Positions 1 through 64,000 of a DNA stretch of 64,000 nucleotides are shown here, piece by piece (the first letter of the stretch is position 1; every line of letters starts with the position of its first letter). The DNA is from Phycisphaerae bacterium (GTDB lineage Bacteria > Planctomycetota > Phycisphaerae > Sedimentisphaerales > Anaerobacaceae). The translations under genes were made by a program, and so were the position numbers. The stretch covers positions 1-64,000 of the forward strand of contig JAQTLP010000007.1 in NCBI GenBank assembly GCA_028714855.1, written 5' to 3'. Below the pieces are notes generated by a model, which worked only from the letters and a program-made list of their open reading frames with translations, did no database searches and had not been told where the DNA came from.

Positions 1-444
1 GTATATGGACTGACGAAAGACAAATTCTTTGCTCAGCAGGGAGACTTGCGGGGACAAATTCGTAGAGCGGCGTTGTCGGTTTCAAATAATATCGCTGAGG
101 GTTTCGAACGCGGCACAACGGCGGAACTGCTGGCGTTTCTTTATATTGCGCGGGGGTCGTGCGGAGAAACTCGCTCAATGCTGCTTTTTACGGAAAGATT
201 TCCCGAGGCGGAGCATCTCAAATCTCAGATTTCAGATCTCAAATCTTTAGCTGAATCATGCTCTCGCCAGATACGAGGGTGGGCAGACAACCTGCAGAAC
301 AGCGATATCAAAGGCCAGCGGCATTTGAATGATAAAGTTCGCATTGTTTATCAGGGAAATAAAAGCAGGGAAGCGTTTGAAAGACAACTCGAAGAAACTC
401 TGCGAAAGGCAAGGCCACAGGATTATCCGAAAGAAGAAGAATAA
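1..444 (+). CDS. four-helix bundle protein (23S rRNA IVS / TIGR02436 type), 5' end outside window
   Basis: The frame is open from base 1, so the TTG at 46 is probably internal and the true start lies upstream. About 147 codons are visible. The core RRAALSVSNNIAEGFERG followed by ELLAFLYIARGSCGETRSML is the diagnostic signature of the small four-helix-bundle proteins first found in intervening sequences of 23S rRNA genes; this copy is not in an rRNA gene. The molecular role of the family is unknown; homologues form ring-shaped oligomers. Codons at 217-246 are made of a repeat that recurs just downstream at 450-479, giving the unusual segment LKSQISDLKS, and the C-terminal half (about residues 95-147) is longer and more charged than is usual. 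It sits 41 bases before the type III restriction gene, so it may lie between mod (not in window) and res. Confidence 0.85.
   Translation, partial: VYGLTKDKFFAQQGDLRGQIRRAALSVSNNIAEGFERGTTAELLAFLYIARGSCGETRSMLLFTERFPEAEHLKSQISDLKSLAESCSRQIRGWADNLQNSDIKGQRHLNDKVRIVYQGNKSREAFERQLEETLRKARPQDYPKEEE
217..246 (+). repeat. 30-nt AT-rich repeat, copy 1 (inside coding sequence)
   Basis: This 30-base stretch matches the intergenic stretch 450-479 at 26 of 30 positions. Its central part reads as alternating AAATCT/AGATTT blocks and is close to palindromic. Here it is in frame within the four-helix-bundle gene and encodes part of LKSQISDLKS. Confidence 0.75.
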
Positions 445-449
445 AAAAT

Positions 450-479
450 CTCAAATTTGAGATTTCAGATATCAAATTT
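450..479 (+). repeat. 30-nt AT-rich repeat, copy 2 (intergenic, palindromic)
   Basis: Second copy of the 217-246 repeat. The flanking bases complete a perfect palindrome, AAATCTCAAATTTGAGATTT, at about 447-466. It lies between the four-helix-bundle stop codon and the ATG of the restriction gene, so it forms the intergenic spacer and could fold as a hairpin in the mRNA. Confidence 0.75.
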
Positions 480-485
480 AAGAAT

Positions 486-3173
486 ATGAAGTTACAATTT
501 GACGCAAATCAAAGTTTTCAGTTGGACGCGATAAACGCGGCGATGGATTTATTTAAGGGCCAGCCGGCGGGGGCAAGCGACTTTGCTTATTCAAAGGCAA
601 CATCGGTAGGCGGGACTTTTTTAAGCGTTGTTGCGAATAATCTATTGTTAGACCAAGAAACAATCGAAGCAAATCTTGAAAAAGTTCAACTTAAAAATGA
701 AATATTAAAGGGTTTTGGTCATACCCCTTTTGGACACACTCCCTTGGGGCATGCATACGACACAGTAAGTGAAAGCAAATATAAATGGCAGGGTATGCAC
801 TTTTCAATAGAAATGGAGACGGGGACGGGAAAGACATACGTATATCTGCGAACCATACACGAGCTTTATAAACAATATGGTTTTAAGAAGTTTATTATTG
901 TTGTGCCGAGCATAGCAATTAAAGAGGGTGCATTAAAAAATCTTGAGATAACAAAAGAGCATTTCGATATGCTCTATGAAAAGCCGACATTGGATTTCTA
1001 CGTTTTCAACCCTAAAAAAAGAGGACTTGCCAGAAATTTTGCAACGACTAATACACTCCAGATAATGGTAATGAATATAGACCAGTTCACAAGGGCAGGA
1101 AATATATTTTTTCAGCAAAGCGACTGGGGGATTCCGGCGGAGTTTATCAGTGCGACGAGGCCGATAGTTATTGTCGATGAACCGCAGAATATGGAGACGG
1201 ATATCAGGAGACAAGCGATAGCAAAGTTAAATCCATTGTGTACGCTGCGGTATTCGGCGACACACACGGTAAGATACAATGAAATATACCGGCTTGATCC
1301 AGTAAAGGCTTATGATTTAGGGCTTGTTAAAAGAATTGAAGTTGACGGGATAACAGAGGCGGATAGTTTTAATCAGGCATATATTGAGGTGAAGAGCATA
1401 AGGCCTCAAACGAAAAAAATAATCGTAAAGCTGCGAATAGATGTTAATACACAAGATGGGGTTGGGAAAAAAGATGTTAATGTCTCAATCGGTGACGACC
1501 TATATGATAAGTCTAATAAAAGAGATTTATATAAAGATGGTTTCATCGTAAACGAAATTGACAGGGATTCTATAACTTTCAATAACGGTCTTATTCTTAA
1601 TACCGGTCAAAAACAAGGCGGACTAACCGATGAGATAATGAAATATCAGATTGAAAGCACAATAAACAATCATTTTGAAAAAGAAAAACGATTAAAAGAT
1701 AAGGGGATAAAAGTTTTAACACTGTTCTTTATCGATCGGGTGGCAAATTACCGTAATTATGAAAATGATAATCCAGTTAAAGGCAAAATAGCCTTATGGT
1801 TTGAAGAATTTTACGAAAAGATAAGAAAACAAGACAAATATAAAGATTTGCTGAAATATAAGGTCAAACAGGTTCATAATGGGTATTTCTCACAGGACAA
1901 AAAAGGTATTCTTAAAGATACAAGCGGAGATACGGCAGTTGATGATGATACTTATGCGTTGATAATGAAAGATAAGGAACGGCTGCTTGATATTAACGAA
2001 CCTTTGAGATTTATATTTTCACACTCTGCACTGCGCGAGGGTTGGGACAATCCAAATGTATTTCAGATATGCACGCTTAACGAAACACAGTCAACGTTAA
2101 AGAAAAGGCAGGAAATAGGAAGAGGTTTGAGACTGCCAGTCAATCAGGACGGCAAAAGAGTATTTGACGAAAATATAAATGTCCTCACTGTTTCGGCGAA
2201 TGAATATTACGAAGATTTTGCGAAAGCCTTGCAGTCTGAAATTGAAGAGGAATGCGGCGTTAAATTCGGCGGGAGAATTAAGGATAAAAAGAAGAAGAAA
2301 GAAATAAAGCTGAAAAAGAACTTACAACTTGACGAAAATTTCAAGCTTCTTTGGGATAAAATTAAGCAGAAGACACATTACAGTGTAGATTATAATACTA
2401 ATGAATTGATAAAACTTACCGGTAAAAAAATAGGTGAAATCAAAATAACAAAGCCAAAACTACTGCGAAGCAAAGCAGATATCGGAATGGACAAAACCGC
2501 AGTTACGGCGGAGTTAAGAACACAATCAAGCAGAGATTTGTATAGCGACATAGAAAGTGTTCCAGATATTCTTTCGTATATTCAGAACAAGACCAGATTA
2601 ACCCGTGACACAATTTGCAGGATTTTGCTTGAGTCGGGTAAAATTGAAGATATTTTTATCAATCCACAGCAGTTTATGGATAAAGTCTGCGAAGCAATAA
2701 ATGTCGTTCTGAATGAAATGATTGTTTACGGGATTAAATATGAAAAAATAGGCAATTCATACTGGGACCAGATGCTTTTTGATAATGAAGAACTTTCCGG
2801 ATATTTTGAAGATTTATTTGAAGTTAAGAAAAAAGAAAAGACTGTTTATGATTATATTCAAACAGACAGTAATATCGAAAAGGACTTTGCCAGAGAATGC
2901 GAAAAAAGAGATGATATCAAATTTTATCTCAAATTGCCTTTCTGGTTTAAAATAGAAACTCCGCTTGGTACATATAATCCTGATTGGGCTTTAGTTTATG
3001 AGGGAGATAAAAAAGTTTACTTTGTTGCCGAAACAAAAGGAACGAATAATATTGACGAACTTGCTCCGGCAGAAAGATATAAAATCATTTGCGGAAAACG
3101 ACATTTTGAGCAGTTCGAAGATGTTAAATTTCAGGCTCCGGTGAAATCTTTAAAAGATGTTATTTCGGGTTAA
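486..3173 (+). CDS. res: type III restriction endonuclease, Res (helicase/nuclease) subunit
   Basis: This 895-residue protein has the layout of type III Res subunits: an SF2 helicase motor that translocates or diffuses along DNA after Mod recognises an unmethylated site, and a C-terminal nuclease. Walker A is METGTGKT at about residues 110-117. The DEAD-box equivalent is VDEPQ at about 229-233. Motif VI is QEIGRGLRLP at about 549-558, preceded by ALREGWDNPN. The PD-(D/E)xK nuclease is seen as NPDWALV (about 832-838) and AETKG (about 847-851). A short GHTP/GHTP/LGHA run (about 78-90) lies just before the helicase domain. The gene looks A+T-richer than its neighbours by eye, as expected of a mobile defence gene. 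Mod is not in the window and may lie to the left. The similar BPTD_3080-type restriction proteins are an alternative subfamily. Confidence 0.9.
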   Translation: MKLQFDANQSFQLDAINAAMDLFKGQPAGASDFAYSKATSVGGTFLSVVANNLLLDQETIEANLEKVQLKNEILKGFGHTPFGHTPLGHAYDTVSESKYKWQGMHFSIEMETGTGKTYVYLRTIHELYKQYGFKKFIIVVPSIAIKEGALKNLEITKEHFDMLYEKPTLDFYVFNPKKRGLARNFATTNTLQIMVMNIDQFTRAGNIFFQQSDWGIPAEFISATRPIVIVDEPQNMETDIRRQAIAKLNPLCTLRYSATHTVRYNEIYRLDPVKAYDLGLVKRIEVDGITEADSFNQAYIEVKSIRPQTKKIIVKLRIDVNTQDGVGKKDVNVSIGDDLYDKSNKRDLYKDGFIVNEIDRDSITFNNGLILNTGQKQGGLTDEIMKYQIESTINNHFEKEKRLKDKGIKVLTLFFIDRVANYRNYENDNPVKGKIALWFEEFYEKIRKQDKYKDLLKYKVKQVHNGYFSQDKKGILKDTSGDTAVDDDTYALIMKDKERLLDINEPLRFIFSHSALREGWDNPNVFQICTLNETQSTLKKRQEIGRGLRLPVNQDGKRVFDENINVLTVSANEYYEDFAKALQSEIEEECGVKFGGRIKDKKKKKEIKLKKNLQLDENFKLLWDKIKQKTHYSVDYNTNELIKLTGKKIGEIKITKPKLLRSKADIGMDKTAVTAELRTQSSRDLYSDIESVPDILSYIQNKTRLTRDTICRILLESGKIEDIFINPQQFMDKVCEAINVVLNEMIVYGIKYEKIGNSYWDQMLFDNEELSGYFEDLFEVKKKEKTVYDYIQTDSNIEKDFARECEKRDDIKFYLKLPFWFKIETPLGTYNPDWALVYEGDKKVYFVAETKGTNNIDELAPAERYKIICGKRHFEQFEDVKFQAPVKSLKDVISG

Positions 3174-3174
3174 G

Positions 3175-3255
3175 ATGAAAGCCTTATATAAGCATAAAAG
3201 AAGCGGGGACATATTCGCAATAGAAGCGGGCGAAGGCGGATTTAACCATTTTTAG
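3175..3255 (+). pseudogene. possible 26-codon remnant ORF after res
   Basis: An ATG one base after the res stop codon opens a 26-residue frame beginning MKALYKHKRSGDIFAIEA and ending at TAG 3253-3255. The wording of the peptide resembles the N-terminus of a larger globular protein rather than a complete microprotein. It is best read as a truncated gene start or a chance frame. No separate ribosome-binding site is evident. Confidence 0.25.
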
Positions 3256-3273
3256 AATTTGACAATTTTTGGC

Positions 3274-3301
3274 TTGCCCTTTAGAGTTTTCCCGGTAAAA
3301 T
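3274..3301 (+). promoter_or_regulatory. predicted sigma-70-like promoter
   Basis: TTGCCC at 3274-3279 and TAAAAT at 3296-3301 are separated by 16 bases, placing transcription start about 30 bases before the ATG at 3338. The same TTGCCC -35 is seen before the EF-G gene at 19095. Confidence 0.45.
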
Positions 3302-3337
3302 AGCGGATTATCGTATCGAAATTGAGCGGGTGTGGTT

Positions 3338-4087
3338 ATGGCGCATAATGAAAAAAAGGCTCTTTACGAGGTAATGAGTAAAGCAACCTGGCCTAAACCT
3401 CGCTATGACAAGGCATTAGAGCCGCTGCACCCGGAAGCCTCCGGCGAAGATAAGCAATCGCAATCGCCGGCAAGGATTTCGATACAATTGCCCAAAAGGG
3501 CCGCGGTTTGGCTCAATAAGCCGAGAGCCGTGCAGTTCAATGCCGGCAGGATTGAAATATCGGTGCCGTATCAGCTTGCGATTGCAATGCTTTTAGGGTT
3601 TGTTCTGTTAGTTTTAATAGCGTTTCGGCTTGGGCAAATGAGTTACCGAAGCGCCCAAAAGGCGGCTGGCCCGGCTGCGAAAATGCCGACAACTGTGCAG
3701 AAAACAACGCCAAAAGTGACGGCTGCTGTCGCACCGCAAAAAGTTGTTCCGGTCGTAGAAAAAACGCCGGTTGTTCAGGAAGTTGAGCCGGTTAAGCCGA
3801 AGGGCGATAATCGGATTGTGATACAGTCTTACCAGCTCAGGGCCGATTTGGAGCCGGTAAAACAGTATTTCGCCGGGTTCGGCATAGAGACTGAAATAAT
3901 AAAAATCGACGCGTGGTATTATCTGGTTACCAAGGATAAATATGAAAATCCGGGAAGACCGGGGACAGATGGTTACCTTGCTAAACAGAAGATAATTGAG
4001 CTGGGTGCTAAATATAAGGCACCGCCGGGAAGTGAATCTTTTGGCACGCAGCCGTTTCGTGATGCATATGGCAAGAAGTTTGAATAG
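3338..4087 (+). CDS. single-pass membrane protein with C-terminal SPOR-like domain, unknown function
   Basis: This 249-residue protein is not assigned to a named family. The N-terminal about 77 residues are soluble and charged. A single hydrophobic helix spans about 78-97 (LAIAMLLGFVLLVLIAF). A Pro/Ala/Val/Lys-rich linker follows (about 105-155). The C-terminal domain (about 160-249) begins with NRIVIQSYQLRADLEPVKQY and has the beta-alpha-beta rhythm and wording of SPOR-type domains (IVIQSY, then WYYLVTKDKYENPG), which in known proteins bind denuded peptidoglycan. The topology would be N-in with the SPOR-like domain in the periplasm, suggesting an envelope role; this is inference. The ATG at 3338 is preferred to the GTG at 3332. 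It is probably transcribed with the PVC basic protein 20 bases downstream. Confidence 0.7.
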   Translation: MAHNEKKALYEVMSKATWPKPRYDKALEPLHPEASGEDKQSQSPARISIQLPKRAAVWLNKPRAVQFNAGRIEISVPYQLAIAMLLGFVLLVLIAFRLGQMSYRSAQKAAGPAAKMPTTVQKTTPKVTAAVAPQKVVPVVEKTPVVQEVEPVKPKGDNRIVIQSYQLRADLEPVKQYFAGFGIETEIIKIDAWYYLVTKDKYENPGRPGTDGYLAKQKIIELGAKYKAPPGSESFGTQPFRDAYGKKFE

Positions 4088-4107
4088 TTTTTCAGGAGAA
4101 ATATTGA

Positions 4108-4449
4108 ATGTCTGTTGACCGTTCCTTAAAAATCAAAGGTGCTCTGGAGAGACACAGAAATGTTTTAACACGTGCAGAGCGCGTTGGAAAGTTAAAAGAC
4201 GAAGAGCGATGGCTTGAAGGGCAGTCGGTTTTTGGGCTTCCCAAGATTGCTCACCGCAAGAGCCACGCCGGCAAGAAAGTGAAGGAAGAAGCTGCTGCTG
4301 TAGAAGGAGCAGTGGCTGGAGCAGCACCGGAAGCACCGGCAGCGGCAGGAGCAAAGCCGGCGGCAGGAGCAGCACCGGCAGGGGCAAAGCCTGCGGCGGC
4401 AGCACCATCTAAAGAAAAACCTAAAGGAAAAGGAAAAGAAAAAGGTTAA
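4108..4449 (+). CDS. PVC-superphylum small basic protein (TIGR04137 family) with Ala/Lys-rich tail
   Basis: The N-terminal MSVDRSLKIKGALERHRNVL and following LTRAERVGKLKDEERW match the TIGR04137 family of small, highly basic proteins, described as a signature of the Planctomycetes-Verrucomicrobia-Chlamydiae superphylum and suspected of binding nucleic acid or ribosomes. The conserved core is about residues 1-52. Residues from about 58 to 113 are a low-complexity extension of Ala/Pro/Gly with spaced Lys, ending in KGKGKEKG, which resembles the tails of nucleic-acid-binding proteins. An AGGAG ribosome-binding site lies just upstream (4093-4097). The tail is built from imperfect GCAGGAGCA-type nucleotide repeats, so its length probably varies between strains. 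Confidence 0.85.
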   Translation: MSVDRSLKIKGALERHRNVLTRAERVGKLKDEERWLEGQSVFGLPKIAHRKSHAGKKVKEEAAAVEGAVAGAAPEAPAAAGAKPAAGAAPAGAKPAAAAPSKEKPKGKGKEKG

Positions 4450-4588
4450 CATAAGTTCTTAGTGAGTAGTTAGCGCGTAGCAGGGGGGACTCCGATTGGT
4501 TATTGGAGGTGTTGTGATTTATTCTTTACGATTGAGTAGTTGGGGATATTCTTCACGTCGTTCATAATGATAATCTGGATTTTGTGTT

Positions 4589-4616
4589 TTGACTTTTTGG
4601 CCGATTCGGTTACTAT
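4589..4616 (+). promoter_or_regulatory. predicted promoter giving a near-leaderless mRNA
   Basis: TTGACT (4589-4594) and TACTAT (4611-4616) have a 16-base spacer. The -10 box ends only 9 bases before the ATG at 4626, so the transcript would have almost no 5' leader. No Shine-Dalgarno sequence precedes that ATG, which fits. The 176-base gap 4450-4625 holds no other feature. Confidence 0.45.
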
Positions 4617-4625
4617 ATCGGTCAA

Positions 4626-5735
4626 ATGAAAAAGATTCTGGCCGACAGGACGAGCAAAATAGACGCCAGCGGGATTAGGAAGGTCTTTGCGCTGGGGGAG
4701 AAGATGAAGGATCCGGTAAACTTTTCTATTGGTCAACCGGATTTCGACGTACCCGGACCGTTAAAAGAAGAGGCGATAAAAGCAATCAAGGCAGGGGGGA
4801 ACAAATATTCACAAACAGCGGGGGACACACTTCTAAAAGAGAAAATCGCCGGATTAGTGAAAAAAGAGTTTGGATGGGACGAGCCCGCGGTGCTGGTTAC
4901 CAGCGGGGTAAGCGGGGGACTGCTTCTGGCGTTTATGGCGCTGGTCAATCCCGGCGACGAGGTGATTATACCTGACCCGTATTTTGTGATGTATAAGCAC
5001 CTGGTCAATATGCTGGGCGGCAAGTGTGTTTTTGTCGATAGCTATCCGAGTTTCGAGCTTCCGGTAGAGAAGATAAGCAAGGCGATAACCGGCAAAACCA
5101 AGATGATTATAGTCAATTCGCCCTGTAATCCGACCGGCGTGGTATATTCGCAGGAGCAGATAAAGGCACTTGCCGGGATAGCGGCGGAGAAAGATATACT
5201 TGTTATAACCGACGAGATATACGACAAATTTTGCTACGAAGGAAAATGCCCGAGCATAGCAAGTTGCTATAAGAAAGTTCTTTTACTGCGAGGATTCAGC
5301 AAGTCTTACGCAATGGCGGGGTGGCGATTGGGATTCGCGGCGGCAGACGAGTCCCTTAAAGACGTAGTTGAACAGATGACCAAGATACAGCAATATACCT
5401 TTGTCTGTGCGCCGAGTCCTTTCCAAAAAGCGGCGATAGCGGCCCTCGATTATGACGTGAGCGATTTGGTGACAGCGTATCGAAAAAAACGGGACCTTAT
5501 TTACGAGGGGTTGAAAGATAAATTCGAGATGGTCAAGCCGGGCGGGGCGTTTTATGCGTTTGCCAGGGCGCCGGCAGGGGGGGCGACGAAGTTTGTAGAA
5601 AAAGCAATCGCAAATAACGTGCTTATTATTCCGGGCAATGTATTCAGTGAAAAAGACACGCACTTCCGGATAAGTTACGCGACCAGCGACGAGAAAATTG
5701 AGCAAGGGATAAGGATATTGCGAAGATTGACGTAA
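4626..5735 (+). CDS. PLP-dependent aminotransferase, class I/II
   Basis: This 369-residue fold-type I aminotransferase resembles the aspartate/aromatic aminotransferases of subgroup I-gamma. The pyridoxal-phosphate lysine is K226 in RGFSKSYAMAGWRLGF. NSPCNPTG at about 162-169 is the substrate/cofactor loop, TDEIYD carries the Asp that pairs with the pyridine nitrogen, and the C-terminal FRISYA holds the carboxylate-binding Arg. The length is a little short of the usual 380-400. The substrate cannot be told from sequence; aspartate/2-oxoglutarate or an aromatic or branched amino acid are all possible. The start is the first ATG after a strong promoter with almost no leader. The downstream transporter begins 11 bases after its stop codon, so the two are probably co-transcribed. 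Confidence 0.9.
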   Translation: MKKILADRTSKIDASGIRKVFALGEKMKDPVNFSIGQPDFDVPGPLKEEAIKAIKAGGNKYSQTAGDTLLKEKIAGLVKKEFGWDEPAVLVTSGVSGGLLLAFMALVNPGDEVIIPDPYFVMYKHLVNMLGGKCVFVDSYPSFELPVEKISKAITGKTKMIIVNSPCNPTGVVYSQEQIKALAGIAAEKDILVITDEIYDKFCYEGKCPSIASCYKKVLLLRGFSKSYAMAGWRLGFAAADESLKDVVEQMTKIQQYTFVCAPSPFQKAAIAALDYDVSDLVTAYRKKRDLIYEGLKDKFEMVKPGGAFYAFARAPAGGATKFVEKAIANNVLIIPGNVFSEKDTHFRISYATSDEKIEQGIRILRRLT

Positions 5736-5746
5736 GGAGACTGTGA

Positions 5747-7462
5747 GTGATTAAAAGCATGATTTTCTTGACGATAGGGGGGCTGGGCCTGTTTTTTCTT
5801 GGAATGACGCTGATGTCGAACGGGCTAAAACAGGCGGCGGGGCAGAAACTTAAAAAACTTCTTGAGACACTGACAAGAACTCCTGTTATGGGTGTTCTGG
5901 TAGGAGCGCTTGTTACGTGTTTGATACAAGCAAGCGGAGCTACTTCCGTAATGGTCGTTGGTCTTGTAAATGCAGGGCTTTTGACATTAAGACAATCGCT
6001 GGGCGTCATTCTCGGAGCGAATATTGGAACAACAATAACGGCGTGGGTAGTTTCATTACTTGGTATCGGCGGGTTAGCTGTAATGAAGTATGCATTGCCG
6101 GCTATTGGGGTGGGTTTTCTGCTGCAACTTGTCGGGAAAACACAGAAAAGCAGGGGGTTTGGTAACATTGTGCTGGGTTTGGGGCTTTTGTTTTTGGGGC
6201 TTACGTTTATGAGCGATGCCTTCGGCCCGGAAGGATTTAACATAAGCGAAAGCAGGGTCGTGCAGGATGCCTTAGTTCGGTTAGGAGAAAATCCTTTACT
6301 TGGGGTTCTGGCGGGGGCTGTGATAACAGCGCTTTTACAGAGCAGTTCTGCATTTGTGGCGATAGTGCAGGTCCTGGCTTTCAAAGGTGCTTTCGGGATG
6401 GATTGGGGTTTGGTGCTGCGTGTTGTGATACCATTTATACTGGGTAGTAATATCGGTACAACAATTACAGCGCCATTGGCGGCCCTTCCGGCATCACGTA
6501 ATTCCAAACGGGCAGCAATGGGACATGTTATATTCAATGTAGTGGGAACGGTTTATTTCCTGCCGTTATTGTTGATGGGAGTGTATACTGAAATAGTGAA
6601 GTGGGTTACGCCGTGGGAGTTGTCACAAAGCACGATAATGGTTTATATGGCCGTAGCTCACAGCGTGTTTAATATTATCAATACCATTATATTCCTGCCG
6701 CTTATCGGGTTGCTGGAAGTTATAGTGATAAAGCTTATTCCTGTTACAAAGAGGGAATTGGATAAGAAGCCGGTCGTGCTGGAAAGACATCTGTTCCGTA
6801 CACCCGTGCTGGCGCTTGAGCAAGCCAAGCGAGAAATAATTCGAATGGCAAAGAAGGCCAAAGAGGCGGTCCAGCAAGCTATCAAGGGCCTGCTCAACGA
6901 TGATGAGCGCAGACTGGAAAGGGCAAGGGCAGGCGAAGATGTTACCGATGAATTTCAGCTTGCGATTACATCGTACCTTGTTGGGCTGTCGAGAGAGCAG
7001 TTGTCGGAGGAGGTATCTAGGGAACTGCCGGTGCTTCTGCATACAGTTAATGACCTTGAACGAGTGGGCGACCACGCCGTTAACATCGCGGAAATCGCGG
7101 AGCGAAAAATTGAACAGAAGATAATTTTCAGCACGAATGCCAATGCTGAAGCGGCTAAATTAACACAAGAAATCGACCGGATGTTCGAAAAGATTGTAGC
7201 GGCACTGGAAAACAGCGATATAGAAGCGGCGAAATCGGCCCTCGAGAACGAAAAGAACATCAATAAGATGCAGGTGGATTTTCGCCGCAGCCACGTTCAG
7301 CGGATGAACGACGGGGTTTGCGGAGCGGAGTCAGGATTGATATTCATCGATTTTGTCGATAATGTCGAGAAAATCGGCGACCATCTCACAAATATCGCGC
7401 AGGCGGTAATAGGCGGTCTGCAATGGGATGGAATCGAGCCGAAAAAAGTTACTTCTTATTAA
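5747..7462 (+). CDS. Na+/phosphate cotransporter family protein with PhoU-like C-terminal domain
   Basis: This 571-residue inner-membrane protein has the NptA/YjbB layout. Two inverted Na/Pi repeats carry the diagnostic motifs QASGATSVMVVG (about residues 64-75) and QSSSAFVAIVQV (about 198-209). About eight or nine hydrophobic helices lie between 1 and 335. A helical PhoU-like domain follows (about 345-565), with the repeated sequence ERVGDHAVNIAEIAE and EKIGDHLTNIAQAV. Such proteins move phosphate with sodium; the bacterial PhoU-tailed members may act in export. Substitution of QSSS by QASG in the first repeat is a small departure from consensus. The start is GTG 11 bases after the aminotransferase. 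Confidence 0.88.
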   Translation: MIKSMIFLTIGGLGLFFLGMTLMSNGLKQAAGQKLKKLLETLTRTPVMGVLVGALVTCLIQASGATSVMVVGLVNAGLLTLRQSLGVILGANIGTTITAWVVSLLGIGGLAVMKYALPAIGVGFLLQLVGKTQKSRGFGNIVLGLGLLFLGLTFMSDAFGPEGFNISESRVVQDALVRLGENPLLGVLAGAVITALLQSSSAFVAIVQVLAFKGAFGMDWGLVLRVVIPFILGSNIGTTITAPLAALPASRNSKRAAMGHVIFNVVGTVYFLPLLLMGVYTEIVKWVTPWELSQSTIMVYMAVAHSVFNIINTIIFLPLIGLLEVIVIKLIPVTKRELDKKPVVLERHLFRTPVLALEQAKREIIRMAKKAKEAVQQAIKGLLNDDERRLERARAGEDVTDEFQLAITSYLVGLSREQLSEEVSRELPVLLHTVNDLERVGDHAVNIAEIAERKIEQKIIFSTNANAEAAKLTQEIDRMFEKIVAALENSDIEAAKSALENEKNINKMQVDFRRSHVQRMNDGVCGAESGLIFIDFVDNVEKIGDHLTNIAQAVIGGLQWDGIEPKKVTSY

Positions 7463-7510
7463 CTCCGGCATTAGAAAATATTGCTAAATAAGCAATAGCG
7501 GGGTAAAATT

Positions 7511-9055
7511 GTGCGTATGAAGAAGCCATTGCGGAAATTTGCGACGATTTTATTGTGTCTGTTATTCTTACTGACGCCCAATTCGGCATTTGAGCCGAAC
7601 AGTGTTCCAATGCAGGGGCAAACGGTCAAAGCGGTGGTAATCGTCTGCAAAGGGATGATTGACAACGGCCTATATAAGTCAATTGAGCGAAGGACACAAA
7701 TTGCGCTCGATGCGGGAGCAGAGTACCTGATATATGAGATAAGCACATACGGCGGTCTTCTTCAATCGGCAGATGATATATCGAAGTACTTTATACTTGA
7801 TGTTGCTAAGAAAGCCCACACTGTTGCCTATATAACAACCGAGGCGATATCAGCCGGCGCAATGATAAGTGTTTCTTGTCAGGACATAATAATGCGTGAA
7901 AACACCACCATAGGCGATTGCGCCCCCATTCAGATTGGTGCTAAGCTTGAGGGTGTCGAGCGGGAAAAGACCGAGAGCTTTACCCGTGCAGCGTTTAAGC
8001 GTGCAGCCGAGGCAAACGGTTACCCGGATGTTCTGCTAAAGGCAATGGTCACTATGCAAACGGAAGTTTACAGGGTGAAGAATCTAAAAACGGGCAAGAA
8101 AGAATTTTTCGAGGGGCATCAACTTCCGGATGACAAAAAAAAGTACGACTTGGACAACAAGGAATTGGTAGTAAAAAATGACGAGCTGTTAACACTCACC
8201 GCTTCCCAGGCTTTTGAATATGGTATAGCAAGGTCGGTTGTTGGCGGCAGGGCGGAGGCGATGGATTTTCTGGCCAAACGCGATGGTGTCATTTTTGCCG
8301 GTGAGCCGATATCGCTGGAAACCAGTTGGTCGGAAGAGATGGTCAGGTGGCTGAATTCTCCTGCAGTGATGGGGGTGCTGGTGATGCTGGCTCTGCTGGG
8401 GGTCTATATCGAATTTAATACGCCGGGTGTCGGTTTGCCGGGGCTGGCGGCGGTTATATGCTTTGCGATTATAATCGGCAGCAAATATCTCGTTGGAATG
8501 GCCAATTGGGTGGAAGTGGCGCTGTTTGTCATAGGTTTGCTTTTGCTGATGATAGAAATTTTTGTTCTGCCCGGCTTCGGAGTCGTAGGGTTTTTAGGAA
8601 TAATATTCATATTGGCGGGCCTATTCGGCATGCTCGTCAAGAATCCACCTGACAAGATGCCGTGGCCGCAAACGCAGCTTGACTGGCAATTATTCAATGA
8701 TGGTGTGCTGGGGCTGGTATTTGGTTTTGTCGGGTTCGCTGTTCTTGCGTGGATTCTTACAAGGTATCTGCCGAAGCTGCAGTTCCTCAGCGGGCTGATA
8801 CTCATACCTACCGCTGCGCAGCAGGGCGGCGGAGTGAAAGTCAGTATGACTGCCCCGCCTGACGAAAAAAATGCCGGCGTAAATGTCGGGGATATCGGTG
8901 AGGTGGTTTCGACACTGCGGCCTGCGGGAAAAGCTAAATTCGGCTATGCAATAGTAGATGTGCTTGCCGAAGCAGAGTTCCTTGACAGAGGAACAAAGGT
9001 AGAGATAATCGAAATTCACGGCAATAGGGTCGTTGTCAGGGCTGCAAAGAGTTAA
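7511..9055 (+). CDS. NfeD-family membrane-bound ClpP-class serine protease (long form)
   Basis: This 514-residue protein has a signal peptide (about 1-26), a ClpP-fold protease domain (about 35-250), four or five membrane helices (about 285-425) and a C-terminal OB-fold NfeD domain (about 440-514). The likely nucleophile is S114 in ISAGAM; K153 in EKTESF is placed like the catalytic Lys of the archaeal enzyme PH1510, so a Ser-Lys dyad is likely. PH1510 cleaves the hydrophobic C-terminus of a stomatin-like partner, and the partner here is probably the flotillin two genes downstream. The start is GTG with the basic sequence RMKKPLRK before the hydrophobic core. This gene, the short NfeD gene and floA are spaced by 14-15 bases and form one operon. 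Confidence 0.88.
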   Translation: MRMKKPLRKFATILLCLLFLLTPNSAFEPNSVPMQGQTVKAVVIVCKGMIDNGLYKSIERRTQIALDAGAEYLIYEISTYGGLLQSADDISKYFILDVAKKAHTVAYITTEAISAGAMISVSCQDIIMRENTTIGDCAPIQIGAKLEGVEREKTESFTRAAFKRAAEANGYPDVLLKAMVTMQTEVYRVKNLKTGKKEFFEGHQLPDDKKKYDLDNKELVVKNDELLTLTASQAFEYGIARSVVGGRAEAMDFLAKRDGVIFAGEPISLETSWSEEMVRWLNSPAVMGVLVMLALLGVYIEFNTPGVGLPGLAAVICFAIIIGSKYLVGMANWVEVALFVIGLLLLMIEIFVLPGFGVVGFLGIIFILAGLFGMLVKNPPDKMPWPQTQLDWQLFNDGVLGLVFGFVGFAVLAWILTRYLPKLQFLSGLILIPTAAQQGGGVKVSMTAPPDEKNAGVNVGDIGEVVSTLRPAGKAKFGYAIVDVLAEAEFLDRGTKVEIIEIHGNRVVVRAAKS

Positions 9056-9069
9056 TTAGAGGGATAAAT

Positions 9070-9564
9070 ATGGACTGGTGGCTTGCTTTTGCTGTTTTTT
9101 TATATTTAACGTGTGCGGCGTTGATAATAGCCGAAGTGTTTATACCAAGCGGCGGGCTGATAAGTGTCTGTGCACTGGCCTGTTTGGTGGGGGGGGTAGT
9201 GATATTTTTCCGTCACAGCGCCGCAACAGGCTGGGTGGGCGTGATTATTGCTATTATAATGATACCATCGGTACTGGTCATCGCTTATAAGATATTTCCG
9301 AAAACCAAATTCGGCAAGAGTGTAATACTTGTGCCGTCAGAGCGTCAGCGAGGCGACGCCATAGCTGATACACCCGAACTAAAAGAGCTGCTCGGCGCTG
9401 TCGGCGTGGTCCTTACGCCGCTGCGGCCGGTGGGGATGTGTGATTTTTCGGGACAAAGGGTTGAATGTGTCGCTGAAGGTGGTTATGTTGATAAAGGCAA
9501 GAAGATTAAAGTCATCCACGTGGAAGGGACTCAATTGACTGTTCGTGTTATAGAAGAGAACTAA
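9070..9564 (+). CDS. short NfeD-family protein (membrane + OB-fold)
   Basis: This 164-residue protein lacks the protease domain. Two or three hydrophobic helices fill residues 1-80, and an OB-fold domain follows (about 95-162) that repeats the C-terminal domain of the upstream long NfeD (shared wording: LGAVGVVLTPLRPVG here, IGEVVSTLRPAG there). Short NfeD proteins accompany stomatin or flotillin genes and are thought to help assemble or anchor the flotillin scaffold. The ATG has GAGGG upstream at 9059-9063. It lies 14 bases after the long NfeD and 15 before floA. Confidence 0.82.
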   Translation: MDWWLAFAVFLYLTCAALIIAEVFIPSGGLISVCALACLVGGVVIFFRHSAATGWVGVIIAIIMIPSVLVIAYKIFPKTKFGKSVILVPSERQRGDAIADTPELKELLGAVGVVLTPLRPVGMCDFSGQRVECVAEGGYVDKGKKIKVIHVEGTQLTVRVIEEN

Positions 9565-9579
9565 AGAAAGGAAAAAAAG

Positions 9580-10593
9580 ATGAGTAATTTGATAAATACA
9601 ATCCTGGCGGCAGAAAGCCCGGTAAGAGTTGTCGGAGTGGCGGTCTTAGTCGTTCTCGTACTGGTAGTATTGGGATTATTTTTGTTGTTTTTGAAGTTTT
9701 TCAGGTTATGGCTGCAGGCCAAATTGTCCCGGGCAGATGTCAAATTCTCCGAGCTTATCGGAATGTGGCTGCGAAAGGTCGATACGAGAACCATAGTTAT
9801 AAGCAAGATAACCGCCGTTCAGGCGGGTCTGAGTCTAACGACGCGGGATTTGGAAAGTCATTATTTAGCCGGCGGGCGGGTGCCAAATGTAGTACGTGCA
9901 TTAGTAGCTGCTGACAGAGCGAACATCGATTTGTCTTTGAAGACAGCGACTGCAATTGACCTCGCAGGTCGGGATATTCTTGATGCCGTTCAGACGAGCG
10001 TCAATCCGAAGGTAATTGACTGTCCCGACCCCAAAAAGGGCAAGGATACAATAGACGCCGTTGCCCAGGACGGCATTCAGTTGAAGGCAAAGGCGCGTGT
10101 AACGGTGCGTGCAAATATTCAACGATTGGTCGGTGGAGCAACTGAAGAGACGGTTATTGCACGTGTAGGCGAGGGAATTGTAACTACTATCGGCAGTGCG
10201 GTAACGTATAAGAACGTACTGGAAAATCCGGACAAAATCTCAAAGTCGGTTTTGGCCAAAGGGCTTGATGCCGGGACGGCTTTTGAGATTTTATCCATCG
10301 ATATTGCGGATGTCGATGTGGGCGTGAACGTCGGGGCGGAACTGCAGAAGCACCAGGCCCAGGCAGATTTAGTTCGGGCACAGGCCGAGGCGGAAAAACG
10401 CAGGGCCATGGCATTTGCACGTGAGCAGGAAATGCGGGCGCTGGTCGTAGAGAACGAGGCAAGGGTGCCGCTGGCAATCGCCGAAGCTTTCCAGAAAGGC
10501 AATCTCGGCATTATGGACTACTATCGATTGAAAAATATAAATGCAGATACCGAGATGCGGGATTCTATCGCAAAACCAAAAAAACATGAGTAA
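9580..10593 (+). CDS. floA: flotillin-like protein FloA
   Basis: This 337-residue protein matches the UPF0365/FloA family closely. One N-terminal hydrophobic hairpin or helix (about 15-40) is followed by conserved sequence [40 protein letters not shown] and [13 protein letters not shown]. The C-terminal part (about 245-320) is a coiled-coil with the flotillin EA-rich repeats ([20 protein letters not shown]). FloA builds membrane microdomains that concentrate signalling and secretion proteins. An AAAGGAAAAAAAG purine tract precedes the ATG. Position after two NfeD genes matches the nfeD-floA pairing of Bacillus yqeZ-yqfA. Confidence 0.93.
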
Positions 10594-10596
10594 TTT

Positions 10597-11151
10597 ATGA
10601 ACTACTGGCTGGCACAATTAGTTCTGGCTGCCCGAAACAGCAACGAAGATAACACCTGGATGCAAATACTCGGGTTTGTGATACTGGCGATTTTCTATGC
10701 GGTCGGCAGTATCCTCAAAGCAAAAGCAAATAAGACCACGCCGAAAGGCAAAGAACAAGCACCCGGTAAGCCGGTGCGTAAACCGCCTGAAGATTTGATA
10801 GACCTTAAGATGCTTAAGCAGCTTTTTGGGCTTCCTGAAGAGGCCGAATCGAGCGGTCAACCCAGCCCTGAAGTGTCCAAGCCGCTCGTAAGGGTGATGC
10901 GCCCTGCCGTAGCCCGGCAGGCGGTTGTGTCACAAGTTCAGCCGAAGCTGGCAAAAGTTACTGTTGAAGCTGATGTGCCGCTCATCTCGGCGGAGCATCC
11001 CGCAACCGGAGCAGAAATACCACGGACAAAATATCTCTCTGAAATTTTGTCTGATTATAAAAATCCTGAAAGTCTGAGAAGGGCGATTCTGCATTACGAG
11101 ATATTAGGTAAGCCGATATCTCTGCGGGCCCAATCAGAGCATATCATTTGA
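10597..11151 (+). CDS. small membrane protein in the NfeD-flotillin operon, unknown
   Basis: The ATG comes three bases after the floA stop codon, implying translational coupling. The 184-residue product has one hydrophobic helix (about 23-42, MQILGFVILAIFYAVGSIL), a basic Lys/Pro-rich linker with KPPEDLIDLKMLKQLFGLP, and a soluble tail ending in a helix with SLRRAILHYEILGKPISLR. That C-terminal motif reads like the short motif seen at the end of several planctomycetal membrane proteins. Function is unknown; the context suggests a FloA or NfeD partner. Confidence 0.7.
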   Translation: MNYWLAQLVLAARNSNEDNTWMQILGFVILAIFYAVGSILKAKANKTTPKGKEQAPGKPVRKPPEDLIDLKMLKQLFGLPEEAESSGQPSPEVSKPLVRVMRPAVARQAVVSQVQPKLAKVTVEADVPLISAEHPATGAEIPRTKYLSEILSDYKNPESLRRAILHYEILGKPISLRAQSEHII

Positions 11152-11244
11152 CTTTGAGTTTTGAACAATTTCCTCGCTGGTGTGATTGTTTTAGAAACAA
11201 TCAACGTCTCATAATATATGTTATGTTTCATTAAGCTTGGTTTT

Positions 11245-11277
11245 AGGCCAAATAGCCGAATTGCGTGTTTTGGGCCT
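11245..11277 (+). terminator. possible terminator of the NfeD-flotillin operon
   Basis: AGGCCAAA (11245-11252) can pair with TTTTGGGCCT (11268-11277) with one bulged base, followed by TTT. It lies between convergent genes. The stem is imperfect and the U tract short. Confidence 0.35.
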
Positions 11278-11286
11278 TTTGTGCAC

Positions 11287-12888
11287 TTATAATTGACTTT
11301 TGAGTGCCTGCGAAGCTGTGTCCGAAAGATTGTCCCACATAGCAGCAGCCCTGTCTAACAGGCCAAGGTTTTGAAGAACTATTGAAATGTTCACTGTAGC
11401 ATCGGCGGAGGTGAAATTGTTATCCAGTGTGCGGTTGAGATTGATGAGCGACGATGCAAACTTGAGGCTATCACAATAAAGCAAGGCCGCTTTATAATGC
11501 AGCTCGAGAGTATCCTTATCGAGACGGTCTGGACCAGTAAGACACTCCAGTGCGCTCTGCCTCTGGCCGGTTTCGAACAGGCATGCCGCCAGCTTGCTCT
11601 TGGCCCTGGCATAGGTTGGGTTTATCTCCAAAGCGGTCTGCAGTAGCTTGGCAGCCTCATTTAGCTTTCCGACGCTCATCATTAGAACTCCGAGCCTATA
11701 ATGCAAATCCGGATTTTGCGGACGGTTAGCGATTTGCTGCTGATGGATACCAATCACATCCTCAATCAGGTTAATTGAGTCATTCTCGATTAGGCTGATT
11801 GAGCCGTCTTCTTCGTGAGACTCAGGATTTATGACAAAATCTGTTTTGAACTGCAGGGTGGCTGTTTCGGCAAGCAGCAAGGAGCTGTTGGCGTCTATCG
11901 CCGCAGCCAGCGATAATGTTAGTAAGGCGCCCGAGACATTGCCGGCTGATTTTTGGCCAATTGCAAGTCCGATATACGCATCAACTATCTGGTCATTTAT
12001 CTCAACTGCTCTATTAAATTGCTGGGCGGCGAGGCGCTCATCGTGCATCTGCAAATAGTGCGTTCCAAGCTTTATCGTCGCATCCAGGAAACCCGGGCAA
12101 AGGCGAATCGCGTCTTCATACCGTGAAACTGCCTCTGTTGTAGCGCCCAGCATACTAAGCACATCGGCGTATCTGACTAACAAATCCGCCCTGTCTGGCT
12201 GTGCTTCTATTAAATTTTCAAGCTGCTCGGCTGCCTCGTGAAGCTGGCCGTCGGCAATGAGCCCATCTAAACTATTATCATCAGCGTGAAAATTGTCCGG
12301 GTGTATTAAAATTGCGGTGTTAAATGTTTCAATGGCCTTTACATATTTGGCGCCGGCAATATATAAATGACCAAGCGCTAACAACGTTGGCAGGTCATCG
12401 GGATATTCGTTCCTTAACAGCTCATATTCGGCTGTGGTCTTTTCCAATTGGCCGTTTTTGAAATAAATGGCAGCCAGCCGTTGCCTGGGAAGCTGTAAAT
12501 AGTTTTTGAACTTCAGACAATCCTGATAAAACTCCGCGGCTTCAGACTCTTTGCCGAGGCGCTCATAACAGTGCCCCAGTGCATAAAGAGCCATTGTATT
12601 GTTAGGCTGACGCGAATAGACAGAGTTTAACTCTTCGATGGCGGCGTCCAGCCGGTTTTGCTGCAGACACATTGCTGCCGATGCCAATCGCCCATATGTG
12701 CAGGAGGGATTTTCAAAAAGATACAGTCTTAGCTGCTCTTGGGCGGTGTCGAACTTTCTGGTGCCCATCAGCTCAATGATTTTATCTAACTGCTGTATCT
12801 GTGAAGATTCGTTGTTCAGCCAATGCCATATCAGCTCGGTTGTGTCGACCGTCATCCCCCTGCCGAGAATTTCAAGCAATCTGCTCAT
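11287..12888 (-). CDS. TPR-repeat protein
   Basis: This 533-residue protein is built almost entirely from tetratricopeptide repeats: LYALGHCYERLGKESEAAEF, LYIAGAKYVKAIETF, LVRYADVLSMLGATTEAVSRY, LHYRLGVLMMSVGKLNEAAK and others, at least ten in number from about residue 35 to 520. No signal peptide, membrane helix or catalytic domain is visible, so it is likely a cytosolic scaffold. The ATG has GTGAGGG upstream. It stands alone; its upstream 264 bases (12889-13152) contain no gene that I can see. Confidence 0.85.
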   Translation of the reverse strand: MSRLLEILGRGMTVDTTELIWHWLNNESSQIQQLDKIIELMGTRKFDTAQEQLRLYLFENPSCTYGRLASAAMCLQQNRLDAAIEELNSVYSRQPNNTMALYALGHCYERLGKESEAAEFYQDCLKFKNYLQLPRQRLAAIYFKNGQLEKTTAEYELLRNEYPDDLPTLLALGHLYIAGAKYVKAIETFNTAILIHPDNFHADDNSLDGLIADGQLHEAAEQLENLIEAQPDRADLLVRYADVLSMLGATTEAVSRYEDAIRLCPGFLDATIKLGTHYLQMHDERLAAQQFNRAVEINDQIVDAYIGLAIGQKSAGNVSGALLTLSLAAAIDANSSLLLAETATLQFKTDFVINPESHEEDGSISLIENDSINLIEDVIGIHQQQIANRPQNPDLHYRLGVLMMSVGKLNEAAKLLQTALEINPTYARAKSKLAACLFETGQRQSALECLTGPDRLDKDTLELHYKAALLYCDSLKFASSLINLNRTLDNNFTSADATVNISIVLQNLGLLDRAAAMWDNLSDTASQALKSQL

Positions 12889-13152
12889 ACACCCTCACAA
12901 CTCAGTATTCAGTAAACCGATGTATTTCGCTCCACTGGCAAATATCGACTATCGCACCGCAATTGTTAACCCCCCGGCTGCCTAATTAAGCATATAAGTG
13001 TTGATTTTTCAGGGTATAAGTGGCGATTGTGTGTGGTGTAGGGATTATTGCGATTCTAATCCGGCACTCGTTGTGGCGGTGTCGAACAAAGCGGATTTAC
13101 GGACTTTACCCCCCTGCTGTCCGCAAAACCCCTAAAGGCCGCAAATTCAAAT

Positions 13153-13641
13153 CTATTCTGAGCCAAGTTTTGCTACCTGTGCCTGTTTTTCTATCTCGCT
13201 TAGGTAAGCTAATGTGCGTTCGAGTTTGTCGGTTATATGCTTTAACTTCAGCATTATTTTGACCCGTGTCATAAGCTCCAGTTTGTTCACTGGTTTGCTT
13301 AAAAAATCGTCCGTGCCCGAATCAATGCCGCGTTCAATATCGCCGAATTCGTTAAGCGCAGTTACCATTATTATGGGGATGTCACTGGTCTTGGGGTCGT
13401 TTTTTATTCTCTTACAGACCTCGAACCCGCTCATTTTGGGCATCATCACATCCAGTAGAATCAAATCAGGAGGATTGTTTCCTATAATCTCCAGCGCCTC
13501 CGGGCCGTCATGCGCAGGGACTGTCTCGCAGTCCACATCCTCAAGATAAGCCTGTAGCAGTTCAAGATTTTGCTGATTGTCGTCAACGACCAGCACTACC
13601 GGCGTTTTTTCTTTCTCTTTTCCTGGCTTTACTGGTTTCAT
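13153..13641 (-). CDS. stand-alone response regulator receiver protein
   Basis: This 162-residue protein is a single CheY-like domain. The acidic pair is D20-D21, the phospho-acceptor is D64 in LILLDVMMPKMSGFEV, the switch Thr is T94 and the conserved Lys is K116 in SKPVNK. A short helical tail (about 130-162) replaces an output domain. Such PleD/CheY-like receivers usually pass signals to a partner protein. No cognate kinase is adjacent: the nearest phosphorelay parts in the window are the Hpt protein (22019) and the histidine kinase (43173). Confidence 0.9.
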   Translation of the reverse strand: MKPVKPGKEKEKTPVVLVVDDNQQNLELLQAYLEDVDCETVPAHDGPEALEIIGNNPPDLILLDVMMPKMSGFEVCKRIKNDPKTSDIPIIMVTALNEFGDIERGIDSGTDDFLSKPVNKLELMTRVKIMLKLKHITDKLERTLAYLSEIEKQAQVAKLGSE

Positions 13642-13656
13642 AAGAAGCTGCTCCTA

Positions 13657-14172
13657 TTATTTTTTCAAGGCCTTTAAAATTGCTGTGCAGAAAGCCGGTA
13701 AATCATCCGGTTTGCGGGATGTAATCAAATTGCCGTCAACGACACACTCGGTATCCATATATTCAGCCCCTGCGTTTTTGACATCATCTTTAATTGACAT
13801 AAAACAGGTAGCTTTCCTGCCGTTATAGATTTTCGTGCTGCACAACAGCCATCCGCCGTGGCAGATAGCCGCTATGACTTTGCCAGCATTTACCATATTG
13901 TTTGCGAATTTTATAACATCCGCACTTCTTCGCATAAAATCCGGGGCAAAACCGCCCGGCACAATCATACAGGCATAATCGCCGGCGTCGGCTTTGCCGG
14001 CCGCGACATTCGAAACGCAGGGATAGCCCTCTTTCGAATGGTATTCTTTTTTTGCCTCTACTGCAACGAAATCGACCTCAAACCCCCCTTCCCTGAGCCG
14101 GTAGTAAGGGTACCAGACTTCGAGAACCTGGTACATTTCGTCAACCATAATAGCTATCTTCTTTGGTGCCAT
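13657..14172 (-). CDS. DJ-1/PfpI family protein
   Basis: This 171-residue protein has the PfpI/DJ-1 flavodoxin-like fold. The nucleophile elbow is AAICHGG with C104-H105, and VDEMYQVLE near the N-terminus carries the Glu that lowers the Cys pKa. Family members act as glyoxalases/deglycases, chaperones or weak peptidases; the substrate cannot be assigned. The longer frame to 14289 is rejected, since the ATG at 14172 has GAAGAG upstream and begins the conserved first strand (KKIAIMV). It lies 15 bases before the receiver gene, so the two are probably co-transcribed. Confidence 0.88.
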   Translation of the reverse strand: MAPKKIAIMVDEMYQVLEVWYPYYRLREGGFEVDFVAVEAKKEYHSKEGYPCVSNVAAGKADAGDYACMIVPGGFAPDFMRRSADVIKFANNMVNAGKVIAAICHGGWLLCSTKIYNGRKATCFMSIKDDVKNAGAEYMDTECVVDGNLITSRKPDDLPAFCTAILKALKK

Positions 14173-14367
14173 TTTTAACTCTTCTTTCTGTTGCCCCCCT
14201 ACTCTTGTCTTCGGCAGGAAGACGCGGAGGGAAATGCAGGGGGCAGCAACTCTGCCTGCGATTAAAGCATCTGAACAAGGATATGTCAACCCTGACTATC
14301 AGTTTTCTTCCCCCTCCAAACGGTGCGTGGTGTGTTGGAAAATCAATATATTATTCGAACGCCGAGG

Positions 14368-14395
14368 TTGACAATTTCCCTTGAGATATTATAAT
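14368..14395 (+). promoter_or_regulatory. strong predicted sigma-70 promoter for the pilT cluster
   Basis: TTGACA (14368-14373) and TATAAT (14390-14395) both match consensus, with a 16-base spacer. Transcription should begin near 14402, giving a leader of about 37 bases before the pilT ATG. Confidence 0.7.
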
Positions 14396-14438
14396 ATGTA
14401 TATGTAAGAGTTTATTTTTACAAGTCTTAGAGTAAAAA

Positions 14439-15560
14439 ATGACTGCGAAACAAGACCCGAATCCTGATAATGAGCCGGCGTTAAACAAGTTCTTCAGGGT
14501 TGCTATCAAAACTAAGGCGAGCGACCTGCACTTGAAGGTCGGCCAGCCGCCTAAATTGCGTATTCAGGGAGTGCTGAAAGACACCACCGGCGAAGTAATG
14601 ACCGAAGAGGGAATGAAACAGCTTGTCTTCGAGATACTAAGTCCTGACCAGAAGGAATCTTTCCTTAAGACCGGCACCCTCGATTTCGCACATGAAGTCG
14701 GCGATGAAGACCGATTCCGGGTAAACGTGTTTCGCCAGCGGAACGTGATTAGTCTCGCAGCAAGGCGGGTAAGTGCTGAAATCCTGCCGTTTGAGGGGTT
14801 GAACCTGCCCCCTATACTGGAAAAAATAAGTGATAGCAAGCATGGGCTGATCCTTACAGTAGGTCCTACCGGTTGCGGCAAAACCACGACAGTTGTGGCG
14901 ATGTTAGACCACATAAACCGCACCCGTCCCTGCCATATAGTTACAGTTGAAGACCCCATCGAATATCTGATTAAGGACAAAAAAGCAATCGTATCGCAAA
15001 GAGAAATAGGCATTGACGTAGAAGATTATGATAAGGCCTTAAAATATCTGATGCGACAGGACCCTGATGTAATCTATATCTCCGAAATACGCGATTGCAA
15101 TGGCGTAATAGCTGCGATGAGGGCTGCGGAAACCGGTCATCTTGTTTTTGGAACAATACACTCGTCAAGCGCCTCTCACGCTGTGCAGCGACTTTTAGAC
15201 CTCTTCCCTCAAAACGAAAGAGCCCTGGCAAGACAAACTTTGAGCTTGACTATTATGGCCATCGTTAGTCAGGTATTGTTGCCGAGCATCAGGGAGGGCG
15301 TTGGCAGGATACCAGTTGTTGAGATTCTTCTTGCAAACCCATCTGTCAGAAAATTGATTGCCGATGGACGCGAGGCCGATTTGCCGAACGTTATACGAAA
15401 CTCGAAGGAAGAAGGTATGCAGGATATTACGGATAATCTCGTTAAATTTATAATGGACGGAAGCATCGAGCCGAAAGAGGCATATAAGTATGCGCCAAAT
15501 GTAGAAGAATTAAAAATGGCGTTAAAGGGTATCAGGACCGATACTACCGGTATCTTGTGA
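14439..15560 (+). CDS. pilT: type IV pilus retraction ATPase PilT-like
   Basis: This 373-residue secretion-type ATPase has the PilT layout: N-terminal PAS-like domain (FFRVAIKTKASDLHLKVGQP at about 16-35) and a C-terminal RecA domain. Walker A is VGPTGCGKTTT at about 141-151, the Asp box is VTVEDPIEY, Walker B is DPDVIYISEIRD, and the His box is AAETGHLVFGTIHS. Length and motifs fit PilT/PilU rather than PilB, as no tetracysteine zinc motif is present. It would power pilus retraction at the inner membrane. No pilin or PilC/PilM-Q genes are in the window. It lies 37 bases before the PilB-like pseudo-ATPase, under a consensus promoter. Confidence 0.92.
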   Translation: MTAKQDPNPDNEPALNKFFRVAIKTKASDLHLKVGQPPKLRIQGVLKDTTGEVMTEEGMKQLVFEILSPDQKESFLKTGTLDFAHEVGDEDRFRVNVFRQRNVISLAARRVSAEILPFEGLNLPPILEKISDSKHGLILTVGPTGCGKTTTVVAMLDHINRTRPCHIVTVEDPIEYLIKDKKAIVSQREIGIDVEDYDKALKYLMRQDPDVIYISEIRDCNGVIAAMRAAETGHLVFGTIHSSSASHAVQRLLDLFPQNERALARQTLSLTIMAIVSQVLLPSIREGVGRIPVVEILLANPSVRKLIADGREADLPNVIRNSKEEGMQDITDNLVKFIMDGSIEPKEAYKYAPNVEELKMALKGIRTDTTGIL

Positions 15561-15597
15561 TTATAATGTACTACATTTTCGTAATGGAGTGTTTTTT

Positions 15598-17256
15598 ATG
15601 ATAGGTGCATCGATGACCGCTGTTGAATACGGCGGCTATATATCTATAGTTAAGTTTGTCATCTTTTTGCTTTTGTTTTTTCCGTGGCTGCCGTTGGTTA
15701 CTTGGGTATTTCAGGATGCCAAGAACGTTGGAACAAAAGAGGTTTTTTGGACGGCTGTTGTTTTTGGCGCCGGAGCCGCAGCGGCAATAATTTGGCTCGT
15801 TACGCCTGTTTTCATTATCGGTATACTGTTTTACCTGATTGCTGTAGCGGCGGCTTCTGTCAGTTATGTAATGCACCGCAATGCCAGAGTTCCGGAATTT
15901 AATCGAGTCCTGACTGTAGAACATATCAAGGGTTTATTTACCAGTAAGGAAAAAAAACTCGCAATCCTCGAAGATTTTATTTTTATAACGGCCAATAACA
16001 ATGAGGTTCCTTTTCCAGAACCCAAAACGCCGGAATTCTTCGGCTATAAAACAGCTTATGAGATTCTCAAAGATGCTATCTGGAAAAGGGCCAGCGACGT
16101 TGTGTTTTCCTCAACCCAGCAGAATTACAACGTAACTTACTACGTTGATGGTGCTGCTTTGAAACAGCCGGATATAGCTAAAAGCAGTATGGAATATTTC
16201 AGCCGCTTTCTAAAAAATCTTGCTGATTTGGACCCGGAAGAAAAGCGAAAACCGCAAAGAGGCAAGTTCAGAACCAACCAGGACAAAAAAAATATCGAAT
16301 GGGAAATAACCACTGCAGGTTCAACCGCGGGCGAGCAAATCAGACTTAAGCAAATGACCAAGCAGAGTCTAACGAAGCTGGCTGAAATAAACCTGATGCC
16401 CGAACAATACGAACAGCTCAATACTATCCGCGACGCCAAACAAGGTCTGTTTATCGTAGCCGGCACCAAGAAAAGCGGTGCGACAAGCACTTTTTACGCA
16501 CTGCTCAGAAATCATGACCCATTTATGTACAGCATAAGCACCCTTGAAAGACAGCCTGCCGTGGAACTGCCGAATATAACTCAAAATATCTTCGCGCTCA
16601 GCGATACCGGAACGACTACATACGCCAAAAGGTTGCAGGCGATGGTAAGGATGGAGCCGGACATCGTTGGTGTCGCTGAATGCACGGACAGCGAAACGGC
16701 CCAAATCGCCTGTACTGCCGCCAAAGACGGCAAAATCGTATATGTCGTACTCGAGGCGGATGACGTAATACGGGCAATCGGAAAATGGATGAAACTGGTC
16801 GGTAACAGGAATCTTGCTGCCGATACCCTTTTGGGCATAAGTAACCAGCGCCTCCTCAGAAAGCTTTGTGACCAGTGCAAACAGGCATATGAACCTAATA
16901 AAGAGCTGCTTAGAAAGTTCAATATCCCCGCGGACAAAACAAAAGTGCTTTATCGTGCCGGCAAAGTGCAGTATGACAAACGCGGAAGGCCTTCGACCTG
17001 TGAAAATTGTCAGGGGACAGGTTTTGTCGGAAGGATGGGCGTGTTCGAAATCATAATGATGAATGACGAATTAAGAAACGTCATAAAACAGTCAAAGTCG
17101 CTGTCAGAAATCAGTACAGCGTTCAGACGGGCTAAAATGCTTTATTTGCAGCAACAGGCGTTGAGAAGGGTCATTGCCGGTACAACCGCGATAGACGAAA
17201 TGATCAGAGTGCTCGCAGCCTCTGAAAAATCAAAAACAACAAAACCGGAACAATAA
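15598..17256 (+). CDS. PilB/GspE-like protein with two N-terminal membrane regions and a degenerate Walker A (predicted pseudo-ATPase)
   Basis: This 552-residue protein aligns over its C-terminal two thirds with the T2SS/T4P assembly ATPases. Two hydrophobic regions lie at about 13-35 and 46-85, which PilB/GspE proteins lack. The P-loop reads GTKKSGATS (residues 289-297), so the catalytic Lys is A295. The Walker B region keeps EPDIVGVAE with E361, but the following IRD is CTD and the His box GHLV is GKIV. The zinc motif is intact: C424, C427, C468 and C471 in LCDQC and TCENC. ATP hydrolysis is therefore unlikely and a structural or regulatory role is inferred. ATG 15598 is chosen over GTG 15589 because GGAG sits at the right distance. 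No canonical PilB is in the window. Confidence 0.85.
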   Translation: MIGASMTAVEYGGYISIVKFVIFLLLFFPWLPLVTWVFQDAKNVGTKEVFWTAVVFGAGAAAAIIWLVTPVFIIGILFYLIAVAAASVSYVMHRNARVPEFNRVLTVEHIKGLFTSKEKKLAILEDFIFITANNNEVPFPEPKTPEFFGYKTAYEILKDAIWKRASDVVFSSTQQNYNVTYYVDGAALKQPDIAKSSMEYFSRFLKNLADLDPEEKRKPQRGKFRTNQDKKNIEWEITTAGSTAGEQIRLKQMTKQSLTKLAEINLMPEQYEQLNTIRDAKQGLFIVAGTKKSGATSTFYALLRNHDPFMYSISTLERQPAVELPNITQNIFALSDTGTTTYAKRLQAMVRMEPDIVGVAECTDSETAQIACTAAKDGKIVYVVLEADDVIRAIGKWMKLVGNRNLAADTLLGISNQRLLRKLCDQCKQAYEPNKELLRKFNIPADKTKVLYRAGKVQYDKRGRPSTCENCQGTGFVGRMGVFEIIMMNDELRNVIKQSKSLSEISTAFRRAKMLYLQQQALRRVIAGTTAIDEMIRVLAASEKSKTTKPEQ

Positions 17257-17318
17257 TAAAGACTGAAAATTTCAGACGTGATTATCTAATTCATCGTTGA
17301 TAACTTGGAGATATTGTA

Positions 17319-18494
17319 ATGGGCAGTTTACTTGTGTTGTTGATTATTTTAGGGTGTGTCGTTTATCTGTATCTGAAAGGCACGCTGGTTAAATCGTTTG
17401 CTATGGTGATAGTATCTATTTGCGCAAGTATAGTTGCCTTCGGCTACTTCGAGCTTTCGGGGAATTTTTTAATCGGCCGCAAAATCCTTGTGTCGTGGGC
17501 ATACCCGCTCTCATTTATACTGCTGTTCGTTTTGGTTTTTGCCATACTTCAGACAATCGCCAGCCAGCTGACTCTCAAGCCGGTTGACTTGGGATTTCTG
17601 CCGGAGCGCATCGGACGCGTTATTTGCGGGATTCTCCTGGGGCTTATGGTGTCCGGAGTTTTGCTCGCGACCGTCGCGATGGCGCCTTTATCGCCGAAAT
17701 ATCCCTATCAGCGTTTTGATGTAACGAACCCCGACGCCGAAACCCCCAAAAAGGTATTGCCAAATGCCGATGGTTTTGCAACAGGATGGTTTAATATCAT
17801 AAGCAGCGGCAGCTTTAGCGGCAAAAGAAGTTTTGCAACTATGCACCCGGCTTTCATCGACCAGCTCTTCCTGAACCGGCTCGAAATCAATAACAGAGTT
17901 CCGGTTATCGCTGTCCCCGACGCAATAGAAATACCGAAGATAGCTGTTTGGCCGGCTCCCGAAGACCTGAAGGACTCCGAGGGAAATCCGATACAGCCGA
18001 AAAGCGGTCATACCCTTACAATCATAAGGGTGGGGATGGTCGCTTATGCAATAATCCCATTTACGCCTTCTCAGTTAAGAGTGATTTGCAAAGAGAAAGA
18101 GGCAAGTGATGATAAGGACCAGCTCGCCGGAAAAGGGGAAAATATTTATCCTGTTGGATATATGAAGACGGTGGACGAGTTGCGGATAAGAAAATTAGTC
18201 GACCATATAGACATAAAAAAAGCCGATATCTCAGGCAGAATGAAGGAAATCGATTTTGTTTTTTATGTCCCCGATGGTTTTAAACCCGTCCTGGTCGAGT
18301 ATAAGCAAAATTGTGTCAGGCAGATACCGCAGTCTGCGGTTGTATCGGCTGAGCAGGCCCCGTCGATAGTGCCCTTTGAGAAACCACCGGAACCGGTAAG
18401 GGTTTCTGAACCTAATAAGCCTGTGGAGCAGCCAAAATCCCCTTCCCTGCCTGCTTCTTCTGCACAACCCGGCCCGCGCGATGCTAATAAATAG
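17319..18494 (+). CDS. CvpA-like membrane protein with long C-terminal extension
   Basis: Of 391 residues, the first about 130 form four hydrophobic helices (around 3-20, 24-42, 60-85 and 98-120) with a CvpA/colicin-V-production-like pattern (LGFLPERIGRVICGILLGLM). Residues about 130-340 form a soluble domain without a recognised family, followed by a Pro/Glu/Ser-rich tail (about 340-391). CvpA proteins are linked to envelope stress and secretion; exact function is unclear. It lies 62 bases after the pseudo-ATPase on the same strand, so it may belong to the pilT transcript. An AGAT/GGAG site precedes the ATG. Confidence 0.7.
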   Translation: MGSLLVLLIILGCVVYLYLKGTLVKSFAMVIVSICASIVAFGYFELSGNFLIGRKILVSWAYPLSFILLFVLVFAILQTIASQLTLKPVDLGFLPERIGRVICGILLGLMVSGVLLATVAMAPLSPKYPYQRFDVTNPDAETPKKVLPNADGFATGWFNIISSGSFSGKRSFATMHPAFIDQLFLNRLEINNRVPVIAVPDAIEIPKIAVWPAPEDLKDSEGNPIQPKSGHTLTIIRVGMVAYAIIPFTPSQLRVICKEKEASDDKDQLAGKGENIYPVGYMKTVDELRIRKLVDHIDIKKADISGRMKEIDFVFYVPDGFKPVLVEYKQNCVRQIPQSAVVSAEQAPSIVPFEKPPEPVRVSEPNKPVEQPKSPSLPASSAQPGPRDANK

Positions 18495-18587
18495 AGCGGC
18501 CGTGACATCCCGAAAACTTCAGGGCGAAAATGATGTGTAGCTGTATGCTCTGTTGTTTTTAAGGATTGTGTACTGCCGCTGCCGGCT

Positions 18588-18740
18588 TCAGGAGCAAACG
18601 ACCAATTCTTCTTCCAGATTCAGCTCCATCAGGTGTTCGAGATAACTGTACAAATCTTCCTCCGAAAAATCGGCGAGGAATTCCGGCTTGGCGCTTCTGT
18701 TGATTTCACAAATGCGGTCTATCAATTCCCTTTTACTCAT
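18588..18740 (-). CDS. 50-residue conserved-looking small protein
   Basis: A 50-codon frame begins MSKRELIDRICEINRSAKPE and ends at TGA (18588-18590 on the plus strand). It has AAGGATG about 7 bases before the ATG. The product is acidic and helical (FADFSEEDLYSYLEHLMEL wording, two likely amphipathic helices) and resembles small unannotated proteins I have seen in planctomycetal genomes; this is recollection, not a search. The good ribosome-binding site and coherent amino-acid use support a real gene. Its leader (18741-18860) has three hairpins. Confidence 0.6.
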   Translation of the reverse strand: MSKRELIDRICEINRSAKPEFLADFSEEDLYSYLEHLMELNLEEELVVCS

Positions 18741-18777
18741 ACACGCACATCCTTAAAAACTATTGTTCCTCAACTTA

Positions 18778-18853
18778 CCGAAATATCGGCTGGCTTGTCT
18801 TTTTTCCTTTAGCCTGTCTCTGGCTCCCCGCCAAACGCCCTATAACCCAGGGC
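18778..18853 (-). promoter_or_regulatory. hairpin-rich leader of the 50-codon gene, identity unknown
   Basis: Three perfect small stems lie in a row upstream of the gene on its own strand: GCCC/GGGC (18837-18853), AGCC/GGCT (18811-18825) and CCGA/TCGG (18778-18789). The G+C-rich patch stands out in an otherwise A+T-rich gap. It could be a structured 5' leader or small RNA. It does not match a riboswitch that I can name. The rest of the 434-base gap 18741-19174 holds only the EF-G promoter. Confidence 0.35.
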
Positions 18854-19094
18854 CACTATATAACTGTGCCGCTTTTCTTTAGCCCACAACATATAGCTCA
18901 ATCGGACAAACTGGTTTCATCACATCTTTCAATGTCCAATAAAATCACCTTCGCCGCCGGCTTATCCAGTTGCAAAAAAATTTACTAATTCTCTATTTTT
19001 TTACGCCCCGCCGCGCTTTACTTCATAAGGCGAAATAGCGGAGTTGAGCTTTATATCACTTATTGTGTAACATCTCAGAATGCCAAAAAATAGC

Positions 19095-19124
19095 TTGCCC
19101 TCTATGTCAAAATTATTGTATTAT
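19095..19124 (+). promoter_or_regulatory. predicted promoter of the EF-G-like gene
   Basis: TTGCCC (19095-19100) and TATTAT (19119-19124) with an 18-base spacer. The leader would be about 45 bases and includes a clear GGAGG before the GTG start. Confidence 0.45.
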
Positions 19125-19174
19125 TATTTGTTTTAACGAAAACCTGAAAAATAGGTCTTTTTGGAGGTTCAAAA

Positions 19175-21211
19175 GTGACAGCTATAGGCGACATTCGCAA
19201 CATTGTTCTTTTAGGGCACGGTGGTAGCGGCAAAACCTCTCTTACCGAGGCTATGCTGCATACTACCGGCGCAACAAACCGCCTCGGCAGCGTTGATGAC
19301 AAAACCAGCATCTGCGATTATTACGACGAGGAAAAGGAGCATCAGCATTCTATCACATCAGCTATTGTTCATACCAGCCACCGCGGCAAACTGCTCAATA
19401 TCATCGATACCCCGGGCTATCCTGATTTCGTAGGCCCAGCCATCAAATCGATATCCGCCGCCGAAATCGCAGTTATCGTCGTTAGCGCTTCGGCAGGCAT
19501 CGAAACGAATACCCGTAAACTCTTCGAATCGGCTGCAGCCGCCAATATGCCGCGGGTCTTCGTCATTAATAAAATCGATGCCGAAAATGCTGACCTTCCC
19601 GCCCTTCTCAAGGCCATTCAGGAAACTTTCGGCCCACAGTGTCGTTGCGCCAACCTTCCTGCTGCGGACAAGGCCTCAGTAATCGATTGCATCGAAAACA
19701 AAAGCGGCGAATCACCCCTGGGCGATGTTGCTCAGGCGCATACTGATTTAATAGAAAGCGTCATTGAAGCCGACGACCAGCTTATGGAAACTTATCTCGG
19801 CGGCGGGGAAATATCCGCCGAAAAAATAGCTTCTGTTTTCGTAAAGGCCCTCAAGGCCGGAACTGTTACGCCCGTTCTTTTCACAAATGCTCGCAAAGAA
19901 ATTGGAGTGACCGAGCTTCTCGATTTTATTGTAAAATACGCGCCATCCCCGCTCGAAGCTGACCCTGCTCAGCTTAAAGCTGGTGAAAACGTAACAGCCC
20001 TCAAACCCGATCCAGCGGCTCCGCTGGCAGGGATGGTGTTTCGCATCGGCTTTGACCCCCGCTCAAATATGAAGTATTCCGCCGTCCGTATCTTCAGCGG
20101 AACGGTTAAATCGGATACTAATCTTATCCGCAATGATGAGAAAAAAGGCATCCGCGCAGGCCACATCTTAAAATCGCAGGGCGGCGAAAACAAAGAAATC
20201 GAAACCGGCCAGGCCGGTGACATCATAACCATCGCCAAAGCTGAGGAATTTAAAATCGGCGACCTCATTCACGACGGCAAAGTCGCCGGAAAATTCGACA
20301 CCCCCGCCGTGCCTGAGCCGATGTTCTCGCTGGCCCTTGAGCTGTCAGCAAAAGGCGACGAGCAAAGAATCAGTGCAGCACTGGAAAAACTATGCGAGGA
20401 AGACCCTTGCCTTAAGGTTACACGCGACCAGCAGACGAATGAACAGGTTGCCAGCGGCCTCGGCGACCTCCACCTCCGCATAATGCTCGAAAAACTGGAG
20501 AAACGCTTCAAGCTCATAGTAACTGGAAAAGAGCCCAAGATTCCTTACCGCGAGACAATCTCGACAAAAGCCGAAGGACATTACCGCCATAAAAAGCAGA
20601 CCGGCGGCGCGGGTCAGTTCGGCGAAGTTTACCTGCGGGTAGAGCCCGCCCCGCGAGGCTCAGACCCGTCTCTCGATTATAAATGGGACATTTTCGGTGC
20701 CTCAATCCCGGGCCAGTTCGAGCCTGCTGTTCAAAAAGGCGTCGTCGATGTAATGCAGAGGGGCGTCGTCGCAGGCTTCCCGATGCAGGATATAAAAGTC
20801 TCCGTCTACGACGGCAAATACCACCCTGTTGACTCAAAGGAAGTCGCATTCCGAGCGGCGGGAAAAGGTGCCTTTATGGATGCTGTTTCCAAGGCAAAGC
20901 CAGTTTTGCTTGAGCCGATTGTCAATATGGAAGTTACCATCCCGGCCGAGCATATAGGCGATATCACAGGCGATTTGTCCTCAAAAAGAGGAAGAGTAAT
21001 AGGTCAGGACATGCTCGCGGGAAATTTCATCGTTATTAAGGCTCAGGTCCCGCTTTCCGAGGTTACGCAGTATAATAGCCAGTTAAAGAGCGTAACCGGC
21101 GGACGGGGCAGCTATTCGATGACGCTAAGCCGATATGAGGTTGTGCCGGGCAATGTCCAGCAGCAGATTATCGCTCAATACGGCAAAAAGAAAGAAGTAG
21201 AAGAGCAATAA
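19175..21211 (+). CDS. elongation factor G paralogue (EF-G-like GTPase)
   Basis: This 678-residue translation GTPase has all five EF-G domains. The P-loop is GHGGSGKTS (residues 14-22) instead of the AHIDAGKT of housekeeping EF-G. G3 is DTPGYPDF, with Y82 in the position of the catalytic His. G4 is NKID at about 131-134. Switch I reads EKEHQHSITSA where canonical EF-G has EKERGITITSA. Domain IV keeps HRHKKQTGGAGQFGEVYL-like wording (RHKKQTGGAGQFGEV), and domain V ends GRGSYSMTLSRYEVVP. These features place it with the EF-G-like (FusA2-type) group rather than with the main FusA; the role of that group is not settled. The start is GTG with TTGGAGG upstream. The 25-residue ORF follows 20 bases later. 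Confidence 0.88.
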   Translation: MTAIGDIRNIVLLGHGGSGKTSLTEAMLHTTGATNRLGSVDDKTSICDYYDEEKEHQHSITSAIVHTSHRGKLLNIIDTPGYPDFVGPAIKSISAAEIAVIVVSASAGIETNTRKLFESAAAANMPRVFVINKIDAENADLPALLKAIQETFGPQCRCANLPAADKASVIDCIENKSGESPLGDVAQAHTDLIESVIEADDQLMETYLGGGEISAEKIASVFVKALKAGTVTPVLFTNARKEIGVTELLDFIVKYAPSPLEADPAQLKAGENVTALKPDPAAPLAGMVFRIGFDPRSNMKYSAVRIFSGTVKSDTNLIRNDEKKGIRAGHILKSQGGENKEIETGQAGDIITIAKAEEFKIGDLIHDGKVAGKFDTPAVPEPMFSLALELSAKGDEQRISAALEKLCEEDPCLKVTRDQQTNEQVASGLGDLHLRIMLEKLEKRFKLIVTGKEPKIPYRETISTKAEGHYRHKKQTGGAGQFGEVYLRVEPAPRGSDPSLDYKWDIFGASIPGQFEPAVQKGVVDVMQRGVVAGFPMQDIKVSVYDGKYHPVDSKEVAFRAAGKGAFMDAVSKAKPVLLEPIVNMEVTIPAEHIGDITGDLSSKRGRVIGQDMLAGNFIVIKAQVPLSEVTQYNSQLKSVTGGRGSYSMTLSRYEVVPGNVQQQIIAQYGKKKEVEEQ

Positions 21212-21231
21212 CCTATTGAAAGGATAATAAC

Positions 21232-21309
21232 ATGTGTGGTACTTGTGGATGCAGAAGCGGCAAAAAAGCAAAGCCGAAAAAGAAAAAAGCAAAATCCAAA
21301 AAGAAATAA
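21232..21309 (+). CDS. 25-residue Cys/Lys-rich microprotein
   Basis: An ATG with GAAAGGA seven bases upstream opens a 25-codon frame. The product begins MCGTCGCRSGKK and ends in a run of Lys with Ala/Pro/Ser. The CxxCxC cluster suits metal binding and the tail suits RNA or ribosome binding; both are inference. It lies 20 bases after the EF-G paralogue and is probably co-transcribed. The strong ribosome-binding site argues that it is translated; the low-complexity tail makes homology hard to judge. Confidence 0.5.
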   Translation: MCGTCGCRSGKKAKPKKKKAKSKKK

Positions 21310-22018
21310 TTTAGTCGTTAGTCGATAATCTCTGGTTGTTAGCAGGTCAAGGGGGTATGTCTTTTCGTAACTATCCATATTTCAATCAAAAGCGCAGATA
21401 GTTAGACACCCAAAACAGGGATTTTATAATTTTTTTTACTTCTTTAATCACAACGGTTTAACTCAAAACCGCACATCTTAAAAAGCCCTAATTTTCGCAT
21501 CAAACGCGCAAGTCCGTTCAATTATAGGAGGTGGTCTATTTATGGAATGTACTATGAAAAAGCAAAAATTTTACTTTGTCCCTTTGTGCCTTTGTGGCTC
21601 AAGTTCAATCAATCAAAAACAACAAATTATGCAAAACGAACCCAATTTAGGACAAAGTCAAATTTCTTATAACACCAGTGAAAACAATAGGTTATATCGA
21701 AAAATTCAAATTGGACACTTGGTCAAAACGAACCCAAACGAACCCAATTTTAAACAGGGTAAGCGTGGGCAGCAATCGAGAATCTTTGCTTCGCTTCGAG
21801 AGGAATTTTTAGGTGCAGATTGCCTAAGTTAACAAGAGGAAAATCAAAAATCGAAAAGCAAAATTGTAGAGCCGCTTCGCGGGGATTTTTTTATCACGTA
21901 TCAAAAGATTATGCGGGAAATTTCGGTGTTGTAAATGAGAACAGTTAGGTTAGAATAGTAAAACAAGAAAAAAAGAGGAATTATAGCGGGACGAAAAAAT
22001 GATAGAAAGGAGGCTTGC
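21310..22018. other. 709-base gene-free stretch with a dispersed repeat
   Basis: The stretch is A+T-rich. A 96-codon frame at 21542-21832 has a GGAGGTGG sequence upstream (21526-21533), but its translation is built from the repeat described at 21607 and reads like non-coding sequence (NEPN and similar tripeptides repeated), so I do not call it a gene. Sequence from 21838 to 22018 shows nothing beyond the strong AAAGGAGG ribosome-binding site of the Hpt gene. Confidence 0.6.
21607..21648 (+). repeat. dispersed repeat, copy 1 core
   Basis: The 42-base core contains AAATTATGCAAAACGAACCC and recurs, inverted, at 47005-47046 with one substitution and one shifted base. Similarity continues weakly downstream: ACGAACCCAAACGAACCCAA here (from about 21728) and a related AAACCCAAACAAAGCCAA in the other copy. 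Both copies are intergenic. Confidence 0.75.
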
Positions 22019-22411
22019 ATGATTAAGAATCCTGATGAAGTGGTGGTTGACTGGGCAAAAATTATTGCCGGCTGTCTTGATGAGCAGACAATAAGAGAAA
22101 TTCTGCCGACTTACTTAGAGGAGAGCAGAGCACATTTTAAGGCACTTGTTTCCGCGGTCGACACATCTAATGCGAAAGATGTCAAACTGCATGCTCATGC
22201 GATAAAAGGTGTGGGTAGAAACCTGGGAGATATCCGCTTGTCTGAGGCGGCCTGGCCGCTTGAAACTGCGGCTGCAAAGGGAGATTTGTCGCAGGCCCAG
22301 GAACTACTGAAAAAGGTAGCAGATGAGTTTGAGAAATTTGAGAAATTTGTCTCAAGGCCGGATTGGATAGATATAGCGAAGGAAAAAGCAGCCTTTGAAA
22401 CGAAAGCTTAG
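22019..22411 (+). CDS. histidine phosphotransfer (Hpt) domain protein
   Basis: This 130-residue protein is a lone Hpt four-helix bundle. The phospho-acceptor is H60 in HAIKGVGRNLG, the HxxKG signature. Hpt proteins shuttle phosphate between receiver domains in multistep phosphorelays. Helices on both sides (about 22-50 and 75-115) complete the bundle. The ribosome-binding site AAAGGAGG is near perfect. No hybrid kinase is adjacent, so its partners are elsewhere; the lone receiver at 13153-13641 is a candidate. Confidence 0.88.
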   Translation: MIKNPDEVVVDWAKIIAGCLDEQTIREILPTYLEESRAHFKALVSAVDTSNAKDVKLHAHAIKGVGRNLGDIRLSEAAWPLETAAAKGDLSQAQELLKKVADEFEKFEKFVSRPDWIDIAKEKAAFETKA

Positions 22412-22541
22412 CAATTGAGACCAGCAAAGCCGGCGGGCAAGTAAAGGCCGTCCTTGTCCCGATGGGATAGCCGGATAGAAAATCGGGAATCGAAATTTGA
22501 AAGTTGAAAGGCTGCGCTGCGAGGGGCAGGGCAAGTATTTA

Positions 22542-23099
22542 TTATTTAACGCGTGTGACGTAGAGGCCTGTTCGAGTATCGACGCGGATGAGTTCTCCCT
22601 GCCTGACAAACGCGGGAACCTGTACGACTACGCCGGTCTCGAGAGTGGCCGGTTTAGTCTGGCTTTGTGCGGTCGCACCTTTGATTTCCGGTGCCGTATC
22701 GACGACCATCAAATCGACGGTGTTCGGCAGCGTGATGAGGACAGGCTTTCCCTCGTAGGAATCTATTACTACCTGCATATTCGGCTTGAGGTATTTCAGG
22801 GCGTCACCAAAAACAGCGTCATTGAGGGTAATCTGGTCGAAAGTCTGCAAATCCATAAGTACGTGCTCTGAAGCATTCGAATAGAGGTATTCGTAGGATT
22901 TTTTTTGGAGTTCGATTTCTTCGAGAATCTCTTCGGAGCGGACACGGATATTCTGGATTAAGCCATCGGCAATGTTTTTCATCTTTACCTGATAGACCGC
23001 CCCGCCCTTACCGAGTTTGACGTGTTCGAAATCAATGATTGTATAGAGCTTGCCGTCGACCTTGATGGCCTGGGCTTTTTTCATTTCTGATGCTTTCAT
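22542..23099 (-). CDS. efp: translation elongation factor P
   Basis: This 185-residue protein has the three beta-barrel domains of EF-P (KOW-like 1-63, OB 66-128, C-terminal OB 130-185). The tip loop KLGKGGA carries K31, equivalent to the E. coli Lys that is beta-lysylated. The closing motif GELIRVDTRTGLYVTRVK is the EF-P C-terminal signature. It relieves ribosome stalling at polyproline. The tip Lys argues against the Arg/rhamnosyl branch; no modification enzyme (EpmA/EpmB) is in the window. It is followed on the same strand at its 5' side by the exonuclease gene, with 22 bases between. Confidence 0.95.
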   Translation of the reverse strand: MKASEMKKAQAIKVDGKLYTIIDFEHVKLGKGGAVYQVKMKNIADGLIQNIRVRSEEILEEIELQKKSYEYLYSNASEHVLMDLQTFDQITLNDAVFGDALKYLKPNMQVVIDSYEGKPVLITLPNTVDLMVVDTAPEIKGATAQSQTKPATLETGVVVQVPAFVRQGELIRVDTRTGLYVTRVK

Positions 23100-23121
23100 T
23101 GGTACTTTGCCTATTCCTAAA

Positions 23122-23613
23122 CTATTTTATTCCGAGTTTTCGCCTAAGAGCCCGCAAGTTGACGACATCTTCCTTGTTGTAGGCCAATAACTTCCGGAGG
23201 GCCTGGCTGTTATTGTTATTGAGATAATCATACCACAACGAGACGGCCATAGAGCCGTCGACGCCTTTGAGATGCCTTTGTATGCCCAAAAGCCTCTCGA
23301 CGACTTTGAGGCCGCCTTTTAAGTTTTGCCGCCAGCATTCGTACATCAAATCCGTGTGCCTAAAGCTGCCCTTGAGGTTTATCCTGAACTTGGTTTCGAT
23401 AAAAGGGAGGTCAAAACGGCTGCCGTTGTAACTGTAAATCTCATCAACGCCTTTGAGGAGTTTGAGCAGTTTTTTTTCGGACAAGTCATCTTCAATGAGC
23501 TGGATAGTCCGGCATTTTCCGGCCTTTTCAAGGGCAATGCCAATTACCGTTAAATCGCAGTCATAGCAACTAAAGCCGGTAGTTTCGATGTCAATATAGG
23601 CGCGATATTTCAT
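23122..23613 (-). CDS. DnaQ-like 3'-5' exonuclease / RNase H-like (YprB-type) protein
   Basis: This 163-residue protein has the DEDD exonuclease layout. Motif I is YIDIETTGF with D8 and E10, motif II is YNGSRFDLPFI, and motif III is YNKEDVVNLRAL near the C-terminus. Cys residues C16 and C19 lie just after motif I. The family (PF13482, ribonuclease-H-like) includes YprB and similar nucleases; DNA or RNA is the likely substrate. The protein is one compact domain. It is probably co-transcribed with efp. Confidence 0.8.
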   Translation of the reverse strand: MKYRAYIDIETTGFSCYDCDLTVIGIALEKAGKCRTIQLIEDDLSEKKLLKLLKGVDEIYSYNGSRFDLPFIETKFRINLKGSFRHTDLMYECWRQNLKGGLKVVERLLGIQRHLKGVDGSMAVSLWYDYLNNNNSQALRKLLAYNKEDVVNLRALRRKLGIK

Positions 23614-23870
23614 TTTATTACTTTATCACTTTATAACTTTATAGGCCAGCCCCCGCGGGCGCTGCTTAGGGCAGGTGTTTTTCGCTCTCAGCGAGATCGG
23701 CTGCTGAGGATAAAATACCTTAAAGCCAAACGAGGGTCAAGGAGCCGATATAATTATTTTATATTTATGTTGCATTCCGGCGGGTGTTGTGGTACGGTGA
23801 CTATTCAGTTGGGTTTATTCTCACGTCTCTCAGGAATATTCTCTTAACCAATACGAGAGGCAGATTTTAC

Positions 23871-23891
23871 GGCCATTGAAGGCCAAAGGAG
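23871..23891 (+). promoter_or_regulatory. csp leader hairpin and ribosome-binding site
   Basis: GGCC ATTGAA GGCC (23871-23884) forms a four-pair stem directly before AAAGGAG (23885-23891) and the GTG start at 23898. A 5' leader of about 140 bases is likely, from a TATAAT near 23746, which is typical of cold-shock mRNAs. The remainder of 23614-23870 shows no gene. Confidence 0.4.
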
Positions 23892-23897
23892 TTTTTA

Positions 23898-24101
23898 GTG
23901 AGTACAGGTACAGTAAAATGGTTTAACAGCAGCAAAGGATTTGGATTTATCAGCCCCGATGGTGGCGGCGAGGATTTGTTCGTCCATCACTCAGAAGTCA
24001 AGGGCGTCGGTTACGCCAATCTTGATGAAGGCCAAAAGGTCGAATTCGTGGTCGGAGAGGGCAGAAAAGGTCCATGTGCGACTAACGTAATCCCCGGCTA
24101 A
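23898..24101 (+). CDS. cold-shock protein (CspA family)
   Basis: This 67-residue single cold-shock domain has both RNA-binding motifs: RNP1 KGFGFISP (residues 14-21) and RNP2 DLFVHHSEV (about 30-38). It binds single-stranded RNA/DNA and melts structure. The start is GTG with a close AAAGGAG. A bidirectional terminator follows 25 bases after the stop codon. Confidence 0.96.
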
Positions 24102-24126
24102 TTCAAAGCGATGTTCCTAAAAAACC

Positions 24127-24157
24127 AAAGGGCTCCGTTTTAAGGCGGAGCCCTTTT
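24127..24157 (+). terminator. bidirectional rho-independent terminator
   Basis: AAAGGGCTCCG (24127-24137) pairs with CGGAGCCCTTT (24146-24156), with an 8-base loop and TTTT after the stem; the reverse strand has the same stem and a T-rich exit. It lies between the convergent csp gene and the small gene at 24182. Confidence 0.9.
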
Positions 24158-24181
24158 AATTTGCGCTGTGATAGGGATAGG

Positions 24182-24451
24182 TTAAGGCAATTTTACCAGT
24201 TCATACAAGCCGTGGCCTGTGTCGCGCAGTCTGCCCTGCCTGCACAATTCGTTCCAGACCTCCTGCGGAAACTGGCTTGGCGGCTTTATGGCAAAAACAC
24301 CCGTAGGCCCGCCCGAAAGCGCGCCGCGTCCGAGGCGCGAATCGTCATCGAGTGCAGTGAGTTTGAGGCGTTTCTTGAACGCTTTCAAAGCACTTTTGAG
24401 TACTTCCGGCGTTATGCCGCCGCCTTGCTCCTGCTGCTGGTTTTCTGTCAT
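24182..24451 (-). CDS. small conserved-looking protein downstream of two kinases, unknown
   Basis: This 89-residue protein starts with a Gln-rich MTENQQQEQGGG and continues with VLKSALKAFKKRLKLTALDD, then SGGPTGVFAIKPPSQFP and a C-terminal winged-helix-like segment (PQEVWNELCRQGRLRDTGHG). The C-terminal half may be a small DNA/RNA-binding fold; this is a guess. It lies 29 bases after the APH-type kinase on the same strand. No named family is recognised. Confidence 0.65.
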   Translation of the reverse strand: MTENQQQEQGGGITPEVLKSALKAFKKRLKLTALDDDSRLGRGALSGGPTGVFAIKPPSQFPQEVWNELCRQGRLRDTGHGLYELVKLP

Positions 24452-24480
24452 ATTATCTGCCTCTGCATTATTGCTGCGAA

Positions 24481-25509
24481 TTATAAACTAATCGCCTGAG
24501 TCAATGTGTCGCGGTTATTGTCGAGCCATTCGGCTTTGCGCTGAATCATTTTGAGGAAATCGAGGCCTGAGAAGTTGCCGAAGTAGCCGGTCGCGGCTAC
24601 GGGCAGGATGGCCTCGGCTATCATCGTCTCAATCATTAAATCGAGCAGTGAATTCAACCGGTTTTCGTCAAGGGCGATTACCTCGCGGTAGCCATTTAGG
24701 AACTGCACGAGCTTGGCCTGGTCGAGATAATCGGGCCAATCGACAGGATTGGGACGGTTTCCCACAATCGAAAATTGCAGCATACCATTGGCAAGGTCGG
24801 TAACGGGCGAAGCGATTTTGACCGAATCGAAGTCGAGCAGCGCAATCATCTGATGCTTGGAAAAGAGCATATTGCCGGGGTGCCAATCACCGTGGACGAT
24901 TTGCTCCGGCCAGGAGTCGAAGCCAAGCTCGCTAACGTGAACGCTGGATTCGTTGTAAATGGCCATCAATGTTTCGGCAGTTCTATTTAATTGTTTGTCC
25001 CGCCCGGCCGCCTTTTCGGTTCCGGCTGTTTTCAGATGTGTGCGGACGATTGAAGAATCGTGGAAGCTGCTTCCGGGGGGTTTCCATTCCTGGGCGAAGT
25101 CAGCTAAATCTCGATGGAAGTTTGCCAATTGTCGGCCTGTGTCGGCGGTTGCTTCGGCGGAGCCGTCATAGCGGAAGCCGGTGATGAACTCGAAAAGCTC
25201 GTAGATGTGGTTATTCAGATGCAGGATTGTATTTTTCTCGTCGCAAGTTGCCACAAGTGGCGCGAGCGGGAATTCCATCTCTGAGAGGCGGGACTGGATT
25301 GCATGGGCGAAAGCAACGTGGTAGAGGTCGTCTTTGCCTTTGGGTCGGCGTTTCAACAGGAATTTACCACGTTCGGAGGTAACGACCAGTTTCGGCGCGC
25401 GCCTGCTGCCGGCTGGAAGCGGCTTTGCCCGATGGATTACGCCAACGTCGTAGTGGCTGAGGACTTGGGCCAGCTCCTCGGAAGAAAAATTTGCACCGCC
25501 TCTGGGCAT
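24481..25509 (-). CDS. aminoglycoside-phosphotransferase-fold kinase (APH/CotS-like)
   Basis: This 342-residue protein has the APH/choline-kinase fold. The catalytic loop is VHGDWHPGNMLF at about 204-215 and the metal-binding motif is LLDFDSV at about 222-228. The N-terminal lobe has KFLLKRRPKGK at about 51-61 as the ATP-binding Lys region. The CotS/HipA-like wording suits a small-molecule or sugar kinase rather than drug resistance. The natural substrate is unknown. It begins 24 bases after the Ser/Thr kinase and likely shares its transcript. Confidence 0.82.
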   Translation of the reverse strand: MPRGGANFSSEELAQVLSHYDVGVIHRAKPLPAGSRRAPKLVVTSERGKFLLKRRPKGKDDLYHVAFAHAIQSRLSEMEFPLAPLVATCDEKNTILHLNNHIYELFEFITGFRYDGSAEATADTGRQLANFHRDLADFAQEWKPPGSSFHDSSIVRTHLKTAGTEKAAGRDKQLNRTAETLMAIYNESSVHVSELGFDSWPEQIVHGDWHPGNMLFSKHQMIALLDFDSVKIASPVTDLANGMLQFSIVGNRPNPVDWPDYLDQAKLVQFLNGYREVIALDENRLNSLLDLMIETMIAEAILPVAATGYFGNFSGLDFLKMIQRKAEWLDNNRDTLTQAISL

Positions 25510-25533
25510 AGGATTTTTTGCTCCACACTGCGG

Positions 25534-26766
25534 CTAACGTACCAAAAGGAAAATGATAGCTAAAAGCAATATCGCCGCTACTGCTCCGAGGACCAATGTC
25601 GCAATTTTGTAATGGGCTATGGCGAGGACATCTTCTTTGAAATGTTTATCTTCCGCTTTGAGGGCCGCTCCTTTTTCGAGCTGACCGAGCACGGAGACAT
25701 CGAACCTTTTGTGAGCCCTAATAGGAGGCAGGCCGTCGCGAACGGCCTCTAAATCTGTCAGCAGCTCCTCAACGTTGTTGTATCGGTCTTCTTTGCGCTT
25801 GGCCATCATAACCTCGATTACTTCGGATGTCCCTGCGGAAAGCTTTGTGTTTATATGGTCGGGCGGAATCAGCTCATCCCGGAGGTGCTTTCTCATTACC
25901 TCCGCGGGATCATCAGCCATAAACGGGACACGACCTGTTACCATATGATAAAAAGTCGCTCCGAGGCCGTAAATATCCGCCCTGCCGTCGATGTCGATTT
26001 TGCCACGGATTTGTTCTGGAGCGATGTAATACGGCGTGCCATACGCTTTGCCTGCCTCGGTTTGAGCGGCTTCGATGTCTGTCGTCTCGCGTGCCAGACC
26101 CATATCGGCGAGCTTGACTACGCCTGCGGGGTTTATCATTATGTTCTTCGGCTTGACGTCGCGGTGAATCAAGCCGCACGAATGGGCGTGCTGAAGCGCA
26201 TGAGCAACCTGAATGACTATATCCAGCGCCTGGTCCTCTTTAAAGACTTTGCCAGCGGCCAAATCATCGTGCAGAGTTTTGCCTTCGACGTACTCCATTA
26301 CGAAGTAGTAGTACCCCCCTGCCTCACCGACGTCAACGGCCTGGACGATATTGTTATGATTGAGCTTTCCGGCGGCCCGACCTTCTTTGAAGAAGCGTTC
26401 GACATATTCGGGGTTTCCACTAAAGCGCTTTGGCAGGACTTTTATCGCGACGGTGCGGTTGAGGCTCAATTGCAGGGCCTTATAGACGACCGCCATTGCA
26501 CCGGCGCCGAGTTTGCCGAGTATTTTATAGCCTGGAATCTGGTGCGCGACTACCTTGGTTTCCTTGATGCTTTTGCCTAACCTTTCGGCCTGGTTCGGCG
26601 TGATATAGCCAAGGTTCACCATAAGGTCTTTGAGGACTACGGGATTGATTTTACTGCGGGATTGCAGCTCCTCGAGCGAACGGCGCAGCTCCGCGTCTGT
26701 GCACAGGCCCTGCTCGACCGCCATTTTGCCAAACATTGTATCGTAACTTGTTTCGTTTGTTGTCAT
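25534..26766 (-). CDS. membrane-anchored Ser/Thr protein kinase
   Basis: This 410-residue eukaryotic-type kinase has a complete active site: glycine loop GKLGAGAMAVVYKA (84-97), K109 in VAIKVL, catalytic loop HRDVKPKN (201-208, D203), DMG at 221-223 in place of DFG, and APE as YIAPEQIRG. Residues 11-65 (FGKMAVEQGLCTDAELRRSL and a second NLGYITPNQAERL half) resemble the MshEN/GspE N-terminal domain, which in known proteins can bind c-di-GMP. One C-terminal helix (about 387-409) anchors it, with no PASTA or other extracellular domain. It heads a three-gene minus-strand set. A promoter with TTGACA/TAATTA lies upstream. Confidence 0.9.
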   Translation of the reverse strand: MTTNETSYDTMFGKMAVEQGLCTDAELRRSLEELQSRSKINPVVLKDLMVNLGYITPNQAERLGKSIKETKVVAHQIPGYKILGKLGAGAMAVVYKALQLSLNRTVAIKVLPKRFSGNPEYVERFFKEGRAAGKLNHNNIVQAVDVGEAGGYYYFVMEYVEGKTLHDDLAAGKVFKEDQALDIVIQVAHALQHAHSCGLIHRDVKPKNIMINPAGVVKLADMGLARETTDIEAAQTEAGKAYGTPYYIAPEQIRGKIDIDGRADIYGLGATFYHMVTGRVPFMADDPAEVMRKHLRDELIPPDHINTKLSAGTSEVIEVMMAKRKEDRYNNVEELLTDLEAVRDGLPPIRAHKRFDVSVLGQLEKGAALKAEDKHFKEDVLAIAHYKIATLVLGAVAAILLLAIIFLLVR

Positions 26767-26808
26767 TAACCGTCCTGGTCTTTACAACAAATATATGCTT
26801 AAAACCGT

Positions 26809-26838
26809 TAATTATGTTTTATATGGGACTTTTGTCAA
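26809..26838 (-). promoter_or_regulatory. predicted promoter of the Ser/Thr kinase operon
   Basis: On the minus strand, TTGACA (complement of 26833-26838) and TAATTA (complement of 26809-26814) have an 18-base spacer. The leader is about 35 bases. The 252-base divergent gap also carries the etfB promoter. Confidence 0.5.
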
Positions 26839-26936
26839 AGAAAATAACAATAAAAAATATAAAACCTCATTTAAAATCGACCTTTTAAGCCTGTGAGATT
26901 AGCGGTTTTTCCGGCGTGGTATTTACAGGTTTAGGG

Positions 26937-26964
26937 TTGACTTGGCGTTAAATACGGCTAAACT
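26937..26964 (+). promoter_or_regulatory. predicted promoter of the etfBA operon
   Basis: TTGACT (26937-26942) and TAAACT (26959-26964) have a 16-base spacer. A GAGGAG sequence sits 9 bases before the GTG start at 27019. Confidence 0.45.
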
Positions 26965-27018
26965 GTTGTCTTTCTAAAATTGGTGTGAGCAAAACAGTAA
27001 CCTTCGAGGAGCCAATAA

Positions 27019-27930
27019 GTGGCGTATAATTGCGTAGTTCTTATAAAACAAGTTCCTGATACCAAAAGGATTATAGGTAAGGCGATGAACGATAACGGGA
27101 CGGTCAATCGTTCTTCGCTGTCGGCGATTTTCAATCCAGAAGATCTTAACGCGCTCGAGTTCGCGCTGCAGATTAAGGACAAATTCGGCGGCAAAGTAAC
27201 GGTCATCACGATGGGCCTGCCGGCGGCTGGCGCGATTCTTCGAGATTCGCTTTACCGCGGAGCTGATGAGACGATTTTGGTGACTGACCCGAAATGCGCC
27301 GCGAGCGATACATTGGCGACCAGTTATATTCTTAGTTGTGCGGTCAAAAAGATTGACTATGACATAGTTCTTTGCGGCAGGCAGGCGATTGACGGCGATA
27401 CGGCGCAGGTCGGTCCGCAGCTTGCGGAAAAGCTTGGCGTTCCGCAGATTACTTATGTCGAAGAGCTTGTCGAGCTTAAGGACAAAACCATAACGGCCCG
27501 CCGGAGTATCGGGGCAGGCTGGCAGCAGGTCAGGGTGAAATTGCCGGTGCTTTTGACTGTTACCGCAGAGGCAAATGAGTCGAGAGTGGCCGCAGCGAAA
27601 AAAATGATGAAGTATAAAAATGCACGAACGCCTATCGAGGTCGAGCAGAAAATCAAGGCTGAGAACGCAGAAGCGGCCGAGGCGGATATTAAGAAACTTG
27701 CTGAATACAAATGCAAGGAATTAGAGGAAAAGGGCCTGCTGATTAAGCAATGGAACCTGGATTTTGTAGGGGCCGATTTGAAGTGGTGCGGGCGAAACGG
27801 CTCGCCGACGAAAGTGCACCGGATTCAAAGCGTGGTTTTGGCGACGAAAGAGACGAAAAATATCGAGCCGAGTGACAAAGGCATTTCGGATATGGTACAC
27901 GAATTGATTGAGGACAAGATAATAGCGTAA
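27019..27930 (+). CDS. etfB: electron transfer flavoprotein subunit beta
   Basis: This 303-residue protein opens with the ETF-beta core (CVVLIKQVPDTKRIIG) and has the conserved DEALFVTD-equivalent region RGADETILVTDPKC and the AMP/FAD-site sequence GRQAIDGDTAQVGPQLAE. ETF takes electrons from acyl-CoA dehydrogenases and passes them to the membrane. It is about 40 residues longer than the classical beta subunit, with a charged insertion at about 200-235. GTG start. It forms an operon with etfA (4 bases later) and the acyl-CoA dehydrogenase. Confidence 0.93.
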   Translation: MAYNCVVLIKQVPDTKRIIGKAMNDNGTVNRSSLSAIFNPEDLNALEFALQIKDKFGGKVTVITMGLPAAGAILRDSLYRGADETILVTDPKCAASDTLATSYILSCAVKKIDYDIVLCGRQAIDGDTAQVGPQLAEKLGVPQITYVEELVELKDKTITARRSIGAGWQQVRVKLPVLLTVTAEANESRVAAAKKMMKYKNARTPIEVEQKIKAENAEAAEADIKKLAEYKCKELEEKGLLIKQWNLDFVGADLKWCGRNGSPTKVHRIQSVVLATKETKNIEPSDKGISDMVHELIEDKIIA

Positions 27931-27934
27931 CATT

Positions 27935-28969
27935 ATGATAGACGTAAATAGAAAAGGCGAGGTTTGGGTATTTGCTGAGCAGCATGGCGGGCACCTGGAA
28001 GATACGCCGATCGAACTGATGAGTAAGGCCCGGCGGCTGGCTGATACATTAGGCGTAAAATTGGCTGCGGCTGTTTTAGGCGATGGAGTCAAAGACATAG
28101 CTGCAAAACTAATACATTACGGAGCCGACAAGGTTTATCTGGCGGAGCATCCCCTGCTCGATGTGTACCAGACGAACAGCTACGCGAAAGTAATATTCGA
28201 TTTGATACACAAGCATAAGCCGCAGATTGTGCTTTACGGCGCTACCCCTGCGGGACGTGATTTGGCGCCGCGGGTCGCAAGCGCAGCGAAAGCGGGACTT
28301 ACGGCGGACTGCACAGATTTGCAAATCGGCGACCACGAAGCCGCGAACGGCGATAGCCATAAAAATTTGTTGTTTCAAATCAGGCCTGCCTTCGGCGGGA
28401 ACATAATCGCGACAATCATAAATTACGACCGCTGGCCGCAAATGGCTACCGTCCGCGAGGGCGTGATGCAGATGCCTGAGCCGGACGTCAATCGCAAGGG
28501 TGAGATTATTGCGGAGAAGGTGCAAGTCTCACAGGAGGATTTGCCGCTTGAGATTCTCGAAGAGCACAAACGGCCGAAGAAGGTCAACCTCAAGGCGGCG
28601 AGGATAATCGTTACCGGTGGAGCGGGCGTAGGCAGCAAGGACAATTTCAAACTCATCTGGGATTTAGCAAATTGCTTAGGTGCGGCGCCGGCGGCCACCA
28701 GAGCGGCGGTCGATTTGGGTTTTATTGACAGCGACCATCAAGTAGGACAGACCGGCACGACCGTTCGGCCGAGTTTGTATGTCGCGGTAGGGGTCAGCGG
28801 CGCGATTCAGCATCAGGCGGGAATGTCCGGCAGCCAGAAAATTATCGCAATTAATAACGACCCTGCTGCTCCTATTTTCCAGATCGCGCATTTCAAAGTC
28901 GTAGGTGACCTGAATGTTATTGTGCCGAAAATTATAAAGGCGCTTAAAGAAAAGAGCATTAAAGAATAG
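27935..28969 (+). CDS. etfA: electron transfer flavoprotein subunit alpha
   Basis: This 344-residue protein has the N-terminal ETF domain (about 1-200) and the C-terminal FAD-binding domain. The FAD signature is present as VGQTGTTVRPSLYVAVGVSG, followed by IQHQAGMSGSQKIIAIN (about residues 266-305). It binds the FAD at the interface with EtfB. The second EtfA/EtfB type cannot be separated into bifurcating or non-bifurcating by eye. The gene lies 4 bases after etfB and 13 before the dehydrogenase. Confidence 0.95.
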   Translation: MIDVNRKGEVWVFAEQHGGHLEDTPIELMSKARRLADTLGVKLAAAVLGDGVKDIAAKLIHYGADKVYLAEHPLLDVYQTNSYAKVIFDLIHKHKPQIVLYGATPAGRDLAPRVASAAKAGLTADCTDLQIGDHEAANGDSHKNLLFQIRPAFGGNIIATIINYDRWPQMATVREGVMQMPEPDVNRKGEIIAEKVQVSQEDLPLEILEEHKRPKKVNLKAARIIVTGGAGVGSKDNFKLIWDLANCLGAAPAATRAAVDLGFIDSDHQVGQTGTTVRPSLYVAVGVSGAIQHQAGMSGSQKIIAINNDPAAPIFQIAHFKVVGDLNVIVPKIIKALKEKSIKE

Positions 28970-28982
28970 AAGATGGTAAAGA

Positions 28983-30794
28983 ATGGCTAATTTTTACAGA
29001 GACAACGACGACATACAATTTTTGTTCAGGCATATTGACCTGAACAAACTGGCGGAGCTTGCCGAAGAGGGATTCAAGTTCGCAAACGAATTTGACTATG
29101 CTCCGACTGATGCCAGCGAGGCAATAAAAAATTACGATATGGTCCTCGATTCGGTGGGACAATTAAGCGGCGATTTCATTGCTCCGCGAGCCGAAGGCGT
29201 TGACCGCGAGGGCAATACCCTTAACGAAGACGGCACGGTTACGTACGCAAAAGGGATAAGTGAGTCTCTCGAAAAACTTGCGAAGGCCGATGTGATGGGT
29301 TTTACGCTGCCATACAGGTTCGGCGGCCTGAACTTCCCGAACCTTGTTTATTCTATGGCCATCGAGATTGTCTCCCGCGCTGATGCGGCGCTGATGAACA
29401 TCTTCGGTCTGCAGGGAATAGCCGAGACAATAAACGCTTTTGCCTCGGAAGAAATTAAGCAGCGGTATTTGCCTGACTTTTCCGCAGGCAAGGTCACAGG
29501 TGCTATGGTATTGACTGAGCCTGACGCTGGTTCGGATTTGCAGGCGGTCAAAGTTTCGGGACACGATACAGAGACAGAAAAACCGGCCACGGTCTATCAG
29601 GACGCGCAGGGTAATTGGTTCGTGCGCGGGGTAAAAAGATTCATAACAAACGGCTGCGGCGAGATTCTGCTTGTATTGGCCCGCAGCGAGCCGGAGATTT
29701 CCGATGGCAGAGGCCTGAGCTTGTATCTCGTCGAGCGAGGTCCGTGGGTAAAAGTTCGCCGGTTGGAAGATAAGCTGGGGATTCACGGCAGCCCGACGTG
29801 CGAATTATTTTTCAAAGACGCTCCTGCCAAGCTAATCGGCGAACGCCAGCGAGGCCTTATAACGTATGTTATGAGCTTAATGAACGGCGCCCGCATCGGT
29901 ATTGCAGCTCAATCGCTCGGTATCGCGGAAGCTGCCTTTAGGGTCGCTCGCGATTACGCCTCTACGCGAAAGCAGTTCGGCGTAGTTATTGAAAAGCTGC
30001 CGGCCGTCCGCGACATGCTCATCGATATGAAAATAGCTGTCGAAGCGGGTCGCGCCTTGCTGTATGAAACATCCTGCGTCGTTGACCAGAGTATCATCTG
30101 TGAAAAGCGAAAAGAATTGAACCCCCCTACCGACAAAGAGCAGTTAAAGCAGCTGCGTGAGCAATCCCGCAGGCTCGACCGCCTTGCCTCAATGCTTACC
30201 CCGATGAGCAAGTACTACTGCTCCGAGATGAGCAACGAGGTTGCTTACGATTCGATTCAGGTCCTCGGCGGCAGCGGTTATATGCGTGACTATGCCTGTG
30301 AACGGCACGCCCGCGACGCCAGGATTACGACGATATACGAAGGGACGAGCCAACTGCAGGTTGTAGCTGCGGTTCGCGGGGTCTGCAGCGGGACAGCCGA
30401 GAAATTTTTTGTCGAGCTTGCCGGGAAAGAGTATGACCCTCAATTGAAAGACCTGCTCGAGAAACTATCCGCAGGGACGGAGCAATTAAAGGACGCCATC
30501 GCTTTTGTTAAAGCAAACGGCAACGAATATATGGACCTCTGCGGCAGAGCCCTTGTCGATATCGCGATAGATTTGATTAACGGCTATTTATTCTGCAGTC
30601 AGGCCTCTACTTGTGTTGATATGCAGCTTGCAGGCGACTCATCATCTATGAAGGTGCGCAAGGCGGAGATTGCCAGAAGATATATCACCAAAAATGCGCC
30701 GAAGATTGCGGCTTTGGCGGAATTGATTAAGATGGGGGACAAATCCACGTTTACAAAATACGAAGCGATGATAGGACCTGTACCAACCGAATGA
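28983..30794 (+). CDS. acyl-CoA dehydrogenase family protein (long form)
   Basis: This 603-residue flavoprotein is longer than the usual 380, because of an N-terminal addition and a C-terminal helical domain (about 470-603). The FAD/substrate region is GAMVLTEPDAGSDLQAVKVS. The family signature YASTRKQFGVVIEKLPAVRD and the terminal QVLGGSGYMRDYACER are clear. The catalytic base is probably E453 in IYEGTSQLQ. It oxidises an acyl-CoA thioester to the enoyl form and hands electrons to the ETF encoded just upstream. The acyl chain cannot be told. Thirteen bases separate it from etfA, so all three form one unit. Confidence 0.9.
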   Translation: MANFYRDNDDIQFLFRHIDLNKLAELAEEGFKFANEFDYAPTDASEAIKNYDMVLDSVGQLSGDFIAPRAEGVDREGNTLNEDGTVTYAKGISESLEKLAKADVMGFTLPYRFGGLNFPNLVYSMAIEIVSRADAALMNIFGLQGIAETINAFASEEIKQRYLPDFSAGKVTGAMVLTEPDAGSDLQAVKVSGHDTETEKPATVYQDAQGNWFVRGVKRFITNGCGEILLVLARSEPEISDGRGLSLYLVERGPWVKVRRLEDKLGIHGSPTCELFFKDAPAKLIGERQRGLITYVMSLMNGARIGIAAQSLGIAEAAFRVARDYASTRKQFGVVIEKLPAVRDMLIDMKIAVEAGRALLYETSCVVDQSIICEKRKELNPPTDKEQLKQLREQSRRLDRLASMLTPMSKYYCSEMSNEVAYDSIQVLGGSGYMRDYACERHARDARITTIYEGTSQLQVVAAVRGVCSGTAEKFFVELAGKEYDPQLKDLLEKLSAGTEQLKDAIAFVKANGNEYMDLCGRALVDIAIDLINGYLFCSQASTCVDMQLAGDSSSMKVRKAEIARRYITKNAPKIAALAELIKMGDKSTFTKYEAMIGPVPTE

Positions 30795-30804
30795 GGAGGG
30801 GACA

Positions 30805-31485
30805 ATGCTTCGGGCTGTTATATTCGATTTCGACGGGGTGATAACGGATTCTGAGGTTTTGCATCTTCGGGCCTTTAATAAGGTGCTGGCCCAATACGGC
30901 GTTGAGATTTCAACGAAGGATTATTATAAGGAATATCTCGGTCTGAGCGATATCGATTGTTTTAAGGCGCTTATTAATAAAAAGATACTGCAAAAGCCGG
31001 CAGCGGAAATCGAACATCTTGCAAAAGAAAAAAAACAGGCGTTCGAAAAGCTTGCAAAAACCGAAGGCAGGATAATCGAAGGCGTGCGGGATTTCCTGCA
31101 GATGCTCAGCCAAAACAATATACCGATGGCTATATGCTCCGGGGCGCTATCGGTTGAGATTGAATTGATATTAGAGGATGCCCGGCTGCGGCCTTTTTTC
31201 GAAGTGATAGTTTCCGCAGAAATGGTAAGAAAAGGTAAACCAAGTCCCGATGGTTTCCTGCTGACTTTGAAGAAACTTAACAGCAGCCGGCGGAACGCGA
31301 TTTTGCCGAATCAATGCATCGTTATAGAAGATTCACACTGGGGACTTGAAGCAGCAAAAGCAGCGGGAATGCACAGCGTCGCAGTAACGAATTCATACGA
31401 AGCCGACCAACTGACGCTGGCTGAAAAGATTGTTACGAAACTCGGCGAGTTAAGTATGAGCGATTTGCAAACCCTTTGCGGCTGA
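30805..31485 (+). CDS. HAD-family hydrolase, beta-phosphoglucomutase-like
   Basis: This 226-residue HAD phosphatase has motif I DFDGVITDSE (D8, D10), a helical cap (about 15-85), motif II as ICSGA, motif III Lys in RKGKPSPDGF, and motif IV IEDSHWGLEAAKAAGM. The wording matches the beta-phosphoglucomutase/phosphoglycolate phosphatase subfamily. The substrate is not predictable. It starts 10 bases after the dehydrogenase with a GAGGAGGGG site, so it is in the same operon. Its stop codon is 4 bases from the end of the convergent LptC-like gene. Confidence 0.88.
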   Translation: MLRAVIFDFDGVITDSEVLHLRAFNKVLAQYGVEISTKDYYKEYLGLSDIDCFKALINKKILQKPAAEIEHLAKEKKQAFEKLAKTEGRIIEGVRDFLQMLSQNNIPMAICSGALSVEIELILEDARLRPFFEVIVSAEMVRKGKPSPDGFLLTLKKLNSSRRNAILPNQCIVIEDSHWGLEAAKAAGMHSVAVTNSYEADQLTLAEKIVTKLGELSMSDLQTLCG

Positions 31486-31489
31486 AGGG

Positions 31490-33658
31490 TTATCTTGCCA
31501 TCTGCAGCATACCGGGGCCGGTAATCTTGGTTTTGATTTTGTTGGTTTTTAAGTTGTATTCGATGCCGGGGGCAAGGGCTCCGTTGAGGAAACAAGGCTG
31601 AAGCTCATCACCCCAGGCGGTAATCATAGACTTGCCGCCGTCATAAAACATTTCGCTGCCAACAAATTGAACGGTCGTGCCTTTTTTCGGTTTTTTCTCC
31701 TCGTAGGTAATTCCACCTTTTGCATTAAGTGTCGAAAGCTCGGTTTGGCCGGCGGCTGTTTCGTAAAGCACAGCGTCTATGTGGTTGGCCGTGGCTGTAG
31801 TTTGCTGACCCTTTTGGCCTTTGATGACAGGGAAATAATCAATAAGAATCTGCTCGGCACCGGCGTCAGCAGTAATTATATTTGCCTCTTTTAAGTACTT
31901 TAAGGTATTGAAATTGCGCACAACCGCATAACAGGGTTTTTGCAAACTGAATCTGCCCGTCTCTTTTACAGGTTCGATTATTTTGGCGTTATCGACGGCT
32001 ATTATTCCCGACCCTGTCGCTAAAAACATCTGCTGTTCTACGTCATAGTCAAACTGGAGACACTTCAGCTTGGTAAAGCCGAGCAACTGTTCTCCCGCCC
32101 ACTTTGAGGTGTCGAGCTGAACTACCTCGCCTTTTGCTGTTATATGTTTTATGTCAACCCGTGATTGCCGTGATGCCTCGCGGGATTTGGATAAATCTAC
32201 CGTAAGCTTTGGAGAGGAAAGCGAGTACTTCTGCCGGAGGTCTGCTATCCCTTTGGTTTTGGCTTTGCCTGCGCCGGGCCGGAGCGGCCGGAGCATTGTG
32301 CACAGGACATTACCTTCGAAGATGACCTGATTTGACACCGGCAGGAACGCGGCTTTCTCCTGAGCCGTTATTTTTACCGGGACGGCGGGTTGTTTGCTCC
32401 CGCCCTTTTCAGAGGGCCGGGGACTGTCTTTATCGCCCATTACATCATTGGCATAAAATGTAAGCTCTGACGGGCCGCTGGCGACGGTATCATCGGTAAT
32501 CACGCAATAGTCAATTTTCTGAGCGACAAATGTTGACCGGCCCTTCTGGTCATTAAAGCTTTTCAGACCGCTGCTCTCAGACGCTGTGTTTTCGACGTCC
32601 ATCGGTATAACGATAATACCATTGTCGCAGGTTACAACGATATCGGCAAACTGTTCAGGAGATTTATTCGGCTCGTTCAGCGGAGAAGTAACACTTTCTT
32701 CGGGGACTTCTGCGGCTATTGTGCCGCCGGGGGTTTTATTTTCAGAATTAACGTCCGAGCTTTTGGACCACTGGAGATTGTCGATAGAAACTTCGTCGGC
32801 GAGAACAATCTGCTCGGGGCAATCTATGACGACATTTTTTCTGAACACGCATTTGTAGTATGAGCTCTTCTTTTTTTCGATTTTTTCTCCGTCTGTTGCG
32901 GGTATTTCTTTTGTTTTTTGCTGCTCTGCCTGCGCCCCGCTGCCGACCCCGACCGGACTTTCAGGAGCTGCTGTTTCCGATGCAAACAAAGACGCTTTCG
33001 ACGATTGTCTAATACGCAGGGTCTCTAAGGTAATTATTTTTAGGTATTCGAGGCGGTCCAGCCCCTCATTATAAACAATTTCCAGCCCCTTTCCGCGCAT
33101 TTGAACATCCTCGGAAGTGAGCTTGATCGGCCCGGGGCTCAAAAACAGAGACTTTTCACTGATGAAAATAATATCGTCGAGATAAATAAAGCCTTCTTTG
33201 ATTTTGCTGCCTTTTCCGGGCAGAATATGGATAACTACATTTCCAGTAAGTGTCGCATCCTTTGGCGTAGCTTTGCCGACGGCATCTTCGACCTGGACCG
33301 TACCTTTGTCGGCTGTCATATAACATTTGAGATTGCTCTGAAAAACATTCATATACGGCTTTTCAATTTCCCATTCATTTCCTTGCGCGTGCAGAAGTTT
33401 TTCGAACCCGAATTCCCTGTCGATCTGTTTTTTTTCGTTTAAGTGCGTGTATTTGGCCTTTTGGATGGTACCAACACCGACGCTGCCGACTCTTCCTACT
33501 TTGCCGTCAAAGTCAACGGTATTACTGTCGGCGGAGGTGTCCCCGGAGTCAATTTCTATCGGCGGAGTCCTGCTAATCAGGTTATAGAACAGAAATATTA
33601 CAAATATCGTCCCTATCGAGATAAGCCACACACGTAATTTTCGCGACTGAAGATTCAT
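31490..33658 (-). CDS. large LptC/LptA-like lipopolysaccharide-transport protein (predicted)
   Basis: This 722-residue protein has one N-terminal membrane helix (about 10-29, WLISIGTIFVIFLFYNLI) and a long periplasmic part. Residues about 50-215 resemble LptC (DVQMRGKGLEIVYNE, beta-rich with LTGNVVIHI). After a Glu/Ser/Pro linker, about 300-560 has repeated OstA/LptA-like strands (ITAQEKAAFLPVSNQVIFEG, SSPKLTVDLS, DIKHITAKGEV), and about 570-720 has more of the same (YFVGSEMFYDGGKSMITAWGD wording). Canonical LptC is about 190 and LptA about 185 residues, so this looks like a fusion giving a long beta-jellyroll bridge. It follows kdsC by 11 bases, which supports an LPS role. It is the last gene of the long minus-strand string. 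Confidence 0.65.
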   Translation of the reverse strand: MNLQSRKLRVWLISIGTIFVIFLFYNLISRTPPIEIDSGDTSADSNTVDFDGKVGRVGSVGVGTIQKAKYTHLNEKKQIDREFGFEKLLHAQGNEWEIEKPYMNVFQSNLKCYMTADKGTVQVEDAVGKATPKDATLTGNVVIHILPGKGSKIKEGFIYLDDIIFISEKSLFLSPGPIKLTSEDVQMRGKGLEIVYNEGLDRLEYLKIITLETLRIRQSSKASLFASETAAPESPVGVGSGAQAEQQKTKEIPATDGEKIEKKKSSYYKCVFRKNVVIDCPEQIVLADEVSIDNLQWSKSSDVNSENKTPGGTIAAEVPEESVTSPLNEPNKSPEQFADIVVTCDNGIIVIPMDVENTASESSGLKSFNDQKGRSTFVAQKIDYCVITDDTVASGPSELTFYANDVMGDKDSPRPSEKGGSKQPAVPVKITAQEKAAFLPVSNQVIFEGNVLCTMLRPLRPGAGKAKTKGIADLRQKYSLSSPKLTVDLSKSREASRQSRVDIKHITAKGEVVQLDTSKWAGEQLLGFTKLKCLQFDYDVEQQMFLATGSGIIAVDNAKIIEPVKETGRFSLQKPCYAVVRNFNTLKYLKEANIITADAGAEQILIDYFPVIKGQKGQQTTATANHIDAVLYETAAGQTELSTLNAKGGITYEEKKPKKGTTVQFVGSEMFYDGGKSMITAWGDELQPCFLNGALAPGIEYNLKTNKIKTKITGPGMLQMAR

Positions 33659-33669
33659 AGCAAATCCAT

Positions 33670-34212
33670 TTACGCTTTTTCAGAATCCGGCAGATACTTT
33701 TTCATAAGCTCCTGCCATTTGCCGGTGGTTTTCAGGATGTATTCTATTACTTCACGCACGGCCCCATCGCCTCCATGACGTGTCGTTACGTAATCAGCCG
33801 CATCCTTGACTTCATCAACTGCATTGGCGACAGCTGCCCCAAACCCGACGTATTTTATTGCCGGCAAATCCAACAAATCGTCGCCAATATAAGCTGTATC
33901 CTTTGCCGAAACCCCCATATCCTTAAGCAGCTTCTTGAGGACGGGGAGTTTTTCGAAACAATCCTGGAGACAGTAATGGACTTCAAGTTGCTCAGCCCGG
34001 TACTTCGTCGCCTGCGAAAATCGGCCGCTTAAAAAGGCGACTTTCAGCCCTGCTTTTTGCCACATTCGAATCCCGTGACCATCCTGCAGATTGAAGGATT
34101 TACCTTCGGTGCCGTCGCCGTTGATTATTACGGTCCCATTCGTTAGCACACCATCAACATCCATAACCAGCAGTTTTATATCTGCAAGATTTGCTTTTTG
34201 CTTTTTTATCAT
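33670..34212 (-). CDS. kdsC: 3-deoxy-D-manno-octulosonate 8-phosphate phosphatase (KdsC-type HAD)
   Basis: This 180-residue C0-type HAD has motif I LLVMDVDGVLTNGTV (D18, D20), motif II as FLSGRFSQATKYRAEQLEV, and motif III/IV YIGDDLLDLPAIKYVG. The GRxS and short cap-less length match KdsC. It removes phosphate from Kdo-8-P in the Kdo pathway. A YrbI/other sugar-phosphatase function is a minor alternative. It lies 19 bases after the RNase E/G gene. Confidence 0.9.
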   Translation of the reverse strand: MIKKQKANLADIKLLVMDVDGVLTNGTVIINGDGTEGKSFNLQDGHGIRMWQKAGLKVAFLSGRFSQATKYRAEQLEVHYCLQDCFEKLPVLKKLLKDMGVSAKDTAYIGDDLLDLPAIKYVGFGAAVANAVDEVKDAADYVTTRHGGDGAVREVIEYILKTTGKWQELMKKYLPDSEKA

Positions 34213-34231
34213 TTGATTATATTGAGTTACC

Positions 34232-35758
34232 CTATAATTTTACCACACTTCCGCGGTCGTTATAACAGACCAAATTGTGTTTTCCGCCGATGTAATCCGG
34301 CTCAGTGTGAATTATCACTCGCTTGCCGCTGAACTGCTCTATCTGTGCAATCGCAGTTCGCTTCTCATTTTGCAAATAGCCGCCAACCTCCGGAGATACA
34401 AACAACTCGATGCGTTTTACATGGTCTTTTGATACCGAAAAATTTAACATTCGAATAATCTCGATAGCCAGTGACTCATGGCTTTTAATAAAACCTGCGC
34501 CTCCGCAATGCGGGCACGCCAGATAGGTGGTCGATTGCAGCGAAGGCCGCATTCGCTGACGGGTCATTTCCACCACGCCGAATCTGCTTATTCTCAACAT
34601 TCTCGAACGGGCGCGGTCGGTTTTGACAAAACCGCGAAAAGCTTTTTCAACCTCCCTGCGGTGTTTCTCGCTGCGCATATCAATAAAGTCGCAGATTATC
34701 AGTCCGCCGAGGTCTCGCAGTCTGAGCTGCCTTGCTATTTCCGGCGCCGCCTCCATATTGGTTTTGAAAGCGGTTTGCTCGGCGCCCTGTCCCTTGCGGT
34801 ACCGGCCGCTGTTTACGTCTATCGCCACCAGCGCTTCAGTTTGTTCGATTACAATTGAGCCGCCACCTTTAAGTGCCACCGTGCGGGACTGAATTTTAAC
34901 TATTTCGTCCTCGATTCGGTATTTGTGAAACAGCGGAACCTTGCTGTCGTAATATATTACGTTTTGTCTCAATCGCGGCGTCGCTATCGAAAGAAAATCC
35001 TTAATCTTTCGGACGACATTTTCAGAATCACATATAATCTTGTCTATCTTGCTGTTAAGAACGTCCCTCAATGTTCGAGTGACCAAATCAGATTCCTGGT
35101 AAAGTCCGCTCGGCGCCCTTTCAGTTTCTATCCGTTTTTCGATGGCAACCCACAATCGTCCAAGATACTTCAAATCGTTTTGAATATCCCTTTTTGAGCA
35201 TCCCTGCCCCGCTGTTCGGATAATAAAGCCCATTCCCTTGGGCGGCCTGATTTCATTAAGAATCTGCCGCAGTCTTATCCGCTCATTGTCATCTTCTATC
35301 TTGTGAGAAATCCCGAGCTTTCGCATCCACGGCATCATAACCAGAAACTTGCCCGGCAAGGCGAGATATGTGCTGAGAGTCGGCCCTTTGGTGTTTATTC
35401 CTTCTTTAGTTACCTGAACGATAAGCTCCTCGCCCTTACGAAGACAACTCTGGATTGGCAGCCGTTCCTTTAGCGCTTTTCTGCGGCCGACGTTTTCAGT
35501 AGAGTCATTGTCAGCACCGGCAAAATAACGGGGGTGGAGGTCGCTGATATGAAGGAAGCCATTCTTTCCTGTTCCGCAGTCTATAAATGCCGCCTGTATA
35601 CCGGCTTCAATGTTTACTACCCTTCCTTTGTAAATATTGCCGACGCGGCTGCCCGCGCTAGTCCTTTCCACATACAGCTCTTCGAGGGCACTGTTTTCAA
35701 CTATTGCCACCCTGCATTCTTCGGTCTCGGCAACGTTTATAAGCATCTCTCTTGACAT
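34232..35758 (-). CDS. ribonuclease E/G family endoribonuclease
   Basis: This 508-residue protein has an N-terminal S1 domain (IYKGRVVNIEAGIQAAFIDC, about 36-120), the 5'-sensor/RNase-H-like region, and the DNase-I-like catalytic domain with VAIDVNSGRY and GLIICDFIDM, which hold the two Mg-binding Asp residues. The Zn-link is CPHCGGAGF near residue 425. Length suits RNase G or short RNase E; the long E. coli C-terminal scaffold is absent. The role is RNA turnover and possibly rRNA 5' maturation. The ATG at 35758 is preferred, with AAGAAGGA upstream; the longer frame to 35818 would overlap the preceding gene. Confidence 0.92.
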   Translation of the reverse strand: MSREMLINVAETEECRVAIVENSALEELYVERTSAGSRVGNIYKGRVVNIEAGIQAAFIDCGTGKNGFLHISDLHPRYFAGADNDSTENVGRRKALKERLPIQSCLRKGEELIVQVTKEGINTKGPTLSTYLALPGKFLVMMPWMRKLGISHKIEDDNERIRLRQILNEIRPPKGMGFIIRTAGQGCSKRDIQNDLKYLGRLWVAIEKRIETERAPSGLYQESDLVTRTLRDVLNSKIDKIICDSENVVRKIKDFLSIATPRLRQNVIYYDSKVPLFHKYRIEDEIVKIQSRTVALKGGGSIVIEQTEALVAIDVNSGRYRKGQGAEQTAFKTNMEAAPEIARQLRLRDLGGLIICDFIDMRSEKHRREVEKAFRGFVKTDRARSRMLRISRFGVVEMTRQRMRPSLQSTTYLACPHCGGAGFIKSHESLAIEIIRMLNFSVSKDHVKRIELFVSPEVGGYLQNEKRTAIAQIEQFSGKRVIIHTEPDYIGGKHNLVCYNDRGSVVKL

Positions 35759-35762
35759 AGTT

Positions 35763-36410
35763 TTATCCTTCTTGCCATTGTACTCTCGTGCGCCTAATCG
35801 GCGCCGACAGCATACCATAGTCCAGTTCCAGCAGCTTCAGAATCTCATCAAGGCGTATCGAACCAGCCGAACTGATTTTGCACTCAACCGATATGCCGGT
35901 ATCATCTAACTCAAATGATTTCAGGAAAGGCCTGACATCCATATTTTTGAATTTTGTGTTTTCATGCCCCATTTGCCGTCTGAGATTAAGATTTTCACTT
36001 GCCAACAAATATTCAATCCTGTTTTTTAACTTTTCGTCCAGATATTCTTTCCGCACGGCCAGCAAATAGACTGCCTGACAAGGTTGAATCGGAGTTTTTG
36101 CTTTTGCAGGCCTAGCTGTGAGCATCTCAAGGCCATCAGGTAATTGCTCCGAAAGCATGGTTTTGACTAAAGTGCATAAATCACTTTCCTGTGCTTCTGT
36201 GCTCTCTATCCGAAGACACAACAAATCGTCATCTACCTCAATCCCAACGCTTCTTGGTAAGGGCAGGGACAGCTTCGGACGAGGATTGAATCCTTCACTA
36301 TACAGCACTTTTATGTCCGCCCGGACGCACGCCCGCTGAAAGACTCTGAGCATTTCAGCGTGCGATAAAAATCTTAGATTGCCTCGAACCTTGAATTTAA
36401 TCAGTATCAA
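35763..36410 (-). CDS. DUF2344 / TIGR03936 radical-SAM-associated protein
   Basis: This 215-residue protein matches TIGR03936, a domain usually fused to, or encoded next to, a radical SAM B12-binding protein (TIGR03960). Diagnostic wording: KVRGNLRFLSHAEMLRVFQR, VLYSEGFNPRPKLSLPLPRS and VGIEVDDDLL. In this window the radical SAM partner is missing: the upstream neighbour is enzyme I. The adjacency to RNase E/G is the usual one. Function is unknown. The stop is 4 bases before the RNase start, suggesting coupled translation. Confidence 0.85.
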   Translation of the reverse strand: MILIKFKVRGNLRFLSHAEMLRVFQRACVRADIKVLYSEGFNPRPKLSLPLPRSVGIEVDDDLLCLRIESTEAQESDLCTLVKTMLSEQLPDGLEMLTARPAKAKTPIQPCQAVYLLAVRKEYLDEKLKNRIEYLLASENLNLRRQMGHENTKFKNMDVRPFLKSFELDDTGISVECKISSAGSIRLDEILKLLELDYGMLSAPIRRTRVQWQEG

Positions 36411-36453
36411 GATAGTTTCGTTTGAAACAGTTATGCGTTTATCTCCCTAATCT

Positions 36454-38193
36454 CTAAAAAGCTTCGGGCAAAATCGTTCTGGTAACGTCTCGCAGATAAT
36501 TTGAAATCTGCCTTTCTGAATTCATACCAAGCACTTCTCTGGCTACATTGTTGCAGTCTTCTATTGTAACCGAGCGAATAATTTGTTTTATTTCAGGTAT
36601 CATCGGCGGGGTAAGTGAAATCGTCCGCACTCCCATCCCCAGCAACAGCATAATATACTCCGGCTCAGAAGCCATTTCTCCGCAGACGCTAATATCTATC
36701 TCCGCTTTGTGAGCATCTTGAATGACCGTCCTGACTAGCCGCAGCACCGCGGGGTCTACCGCTGAATACAGCGTGGAGACCAGCTCGTTGCCCCTGTCGA
36801 CTGCCAGAGTATATTGAACAAGGTCATTCGTTCCTATACTGAAAAAATCGACATCTCTTGCGAGTGTAGAGGCCGTCAAAGCCGCAGACGGCGTCTCAAT
36901 CATCACGCCTATCTTAATATCCTTATTGTATGTTATAGATTCCTCGTCGAGGTCTTCCATAACATCCCGCAAAATCATCTTCGTTTGCATCAATTCTTGA
37001 AGGTGCGTAATCAATGGAAACATTATCTTAACCTCCCCGAGAACAGAGGCCCGCAGGATTGCGCGCAACTGCGTTTTGAACAGCGTAAGGTTCTGCAGAC
37101 AAAATCTAATGGACCTAAGCCCTAAAAATGGATTTGGCTCGCGTGCAAAACGTTTGCTTTGTGTATATTTATCTGCCCCGAGGTCTAAGGTTCTTATGGT
37201 CACCGGCCGATGCTTGAAAACCCGGACGGTTTCTGCATAGGCCTGGTAATGGTCTTCTTCTGTTGGTTCGGTTGGCCTGTTGAGAAATAAAAACTCCGTT
37301 CGGTATAACCCAATGCCTTCGCCGCCTTTTTGCAGAATAATTTCCGCTTCAGCGGGGAACTCGATATTACCCAATAATGTTATTCTCACACCATCCCGGG
37401 TTTCAGCCGGTTCTTCTTTTATCGCATCGAGTCTATGCTCAAGTTCTGTAAATTCGAGCGAATATTTTTCATATTGCCGCATTGTCTCGTCATCCGGGTT
37501 GACAATGACAATGCCTCGATTGCCGTCAATAATAACGGGATCCCCTCCACTGATGATCTCTGTAAGGTCTTCCAATGCCACCACCGCAGGTATCCCAAGC
37601 GACCTTGCGACAATGGCCGTATGGCTTGTTCGTCCGCCCGCATCAGTAGCAATGCCTTTTACAAACTTCTTATTAAACTCTGCTGTTTGGGTAGGACTTA
37701 AGTTTCGGGCGACAACCGCGACCTCTTCGGTCAAATGCTCGACGTCTTCGCGTCTGCCTCCGACAAGCTGTCTGAGTAAACGTCTTTCAATATCGTAAAT
37801 GTCCGCTGCGCGTTCGCTGATGTAAGCGTCTTTTATTTTGGCGAAACTTGATGCAATGTCCCGCAGCGTTGCCGAAACTGCGTATTCGGCTGTCACCGAT
37901 TCCGAATGGACCAAATCCGTTATTCTTTTCCGCAGATTCCTGTCGTGCAGAAAACTCAAATGAACAGCAAAGATGTCTTTTATTTTACGCTGTTCTATTG
38001 TTGTTTGCTCTTCTTTAAGCCGGGCCAATTCATCCGCCGCAGCCTTGAAGGCGTTTCTAACCCGCTGAATTTCTATTATTCGCTGTGTTGGATTTATGGA
38101 ACGCCGCGGAATTCGATACTCTTCGGAATCGATAATCATCGATTTGGCAATGGCAACGCCCGGCGAAACAGCTATTCCTTTTTTTATTTCCAT
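36454..38193 (-). CDS. ptsI: phosphoenolpyruvate-protein phosphotransferase (PTS enzyme I)
   Basis: This 579-residue protein has the enzyme I layout. The N-terminal HPr-interacting/swivelling domain (about 1-225) has the active His in GGRTSHTAIVARSLGIPAVV, and the PEP-binding barrel (about 255-579) has MIETPSAAL, FFSIGTNDLVQYTLAVDR and VCGEMASEPEY. No N-terminal GAF domain is present, so this is ordinary EI rather than PtsP. It starts PTS phosphorylation by taking phosphate from PEP. The ATG at 38193 begins the family motif (KKGIAVSPGVAI), so the longer frame is discarded. It is 19 bases after HPr. No sugar-specific EIIB/C is nearby, suggesting regulatory use. Confidence 0.94.
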   Translation of the reverse strand: MEIKKGIAVSPGVAIAKSMIIDSEEYRIPRRSINPTQRIIEIQRVRNAFKAAADELARLKEEQTTIEQRKIKDIFAVHLSFLHDRNLRKRITDLVHSESVTAEYAVSATLRDIASSFAKIKDAYISERAADIYDIERRLLRQLVGGRREDVEHLTEEVAVVARNLSPTQTAEFNKKFVKGIATDAGGRTSHTAIVARSLGIPAVVALEDLTEIISGGDPVIIDGNRGIVIVNPDDETMRQYEKYSLEFTELEHRLDAIKEEPAETRDGVRITLLGNIEFPAEAEIILQKGGEGIGLYRTEFLFLNRPTEPTEEDHYQAYAETVRVFKHRPVTIRTLDLGADKYTQSKRFAREPNPFLGLRSIRFCLQNLTLFKTQLRAILRASVLGEVKIMFPLITHLQELMQTKMILRDVMEDLDEESITYNKDIKIGVMIETPSAALTASTLARDVDFFSIGTNDLVQYTLAVDRGNELVSTLYSAVDPAVLRLVRTVIQDAHKAEIDISVCGEMASEPEYIMLLLGMGVRTISLTPPMIPEIKQIIRSVTIEDCNNVAREVLGMNSERQISNYLRDVTRTILPEAF

Positions 38194-38212
38194 CGCAAAC
38201 TTCTGCCAAATC

Positions 38213-38539
38213 TTAATTTTTTTTGCGTTCGTCCGGCGTCGGCTCGTCGAAATGCTTCTTTTCCACAAGTTCCTGCAGGGCATTGATGGCCTGCTGTGCA
38301 TCTGCGCCTTCAGCTTTAATTTTCAGCTTGGTTCCGCAAGTTGCAGCAAGCATACTCATCTGCATAATACTCTTGCCGTCCACGCTGTTTTCGTTGTTAC
38401 TGACCGTAATATCGCACTGAAATGTGTTTGCAACATCGACAAATCGCATCGCGGGGCGCATATGAAGTCCATCCGCATTTTTTATCTCGACTCCTGTTTC
38501 ACAAACCACTTTTTCCAATGTATTTTCTTTCGCCCGCAT
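38213..38539 (-). CDS. HPr-family phosphocarrier protein
   Basis: This 108-residue protein has the active His in NADGLHMRPAMRFVD and the regulatory Ser equivalent in VDGKSIMQMSML, so it may also be a target of HPr kinase. It extends about 12 residues at the N-terminus and about 12 at the C-terminus beyond classical HPr (about 85). It lies between the EIIA gene (32 bases upstream) and enzyme I. Confidence 0.92.
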   Translation of the reverse strand: MRAKENTLEKVVCETGVEIKNADGLHMRPAMRFVDVANTFQCDITVSNNENSVDGKSIMQMSMLAATCGTKLKIKAEGADAQQAINALQELVEKKHFDEPTPDERKKN

Positions 38540-38571
38540 TGTGGGCCTATTACATTCACAAATTTGTATTA

Positions 38572-39045
38572 TTATAAAGACGGGTTTTCATCAGCCTCTC
38601 TGAGAAGGTCCTCAATCTCTGCGGCATCTTTTGATTGCCTGAGGAACTTGCGGAATTTCTCTTCCTGCAAATGCTTAAAAACGCTCTCCATTACCTGCAG
38701 GTGTTTATCCGGGTTGTCAACAGGGCTGATTATTAGTATCACCGAATAAACCGGCTGTTTATCCAGCGATGAGAAATCTATACCAGCACTGCTTTGACCA
38801 ATAGTGGCGACCACATCTTTAACCGCTTTATGTTTCACGTGAGGCACGGCAACACCCTTGCCCATGCCCGTGCTTGCCTCATTTTCTCTTTTTATAACCG
38901 CCTTAATAATTTCTTCACAATTTCCCTTGCCGAGCCTGCCGGCTTTATGAAGGGCCGAGACAAGCTCTTTTATTACACCGTTGCGGTCCTTGGTTTTCAA
39001 CTCCGGAATTATTGCATCAAAACAGATAAAATCTGCGAACTTCAT
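38572..39045 (-). CDS. PTS EIIA component, PtsN/fructose type
   Basis: This 157-residue EIIA-fructose/Ntr domain has its phospho-acceptor at H69 in GVAVPHVKH, and the C-terminal wording VILIISPVDNPDKHLQVMES is typical of PtsN-type proteins. It receives phosphate from HPr. With EI and HPr present and no EIIB/C, a regulatory PTS-Ntr-like cascade is likely. The neighbour upstream is hpf, the usual partner of ptsN. Confidence 0.9.
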   Translation of the reverse strand: MKFADFICFDAIIPELKTKDRNGVIKELVSALHKAGRLGKGNCEEIIKAVIKRENEASTGMGKGVAVPHVKHKAVKDVVATIGQSSAGIDFSSLDKQPVYSVILIISPVDNPDKHLQVMESVFKHLQEEKFRKFLRQSKDAAEIEDLLREADENPSL

Positions 39046-39114
39046 TTCATCTCCTTGCAGTTAATCTATAACAAGTCTGTCTGATTGAGTAACATACTGT
39101 TGCGAAATGGCAAG

Positions 39115-39441
39115 TTATGCCTGCTTTGTCCCTCCCGCATGCTTGTTATCGCGTTCCTTGCCTTTTTTTCTCCTGAGCTGTTCTTCAAGTTTATGAACAG
39201 CCGAGTCGATACAGCAGTAAATGTCTTCACAGGTTTCGCTGACAACGAAAATTTTACTATGTTCACCCCTTGCGAGCATCTCCACGCTCGTTTTACCGCT
39301 CTGTTTGCCGTCAATAATCACCTCGACCTGGTTGATGCTATTGTAGTACTTAGGAAGCTTGGATGTCTTTTCTTCCGCGTACTTTCTGACGGCATCAGTT
39401 ATCTCGACGTGTTTACCTGTTATAGTAAAAAGCAAAATCAA
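39115..39441 (-). CDS. hpf: ribosome hibernation promoting factor (short HPF/YfiA family)
   Basis: This 108-residue protein has the beta-alpha-beta-beta-beta-alpha HPF fold, beginning ITGKHVEITDAVRKYAEEKT. It is the short form, without the long C-terminal dimerisation domain. The end is basic (QLRRKKGKERDNKHAGGTK). It binds the 30S decoding region in stationary phase. It lies 32 bases after DUF502 and 69 before EIIA. Confidence 0.92.
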   Translation of the reverse strand: MILLFTITGKHVEITDAVRKYAEEKTSKLPKYYNSINQVEVIIDGKQSGKTSVEMLARGEHSKIFVVSETCEDIYCCIDSAVHKLEEQLRRKKGKERDNKHAGGTKQA

Positions 39442-39473
39442 TCTCCTTAAACTTTATTAGAGAGAAATTATTT

Positions 39474-40199
39474 TTATTTTTTAACTGTCGGCTCAAATAT
39501 CGGCAAAGCTACGGTTTTATTGCCTTTGCTCAACTGCGGTGATATGACCCCGCCGCTAACGATAAACCTAATCGCATCTTCTATTGTCATATCGGCATCT
39601 ATAACTTCATCTTTCGGGACCCATATCACAAAACCTGTAACTGGCGAAGGTGTAGTAGAAATAAAAACGGTCAAAAATTCTTTCTCCTTTTTATCTACTA
39701 TTTTTTTAATCCCTGAGCTGGTAACCATCCCAATCGACCATACACCTTTTCGCGGATACTCAACCAAGACCACCCTCGAAAACAACTTTTCCTGCTCTTC
39801 CGGTTTCAACAGGAAATCAGTAATTTGTTTTACGTAAGGGTAGACCTGCCTTAAAAACGGTGTATTCATTATGAACTTTTCAATCACTCGCCACAGCGTT
39901 TTGCCCACAACGCTGGCCACTATTGCACCTACTATGCATACCACAATCAGCGATATAAGAAAACCCGCTATAGACCCCCACCCATCTACCCAGAATCTGA
40001 CCATATTCTCTTCGGTGAGGTATTGTTGCCCATCCTGTAAAAACATGACGAGCCGAACTATCCCGCGGTTTATATATACGCTGATGTTTTCCTGGATGAA
40101 CTTGTAGCCCCACACGAATATCCAGATTGTTAGAATAGTCGGCAGTAGTACCGCCAGCCCACGCAAAAAGTAGCTTTTAAAACGTCCTCTATCACGCAT
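39474..40199 (-). CDS. DUF502 membrane protein
   Basis: This 241-residue protein matches DUF502. Two membrane helices are at about 10-30 (YFLRGLAVLLPTILTIWIFV) and 70-92, with the conserved FLRQVYPYVKQITDFL and the C-terminal TTPSPVTGFVIWVPKDEV. Function is unknown; related plant proteins (LCV/COV1) affect vascular patterning. It lies 32 bases upstream of hpf. Confidence 0.88.
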   Translation of the reverse strand: MRDRGRFKSYFLRGLAVLLPTILTIWIFVWGYKFIQENISVYINRGIVRLVMFLQDGQQYLTEENMVRFWVDGWGSIAGFLISLIVVCIVGAIVASVVGKTLWRVIEKFIMNTPFLRQVYPYVKQITDFLLKPEEQEKLFSRVVLVEYPRKGVWSIGMVTSSGIKKIVDKKEKEFLTVFISTTPSPVTGFVIWVPKDEVIDADMTIEDAIRFIVSGGVISPQLSKGNKTVALPIFEPTVKK

Positions 40200-40307
40200 A
40201 TTTTTAACAACAAGTCCTTTGCTGTTATCGAGTTACAAGCTTTCAGCTAACCCTGATATATTCCGGGGCTGGCCATAAAAACCACACCCTGTCCGCAACG
40301 CTATAGT

Positions 40308-41354
40308 TTAATCTATGGACTTATTACGGTCAACAAAAAAGTCCTTTGGCAAATGTGCGCCAAGCAGGTGAATTACCACCCCCGGCAAAGAGCCGATTAG
40401 CCACAAGATTCGATGATAAGACGCCAAAGCCAGCACTTGCTCATCGAGGCCTACAGCTACCTTGCCGAACAATAATTTCAATGTGCCTTCCCAAATTCCT
40501 AATGCTCCTATACTTATCGGCAGGGAACCTACTACCCATGCGATCGGGAAGAAAACAAAGTAATATTTCATGGGTACGTCAATACCAATTTCCCGTCCAA
40601 CAAGCCACATACCGAAAATAAATATTGACTGGCACAGGAAAGTAAGCAGTAGCGCCAAAATAAGCGTGAATATCTTTGAACAATAAATGCGAATGGCGTT
40701 GCTGATTTTATGCAGGAATATTTTACCTTTCTCGTCGACCAGTCTAAAAGCTTTTCTGAGGAGATTTCGGCCCTTAGCGTTTGAGATGAAAGCCAAAAGC
40801 GATAGCACAAAAGCTATGCCTATAGCTGCAAGAATCCACTTGTGTTCATTCCAGATTTGTGACAAATTCAGATTAAAGGAAAATATCAAACGCTCCTTTT
40901 GCCTATCAACAGGTATAAGCCAGTAGCAGCAAAAAGCCATAATGACCGTGCCTGCCAAACCTATGGCCCTATCGACCAGCACGCTCAAGGCAGCTTCCAA
41001 TTTTTTATCCGTATGGTTGGTAACATACCAGGCACGGACTAAATCGCCTCCGATGGCGGTAGGCAGACAGTTATTGTAGAAAATCCCTAATAAGTTCAGA
41101 TTAAAAGCAGGCCAAAATCCTATATGAATCGACTGAGCCCTCATAAGCAGACACCATCTGGCAACAAAAACCACTTGACTCAAAAACCAGGTAACCAGGG
41201 AAGCTGCGAAAATCCAGAAATTTATTCCCAGTAGCACATTAGCTATTTTGGCTAAATTCTCTCCTCTGAATGTCAAATAAAGCGCACCAGCCGCTACGAT
41301 AATGCGTAACAGATATGATATGTATTTGCTTTTCTTGCTTTTAACTTTGGCCAC
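40308..41354 (-). CDS. UPF0104 / lysylphosphatidylglycerol-synthase-like membrane protein
   Basis: This 348-residue protein has about eight membrane helices and the UPF0104 sequence GGDLVRAWYVTNHTDKKLEA and LPISIGALGIWEGTLK. The family includes the flippase-like domain of MprF, without the synthase domain. It may move a lipid-linked substrate across the membrane. The GTG start at 41354 (MAKVKSKKSK) is preferred because the longer frame would overlap the divergent hisI start. A gap of 108 bases before DUF502 leaves co-transcription uncertain. Confidence 0.8.
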   Translation of the reverse strand: MAKVKSKKSKYISYLLRIIVAAGALYLTFRGENLAKIANVLLGINFWIFAASLVTWFLSQVVFVARWCLLMRAQSIHIGFWPAFNLNLLGIFYNNCLPTAIGGDLVRAWYVTNHTDKKLEAALSVLVDRAIGLAGTVIMAFCCYWLIPVDRQKERLIFSFNLNLSQIWNEHKWILAAIGIAFVLSLLAFISNAKGRNLLRKAFRLVDEKGKIFLHKISNAIRIYCSKIFTLILALLLTFLCQSIFIFGMWLVGREIGIDVPMKYYFVFFPIAWVVGSLPISIGALGIWEGTLKLLFGKVAVGLDEQVLALASYHRILWLIGSLPGVVIHLLGAHLPKDFFVDRNKSID

Positions 41355-41449
41355 GAAACTAATTTGCCTTAAAAAAACTTGTTTTTGCGAATAATAACCG
41401 ATAGATTGATAATTAACAATCGAAAATTGACTATTTGAGGGCTCGATAG

Positions 41450-41863
41450 ATGGCTGCAAAACAGAATATCCAAGAAGGTATCGACTTTATTCCCAAATTT
41501 GACAGTAATGGTTTAATTAAGGCAATCGCACAGGATGCGAAAACCGGCCAGATCCTGATGGCCGCTTCTATGAATCGAGAGGCACTTGATTTGACAATTC
41601 AGACGGGGTTGGCCACATACTTCAGCACATCACGGCAAAAATTATGGAAAAAAGGCGAAGAAAGCGGACACTTCCAGAAAGTAGAGCAGATACTCGTCGA
41701 TTGTGACCAGGATTGCATTCTCCTCAAAGTAACAGTCGATGCTGGCCAGTGCCACGTGGGTTATCAGTCCTGTTTCTACCGAGCATTGAAAAAAGGCGGC
41801 AGCAACAAACTCGAATTTATCGCAGAAAAAGTCTATAACCCAAAAGAAACCTATAAAAAATAA
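41450..41863 (+). CDS. hisI: phosphoribosyl-AMP cyclohydrolase
   Basis: This 137-residue protein is a HisI domain. The metal site is VDCDQDC (about 84-90) with the zinc Cys in DAGQCHVGYQSCFYRAL. It opens the adenine ring of phosphoribosyl-AMP in histidine synthesis. No HisE domain is fused. It stands alone with no other his gene in the window. Confidence 0.93.
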   Translation: MAAKQNIQEGIDFIPKFDSNGLIKAIAQDAKTGQILMAASMNREALDLTIQTGLATYFSTSRQKLWKKGEESGHFQKVEQILVDCDQDCILLKVTVDAGQCHVGYQSCFYRALKKGGSNKLEFIAEKVYNPKETYKK

Positions 41864-42160
41864 AAAACTTGCACTGCCTTCATAAGCATATCTTCTTGAT
41901 ATAGAGAAACTTACCTAAATTTGCGTCTAAAAAATATCGGCTGGTCGATAATTTTCTTGACTTGAAGTTTATTGCCTCGTAGACTGATTTCAGCGATTTT
42001 GCGAGGAGTAGAGTGATGGCGGTATTTGTTTCATTTCAGTTTTTTCCATTATTACCAGAGAATCCCGTTGCACCCGGTCTGCTTGCAGGCTTTGGAGCCT
42101 GTTAAGATAATCATAAATCGTTATAAGCTTAAAGGTTTTAAGAATTAGGAGGATGGATAT
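41864..42160. other. 297-base gap with a hairpin before the PEP-CTERM gene
   Basis: No gene is seen. CAGGCT TTGG AGCCTG (42086-42101) is a perfect six-pair hairpin 60 bases before the ATG. GGAGGATGG just upstream of 42161 is the ribosome-binding site. The hairpin has no U tract, so it is a leader structure rather than a terminator. Confidence 0.5.
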
Positions 42161-42988
42161 ATGAGAAAGTTAATTTTAGCTCCATTAATTGTATGTCTGT
42201 TGGCGGCAACTACCAATGCTACTTTTTCCTATCATATTGACAAAGACCCGACTCATATTCTTTACGGTAATCTGAGTCAGAACAGCCAGGCTTTTATTAA
42301 TCTTGTTGGAGCACCTATGGCGGCTGCTGCCTGTGGTCCTGTAGCGGTGACAAACTCCTACAGGTATCTTGAAAATAAATACCCCTTGGTTTATGGGAAC
42401 AACCTGACAGGTGGTAATCTGCTTCAGACTGCAGCTAATTTGTGCGCCTTAATGGGAACAACACCGGGTGTTGGCACGTTTTGGGACGACCTTATCTGGT
42501 ACAAGATGCAGGATATCGAATCCAAGGTGCAGGGTGAAACTATCTATGAGGCACAGCGCAACCCTGTCTGGAACTGGAGTGTTTGGGACGACCCGGTTGC
42601 CATTGAGCCTGATTGGGTAATGCCGGTTTTGCCTAAGTGGCAATTCATATGGGGCGAGCTGAAAGATTGTGAGGACCTTGAGATCCTGCTGAGCTGGGCT
42701 GATGGAGGCCACTTCCTGACGGTCAAAAGTTTCCACTGGGACGATGTTGACGAGGATGGTGTGATAGATTTTGAGGAGGGCGCTACGTTCGACTACATCA
42801 ACCCATGCACAGGTGCGCCGGGCGTATCTGGCATTTGGCAGAATACCTATGGTAGCATCCTCGAAACCGACTATAATGCGTATGGCCCGACCATTACGAT
42901 GGCTGTATCGGAAAGTGTTCCTGAGCCGGCAACGGTCGTTTTGCTGGGTCTTGGCGGCCTGGCGCTGCTTCGCAGACGCAAACACTGA
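42161..42988 (+). CDS. PEP-CTERM protein with papain-like (C39-like) cysteine peptidase features
   Basis: This 275-residue protein has a signal peptide (about 1-20) and a C-terminal PEP-CTERM signal: VPEPAT, a hydrophobic helix (VVLLGLGGLALL) and RRRKH. It should be cut and anchored by an exosortase. Between them, AAAACGPVAVTNSYRYL (C58) and ADGGHFLTVKSF (H about 183) have the Cys and His pattern of C39/papain-like peptidases, and FDYINPC supplies a possible Asn/Asp. DVDEDGVIDFEEG (about 190-203) reads like an EF-hand or dockerin calcium loop. Activity is inferred only from motif spacing. It has its own terminator. No exosortase gene is in the window. Confidence 0.75.
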   Translation: MRKLILAPLIVCLLAATTNATFSYHIDKDPTHILYGNLSQNSQAFINLVGAPMAAAACGPVAVTNSYRYLENKYPLVYGNNLTGGNLLQTAANLCALMGTTPGVGTFWDDLIWYKMQDIESKVQGETIYEAQRNPVWNWSVWDDPVAIEPDWVMPVLPKWQFIWGELKDCEDLEILLSWADGGHFLTVKSFHWDDVDEDGVIDFEEGATFDYINPCTGAPGVSGIWQNTYGSILETDYNAYGPTITMAVSESVPEPATVVLLGLGGLALLRRRKH

Positions 42989-43034
42989 TTAGCCTTCAGC
43001 GGTTAGTTGACGACTTTTCAGAAACTAACGAAAA

Positions 43035-43063
43035 GGGCAAGTCATCACGGCTTGCCTTTTTTA
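43035..43063 (+). terminator. rho-independent terminator
   Basis: GGCAAG (43036-43041) pairs with CTTGCC (43051-43056), with a 9-base loop and six T residues after it. It ends the PEP-CTERM transcript. Confidence 0.85.
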
Positions 43064-43172
43064 TTTGCGCTTCTGTTGGCCTTGTTAGTCTGTTTGTGTT
43101 TACTCAAGAAAAACCGCTTTGGGGGTCGATATAGATAGGTAATAACTGTGTAAGCATTATTATCAGGAGCTA

Positions 43173-43955
43173 ATGTTGACAAAGATAATCGAAAAGCGTC
43201 TTTCTTTGCACAAAAACCTCGCAAGTCAGCAGCAGCAGAACGACGTCCTGCAATCCCAGCTCACTGCCCTTCAGGCCCTTGCCAACATCGGCACCGTTAC
43301 CTGCATGGTCGCGCACGAAATCAATAATTTACTTACGCCTCTGACTAATTTCGCCGCCCTTGCCCTGAAAAATCCCGATGATAAGCCTTTGTCTGAAAAG
43401 GCCCTTCAAAAAGTCGTCCATAATTGTGAGCGCGCCTCCAAAATTATGGAGAGTATGCTCGCTGTGGCAAACGGCCAGTCGCAGGAGAAGAAGAACACGG
43501 CTCTGATTACTTTGGTCGAAGATATTTTTGGCTGTCTGTGCCGGGATTTTGCGAAAGACGGTATAACTGTAAATATCCAGATTCCGCAGGATTTAGCGGT
43601 TTGGGTTGTACCTGTTCAGATTCAGCAGGTTTTAATGAATTTGATTCTCAATGCCCGCGATGCAATGCTGTCTCGCGGCGGTGTTCTGACCATCAAAGTG
43701 TGGGAAAGCTCTGATGCCGTTGAAATGGAGATCTCCGATACCGGCTGTGGAATCGAGCCGGCCAACTTAAAAAAGATTTTCCAGCCGTTTTTCACCACGA
43801 AGGCGAATGAAAAATCGCCGTCACAGCACTCTGGCTCGGGACTCGGCCTTTTCTTCGTAAAAAGAGTGGTGGATGACCACGGAGGTTGCGTTTCGGTCGA
43901 ATCCAAACCTGCGAGCGGGACAACGTTCAAAATCACTCTGCCTAAACCCCAATAA
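43173..43955 (+). CDS. soluble sensor histidine kinase
   Basis: This 260-residue kinase has a short coiled-coil N-terminus (about 1-35), the H box MVAHEINNLLTPLT with H48, the N box QVLMNLILNARDAM, G1 as SDTGCGIEP, the F box FQPFFTT, and G2 as GSGLGLFFVKRVV. There is no membrane helix or sensor domain, so it is likely cytosolic and its input must come from a partner. No response regulator is adjacent. The convergent PBP4 gene ends 20 bases away. Confidence 0.92.
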   Translation: MLTKIIEKRLSLHKNLASQQQQNDVLQSQLTALQALANIGTVTCMVAHEINNLLTPLTNFAALALKNPDDKPLSEKALQKVVHNCERASKIMESMLAVANGQSQEKKNTALITLVEDIFGCLCRDFAKDGITVNIQIPQDLAVWVVPVQIQQVLMNLILNARDAMLSRGGVLTIKVWESSDAVEMEISDTGCGIEPANLKKIFQPFFTTKANEKSPSQHSGSGLGLFFVKRVVDDHGGCVSVESKPASGTTFKITLPKPQ

Positions 43956-43975
43956 TATAATGCTGCTGCGGCCAG

Positions 43976-45409
43976 CTAATCGTTATCGATAATCGCCTTT
44001 GCTATATCGTTCAGTGCGTCTCGTGTTCCCCCCTTGACTTTATTGGCCAGAATGGAAAATATATATTCCCCTTCCCTGCTGCTGCATATCCCCGAAAGCG
44101 ATTTGACGCCGTTGATATATCCGGTCTTGCCGAAAACTTTGCTCTTATATTTTTCTTCTTTGAAGGGTTTGCGGATTGTACCCTCTACCCCCCCTTCTGC
44201 GAGCGAATCTTTATAAAGCTCCCAGTTTTTGCTTTTGTAAACATCTAACAGCACTTTCGCGATGGCATTCGCGCTGAGTTTATTTTCTCTGCTCAGGCCG
44301 CTGCCGTCGTCGATGTTAAATTCCTCTTTATCAATTCCAAGAGCCAGCAGATAGCTGCTGATTAACTCACGTCCTTTTGCCCAGCTTCCATTTTTGCCGT
44401 TTGGTTCAGTTTTAGCCGCGATGGTTTTTAAGAATGCTTCTGCCGCCAGGCCGAGACTGTTCTTGTTGCAGCGGGCCAGGCAATCTGTTATCGGCGTATT
44501 GTATTCGGCGATTTTCTTGTAATCGCAGTCTCCGGGCGCCGGTCCTTCAAGTATTTGTCCATCCACGTTAATTCCCGCCCCGGCCATATTTTCACGCAGC
44601 AAGAATCCAAAGAACTCGGCAGGTTTTTCAATCGCAACGTCGACCGGCCCTTCCTGTTTTTGGCATTTGCCCTTTATGGTGAGGATATTCGGCGTTCGAT
44701 TGCGATATGCCCCGACCGCGCTTTTCACTTTTTTATCTTTCGTTATTGGCTTGACCTCGTTGGTTATCTTTATAAAGCCGGTTTCCGGCCTGAGGCTGAT
44801 TATCACGTTGCCATCGGTATTAGTAACGGTCATCGCGATGCAGTTATCATTGTAATTTAAGCCGCTTACTTCGCAGGCATACCACTGGTTTAACTGTTCT
44901 CTTGGCCAGTGCGGGTGCACCCTCTCGTTATCAAATATGCTGCTATCAACGATAATATCTTTGATGGCTGTTTTGTCATTTTGTTTTAGCGAGGCTGCTA
45001 TATCCTTAAATATCCACCCCGGCTCTCTTTGGTATTTGGCGTCCGTGGCTTCATCGCCTAATAACGGGTCGCCGCTTCCTTTTACCACCAGCGAATCGCC
45101 GCAAAGACCGACTTCGGTTTTGAACTTGTAATCCGGCCCTAAGTATTTCAGCGCGGCGGCGCTGGTAATTATCTTCATATTCGAAGCCGGTATCAGTGCC
45201 TTATCCGCATCGTGGCTGTACACCACTTTGCCTGAATCGGCTTTTACGACGATGATGGAATATTGAACACCTTTTTGGGACGACTGATGTATGATGCCGT
45301 CGATTTTTTCTGCCAGCCCCGCTGAGGCAATGCTGACAAGGCCGATACTTAATAACGCCGAAGCTAAAAATTTCTTTTTAATATTCATAACGGGGTAAAT
45401 TTTTATCAC
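43976..45409 (-). CDS. dacB: D-alanyl-D-alanine carboxypeptidase/endopeptidase (PBP4, DacB family)
   Basis: This 477-residue protein has a signal peptide after MNIKKKF, and the class C motifs: SxxK as PASNMKI (S76, K79), SxN region DGSGLSRENKLS, and KTG as FGKTGYING. It trims or opens peptidoglycan cross-links in the periplasm. The start is GTG 45409 with AGGAG three bases before, or ATG 45388 at the beginning of the signal peptide; both give the same mature protein. Confidence 0.92.
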   Translation of the reverse strand: MIKIYPVMNIKKKFLASALLSIGLVSIASAGLAEKIDGIIHQSSQKGVQYSIIVVKADSGKVVYSHDADKALIPASNMKIITSAAALKYLGPDYKFKTEVGLCGDSLVVKGSGDPLLGDEATDAKYQREPGWIFKDIAASLKQNDKTAIKDIIVDSSIFDNERVHPHWPREQLNQWYACEVSGLNYNDNCIAMTVTNTDGNVIISLRPETGFIKITNEVKPITKDKKVKSAVGAYRNRTPNILTIKGKCQKQEGPVDVAIEKPAEFFGFLLRENMAGAGINVDGQILEGPAPGDCDYKKIAEYNTPITDCLARCNKNSLGLAAEAFLKTIAAKTEPNGKNGSWAKGRELISSYLLALGIDKEEFNIDDGSGLSRENKLSANAIAKVLLDVYKSKNWELYKDSLAEGGVEGTIRKPFKEEKYKSKVFGKTGYINGVKSLSGICSSREGEYIFSILANKVKGGTRDALNDIAKAIIDND

Positions 45410-45492
45410 AGACTCCTACTAAGTTCAAGCGGAATAATTGCCGTTAACTGAAATTGACAGGCGGAAGAATTAATCACCCCTGAAAACCGGGA

Positions 45493-46668
45493 CTACTTAA
45501 TTTTTTTGATATTTCTGAGCAAAGTTTTAGCTGAATTCATGGCTGCCTTGTATGACTCTTCGTCAATCGCCAAATCGGGATATAACTTGCCCATCGCGAT
45601 TACATCTTCGTAATTCTTAATAATGGCGTTAAGAAACTGTATCGCCTCGTTTTTGTCCCTGCCGATTTCGATTTCTTTGGCATAACGGTCGATACTCGTT
45701 CGTAATTTTTCAAAATTCTCTTTGGCGGTTTCGAACGAGCTTCTGGCTTTGGCCGCATCATTATTGAGAACAATACGGGGGTTGTCTAATTTCAGTGCCG
45801 CAGCGACTGCTTTTGGGGAGCCCTCCAGCCCGTTTGCTATCCCGCATTCGACGGCTTCGCCGGCAGTCAAAGTAAGCAGCGACCCTTTTTTACTCAACGT
45901 TCGAACCACGGTTTGTTTCGCTGTCTTTTCTTTCGGCTCGATAAAAAAGTTCTCGCTGTTTTCGGACACTTCCACGACATCGAGGTCTTTGTCGACCATC
46001 GCCTTGGCAATGGCAGCCGACCGGCCGTTTTGCTCGGCCAAGCTTGCTACATAAGCCCGGTCTGCCGACAGAAATTTTTCTCCTACTGTAGCGCCATAAG
46101 CAGATTTTAAGTCTTTTACTCCTTTGTCAGATATTACTATAGGCGTCGCGGCCCCGATAGCAGTATTGTCCGCCATATATATGTAATCGCACGCTAACGC
46201 TATGATAGCTCCCGCCGAATATGCCCCGCCGTATTTTCCTCCGCTGACGAGCGCGACCGTCCGGCAATTATCTGCCTTTGTGATTGCGCTGCAGATTCGT
46301 TTCATAAGGTCTCCCCGGCCGCCGGGCGTATCTATATCAATTAGAATAAGCATCGGCCCCTGATTAGAGCCTGTTTCAATCGCTTTTTCCAAAGCGGTTG
46401 TTTCGCACTCCAGCTCTATCGCATCTTTTATCGATATAACTATGACCTGGTTTTTCCTGCCTTCTTTGCTCCACTCGACGTGATAATCCGCCATATCGAT
46501 GTATTTTGGGGTGCCTTGATTGCCGGCGCGAATTAGGGTCTTGCCGGCTCGTTTCATTTGCGTCGCGTAACCGTAAAAAACTTCTCCTGTCTGACGGTTG
46601 GTGAACGTGTCTGCGATGCAGGGGATAGTTAATAACAGGCTTGCGATAATGGAAATCAGCTTTTTCAT
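45493..46668 (-). CDS. secreted ClpP-fold (S49/NfeD-like) putative serine protease
   Basis: This 391-residue protein has a signal peptide (about 1-19) and a crotonase/ClpP-fold domain (about 75-250). The nucleophile is probably S151 in GGAYSAGAI, with DIDTPGGRGD as the strand/oxyanion region and AATPIVIS after it. A helical C-terminal part (about 320-391) carries a coiled coil. It resembles the protease domain of the NfeD at 7511 but has no membrane helices or OB domain, so it is a different type, probably periplasmic. The ATG at 46668 has GGGTGAG upstream. No flotillin partner is adjacent. Confidence 0.78.
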   Translation of the reverse strand: MKKLISIIASLLLTIPCIADTFTNRQTGEVFYGYATQMKRAGKTLIRAGNQGTPKYIDMADYHVEWSKEGRKNQVIVISIKDAIELECETTALEKAIETGSNQGPMLILIDIDTPGGRGDLMKRICSAITKADNCRTVALVSGGKYGGAYSAGAIIALACDYIYMADNTAIGAATPIVISDKGVKDLKSAYGATVGEKFLSADRAYVASLAEQNGRSAAIAKAMVDKDLDVVEVSENSENFFIEPKEKTAKQTVVRTLSKKGSLLTLTAGEAVECGIANGLEGSPKAVAAALKLDNPRIVLNNDAAKARSSFETAKENFEKLRTSIDRYAKEIEIGRDKNEAIQFLNAIIKNYEDVIAMGKLYPDLAIDEESYKAAMNSAKTLLRNIKKIK

Positions 46669-47004
46669 ATTCTCACCCTTGGTCAAAAACAATATCACCG
46701 GGATTATATGTTTTTACAGCCGAAAAGTCAAAAGGACAGGACATAATCTTCCACGCCAGCCTATCGCTACAGCTATGGCGGACAGGCCCCCTTAGAATAA
46801 ACGACATTCTAAACAAGGGGGCAAATTTACCGGCAATAAAGGAGTTTTCAATAGGCCCTTCGGCTGCGCTCAGGGCAATTTTACCGGCAACAAAGGTCGG
46901 TAAAATTGGCTTTGTTTGGGTTTGTTTTAAGTAGTTCATAGTTCGTGGTTCGTAGTTGTTAGTAATTGTCAAATAAGGAGTTAAGCTCATTTTTGGTGTT
47001 TTGG

Positions 47005-47046
47005 AAATTGGGTTCGTTTTGCATAATTTAGTTGTTTTGATTGATT
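47005..47046 (-). repeat. dispersed repeat, copy 2 core (inverted)
   Basis: The reverse complement contains AAATTATGCAAAACGAACCC and matches copy 1 at 21607-21648 over 42 bases with one substitution and one shifted A. A CTCTGTG/CTTTGTG and TGTGGC tract precedes the core in both copies, and AACCCAAAC-type repeats follow. Confidence 0.75.
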
Positions 47047-47253
47047 TTTTCCCTATAAACAGAAAATCTCCGTGTCTGCCACAGAGAGCACAGAGAAAAA
47101 AGAAAAACAAATTGTAAGTGTTAATTGGTTATTGTTAACCGCTCATTAGTAATTCCTTTCGAGAGAAATTGTCTCTCTACTATAAAACGAGCTTGCGCGA
47201 ATTTGTCGAAAAATCGGTAATTTTTCGAGGCGCGATTTTGGCTAAGTCATTGC

Positions 47254-47326
47254 GGAGTAAAGAATAAAAGATTTTTGAAAAAATCCGATTTTTTCCTCCG
47301 GGTACATACGTTTTTGATTGAAATTT
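47254..47326 (+). repeat. direct repeat A of a 188-base-spaced pair
   Basis: Begins GGAGTAAAGAATAAAAGATT and ends with CGTTTTTGATTGAAATTT. Similar in order and wording to 47442-47510, with an A+T-rich middle of GAAAAAAT and TTTC blocks. Confidence 0.6.
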
Positions 47327-47441
47327 ACTTGATCCCCGCCAACGACATGCGGGGACCTCCGCTGCGCTCCGGCTTGCGCGATTGATGCGAAAACTCGACT
47401 CCGCCTGAGGCGGATAAATCTCGTAACTCGATGTTAGAAAA

Positions 47442-47510
47442 GGAGTAAAAATTTTTTGGAAAAAATGGATTTCTGGTATGCAACTACCAACGTTTTTGAT
47501 TGATTTTTCC
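47442..47510 (+). repeat. direct repeat B of a 188-base-spaced pair
   Basis: Begins GGAGTAAAAATTTTTTGG and ends with CGTTTTTGATTGATTTTT. Partner of 47254-47326. Confidence 0.6.
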
Positions 47511-47576
47511 ACCCAACTCCGGTGATCCTGTGTTACTCACCGTTTGTTGTTTCGTCGGTATGAGAAATTACTCTTA

Positions 47577-49202
47577 TCATCTTCTTCCCTTATCAGCTAT
47601 TATCCAGGACTCTTTGCCATCTGCAGATAAAACACGTATTCCCCTTGTCTCTTTCATTCCAGTTATTGCTGTCTCGGACAAGAGCATATATGCGACATAA
47701 TTTTCATCGGGTGAAACAGTTATCATTGAATCCCTGCAACTGCAATTTGTTGTCAACTGTGTAGTTTTTTTTGCATCGTTAAGGCTTTTAATCCGCAAAT
47801 CATAAGCAAAAGGATCTGCCGGCTCTGAATCAACAAAGATGATTGCTCTGCCATCAGATATGGCTCTAGCATCCTTATAGGGGTGACGTGTTATTTCTCC
47901 CCCGATAATTCTCCTCTGCCTATTGCCGTCATGCGCCATTTGCCATACTTCATGATTATTAGGCCGTTTATTTATGTCGATACTGATATCTTCCGGGACA
48001 ACATGAACAAAGAAAACATATTTATCTGTGACATCCAATACCATTTCATTACCAGCGCCGCCTACGACATATGTTAATTGCTTCAGCCCTGTGCCGTCGA
48101 CATTTATAGAAAATATATCCTCGTGCGGTTCCGGTTTTTTATCATAACTGCACCAACTCTGAACAAAAAACAGCTTTTTCCCATCAGGTGAAAATTTTAG
48201 TGATGAGCATTGATTGCCATCGCTGGTAAGTTTTCTGATATTACCACCATCGGCATCCATAATATATACTTCGCAAGCTGTGCCTTGTTGAGAGGTAAAC
48301 GCCACATATTTGCCATTCGGACTGTAACAGGCTTCTGAAACCCCAAAATAGTCCGGGGCCAACCGTCTATAATTTGAGCCATCCAAATCAATCAGATAAA
48401 TCTCGCCAGCATAATTTTCCTTATCACATATAAACATAATACTCTGGCCGTCAGGGGTAAACTGCGGAGCGACTTCCCAGTATTTTGTATTTGTCAGTTT
48501 TTTCAAGTCAGAACCGTTAACATTGACGATATAGATGTCGGCTGTCTTTAACGTAAAAAGCGAAAAAGTAATTTTATCCCCATCCGGCGAAAAACCCATC
48601 CCGCTAAATGTATAAGGCTCGTTATACCGGCCGCCGAATCCTTCATCACGGTCATACCATCTGGCCTTAATCATATCCTGAAATTTGCTTAATTGCTCCT
48701 CTGTAGGGGTTTTTCGCGTATTTTTAATCCTCGAGATTAAATATTTACCGTCATATTTTTTAATAAATAATTCAACCTCTATTAATTCTATCTCGCTATG
48801 GTCGTTCAGAAACTCGGTTGTTCTGGCTATATAGCCGTTGTCATTTGGCTCAATAACCGGGCCGGAAAGAATAATGCGGTTAGTATTCCAAACAAACCAC
48901 TTTCCCGTCATTGAATTAACATATCTACGTCCGGTACAAGAGTCAACACGGCCATCGGGATACACCTCTATGGCACGGCAATCTTTGGCGACTATCCTTT
49001 CCAATCTAGGGATGGCCAACTCATTTGCAAGAACCCATTTAAGCAAACCACCGCGACCAACCGACGGACTCGTCCAACGGTTAAATGTCCTGGCTATTGA
49101 CCTTACACGCATATAAGGAGTGTGTAGAACAAAAAATACAACCAGCACAAAGACCAACAAGAACGACCATAGAATAACTTTATGTTTTTTAGACAATGCC
49201 AT
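47577..49202 (-). CDS. membrane-anchored TolB-like beta-propeller protein (WD40/PD40)
   Basis: This 541-residue protein has one N-terminal helix (about 9-27, KVILWSFLLVFVLVVFFVL), a domain of unknown type (about 35-190), and at least six PD40 blades (about 200-530), such as FTPDGQSIMFICDKENYAGE, YSPNGKYVAFTSQQGTACEV and FSPDGKKLFFVQSW. It should lie in the periplasm, tethered to the inner membrane. Propellers of this type mediate protein or ligand binding. No partner is evident nearby. Confidence 0.82.
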   Translation of the reverse strand: MALSKKHKVILWSFLLVFVLVVFFVLHTPYMRVRSIARTFNRWTSPSVGRGGLLKWVLANELAIPRLERIVAKDCRAIEVYPDGRVDSCTGRRYVNSMTGKWFVWNTNRIILSGPVIEPNDNGYIARTTEFLNDHSEIELIEVELFIKKYDGKYLISRIKNTRKTPTEEQLSKFQDMIKARWYDRDEGFGGRYNEPYTFSGMGFSPDGDKITFSLFTLKTADIYIVNVNGSDLKKLTNTKYWEVAPQFTPDGQSIMFICDKENYAGEIYLIDLDGSNYRRLAPDYFGVSEACYSPNGKYVAFTSQQGTACEVYIMDADGGNIRKLTSDGNQCSSLKFSPDGKKLFFVQSWCSYDKKPEPHEDIFSINVDGTGLKQLTYVVGGAGNEMVLDVTDKYVFFVHVVPEDISIDINKRPNNHEVWQMAHDGNRQRRIIGGEITRHPYKDARAISDGRAIIFVDSEPADPFAYDLRIKSLNDAKKTTQLTTNCSCRDSMITVSPDENYVAYMLLSETAITGMKETRGIRVLSADGKESWIIADKGRR

Positions 49203-49325
49203 ATTTGTATTCCTGATCCCTTAATCCAATGGTACAGAAAAATGCGATAATAACAGTTTTTGCCATCTCTTCATTCTCCCCCAAAATTGGCTCATTTACA
49301 ACGGCAAAAAATAGGGGAAAAACAA

Positions 49326-49346
49326 CCCACCGGATAAACCGGTGGG
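49326..49346 (-). terminator. rho-independent terminator of larC
   Basis: CCCACCGG (49326-49333) and CCGGTGGG (49339-49346) form a perfect eight-pair stem. On the minus strand it is followed by TTGTTTTT. It lies 25 bases after the larC stop codon. Confidence 0.75.
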
Positions 49347-49370
49347 CTTTCGGATTTACGATTTGAAACC

Positions 49371-50546
49371 CTATTCTCTTTTCTTATACGCTGCCATTGC
49401 GGCATCGAGGACGGCTTTGACGGTTACCTTGTGTTTTTCCGCGGCGGCAGAGCAATCGGAAAATTCCGGCTTGGCGTTGACGATTTTTCCGGCTAATGAG
49501 CCGGTCTTAATTCTAATTTCGCCGAATTCGGTCTGGACGGTAACGAGCTGCCTTGCCAGTTTGCTTCTTTGCAGAATTTGTCTTCTGATGCCGAACGTAA
49601 GTCCTTCTCCGAAAAGGAGTTGCTCTAACTTTTGGGCGTCTTCGATTTTGCAGATAACAGATATTTGTCCGGCGGGTCGGCCGTGTTTCATATAAATCGG
49701 CGTGGTAAAAACATCCAATGCCCCCTGCTTGAATAGTTTCTCTGTTGTTGAGCCGAGCAATTCGCCGCTTGCGTCATCGATATTAGTTTCGAGCAGGCAG
49801 ACAGAATCAGCGTTGGCTTCTGTATCTTCAACAGTTTGGCCGAGAATAAGGCGCAGGACGTTGGGGAATTCTTGCGACTGGCGCGAGCCGGCACCATACC
49901 CTATTGCTTCGATAGACATAGCCGGCAGAGGGCAGAACCGGTCAACCACAGTTGTCAAGATTGCCGCTGCGGTGGGAGTCAGCAGCTCGAACTGTCCGGG
50001 GCCGCTGATAATCGGGACGCCCTTGAGCAATTCTGCTGTTGCAGGCGCAGGGACAGGCAGTAATTCGTGGGCGCATTCGATAGTGCCGCCGCCTACGCTC
50101 AAGGTTGAGCAATATATTTTATCAAGGCCCAAGGCCGCGAAACCAATGGATGCGGAGACAATATCGACAATCGAATCGAGGGCCCCTACCTCGTGAAAGT
50201 GAATCTCGTTTGGGTCTTTGCCGTGGACTTTTCCCTCGGCTTTGGCGATTTTTTCAAAGACGGTGATAGCAGTTTTTTTCGCCTGTTCGCTTATTTTGCT
50301 TTGGGTGATGATTTTGGTTATATCTTTGAGATTTCGGTGCGCGTGTTCTTTTTGCACAACAGGAAGAAAGCTAAGCGCCCTTAAGCCGGTGCGCTTGGTT
50401 TCGGTTATTTTTATATCGAAGTTTTTCAGGCCGAGGGTTGCAAGCTGGGCCTTTAGAAATTCGGCATCGAGACCGGCGTCGAGCATCGCGGCGACAATCA
50501 TATCGCCGGCGGCACCGGCAAAACAATCGAAATAGGCAATTTTCAT
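49371..50546 (-). CDS. larC: nickel-pincer cofactor synthesis protein LarC
   Basis: This 391-residue protein matches LarC (formerly DUF111): N-terminal YFDCFAGAAGDMIVAAML, HFHEVGALDSIVDIV and the C-terminal ETNIDDASGELLG. LarC inserts nickel into the pincer nucleotide used by lactate racemase and related enzymes. It is a single intact frame, not split as in some lactobacilli. LarB, LarE and LarA are not in the window. The ATG at 50546 begins the conserved motif (KIAYFDCF). Confidence 0.92.
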   Translation of the reverse strand: MKIAYFDCFAGAAGDMIVAAMLDAGLDAEFLKAQLATLGLKNFDIKITETKRTGLRALSFLPVVQKEHAHRNLKDITKIITQSKISEQAKKTAITVFEKIAKAEGKVHGKDPNEIHFHEVGALDSIVDIVSASIGFAALGLDKIYCSTLSVGGGTIECAHELLPVPAPATAELLKGVPIISGPGQFELLTPTAAAILTTVVDRFCPLPAMSIEAIGYGAGSRQSQEFPNVLRLILGQTVEDTEANADSVCLLETNIDDASGELLGSTTEKLFKQGALDVFTTPIYMKHGRPAGQISVICKIEDAQKLEQLLFGEGLTFGIRRQILQRSKLARQLVTVQTEFGEIRIKTGSLAGKIVNAKPEFSDCSAAAEKHKVTVKAVLDAAMAAYKKRE

Positions 50547-50673
50547 AATCGTAACCTTATAAAAGCGGTAATCCTGCAGCAATTATCCAGAAAAAAAACA
50601 TTTCTTCAAGCACAAATAAGGCACTTAATTTGTGGTAAAGAGGGTTAAAATGCGGCTTTGGTCCTATTTTATC

Positions 50674-50702
50674 TTGATTTTGAGCCTGAAAAGCTGTATA
50701 AT
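50674..50702 (+). promoter_or_regulatory. strong predicted promoter
   Basis: TTGATT (50674-50679) and a consensus TATAAT (50697-50702) have a 17-base spacer. Start near 50709; the ATG at 50738 has GGAGG at 50727-50731. Confidence 0.65.
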
Positions 50703-50737
50703 GCTGTAAATAAGACATTGCCTGGAAGGAGGCCAAA

Positions 50738-51502
50738 ATGAAAACCCTAATATTAATTTTCGGATGTCTGCTGCTGTCAGTGGTATCTTCTCAGGCGGCA
50801 GAAAATAATTCTAATCAGCAGACGGACGAGGCGGGCAGATATATCGCGAACCTGCGCCAGGGAGTAGAAAGCTATTACGCAGGCCAGCTTCTCGAACTAA
50901 GACTGCGAGCGGATGCGGAGATTAGACTGCTCGAAGTTGCTGACAATTCGGCGTATGCCACTCTTGCTGCACAGGCGGAAGTGGCTAAAACGGTGCTGCA
51001 CATTAACGACATCTACAGATATCGAGCGCCCTTGAATCTTGAAGCTGAAATCGAAAGAATGCTGCAACTTAAAGATGACTCTGACGAACACAAATCGTAC
51101 GGTCATTTTGGAGACTATATCGAAATATCGCCTAAGAAGTTTGCGGTGGTGCGAAGCCAGATAGCTGAGAGAGAAAGCGATATATTAACGAGACTGGCGT
51201 ACGAAACCGCAGACCTCGAAAGGCAGAAAAACTATGCATTAACTGTTACCCTGCCGGAGCTTGAAAAACAATTAAAGCAGAGCATGCTGAAACCTGAACC
51301 TAAGACGAAGCACGGGCTGGTAACGGGGATAATCTATTCTGCGGACAGGCCTTGCGCTGTCGTTGACGGCAAAGTAGTCCATGAAGGGGACGTAATAGGC
51401 GGCGTCACGGTAGTCAAAATACAACAAGACAGCGTTAAGTTCAGCAGGAAGAGCAAGAGCTGGGAGCAAAAAGTGCAACAAGCTCCAGAGGCTTATTGGT
51501 AG
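50738..51502 (+). CDS. secreted protein with PilP/GspC-like C-terminal domain, unknown
   Basis: This 254-residue protein has a signal peptide (about 1-20, ending SSQAA). Residues about 30-190 are helical and charged with a coiled-coil character. The C-terminal about 55 residues (GLVTGIIYSADRPCAVVDGK, then VHEGDVIGGVTVVKIQQDSV and KFSRKSKSWEQKV) have the small beta-barrel pattern of the HR domain in PilP/GspC. In known systems that domain docks with the secretin. A role in a type II/IV-pilus-like assembly is possible but no secretin is near. Strong promoter upstream. Confidence 0.65.
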   Translation: MKTLILIFGCLLLSVVSSQAAENNSNQQTDEAGRYIANLRQGVESYYAGQLLELRLRADAEIRLLEVADNSAYATLAAQAEVAKTVLHINDIYRYRAPLNLEAEIERMLQLKDDSDEHKSYGHFGDYIEISPKKFAVVRSQIAERESDILTRLAYETADLERQKNYALTVTLPELEKQLKQSMLKPEPKTKHGLVTGIIYSADRPCAVVDGKVVHEGDVIGGVTVVKIQQDSVKFSRKSKSWEQKVQQAPEAYW

Positions 51503-51573
51503 CGGCTTGGCTGTTTAGTAAAAATCAACTCAGGGGTTGCGTAAAAAATACGATAAGGTATATTAGAGATACT

Positions 51574-51933
51574 ATGGAGAGAAAGTTTTTTACAAAAAAG
51601 GGAAGCGTTTATATACAGTCAATCAGGAGAAGAAACGAACTCTGGATTAAAGAGGACAAAAACGGGGAGATACAGACGCTTGTGGGGGGAATTCATATTT
51701 CGAGGAAAAGATTCAGGGAGCTTCTGAAAGAATATCCGTCTTCGCTGCTGGATACAACATTCTGTTTCGATTTAGAGGCCGAGAGGGAGTTTTTTGAAGA
51801 CGCCAAAAGGGAAAGATTCACCGGCAATATAGAGGATGAAGATACAGTGATTTTTTTCCTTGTCAAAAAAGGGCCTGACAAATACGGAATCGGATGCAGC
51901 AGTGCAGTTACGAAAATAGAAGTAATTGATTAA
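51574..51933 (+). CDS. small cytosolic protein of unknown function
   Basis: This 119-residue protein starts MERKFFTKKGSVYIQSIRRR and is rich in charged residues, with an alpha/beta pattern and no motif that I recognise. The longer frame from 51496 is rejected because its first 26 residues are unlike the rest and overlap the preceding gene. The stop is 88 bases before the EF-Tu-like mini gene. Confidence 0.6.
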   Translation: MERKFFTKKGSVYIQSIRRRNELWIKEDKNGEIQTLVGGIHISRKRFRELLKEYPSSLLDTTFCFDLEAEREFFEDAKRERFTGNIEDEDTVIFFLVKKGPDKYGIGCSSAVTKIEVID

Positions 51934-52021
51934 ACAGCCGGGTTGTATTGAAAAAGCTTTAAGTTACAATAGAGAGGTCGCGGACTTATATACAGAGGCA
52001 CCAAAATTAAAGGAGACAGAG

Positions 52022-52276
52022 ATGGCTGAGGAACAGATTGGAACAGTATCGGATTTCTTTGCCCGACCTGTGGTAGCCGCTATCGAGCTGACGGGAGATT
52101 TGAAAGTCGGAGATAAAATCCACATTAAGGGCCACAGTACCGACGTTGAGGAAGTTGTCGGCTCAATGCAGATTGATAATGCGGCTGTTACAGAGGCAAA
52201 AGCAGGCGACTCTGTCGGAGTGAAGATCAGCGATAAGGTAAGAAAACACGATACGGTTTATAAGGTCACCGGTTGA
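52022..52276 (+). CDS. EF-Tu domain-2-like mini-protein
   Basis: This 84-residue protein is a lone beta-barrel like domain 2 of translation GTPases. AIELTGDLKVGDKIHIKGHS, then MQIDNAAVTEAKAGDSVGVK and KVRKHDTVYKV are the domain-2 signature. There is no GTPase domain. Proteins named translation elongation factor-like are small relatives of unknown role, often near peptidase U32 genes in other bacteria; none is here. An AAAGGAGACAGAG site fixes the ATG at 52022. Confidence 0.8.
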   Translation: MAEEQIGTVSDFFARPVVAAIELTGDLKVGDKIHIKGHSTDVEEVVGSMQIDNAAVTEAKAGDSVGVKISDKVRKHDTVYKVTG

Positions 52277-52351
52277 GCCTAAACTCGCGGAGTTTAGAAT
52301 CCCAGAATTGCTTCGCTGCGCGCATAGTGACGATTGAGACGAAAGAAACGT

Positions 52352-52951
52352 ATGGGCAAGAAAGCTGTTGATGCAGTGCTGCTGCCGGACGAGACGATGA
52401 TAGGTAAGGCGATTGAAGCGAACGCCGAGTTAGTGAAAAGGTTTGGCAGGAAAATAGTGCTGAATAAAAAGGACTGCCTGCCGCATATTTCCTTAGCTAT
52501 GGGCTGTGTCGATGAAAAGAACATCATTTCTGTCGAGAGAATTTTACGGACAATCGCAAAAGAACTTCCTTTGGGCGAATTGAAGGTTTTGGGGGTGCAT
52601 GTTTCAAAGAACGCGGCCGGTGAAAAGGTATCGGCTTTTGAAGTGGAGAAAACGACAGAGCTCCAATCGCTTCACGAGACGGTTATGGAGAGATTAGAGC
52701 CATATTTGAGCAATGACGTAACCGCCGAAGAGATAAACGATGATGAGGTTGCGGAAACAACACTATCGTGGATTAAAAACTATCGGGGAAAATCGAGTTT
52801 CGGCAAATTTTTTCCGCATATAACGATCGGATACGGCGAAGTGGGTAACCTGTCGCCCTTTCCGATTAAATTTGCCGCGTCAAAACTTGCATTATGTCAC
52901 TTAGGGAACCATTGCACGTGCAAGGAGATTCTTTTCTCAGCCGGACTTTAA
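52352..52951 (+). CDS. 2H phosphoesterase / 2'-5' RNA ligase-like protein
   Basis: This 199-residue protein has the two HxS/T motifs of the 2H superfamily: PHISLAMG (about 43-50) and PHITIGYG (about 160-167). These proteins hydrolyse cyclic phosphodiesters or act on tRNA/ADP-ribose phosphates. The intervening distance and single domain fit. No clear ribosome-binding site; TTG 52334 is an alternative start. It lies 19 bases upstream of the RND transporter and may share its transcript. Confidence 0.75.
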   Translation: MGKKAVDAVLLPDETMIGKAIEANAELVKRFGRKIVLNKKDCLPHISLAMGCVDEKNIISVERILRTIAKELPLGELKVLGVHVSKNAAGEKVSAFEVEKTTELQSLHETVMERLEPYLSNDVTAEEINDDEVAETTLSWIKNYRGKSSFGKFFPHITIGYGEVGNLSPFPIKFAASKLALCHLGNHCTCKEILFSAGL

Positions 52952-52970
52952 GGGAGTGTTTTAGAGATTT

Positions 52971-55817
52971 ATGAAAACAGATTTAAAACAAAAGATTACA
53001 GAATATTCGCTGAGTCACTACAAATTAATTACGATAATAATGGCCGTTATTACGCTGGTGCTTGGGGCGTTAATACCTCTTATACGGGTTGACACTGACC
53101 CGGAAAATATGCTTTCGCAGGACGAAGCGGTCAGGATTTTTCACAATCAAACCAAAAAGCAATTTTCATTAAACGATATTGTAGTAGTTGGGATTGTTAA
53201 CGACAAGGACCCCAACGGCGTTTTTAATCCTGCCTCGTTGGTCAGGATTTATGAGCTGACAGAATTTGCAAAAACGCTTCGCTGGCCGGACGAGAAAAAT
53301 CCTAACGAGGAAATCGGCGTTGTAGAAGTGGACCTGCTGGCCCCTTCGACGGTAGACCACATAGGCCAGGGCGGTCCGGGGGAAGTCAAGTTTGAATGGC
53401 TGATGCAAAAGCCCCCTGCTACTTCTGCTGAGGCGATGGAAATCAGGGACAAGGCGATGTCGAATCCGCTGCTGAATGGAACGATTGTTTCCGAAGACGG
53501 CAGAGCAATATGTCTTTATTTGCCGCTGACGAACAAGGATTTGAGCTATAAGGTTTACAGCAGGCTTAAAGAGAAAATCGCCGCGCTGAGCGGGGACGAG
53601 AAATATCACATTACAGGCCTGCCTGTGGCGGAAGATACGTTCGGTGTTGAGATGTTTATTCAGATGGCGGTGTCGGCGCCGCTGGCGATGGTGGTGATTT
53701 TTATCCTGATGCTGCTGTTCTTCCGCAAGCTGGTGTTAGTAATTTCGCCGATGATAATAGCGATGGTATCGGTGATTTCGACGATGGGGCTTTTAATCGG
53801 GCTGGGCTATCCGGTGCATATTATGAGCTCGATGATACCGATTTTTCTTATGCCGATAGCGGTGGTAGATTCGGTGCATATTCTTTCGGAATTTTTCGAC
53901 CGTTACAGTCCGAAGAAAGGCAGAAGAGAAACCATCGTCGAGGTCATGGGCAATCTTTTTACACCGATGCTTTATACTTCGCTGACATCAGCGGCGGGTT
54001 TCGCGTCACTGGCACTTACGCCGATTCCGCCGGTGCAGGTGTTCGGGATATTTGTCGCCGTCGGGATTATGATTGCGTGGGTATTCACGGTAACTTTTGT
54101 CCCGGCGTATGTAATGATGGTAAAGGAAAGCTCGCTGGCAAATTTCGGCACCGGGCAGACACACTCAAAGAAACAAAGCTGGCTGGCGAGGTTGCTTAAC
54201 GTGGGAGGACGTTTTACATACAAAGCTGCCAAGCCGATACTGATAATTATGCTCGTAATCACGGCTGTTGCTATTTACGGGATTACGCAGATTAAGATAA
54301 ACGACAATCCGGTAAAATGGTTTTCAAAAAGTCATCCTATCAGGGTAGCCGATACCGAACTGAACAAGCATTTCGGCGGCACTTATATGGCCTACCTGGT
54401 GCTGAGCAGCGTGGAAGAAGATGTTTCGAATCAATATATTACCGGTCTGGAGCAGCGTTTGGCGAAAAAAAGCACCGAACTTAAAGAGGAATTTCCGAAT
54501 GCTACTACTATTGTTTCCGAGGCGGAGAAGTTTGTTTCGGAGCAGAAGGCGGCAGCGAAAAGCAAAGACGAGCTGCTCGATAAACTGAGTGGTTTCACCT
54601 CCGGCAAAATTGATACGGCCGACGAAAACGATGTTGATATCTGGAATGAGGTGGCAAACTTTTTCGATTTGGAAAAAGAAAGGCTTAAAATATTCAAACA
54701 GCCGGAGGTGCTGCGATATATCGAACGGCTGCAGGGATACCTGGCAGGTATCGGGGTAGTTGGGAAGAGTAATTCTGTGGCAGATGTTGTGAAGAAGGTC
54801 TATCAGGAGCTTAAGGACGGCAGGAAAGAAAGTTTTGTTGTGCCCGACAGTGAAGGGGCTGTTGCTCAATGCCTGATGCAATTCCAGAGCAGTCATAATC
54901 CCGATGATCTGTGGCATCTGGTTACATACGATTATATGCACGCCAATATCTGGCTTCAGTTAACGAGCGGGGACAATAAAGACATGCAAAAGGTCGTCGA
55001 GGCGGTAGACAATTTTTTCAAAGCGAATCCGCCGCCTGTGCCTATGAAATACAGCTGGGCGGGGCTTACGTATATAAACGTGGTATGGCAGGACAAAATG
55101 GTGTGGGGAATGCTGCAATCATTTCTGGGCAGTTTCATCGTTGTGTTTATTATGATGGCGATTCTTTTCCGCTCGGTGCTTTGGGGTCTTATATGTATGC
55201 TGCCACTGACTATTACGATAGTAATTATCTACGGCATCATCGGATTGGCTGGTAAGGATTACGATATGCCGGTGGCGGTGCTTAGCGCGCTTACGCTCGG
55301 TATGGCGGTGGATTTTGCGATACATTTTCTCGAACGCGCCAGAGGGGCATACCGGCAGAGCAAATCATGGGAGAAGGCGTCAGCTGAGATGTTCGGCGAG
55401 CCGGCAAGGGCCATAAGCAGGAATGTAATCGTAATCGCGATAGGTTTTTTGCCGCTATTGGCGGCTCCATTGATGCCTTATAAAACGGTAGGTATTTTCG
55501 TTTGCGCGATTATGGCGGCTTCTGGTGTGGTGACGCTGCTGATACTTCCGGCTATCATCAGAATATTGGAGAAAAAGCTATTCAAGACTATGGCTGAACC
55601 GATGAGGCCAAGCTGTAACTGTGCTTTTTGTGCAATTATATCGGCAGCTACCGTGCTTTTAGTGGCGGTTAATGTGCACCAGTTCGCTATTGTTAAGTGG
55701 AATACTCTCGTATGGATTAGTATAATAGCGATACCGATTATGGCGATGGTCTGCGGGATAATATCGCGCAGAGCGGCGTGCAGAAGAGCAGAGAACAATT
55801 TGAAAGAGAAACAATAA
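52971..55817 (+). CDS. RND/MMPL-family exporter
   Basis: This 948-residue protein has the two-fold RND layout: helix 1 (about 18-40), large periplasmic loop (about 45-215), helices 2-6 (about 220-385), helix 7 (about 420-440), second loop (about 445-705) and helices 8-12 (about 715-870). Motifs include [17 protein letters not shown] and [18 protein letters not shown], both with the Asp that conducts protons. After helix 12 comes an extra stretch with CNCAFC (about 880-885) and two more hydrophobic helices to residue 940, unlike standard MMPL proteins. Neighbours suggest lipid or hydrophobic-compound export. The stop overlaps the next ATG by one base. Confidence 0.88.
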
Positions 55818-56005
55818 TGACAGTTGAAAGATATTTAAGGGCAATGGCTGGATTTTTTGTGCTTGTCAGCGTTTTGCTGGCGCATTACCATTCGCCATAC
55901 TGGCTGTTTTTTACCGGCTTTGTAGGTTTGAATTTATTTCAGTCTGCATTTACCAACTGGTGCCCGATGATGTCCATACTTAAAAAACTCGGTGTGGGAA
56001 AGTAA
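55817..56005 (+). CDS. DUF2892 (YgaP-like) membrane protein
   Basis: This 62-residue protein has two hydrophobic helices (about 7-26 and 28-45) and the DUF2892 wording [20 protein letters not shown] followed by [13 protein letters not shown]. The domain occurs alone and in rhodanese fusions; function is unknown. TAATG joins it to the RND gene, so translation is coupled. Confidence 0.82.
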
Positions 56006-56027
56006 TATCGAAAGAATGAGGTGTAAG

Positions 56028-56819
56028 ATGAGGAAAATATGTGTAATAACGGCGGTCCTTGCTGTTTCGCTGCCGCTTTTTGCCGCTGATGAAGCACCTG
56101 ATATTAAAACGATAGTCGACAAGGCCAATATGGTCGCTTATTACCATGGCGACGACGGCAAAGCAAAGGTCCATATGGTAATAACAAACAAGCAGGGACA
56201 AACGAGAGAGCGGGAATTTATCATACTCAGAAAGGACGTCAAAGACGGCGGCGACCAGAAGTATTATGTTTATTTTCTTAAGCCGGCCGATGTCCGCAAA
56301 ATGGTCTTTATGGTGCATAAGCATACGTGGATGAATACGGATGATGACAGATGGCTGTATATGCCGAGTCTGGACCTTGTGAAACGAATCGCGGCCAGCG
56401 ATAAGCGGACAAGTTTTGTCGGGTCGGATTTTCTATATGAAGATGTTTCGGGCAGGAGCCTGGAAGAGGATACTCACGAGCTTGTTAAAACCACAGAAGA
56501 AGTGTTTGTGGTTAAAAACGTGCCGAAGCAGCCAGATACTGTGGAGTTCAGCTATTACAATGTTTCAATAAACCGCAAAAATTTTGTGCCGGTGAAGATG
56601 GAGTATTACGATAAAAGCGGTAAACTCTACCGCACTATCGAATCTGTAAGGGTTGAAGAAATTCAGGGCTTTCCGACAGTTGTTAAATCGGTGGTTTCCG
56701 ATTTGAGAACGGGCAGTAAAACTGAAATGGAATTCAGCGATGTTAAATATAATATCAATTTGGGAGACATATTCACCGAGCGATATCTTCGCAGTCCGCC
56801 GCAAGAGGCAATTAAATAA
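56028..56819 (+). CDS. outer-membrane lipoprotein-sorting protein (LolA-like)
   Basis: This 263-residue protein has a signal peptide (about 1-19, ending LFAAD) and the LolA/LolB-like half-barrel of the outer membrane lipoprotein-sorting family (PF17131): KVHMVITNKQGQTREREFII, DDRWLYMPSLDLVKRIAASD and RTSFVGSDFLYEDVSGR. Genes of this family sit beside RND transporters and DUF1302-type barrels, and a periplasmic lipid-shuttle role is proposed. The ATG at 56028 is chosen at the signal peptide. It lies 22 bases after the DUF2892 gene. Confidence 0.85.
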   Translation: MRKICVITAVLAVSLPLFAADEAPDIKTIVDKANMVAYYHGDDGKAKVHMVITNKQGQTREREFIILRKDVKDGGDQKYYVYFLKPADVRKMVFMVHKHTWMNTDDDRWLYMPSLDLVKRIAASDKRTSFVGSDFLYEDVSGRSLEEDTHELVKTTEEVFVVKNVPKQPDTVEFSYYNVSINRKNFVPVKMEYYDKSGKLYRTIESVRVEEIQGFPTVVKSVVSDLRTGSKTEMEFSDVKYNINLGDIFTERYLRSPPQEAIK

Positions 56820-58107
56820 TTCAGCGAAATGGATATTAGCCTCGGTTGTTGTATTAGCCTCGGTTTTTTCTTTTCCTGTCAGGGTCCAGGGGCAAACCGG
56901 AGACAGTAACAGTTCATTTTTATCCAGGATACCGGTAGATGTGCACGGTTTTTACGAATTGAGGTCGGGCTACCGGCTACAGAAAGACAAATATGAAAAA
57001 GACATGTCGCTTATGGAGACGCGGCTACAGCTTGATTTGTCGTCGTCATACCTTGACTGGGCCGACTTGAAATTCAAGGGCGACGTGTTCGGTGACTTAG
57101 TAACAGAAGAAGCTGACTTCGATACACGTGAAGCGTATATATTTACGAGGCCGGCTGGTTTTATGGATTTGAAGGTCGGAAGGCAAATCCTGACATGGGG
57201 CACCGGCGACTTTGTGTTTATCAACGATTTGTTTCCGAAAGACTGGCAGTCGTTTTTCATCGGCAGAGACACCGAATATTTAAAGGCACCATCCGATGCG
57301 GTGAAGGCCAGTTTTTTCAGCGATTTAGCCAATCTCGATATTGTCTATATGCCCCAATTCGATTCCGACAGGTTTATAAGCGGAGAACGGATTTCATACT
57401 GGAATTCGAACCTCGGAAGATTAGCCGGCAGAGATGCGATACAGCATGTTGATAAGCCGAACCGCTGGTTCCGTGATGATGAAATTGCCGTTCGATTGTA
57501 TAAAAATATTAATAATTATGAGTTCGCCATTTATGGCTACAAGGGTTATTGGAAGAGTCCCGGGGGGCAAAATGCCGCGGCTACCAAGGCGATATTTCCG
57601 GATTTGAATGTTTACGGCGCAAGCGTTCGCGGCAATGTCGGCAAGGGTATAGGCAATATGGAATTCGGGTATTATGATTCTGGTGACGACCGAAACGGGA
57701 AAAACGGCCTTATAAACAACTCTGAGCTGCGGTTTCTGGCGGGCTATACCCAGGACATCGGTAAAGATTTTACAGCGGGGCTTCAATATTATGTCGAACA
57801 TATGCTGGAATACAGCAGACATCAGAACAGTTCGCCAGCGGGTCTGTCGCGTGACAGGGACAGGCACCTGATAACTATGCGGCTTACAAAGCTTTTGATG
57901 AATCAAAATCTTAGATGCTCGTTGTTCACGTATTTTTCACCATCGGACAAAGATGTGTATATGCGGCCGAATGTAAATTATAAGGTCAGCGACAATCTGG
58001 CTGTAGAGGTCGGCGCTAATGTATTCTTTGGTGATTACCCGAGTACCTTTTTCGGGCAATTTGAAAATAATACAAATATTTATGCATCTGTGCGTTACAG
58101 CTTTTGA
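56740..58107 (+). CDS. outer-membrane beta-barrel protein (DUF1302-like)
   Basis: This 455-residue protein has a long signal region: RRKRQLNNSAK, then WILASVVVLASVFSFPV and the cleavage site VQG-Q near residue 52. After it come alternating beta strands, such as VHGFYELRSGYRLQKDKYEK, AYIFTRPAGFMDLKVGRQIL and FGQFENNTNIYASVRYSF with a terminal Phe as in barrels. The start is ATG 56740, overlapping the LolA-like gene by 80 bases. No other ATG, GTG or TTG occurs before the signal peptide, so the true start or a frameshift needs care. It completes the RND-DUF2892-LolA-barrel set. Confidence 0.78.
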   Translation: MLNIISIWETYSPSDIFAVRRKRQLNNSAKWILASVVVLASVFSFPVRVQGQTGDSNSSFLSRIPVDVHGFYELRSGYRLQKDKYEKDMSLMETRLQLDLSSSYLDWADLKFKGDVFGDLVTEEADFDTREAYIFTRPAGFMDLKVGRQILTWGTGDFVFINDLFPKDWQSFFIGRDTEYLKAPSDAVKASFFSDLANLDIVYMPQFDSDRFISGERISYWNSNLGRLAGRDAIQHVDKPNRWFRDDEIAVRLYKNINNYEFAIYGYKGYWKSPGGQNAAATKAIFPDLNVYGASVRGNVGKGIGNMEFGYYDSGDDRNGKNGLINNSELRFLAGYTQDIGKDFTAGLQYYVEHMLEYSRHQNSSPAGLSRDRDRHLITMRLTKLLMNQNLRCSLFTYFSPSDKDVYMRPNVNYKVSDNLAVEVGANVFFGDYPSTFFGQFENNTNIYASVRYSF

Positions 58108-58122
58108 TTGTTGGCTGTATTG

Positions 58123-58530
58123 TTAATGCCTTTTTTGTTCGAGGAAGGCTTCGAGGATTTCCGCGGCGGCGACGGCATCAAGCCGTTTTTTCTTTTTCTT
58201 TCTTGTAAGTTCGGCGGGAGCCAGTTTTCTTTCAGCTCCGAAACTACTCAATCTCTCATCCTGAAAGTGTATTGGAATTTGCAGATGTTTTTTTAACTGC
58301 TCGGCGAACCGGATGACACGTTCGGCCTGAGGACCCTTTGAGTCATCCATATTCAAAGGCAGGCCGAGGACGATGGCTTCGACATTTTCGCTTGCGACTA
58401 TATCGGTAATTTTTTTTATGAGGTCTTTTTGACCCTCTATTACAGCCAATGGGGAAGCGATTGTCTCTGCCTGGTCACAGATTGCCAGGCCGGTGCGTTT
58501 GTCGCCGAAATCAATTGCCAGGTATCGCAT
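58123..58530 (-). CDS. ruvX: Holliday junction resolvase-like RuvX/YqgF
   Basis: This 135-residue RNase-H-like protein begins YLAIDFGDKRTGLAICD (D7) and has VLGLPLNMDDSKGPQAERV, FQDERLSSF and RLDAVAAAEILEAFL, which together carry the acidic residues of the family. It is involved in rRNA maturation and possibly recombination. The frame to 58623 is longer; ATG 58530 begins the conserved strand. It lies 14 bases after manC. Confidence 0.92.
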   Translation of the reverse strand: MRYLAIDFGDKRTGLAICDQAETIASPLAVIEGQKDLIKKITDIVASENVEAIVLGLPLNMDDSKGPQAERVIRFAEQLKKHLQIPIHFQDERLSSFGAERKLAPAELTRKKKKKRLDAVAAAEILEAFLEQKRH

Positions 58531-58544
58531 TGTTTGTAAAGAGA

Positions 58545-59633
58545 TTAGAGGAATTTTTCGCCGGTGTGCTGCTTTATCAGCTCGAGCAACTCCTTTAGTC
58601 TCTGGGCCTGGTCGACGTGGCATACGAGCGTGGCATCAGGGCTGTGGGCAACGACTATATTTTCCAGGCCGAGGACGGCGATTAGATGCTCCTTATCTTC
58701 GGTAACTATGATGCTGTTTTTGCAGTCAAGGAGTTCGCTCATCGCAGCGACGACGATATTATTGTTTTTGTCGGAGGTGATAATATCAGCGAGCGCGGCG
58801 AAGGAGCCCATATCGAGCCAGCGGCAATCCAATTTTATTGCGTGGACCCTGTCGGCCTTTTCCATAACGGCGTAGTCGATGCTGATTTTGGGCAATTTAG
58901 GGAACCATTCATTGATAGCTGACTGCTGATTCGGGCCATCCCAGCTGGCTTTAATTTTACGAAGAGGCTCGGCTGTTTCGGGCAAAAACTTTTCAAGATT
59001 GGCGAGGATTGTTTTTGCTTTCCAGACGAACATGCCCGAATTCCACAGGTAGTTACCGGTTTTCAGATATTTATTGGCGGTTTTTTCGTCTGGTTTTTCC
59101 TTAAATGCTTCGACGGCATGTATTGCTTTTTTGCAATTAGGGTACTTTTTGGCGTCGGCGCATTTTATATAACCAAGCTGGGTGCTGGCGAAAGTCGGTT
59201 TAATGCCGAAGGTAATCATATCGTCTGGATTGTTATTCACAAAGACTAGGGCGTCTTTAAGCGCCTGCTGGAGCACTTCAGGAGGTTCGATTAACTGATC
59301 GGCGGTTACAACAGCCATAGCGGCGTTGGGGTCGTGCTTGGTGAGGATGGTTGCGGCTAACCCGATGGCACCGGCTGTATCGCGGACGACGGGTTCAGCG
59401 ACGACGTTATTAAGGGGCAGCTCCGGGAGGTCTTCTCGGACGAGGTCAGAGTAACCTGCGTTGGTGAAAATAATTATATTTCTCTGGTCAAATACTGGCG
59501 AGAGACGCTCGAAACAATGCCGAAGAAGCGTTTTGCCGTCGAGAATTTTCAGGACTTGTTTCGGATGTTTTTCGCGGCTGAGGGGCCATAATCTTTTTCC
59601 TGTGCCGCCTGCCATTACTACTACGTAATCCAT
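58545..59633 (-). CDS. manC: mannose-1-phosphate guanylyltransferase
   Basis: This 362-residue nucleotidyltransferase begins VVMAGGTGKRLWPLSREKHP, the GTP-binding signature. YGFKPFASTQLGYI-like wording (IKPTFASTQLGYI) and the EKADRVHAIKLDCRWLDMGS segment fit ManC/Alg-type enzymes. It makes GDP-mannose for glycans. The type II phosphomannose isomerase domain is absent. It follows the AEC gene by 13 bases. Confidence 0.92.
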   Translation of the reverse strand: MDYVVVMAGGTGKRLWPLSREKHPKQVLKILDGKTLLRHCFERLSPVFDQRNIIIFTNAGYSDLVREDLPELPLNNVVAEPVVRDTAGAIGLAATILTKHDPNAAMAVVTADQLIEPPEVLQQALKDALVFVNNNPDDMITFGIKPTFASTQLGYIKCADAKKYPNCKKAIHAVEAFKEKPDEKTANKYLKTGNYLWNSGMFVWKAKTILANLEKFLPETAEPLRKIKASWDGPNQQSAINEWFPKLPKISIDYAVMEKADRVHAIKLDCRWLDMGSFAALADIITSDKNNNIVVAAMSELLDCKNSIIVTEDKEHLIAVLGLENIVVAHSPDATLVCHVDQAQRLKELLELIKQHTGEKFL

Positions 59634-59646
59634 CGCCAAAGGCCTT

Positions 59647-60651
59647 TCAAGCAAAGAGCAGGAATAATACCGGTACAACGATAGCGACGAAAACAGCCAT
59701 CGTTACCACCCAAATCGCACTGGCCAGCGGGCCGTCTAAATCGAAGACGTTGCTCATTGTCACCATAAGAACGGCGCTGGGCGTAGCCGATGAAACTATT
59801 ATAACCTTCTGAAATAAACTGTCTAAGTTTTGTCCAGTCAGTTTCAGTGCGGCGATAATTAAAAGAGCCACGGCCGGCGTTAAAATGAATTTTACCGCAG
59901 CAATCGGAAAATACAAGTTTATATAATTTTTGAGGCGGGAGAATTTTATCCGCAGGCCGATTGCAAAGAAAGACATGCTGGAGGCGGTGTAAACCAGAAT
60001 ATCGATTAAATAGAATTTAGTTATGAATGCTGGTTGTTTTACCTTGGTCAAATTCAGGATTATAGCGATTATTATGGCCGGGGCTACGAGCATTCGAAGG
60101 TCCATTAGAAAATCGAGATTTAATTTGGCGTTGCGGTCCTTGCTGCGAAGCTCGCGAAATTTCAGAAAAGGTAAATAAACAAGATAAAAAACGGGCAGGC
60201 AAAGCAGAAGATATATATTTGCCAAAGCAAGCCCCATCATACCGAATAGAGCGTAACAAACAAACGCCCCGCCGGTATAGCCTGTATTGCTTATCGCGCC
60301 GGCGAGAATCAGGGTAAGCCGTTTCTTTCGGTCATGCTCGAGGATGTGAAAAATCACCGCGGAAAGGACGGTAATTACAAGCATTAAAACAACGCCGACT
60401 ATCGGCAGCCAGATTAGCTGGCGGCTCAGGTTCATCGACCATATTACCAGTAGAGCGATGAGCCAATTGAAACAGATCATGACGATGGTCATTATTTTTT
60501 TTGCGAGATGTTCGGACAGGCCGAACCGGCTGCTGGCAAGATAGCCGGAGGTCAGGCCGATGACCAATACCGCCAGCATGCCTATAAGGCGAATCCTCGC
60601 AACGTGCGCAGCGGATAGACCCGCCAAACAATCGAATAGAAGAGAGTACAT
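59647..60651 (-). CDS. AEC-family (auxin efflux carrier-like) transporter
   Basis: This 334-residue protein has about ten membrane helices with the AEC/BASS-like pattern: an N-terminal set (about 15-150), GAISNTGYTGGAFVCYALFG in the middle, and a C-terminal set with SSATPSAVLMVTMSNVFDLD. The substrate is unknown, typically carboxylates. The ATG at 60651 overlaps the pgi stop codon by one base (TGATG), so translation is coupled. Confidence 0.85.
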   Translation of the reverse strand: MYSLLFDCLAGLSAAHVARIRLIGMLAVLVIGLTSGYLASSRFGLSEHLAKKIMTIVMICFNWLIALLVIWSMNLSRQLIWLPIVGVVLMLVITVLSAVIFHILEHDRKKRLTLILAGAISNTGYTGGAFVCYALFGMMGLALANIYLLLCLPVFYLVYLPFLKFRELRSKDRNAKLNLDFLMDLRMLVAPAIIIAIILNLTKVKQPAFITKFYLIDILVYTASSMSFFAIGLRIKFSRLKNYINLYFPIAAVKFILTPAVALLIIAALKLTGQNLDSLFQKVIIVSSATPSAVLMVTMSNVFDLDGPLASAIWVVTMAVFVAIVVPVLFLLFA

Positions 60652-62048
60652 CAAACCAGGAAGTCTCCGTCAACTTCAGTTAGAGGTTGAATTTGCTGTG
60701 CCAGTTTTTTGAAATCGTTTTTTCCCATAAGTGCGAAAGCGGCTTCTTTGCCCAGTTCTACAGCGGGTTGGTCATAAGGGTCGATGCCGAATAGCGCGCC
60801 TGCAAGAGAAGTTGTTACCTCATATAGATAAATAAACTGGCCGACGGTATAGGCAGTTACCCGTGGGAAATTAACTGTAAGGCAGGGACGTTTACTTTGT
60901 AAAAGAGCATACTCTGTGGCCTTTTTTTCGCTGTTAAGCAATAAGCTCAAATCTTTACCGGCAAGGAAGCCGAGCTCCGGGGCGCAATCAGGGGCTGGGC
61001 CTATTTCCATGTCCTTGTCGAAATTATCGACTTGCAGGAAAGTGAACAATTTATCGTTGGGTCCTTCGCGGTAGAGCTGGACCTGGCTGTGCTGGTCGGT
61101 AGTGCCTAACGCCTTTACCGGCGTCGGGCCGATGCGGACTTCGCTGCCATCCAGTGCGTGTGCTTTTCCGAGACTTTCGGCCCATAGCTGGCGGTACCAA
61201 TCAGCCAAGTCTTTGAGGTGGTAACTATATGGCATCATTACGGAGATTTTTTTACCGAGATTGTAGAAGTGATAGTTTATTGCGGCGTTGATTGCTGCGG
61301 GGTTTTTGTAGAAATCTTCGGTGCTGACTCTTTTGTCCATATCACGGGCACCTTCGAGAAGCGAGTCGATATCAATTCCGCACATAGCGGCACTAAAGAG
61401 GCCGACATCACTAAGAACGCTAAATCTGCCGCCGACGCCGTCGGGGACTTCAAGGCATCGCAGTTTCAAATCGTCAGCGATTTTACGCAGGGTGCCTTTT
61501 TCCCGGTCGGTTGTTGCGATGATCTGGTTGCGTAGGCCTTCGCGGCCAAGTCTATCGAGCAGAAGCTTATGGATAATCATAAATTGTGCAGCGGTCTCGG
61601 CGGTTTGGCCCGATTTGCTGATGACATTAAAGATGGTCTTATCGAGTTTGTCGCTGGCCCAATCCAGAAATGAAGTTAATTGCTGCGGGTCGATATTGTC
61701 GAAGACGAAGAGCCGGGGGCCGGGACGCTGCGAGTCGTCGAGATTGTGCATATACGGATTTAGCGTGGTTTGCAGAGCGATATTTCCGAGGGCGGAGCCG
61801 CCGATGCCGAGCACAACGAGATTTTCACATTGGTCTTTAAGCTCAGCAGTCAGCTTTTTGACTTTCTGGATGGTTTCCCTGTTATGGGGAAGGTCTCTAT
61901 ATGCTTTTCTTTCTTTGTTTAACTGGGGGATTAACGGCGAGGTTTTTTGGGCAAGGGTTTTTAGTTGAGCGTCGGTGATGCCGTGCTCGTTGCCAATGAT
62001 TTCAGCTGTAACATTTTTATAGTAGAGTTTAATTTGAGATTCCGGCAC
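60651..62048 (-). CDS. pgi: glucose-6-phosphate isomerase
   Basis: This 465-residue enzyme has VVLGIGGSALGNIAL, SKSGQTAETAAQF, and the sugar-phosphate-site sequence GVGGRFSVLSDVG. It converts glucose-6-phosphate and fructose-6-phosphate. Length fits the shorter Bacillus-type form rather than the E. coli form. The start is GTG 62048, with GGGAG upstream. It precedes the AEC gene in the same operon. Confidence 0.94.
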   Translation of the reverse strand: MPESQIKLYYKNVTAEIIGNEHGITDAQLKTLAQKTSPLIPQLNKERKAYRDLPHNRETIQKVKKLTAELKDQCENLVVLGIGGSALGNIALQTTLNPYMHNLDDSQRPGPRLFVFDNIDPQQLTSFLDWASDKLDKTIFNVISKSGQTAETAAQFMIIHKLLLDRLGREGLRNQIIATTDREKGTLRKIADDLKLRCLEVPDGVGGRFSVLSDVGLFSAAMCGIDIDSLLEGARDMDKRVSTEDFYKNPAAINAAINYHFYNLGKKISVMMPYSYHLKDLADWYRQLWAESLGKAHALDGSEVRIGPTPVKALGTTDQHSQVQLYREGPNDKLFTFLQVDNFDKDMEIGPAPDCAPELGFLAGKDLSLLLNSEKKATEYALLQSKRPCLTVNFPRVTAYTVGQFIYLYEVTTSLAGALFGIDPYDQPAVELGKEAAFALMGKNDFKKLAQQIQPLTEVDGDFLV

Positions 62049-62092
62049 AACTGTACTCCCTAATAATTTAAGCCCACCGGTAAGACCGGGAG

Positions 62093-64000
62093 CTAAATAT
62101 TATTTAGTTTTTCAAGGTCGGCGTATTTTAACATAAGTGATTTTATTTGTCCTGTGTGAAATTTTATAACGATGACGCTGTTTTCGCCCATATCGACGAA
62201 CTCTTTGACGGTTCCGCTACCGAAGAGTTTATGGCGGACGAGCTGGCCCGCAGCAAAGCTGGTGTAAGTTTGACCAGTGTCATCGGTATCGTCATAGCAA
62301 TAGTGGGTTTCCTGAGGCTGGCTGGTGAGGTCAGCTCCAATCTCAAAGAGGAATTGTGATGGTATGGTTCGAAGCTGCTGGCCGCGTATTTTCCGGTATT
62401 GGGCACAGCTTATATAAAGGCCTGATTTGGCACGAGTGATGCCGACGAAAAAGAGCCTTCGCTCCTCCTCAAGCTCGTCTTCATCACCGGCATTGCTTCT
62501 TTCGTGCGGTAACAGACCTTCTTCTACACCTACGATGAAGACGTTTTCAAATTCGAGGCCCTTTGCGCAGTGCAAGGTCATAAAAGCGACACAGCCTTTG
62601 GATGCGTCATACGCATCGGTATCGCTGAAAAGAGCTATCTGCTGAAGGTAATCGAGCAATGATGGGGCTTCGGCCTGCTGGTCGTATCGGGCGGCGGCGT
62701 TTAGCAGCTCGTTCGCATTATCAATAGCATCTTGTCCGTCGGTACCTGCTTGCCGAAGCGACTTTTCCAAACCAGATTCAGTAAAGATGCGCTCGATGAG
62801 CGGTGCAACTTTGCCTGTAATATCTTTTTTGAGTCCCTCGAGCATATTGGTAAAGGCGGTGATTTTAGTTTTTGCGGCTTCGGATAAAGAATCGATATGC
62901 CCTGTTTTTCTCAAGGCTTCGAAAAAAGTGATGTTGTTGCGATCGGCATAATTGTGGATTTTGTCAATTGTGGTTTTTCCTATGCCGCGGGCAGGTGTGT
63001 TAATGATGCGCAACAGTGCGACTTCGTCATCGGGGTTGACGAGGATTTTCAGATAGGCGAGTATGTCGCGGATTTCTTTTCTGCCGTAGAACTCCACGCC
63101 TCGAACAATTTGATACGGTATTTTGTTCCTGATGAATGCTTCTTCGAGCAGCCGGCTCTGGGCATTAACACGATAGAATACGGCTATATCATTTAGAGAA
63201 GTGCCTTTATCGCTCAACTGCCTGACGTGATTGGCGACAGCTTCGACTTCTTCTAACTCATCCCCAAAGGCGTTTATGGCGACATCAGCAGAGGGCGGTT
63301 TTGTGGGAATGAGCGTTTTTTGTTTTCTGTTTTGGTTTTGTGCAATCAGCTTATCGGCTATTTCGAGTATCTCGGGTTTGCTGCGGAAGTTTTCTTCGAG
63401 TTTGACGACAGCGGCGTCGGGCCAGTCATTTTCGAAGGCCAATATGTTGCGGATGTCTGCGCCGCGCCAACGGTAAATGGATTGGTCTGGGTCGCCGGTT
63501 ACGCAGATATTATTGTGTGCCGAAACGAGGGATTTGGCGATATTATACTGCGCGTGATTGGTGTCCTGGTATTCGTCAATGAGCAGGAATTTGAAGCGGT
63601 TTCCAAGCTCAGAGCAGACGTCCGGGCAGTCGCGTAGCAAAAAAGCGGTCTTCATCAGCAGGTCATCGAAGTCCAGAGCGTTATTTTCACTTAAGATGCT
63701 CTGGTATCGGGCATATATTTTGCCTAACGTATTGTGAAGAAAATCGTCAGCCTCCGTTTTGAAAATATCAACGTCTATGAGCCTGTTCTTTAACTTGGAA
63801 ATGTTTTCGAGCGTTCGAGAAGGCGGGAAATTTGCGGTGTCAAGCTCGCAGTCCTTGATGGCTTGCTTAATGCATTTGGTCTGGTCGGCATCGTCATAAA
63901 TACTGAAATTTGGGTTTATCTGTGCCTTATCAGCATATTTTCGGAGGATTCTTACGCATAAAGAATGGAATGTGCTGATATAAGCCCCGCCGGAAGCACC
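62093..64000 (-). CDS. UvrD/PcrA-type DNA helicase, 5' end outside window
   Basis: The frame is open to base 64000, so the ATG at 63655 is internal and the N-terminal Walker A part is beyond the right edge. Visible motifs are STFHSLCVRILRKYA (Ib region), LDFDDLL and LLIDEYQDTNHAQY (II), VTGDPDQSIYRWRGAD (III), LEENFRSKPEIL (IV), TLHCAKGLEFENVFIVG (V) and EERRLFFVGITRAKSGLYIS (VI). The C-terminus keeps a PcrA-like Tudor domain (LVRHKLFGSGTVKEFVD). It unwinds DNA in nucleotide-excision and mismatch repair. About 635 of perhaps 740 residues are present. Confidence 0.94.
   Translation of the reverse strand, partial: GASGGAYISTFHSLCVRILRKYADKAQINPNFSIYDDADQTKCIKQAIKDCELDTANFPPSRTLENISKLKNRLIDVDIFKTEADDFLHNTLGKIYARYQSILSENNALDFDDLLMKTAFLLRDCPDVCSELGNRFKFLLIDEYQDTNHAQYNIAKSLVSAHNNICVTGDPDQSIYRWRGADIRNILAFENDWPDAAVVKLEENFRSKPEILEIADKLIAQNQNRKQKTLIPTKPPSADVAINAFGDELEEVEAVANHVRQLSDKGTSLNDIAVFYRVNAQSRLLEEAFIRNKIPYQIVRGVEFYGRKEIRDILAYLKILVNPDDEVALLRIINTPARGIGKTTIDKIHNYADRNNITFFEALRKTGHIDSLSEAAKTKITAFTNMLEGLKKDITGKVAPLIERIFTESGLEKSLRQAGTDGQDAIDNANELLNAAARYDQQAEAPSLLDYLQQIALFSDTDAYDASKGCVAFMTLHCAKGLEFENVFIVGVEEGLLPHERSNAGDEDELEEERRLFFVGITRAKSGLYISCAQYRKIRGQQLRTIPSQFLFEIGADLTSQPQETHYCYDDTDDTGQTYTSFAAGQLVRHKLFGSGTVKEFVDMGENSVIVIKFHTGQIKSLMLKYADLEKLNNI

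Follow-up and report, generated by a model that had tools for sequence, protein, structure and literature searches.

A predicted membrane-anchored pseudo-ATPase of the PilB family, encoded with PilT and a CvpA-like protein in Phycisphaerae

Introduction

The closest described relatives of the protein studied here are the ATPases PilB, PilF and GspE (TIGR02538, TIGR02533). These share with it the N2-C1 fold, the zinc tetra-cysteine motif and Arg455, a residue that forms a contact between chains in Geobacter PilB (PMC5424180). Our protein differs from them in that the catalytic residues are missing both in cis and in trans, that three membrane helices replace the N1 domain, and that its gene adjoins a CvpA-like gene and not PilC. 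Another useful comparison is PilU, a retraction ATPase dependent on PilT, for which published data argue against mixed PilT/PilU rings (PMC6762196). Both PilU and our protein are second members of the PilT/VirB11 family encoded together with PilT; PilU, however, belongs to the PilT subfamily, is active as an ATPase and has no membrane anchor (PMC6762196). Finally, CvpA (PF02674), which has been linked to bile-salt resistance in Escherichia coli (PMC6705877), is an N-terminal four-helix membrane protein, as is the partner described below, except that the latter continues into an additional beta-rich domain and has its gene next to those of motor proteins.

In the literature searched, we found neither a class-wide, selected pseudo-ATPase in the PilB/GspE family nor a PilB-type motor tied to CvpA. 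Searches on pseudo-PilB, on pili of Planctomycetes and Phycisphaerae, on degenerate Walker motifs and on a CvpA-GspE operon returned nothing about the module, and a survey of archaeal type IV pili does not mention inactivated ATPases.

The module lies in a stretch of 64,000 nucleotides (hereafter the window) from a Phycisphaerae bacterium (GCA_028714855.1, contig JAQTLP010000007.1, positions 1 to 64,000). An earlier note, made from the sequence alone, had described a PilB-like protein with a dead Walker A between PilT and a CvpA-like protein, and had read it as a structural pseudo-ATPase. Here we compare this protein, termed pseudo-PilB, with its relatives in residues, fold, phylogeny, selection and gene context.

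Results

Organization of the module

The module comprises three genes on the same strand (Table 1). Because the gaps between them measure 28 and 62 bases, all three are presumably driven by one promoter, namely the strong consensus promoter already pointed out in the earlier note, which matches the sigma-70 consensus at every position. The best start for pseudo-PilB is the ATG at 15598, located eight bases 3' of a GGAG Shine-Dalgarno sequence (15586-15589); the frame is also open from a GTG at 15589, resulting in a protein of 555 aa.

Table 1. Coordinates of the module and of its features within the window.
Feature	Position	Strand	Remark
Sigma-70 consensus promoter TTGACA-16-TATAAT	14368..14395	+	12/12 match, 5' of the three genes
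PilT-type ATPase, 373 aa	14439..15560	+	TIGR01420 389 bits; Walker A, ASP box, Walker B and His box present
Pseudo-PilB, membrane-anchored, 552 aa from ATG 15598	15598..17256	+	PF00437 4e-55
Three N-terminal transmembrane helices, residues 20-47, 51-71, 75-100 counted from 15589	15646..15888	+	AlphaFold model
Glu239 at the place of PilB arginine finger R271	16303..16305	+	Alignment
Lys254 at the place of PilB arginine finger R286	16348..16350	+	Alignment
Degenerate P-loop GTKKSGAT	16462..16485	+	GCG (Ala) at codon 16480-16482 in place of the Walker Lys
ERQPA, ASP-box equivalent	16546..16560	+	Mg-binding Glu replaced by Ala; first Glu retained
AECTD, Walker B equivalent (canonical GEIRD)	16675..16689	+	Alignment
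DGKIVYVVLE, His-box equivalent	16726..16755	+	Thr411 and both His lost
Arg424, equivalent to PilB Arg455, inter-chain contact	16858..16860	+	Invariant across all aligned rows; role per PMC5424180
Zinc tetra-cysteine motif, Cys427, 430, 471, 474	16867..17010	+	Invariant
CvpA-like protein, 391 aa	17319..18494	+	PF02674 weak in the window, above cut-off in some relatives

The upstream gene encodes a PilT, scoring over the TIGR01420 cut-off of 319 bits with all motifs intact. The downstream protein reaches 19.1 bits against PF02674, below the cut-off of 29.3. Among seven relatives scanned at the same position, three exceed the cut-off (36.8 to 46.1 bits), three fall just under it and one has no match. 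The CvpA-like assignment of the earlier note holds, but weakly in the window itself. The model of the CvpA-like protein (pLDDT 92) contains four membrane helices (residues 2-20, 23-53, 58-84 and 93-121) followed by a beta-rich domain at about 196-357. Structure searches using Foldseek and VIA-align returned a beta-sandwich (5bxg, E 0.0045) and MscS (Z 5.6 across 66 residues), matches too weak for a function to be assigned.

Pseudo-PilB is predicted to have a PilB core behind a membrane anchor

In an AlphaFold model of a single pseudo-PilB chain, built with 56 sequences (mean pLDDT 83.6), three helices at the N-terminus precede a PilB core that is complete. Thermus PilF and Geobacter PilB are the closest structures in the PDB, with a Foldseek E of 1e-36 to PilF and a TM-score of 0.92 by target against PilF 5oiu. 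The two membrane regions claimed in the earlier note are recovered by hydropathy, whereas the model resolves the anchor into three helices. No Pfam match to MshEN or GspE_N (the N1 domain) was obtained in pseudo-PilB, and the membrane helices occupy the N1 place.

Twelve membrane-anchored PilBs from other Planctomycetota classes (L058, L059, L066, L068, L070, L106-L109 and L111-L113) carry the same anchor signature as the dead proteins (W39, D43, W54, Y93, R97 and N98) and differ in having all catalytic motifs, a signal-peptide-like N-terminus and a shorter CvpA-like partner. A CvpA-like gene follows in all but L108 of their seven long loci, and PilT precedes several of them. Since these intact relatives begin with a signal-peptide-like stretch, the N-terminus of pseudo-PilB may lie outside, with the ATPase-like domain in the cytoplasm.

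The T2SSE domain, the N2-C1 fold and the zinc tetra-cysteine motif, which characterize PF00437, are all present in pseudo-PilB. The features of active PilB/GspE, that is the Walker A Lys, the ASP-box Glu, the His box and the arginine fingers, are not, and the protein scores far below the equivalog cut-offs (196 versus 675.65 bits for TIGR02538, 206 versus 630 for TIGR02533). We class pseudo-PilB as a branch of PilB composed of pseudoenzymes, which carry a membrane anchor of their own and have a CvpA-like protein as partner.

Catalytic residues are lost and chain-holding residues are kept

Residue roles were taken from Geobacter PilB structures (PMC5424180) and transferred by alignment, and residues were counted in two overlapping sets of 78 tree rows and 80 named loci (158 rows). 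The titles of the latter are mostly Phycisphaerae, Phycisphaerales, Sedimentisphaerales or Planctomycetota.

As the earlier note had reported, the P-loop (GTKKSGATS) holds an Ala in place of the Walker Lys (Ala295 counted from the ATG, Ala298 from the GTG). Across the family, the alignment shows losses of the Walker Lys331, Thr327, the ASP-box Asp354, the Mg-binding Glu357, Arg397, Thr411, His413 and His420, as well as of the trans-acting arginine fingers Arg271 and Arg286. The Walker A Lys is present in 0/78 tree rows and 2/80 named loci, R271 in 3/78 and 0/80, and H420 in 2/78 and 0/80. The earlier note was right that the Walker B and His boxes are altered, in that substitutions affect the Gly and Arg, Thr411 and the two His; the window, however, still has the catalytic Glu (AEC for GEI), and this position (Glu395) is partly retained in the family, mostly as Asp. 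The loss of the Mg-binding Glu of the ASP box and of both trans arginine fingers had escaped the earlier note.

No aligned relative shows any change at the P-loop Gly330, the ASP-box Glu353, Arg455 or the four zinc Cys, the last intact in 158/158 rows in agreement with the earlier note, and the P-loop Thr/Ser position is likewise invariant. From these two sets of residues it follows that the protein's own pocket and the residues lent to its neighbour have been erased, and that the elements holding the chains have been retained.

The loss is class-wide, single on the tree and under purifying selection

Almost every one of the 61 closest genomes contains an orthologue of pseudo-PilB, and in about 57 the best match is clearly over the paralogue level; three of these 57 are split or partial. 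At E 1e-60, matches were found in 134 of the 150 genomes of the class Phycisphaerae; in the phylum, 22 of 199 genomes had matches. Relatives in Planctomycetota that lack the Lys and likewise have the membrane region next to PilT, the kind of homologue that the earlier note had proposed to look for, are found class-wide.

In a tree computed without the motif columns, the Lys is absent from all 78 rows of the dead group, 77 of which come from Phycisphaerae and one (L110) is a long branch from another class. These rows form one side of a single branch (SH-aLRT 93), indicating one Lys loss on the tree. The Lys is retained by the 12 membrane-anchored PilBs of other classes, whose sequences look like the ancestral form, and by eight PilB-family paralogues from the genome of the window.

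Among the 80 named loci, the Lys position is occupied by V (51), I (11), R (5), L (4), A (4), T (3) and K (2). The remaining catalytic motifs are absent from both loci with Lys, which for that reason seem to have regained it by chance, at a position free to vary. Intact GKT motifs in relatives, named in the earlier note as counter-evidence, are therefore confined to these two apparent revertants and to the homologues of other classes.

The dN/dS of pseudo-PilB ranges from 0.09 to 0.15, compared to 0.13 to 0.15 for PilT in the same comparisons, showing that the gene is under purifying selection. The C1 region evolves slowest (dN/dS 0.075).

Gene context ties pseudo-PilB to the CvpA-like protein more tightly than to PilT

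The gene-order search for the module covered Planctomycetota. A CvpA-like ORF lies directly 3' of pseudo-PilB or its intact relatives in 58 of 60 long loci, and a BLAST-detectable CvpA-like gene is found in 76 of the 80 named loci. Of the 53 dead loci, 46 have PilT directly 5' of pseudo-PilB, and 7 have no PilT next to it. Comparison of 52 neighbours showed almost all to carry complete PilT motifs, the motifs having decayed in part at two f2-family loci (L128 and L130). No clear orthologue of the module's PilT was found in the genomes of family f13, though pseudo-PilB is kept; in four of them, PilT matches reach about 40% identity at best, which is the paralogue level. Absence of PilT from some loci and its decay in L128 and L130 mean that PilT cannot be essential everywhere. 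The gene neighbourhoods suggest that the constant partner of pseudo-PilB is the CvpA-like protein.

The genome of the window contains eight intact PilB/GspE ATPases, five PilC and four secretins. The five PilC genes all adjoin canonical PilBs, and none is located at the membrane-anchored ones. Conversely, the genome has two CvpA-like matches in total, both under the Pfam cut-off, and one such gene lies 3' of each of its two membrane-anchored PilBs. The intact membrane-anchored paralogue, with a CvpA-like neighbour of its own, was found in 39 of the 61 related genomes and not found in 22 at the threshold used. A membrane ORF lies directly 3' in all 30 loci retrieved for this paralogue family, 29 of which match its CvpA-like neighbour by BLAST; the membrane ORF at L258 does not. 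When the neighbours listed for eleven loci were read through, we saw no evident gene for a pilin, PilC or a secretin next to the module.

Discussion

The absence of the Lys on the tree and in the named loci, together with the further residue losses and the dN/dS values, strongly supports the view of the earlier note that pseudo-PilB is a structural pseudo-ATPase; as judged from its ATP-site motifs, its status as a pseudoenzyme is solid. A pseudogene or an assembly or sequencing error would account for the loss of otherwise universal catalytic residues, but has next to no probability: it is ruled out by full-length frames in nearly all relatives, by the dN/dS of 0.09-0.15 and by the same loss throughout the class. 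A sequencing error at position 16480, a concern raised in the earlier note, is likewise excluded because homologues share the Lys loss.

Given that the catalytic motifs have been lost class-wide and that the protein has nonetheless been kept, anchored in the membrane and encoded beside PilT and a CvpA-like protein, pseudo-PilB is probably a structural part of an undescribed membrane machine. We favour, with moderate confidence, a membrane-anchored pseudo-ATPase ring that scaffolds a CvpA-like complex, usually with PilT as the power source. The ATP site would have been erased once near the base of Phycisphaerae, both in the protein's own pocket and in the arginines lent to its neighbour, and purifying selection would have kept the zinc-stabilised PilB fold, the ring-contact arginine and the added three-helix anchor. 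Pseudo-PilB would then assemble into a full or partial ring held at the inner membrane, with an anchor domain binding the four-helix membrane protein related to CvpA, and in most lineages this ring may serve as a docking surface for an active PilT ring, which would hydrolyse ATP.

The earlier note had suggested a hetero-hexamer with PilT. A mixed ring, either with PilT or with the intact membrane-anchored PilB, in which pseudo-PilB would tune or anchor the motor as an inactive member, is consistent with PilT lying directly 5', with the presence of the intact paralogue and its CvpA-like neighbour in 39/61 genomes and with the invariant inter-chain Arg455. We nevertheless regard it as unlikely. 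The arginine fingers lent to the neighbour are lost (R271 is replaced by Glu in 74/80 named loci), so that each dead member of a mixed ring would also disable the adjacent site. Moreover, PilT belongs to a different subfamily without the zinc motif, the module's own PilT is absent in f13, the intact paralogue was not found in 22/61 genomes at the threshold used, and the PilT/PilU data speak against mixed rings (PMC6762196). Just as unlikely, in our estimation, is a ligand-sensing membrane switch whose site binds a nucleotide or another ligand without hydrolysis. Here the invariant P-loop Gly, Thr/Ser and first ASP-box Glu leave room for some ligand binding, and the mostly retained Walker B Glu/Asp and the slow evolution of C1 point the same way; against this, the protein has lost the Lys and Mg-binding Glu as well as the His and arginine-finger pairs, and what stands at the Lys position varies freely (V, I, L, A, T, R).

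Pseudo-PilB may conceivably anchor a pilus motor, as the earlier note also suggested. One form of this idea, which we rate a little lower still, is a regulator of pilus retraction that keeps PilT at the membrane for type IV pili made from the canonical loci elsewhere in the genome. The genome has the intact ATPases, PilC and secretins listed above, and PilU provides a known PilT-dependent partner of PilT; yet no pilin, PilC or secretin is evident beside the module in the loci read, pseudo-PilB persists in f13 without its PilT, and the CvpA-like gene is more tightly linked.

Beyond the scaffold that we favour for Phycisphaerae, we propose more tentatively that Planctomycetota may possess an undescribed, pilus-free machine made of a membrane-embedded PilB-type ring and a CvpA-like four-helix protein. 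In some classes this machine would be driven by its own ATPase; in Phycisphaerae it would be driven by a separate PilT or by nothing, the ring there being a pure scaffold. Pseudo-PilB provides a natural experiment on the part played by a PilB ring in the absence of ATP, and the module may offer a lead to the function of CvpA. For Planctomycetota, it indicates that not all PilT and PilB genes can be read as pilus genes.

An intact paralogue and its CvpA-like partner

The genome to which the window belongs also carries an intact, membrane-anchored PilB paralogue (locus L141), which was detected in 39 of the 61 related genomes searched. An FHA-domain protein is encoded upstream of it, and directly 3' lies the only other CvpA-like gene of this genome. 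The CvpA-like protein of the window contains an additional beta-rich domain (residues about 196–357), for which the beta-sandwich 5bxg is a weak match; the shorter CvpA-like partners of the intact forms seem to lack this domain.

Coordinates of the intact paralogue and of genes in the window
Feature	Position	Strand	Remark
Intact PilB paralogue	L141 500-3326 (C6, about 96.8k-99.7k)		
CvpA-like protein	window 17319-18494	+	
Small open frame, about 50 aa	window about 18590-18742	-	By eye only; between CvpA-like and EF-G-like genes
Elongation factor G (EF-G)-like gene	window 19175-21211		Downstream of module; 3' of it in many same-family genomes
Serine/threonine kinase-like protein	window 25534-26766		By eye only, N-terminus resembles the helices with which PilB N1 domains begin

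Divergence and motif decay

A highly divergent membrane-anchored PilB-like protein that likewise lacks the Walker lysine adjoins PilT at locus L110, in a genome (G352) from a different class of the phylum. Either this protein represents the base of the lysine-less clade, or its lysine was lost independently. At two loci of one family of related genomes (L128 and L130, family f2), the PilT beside the pseudo-PilB has itself lost some of its Walker B motif or of its His box, and decay of the ATPase motifs may therefore be reaching the second motor.
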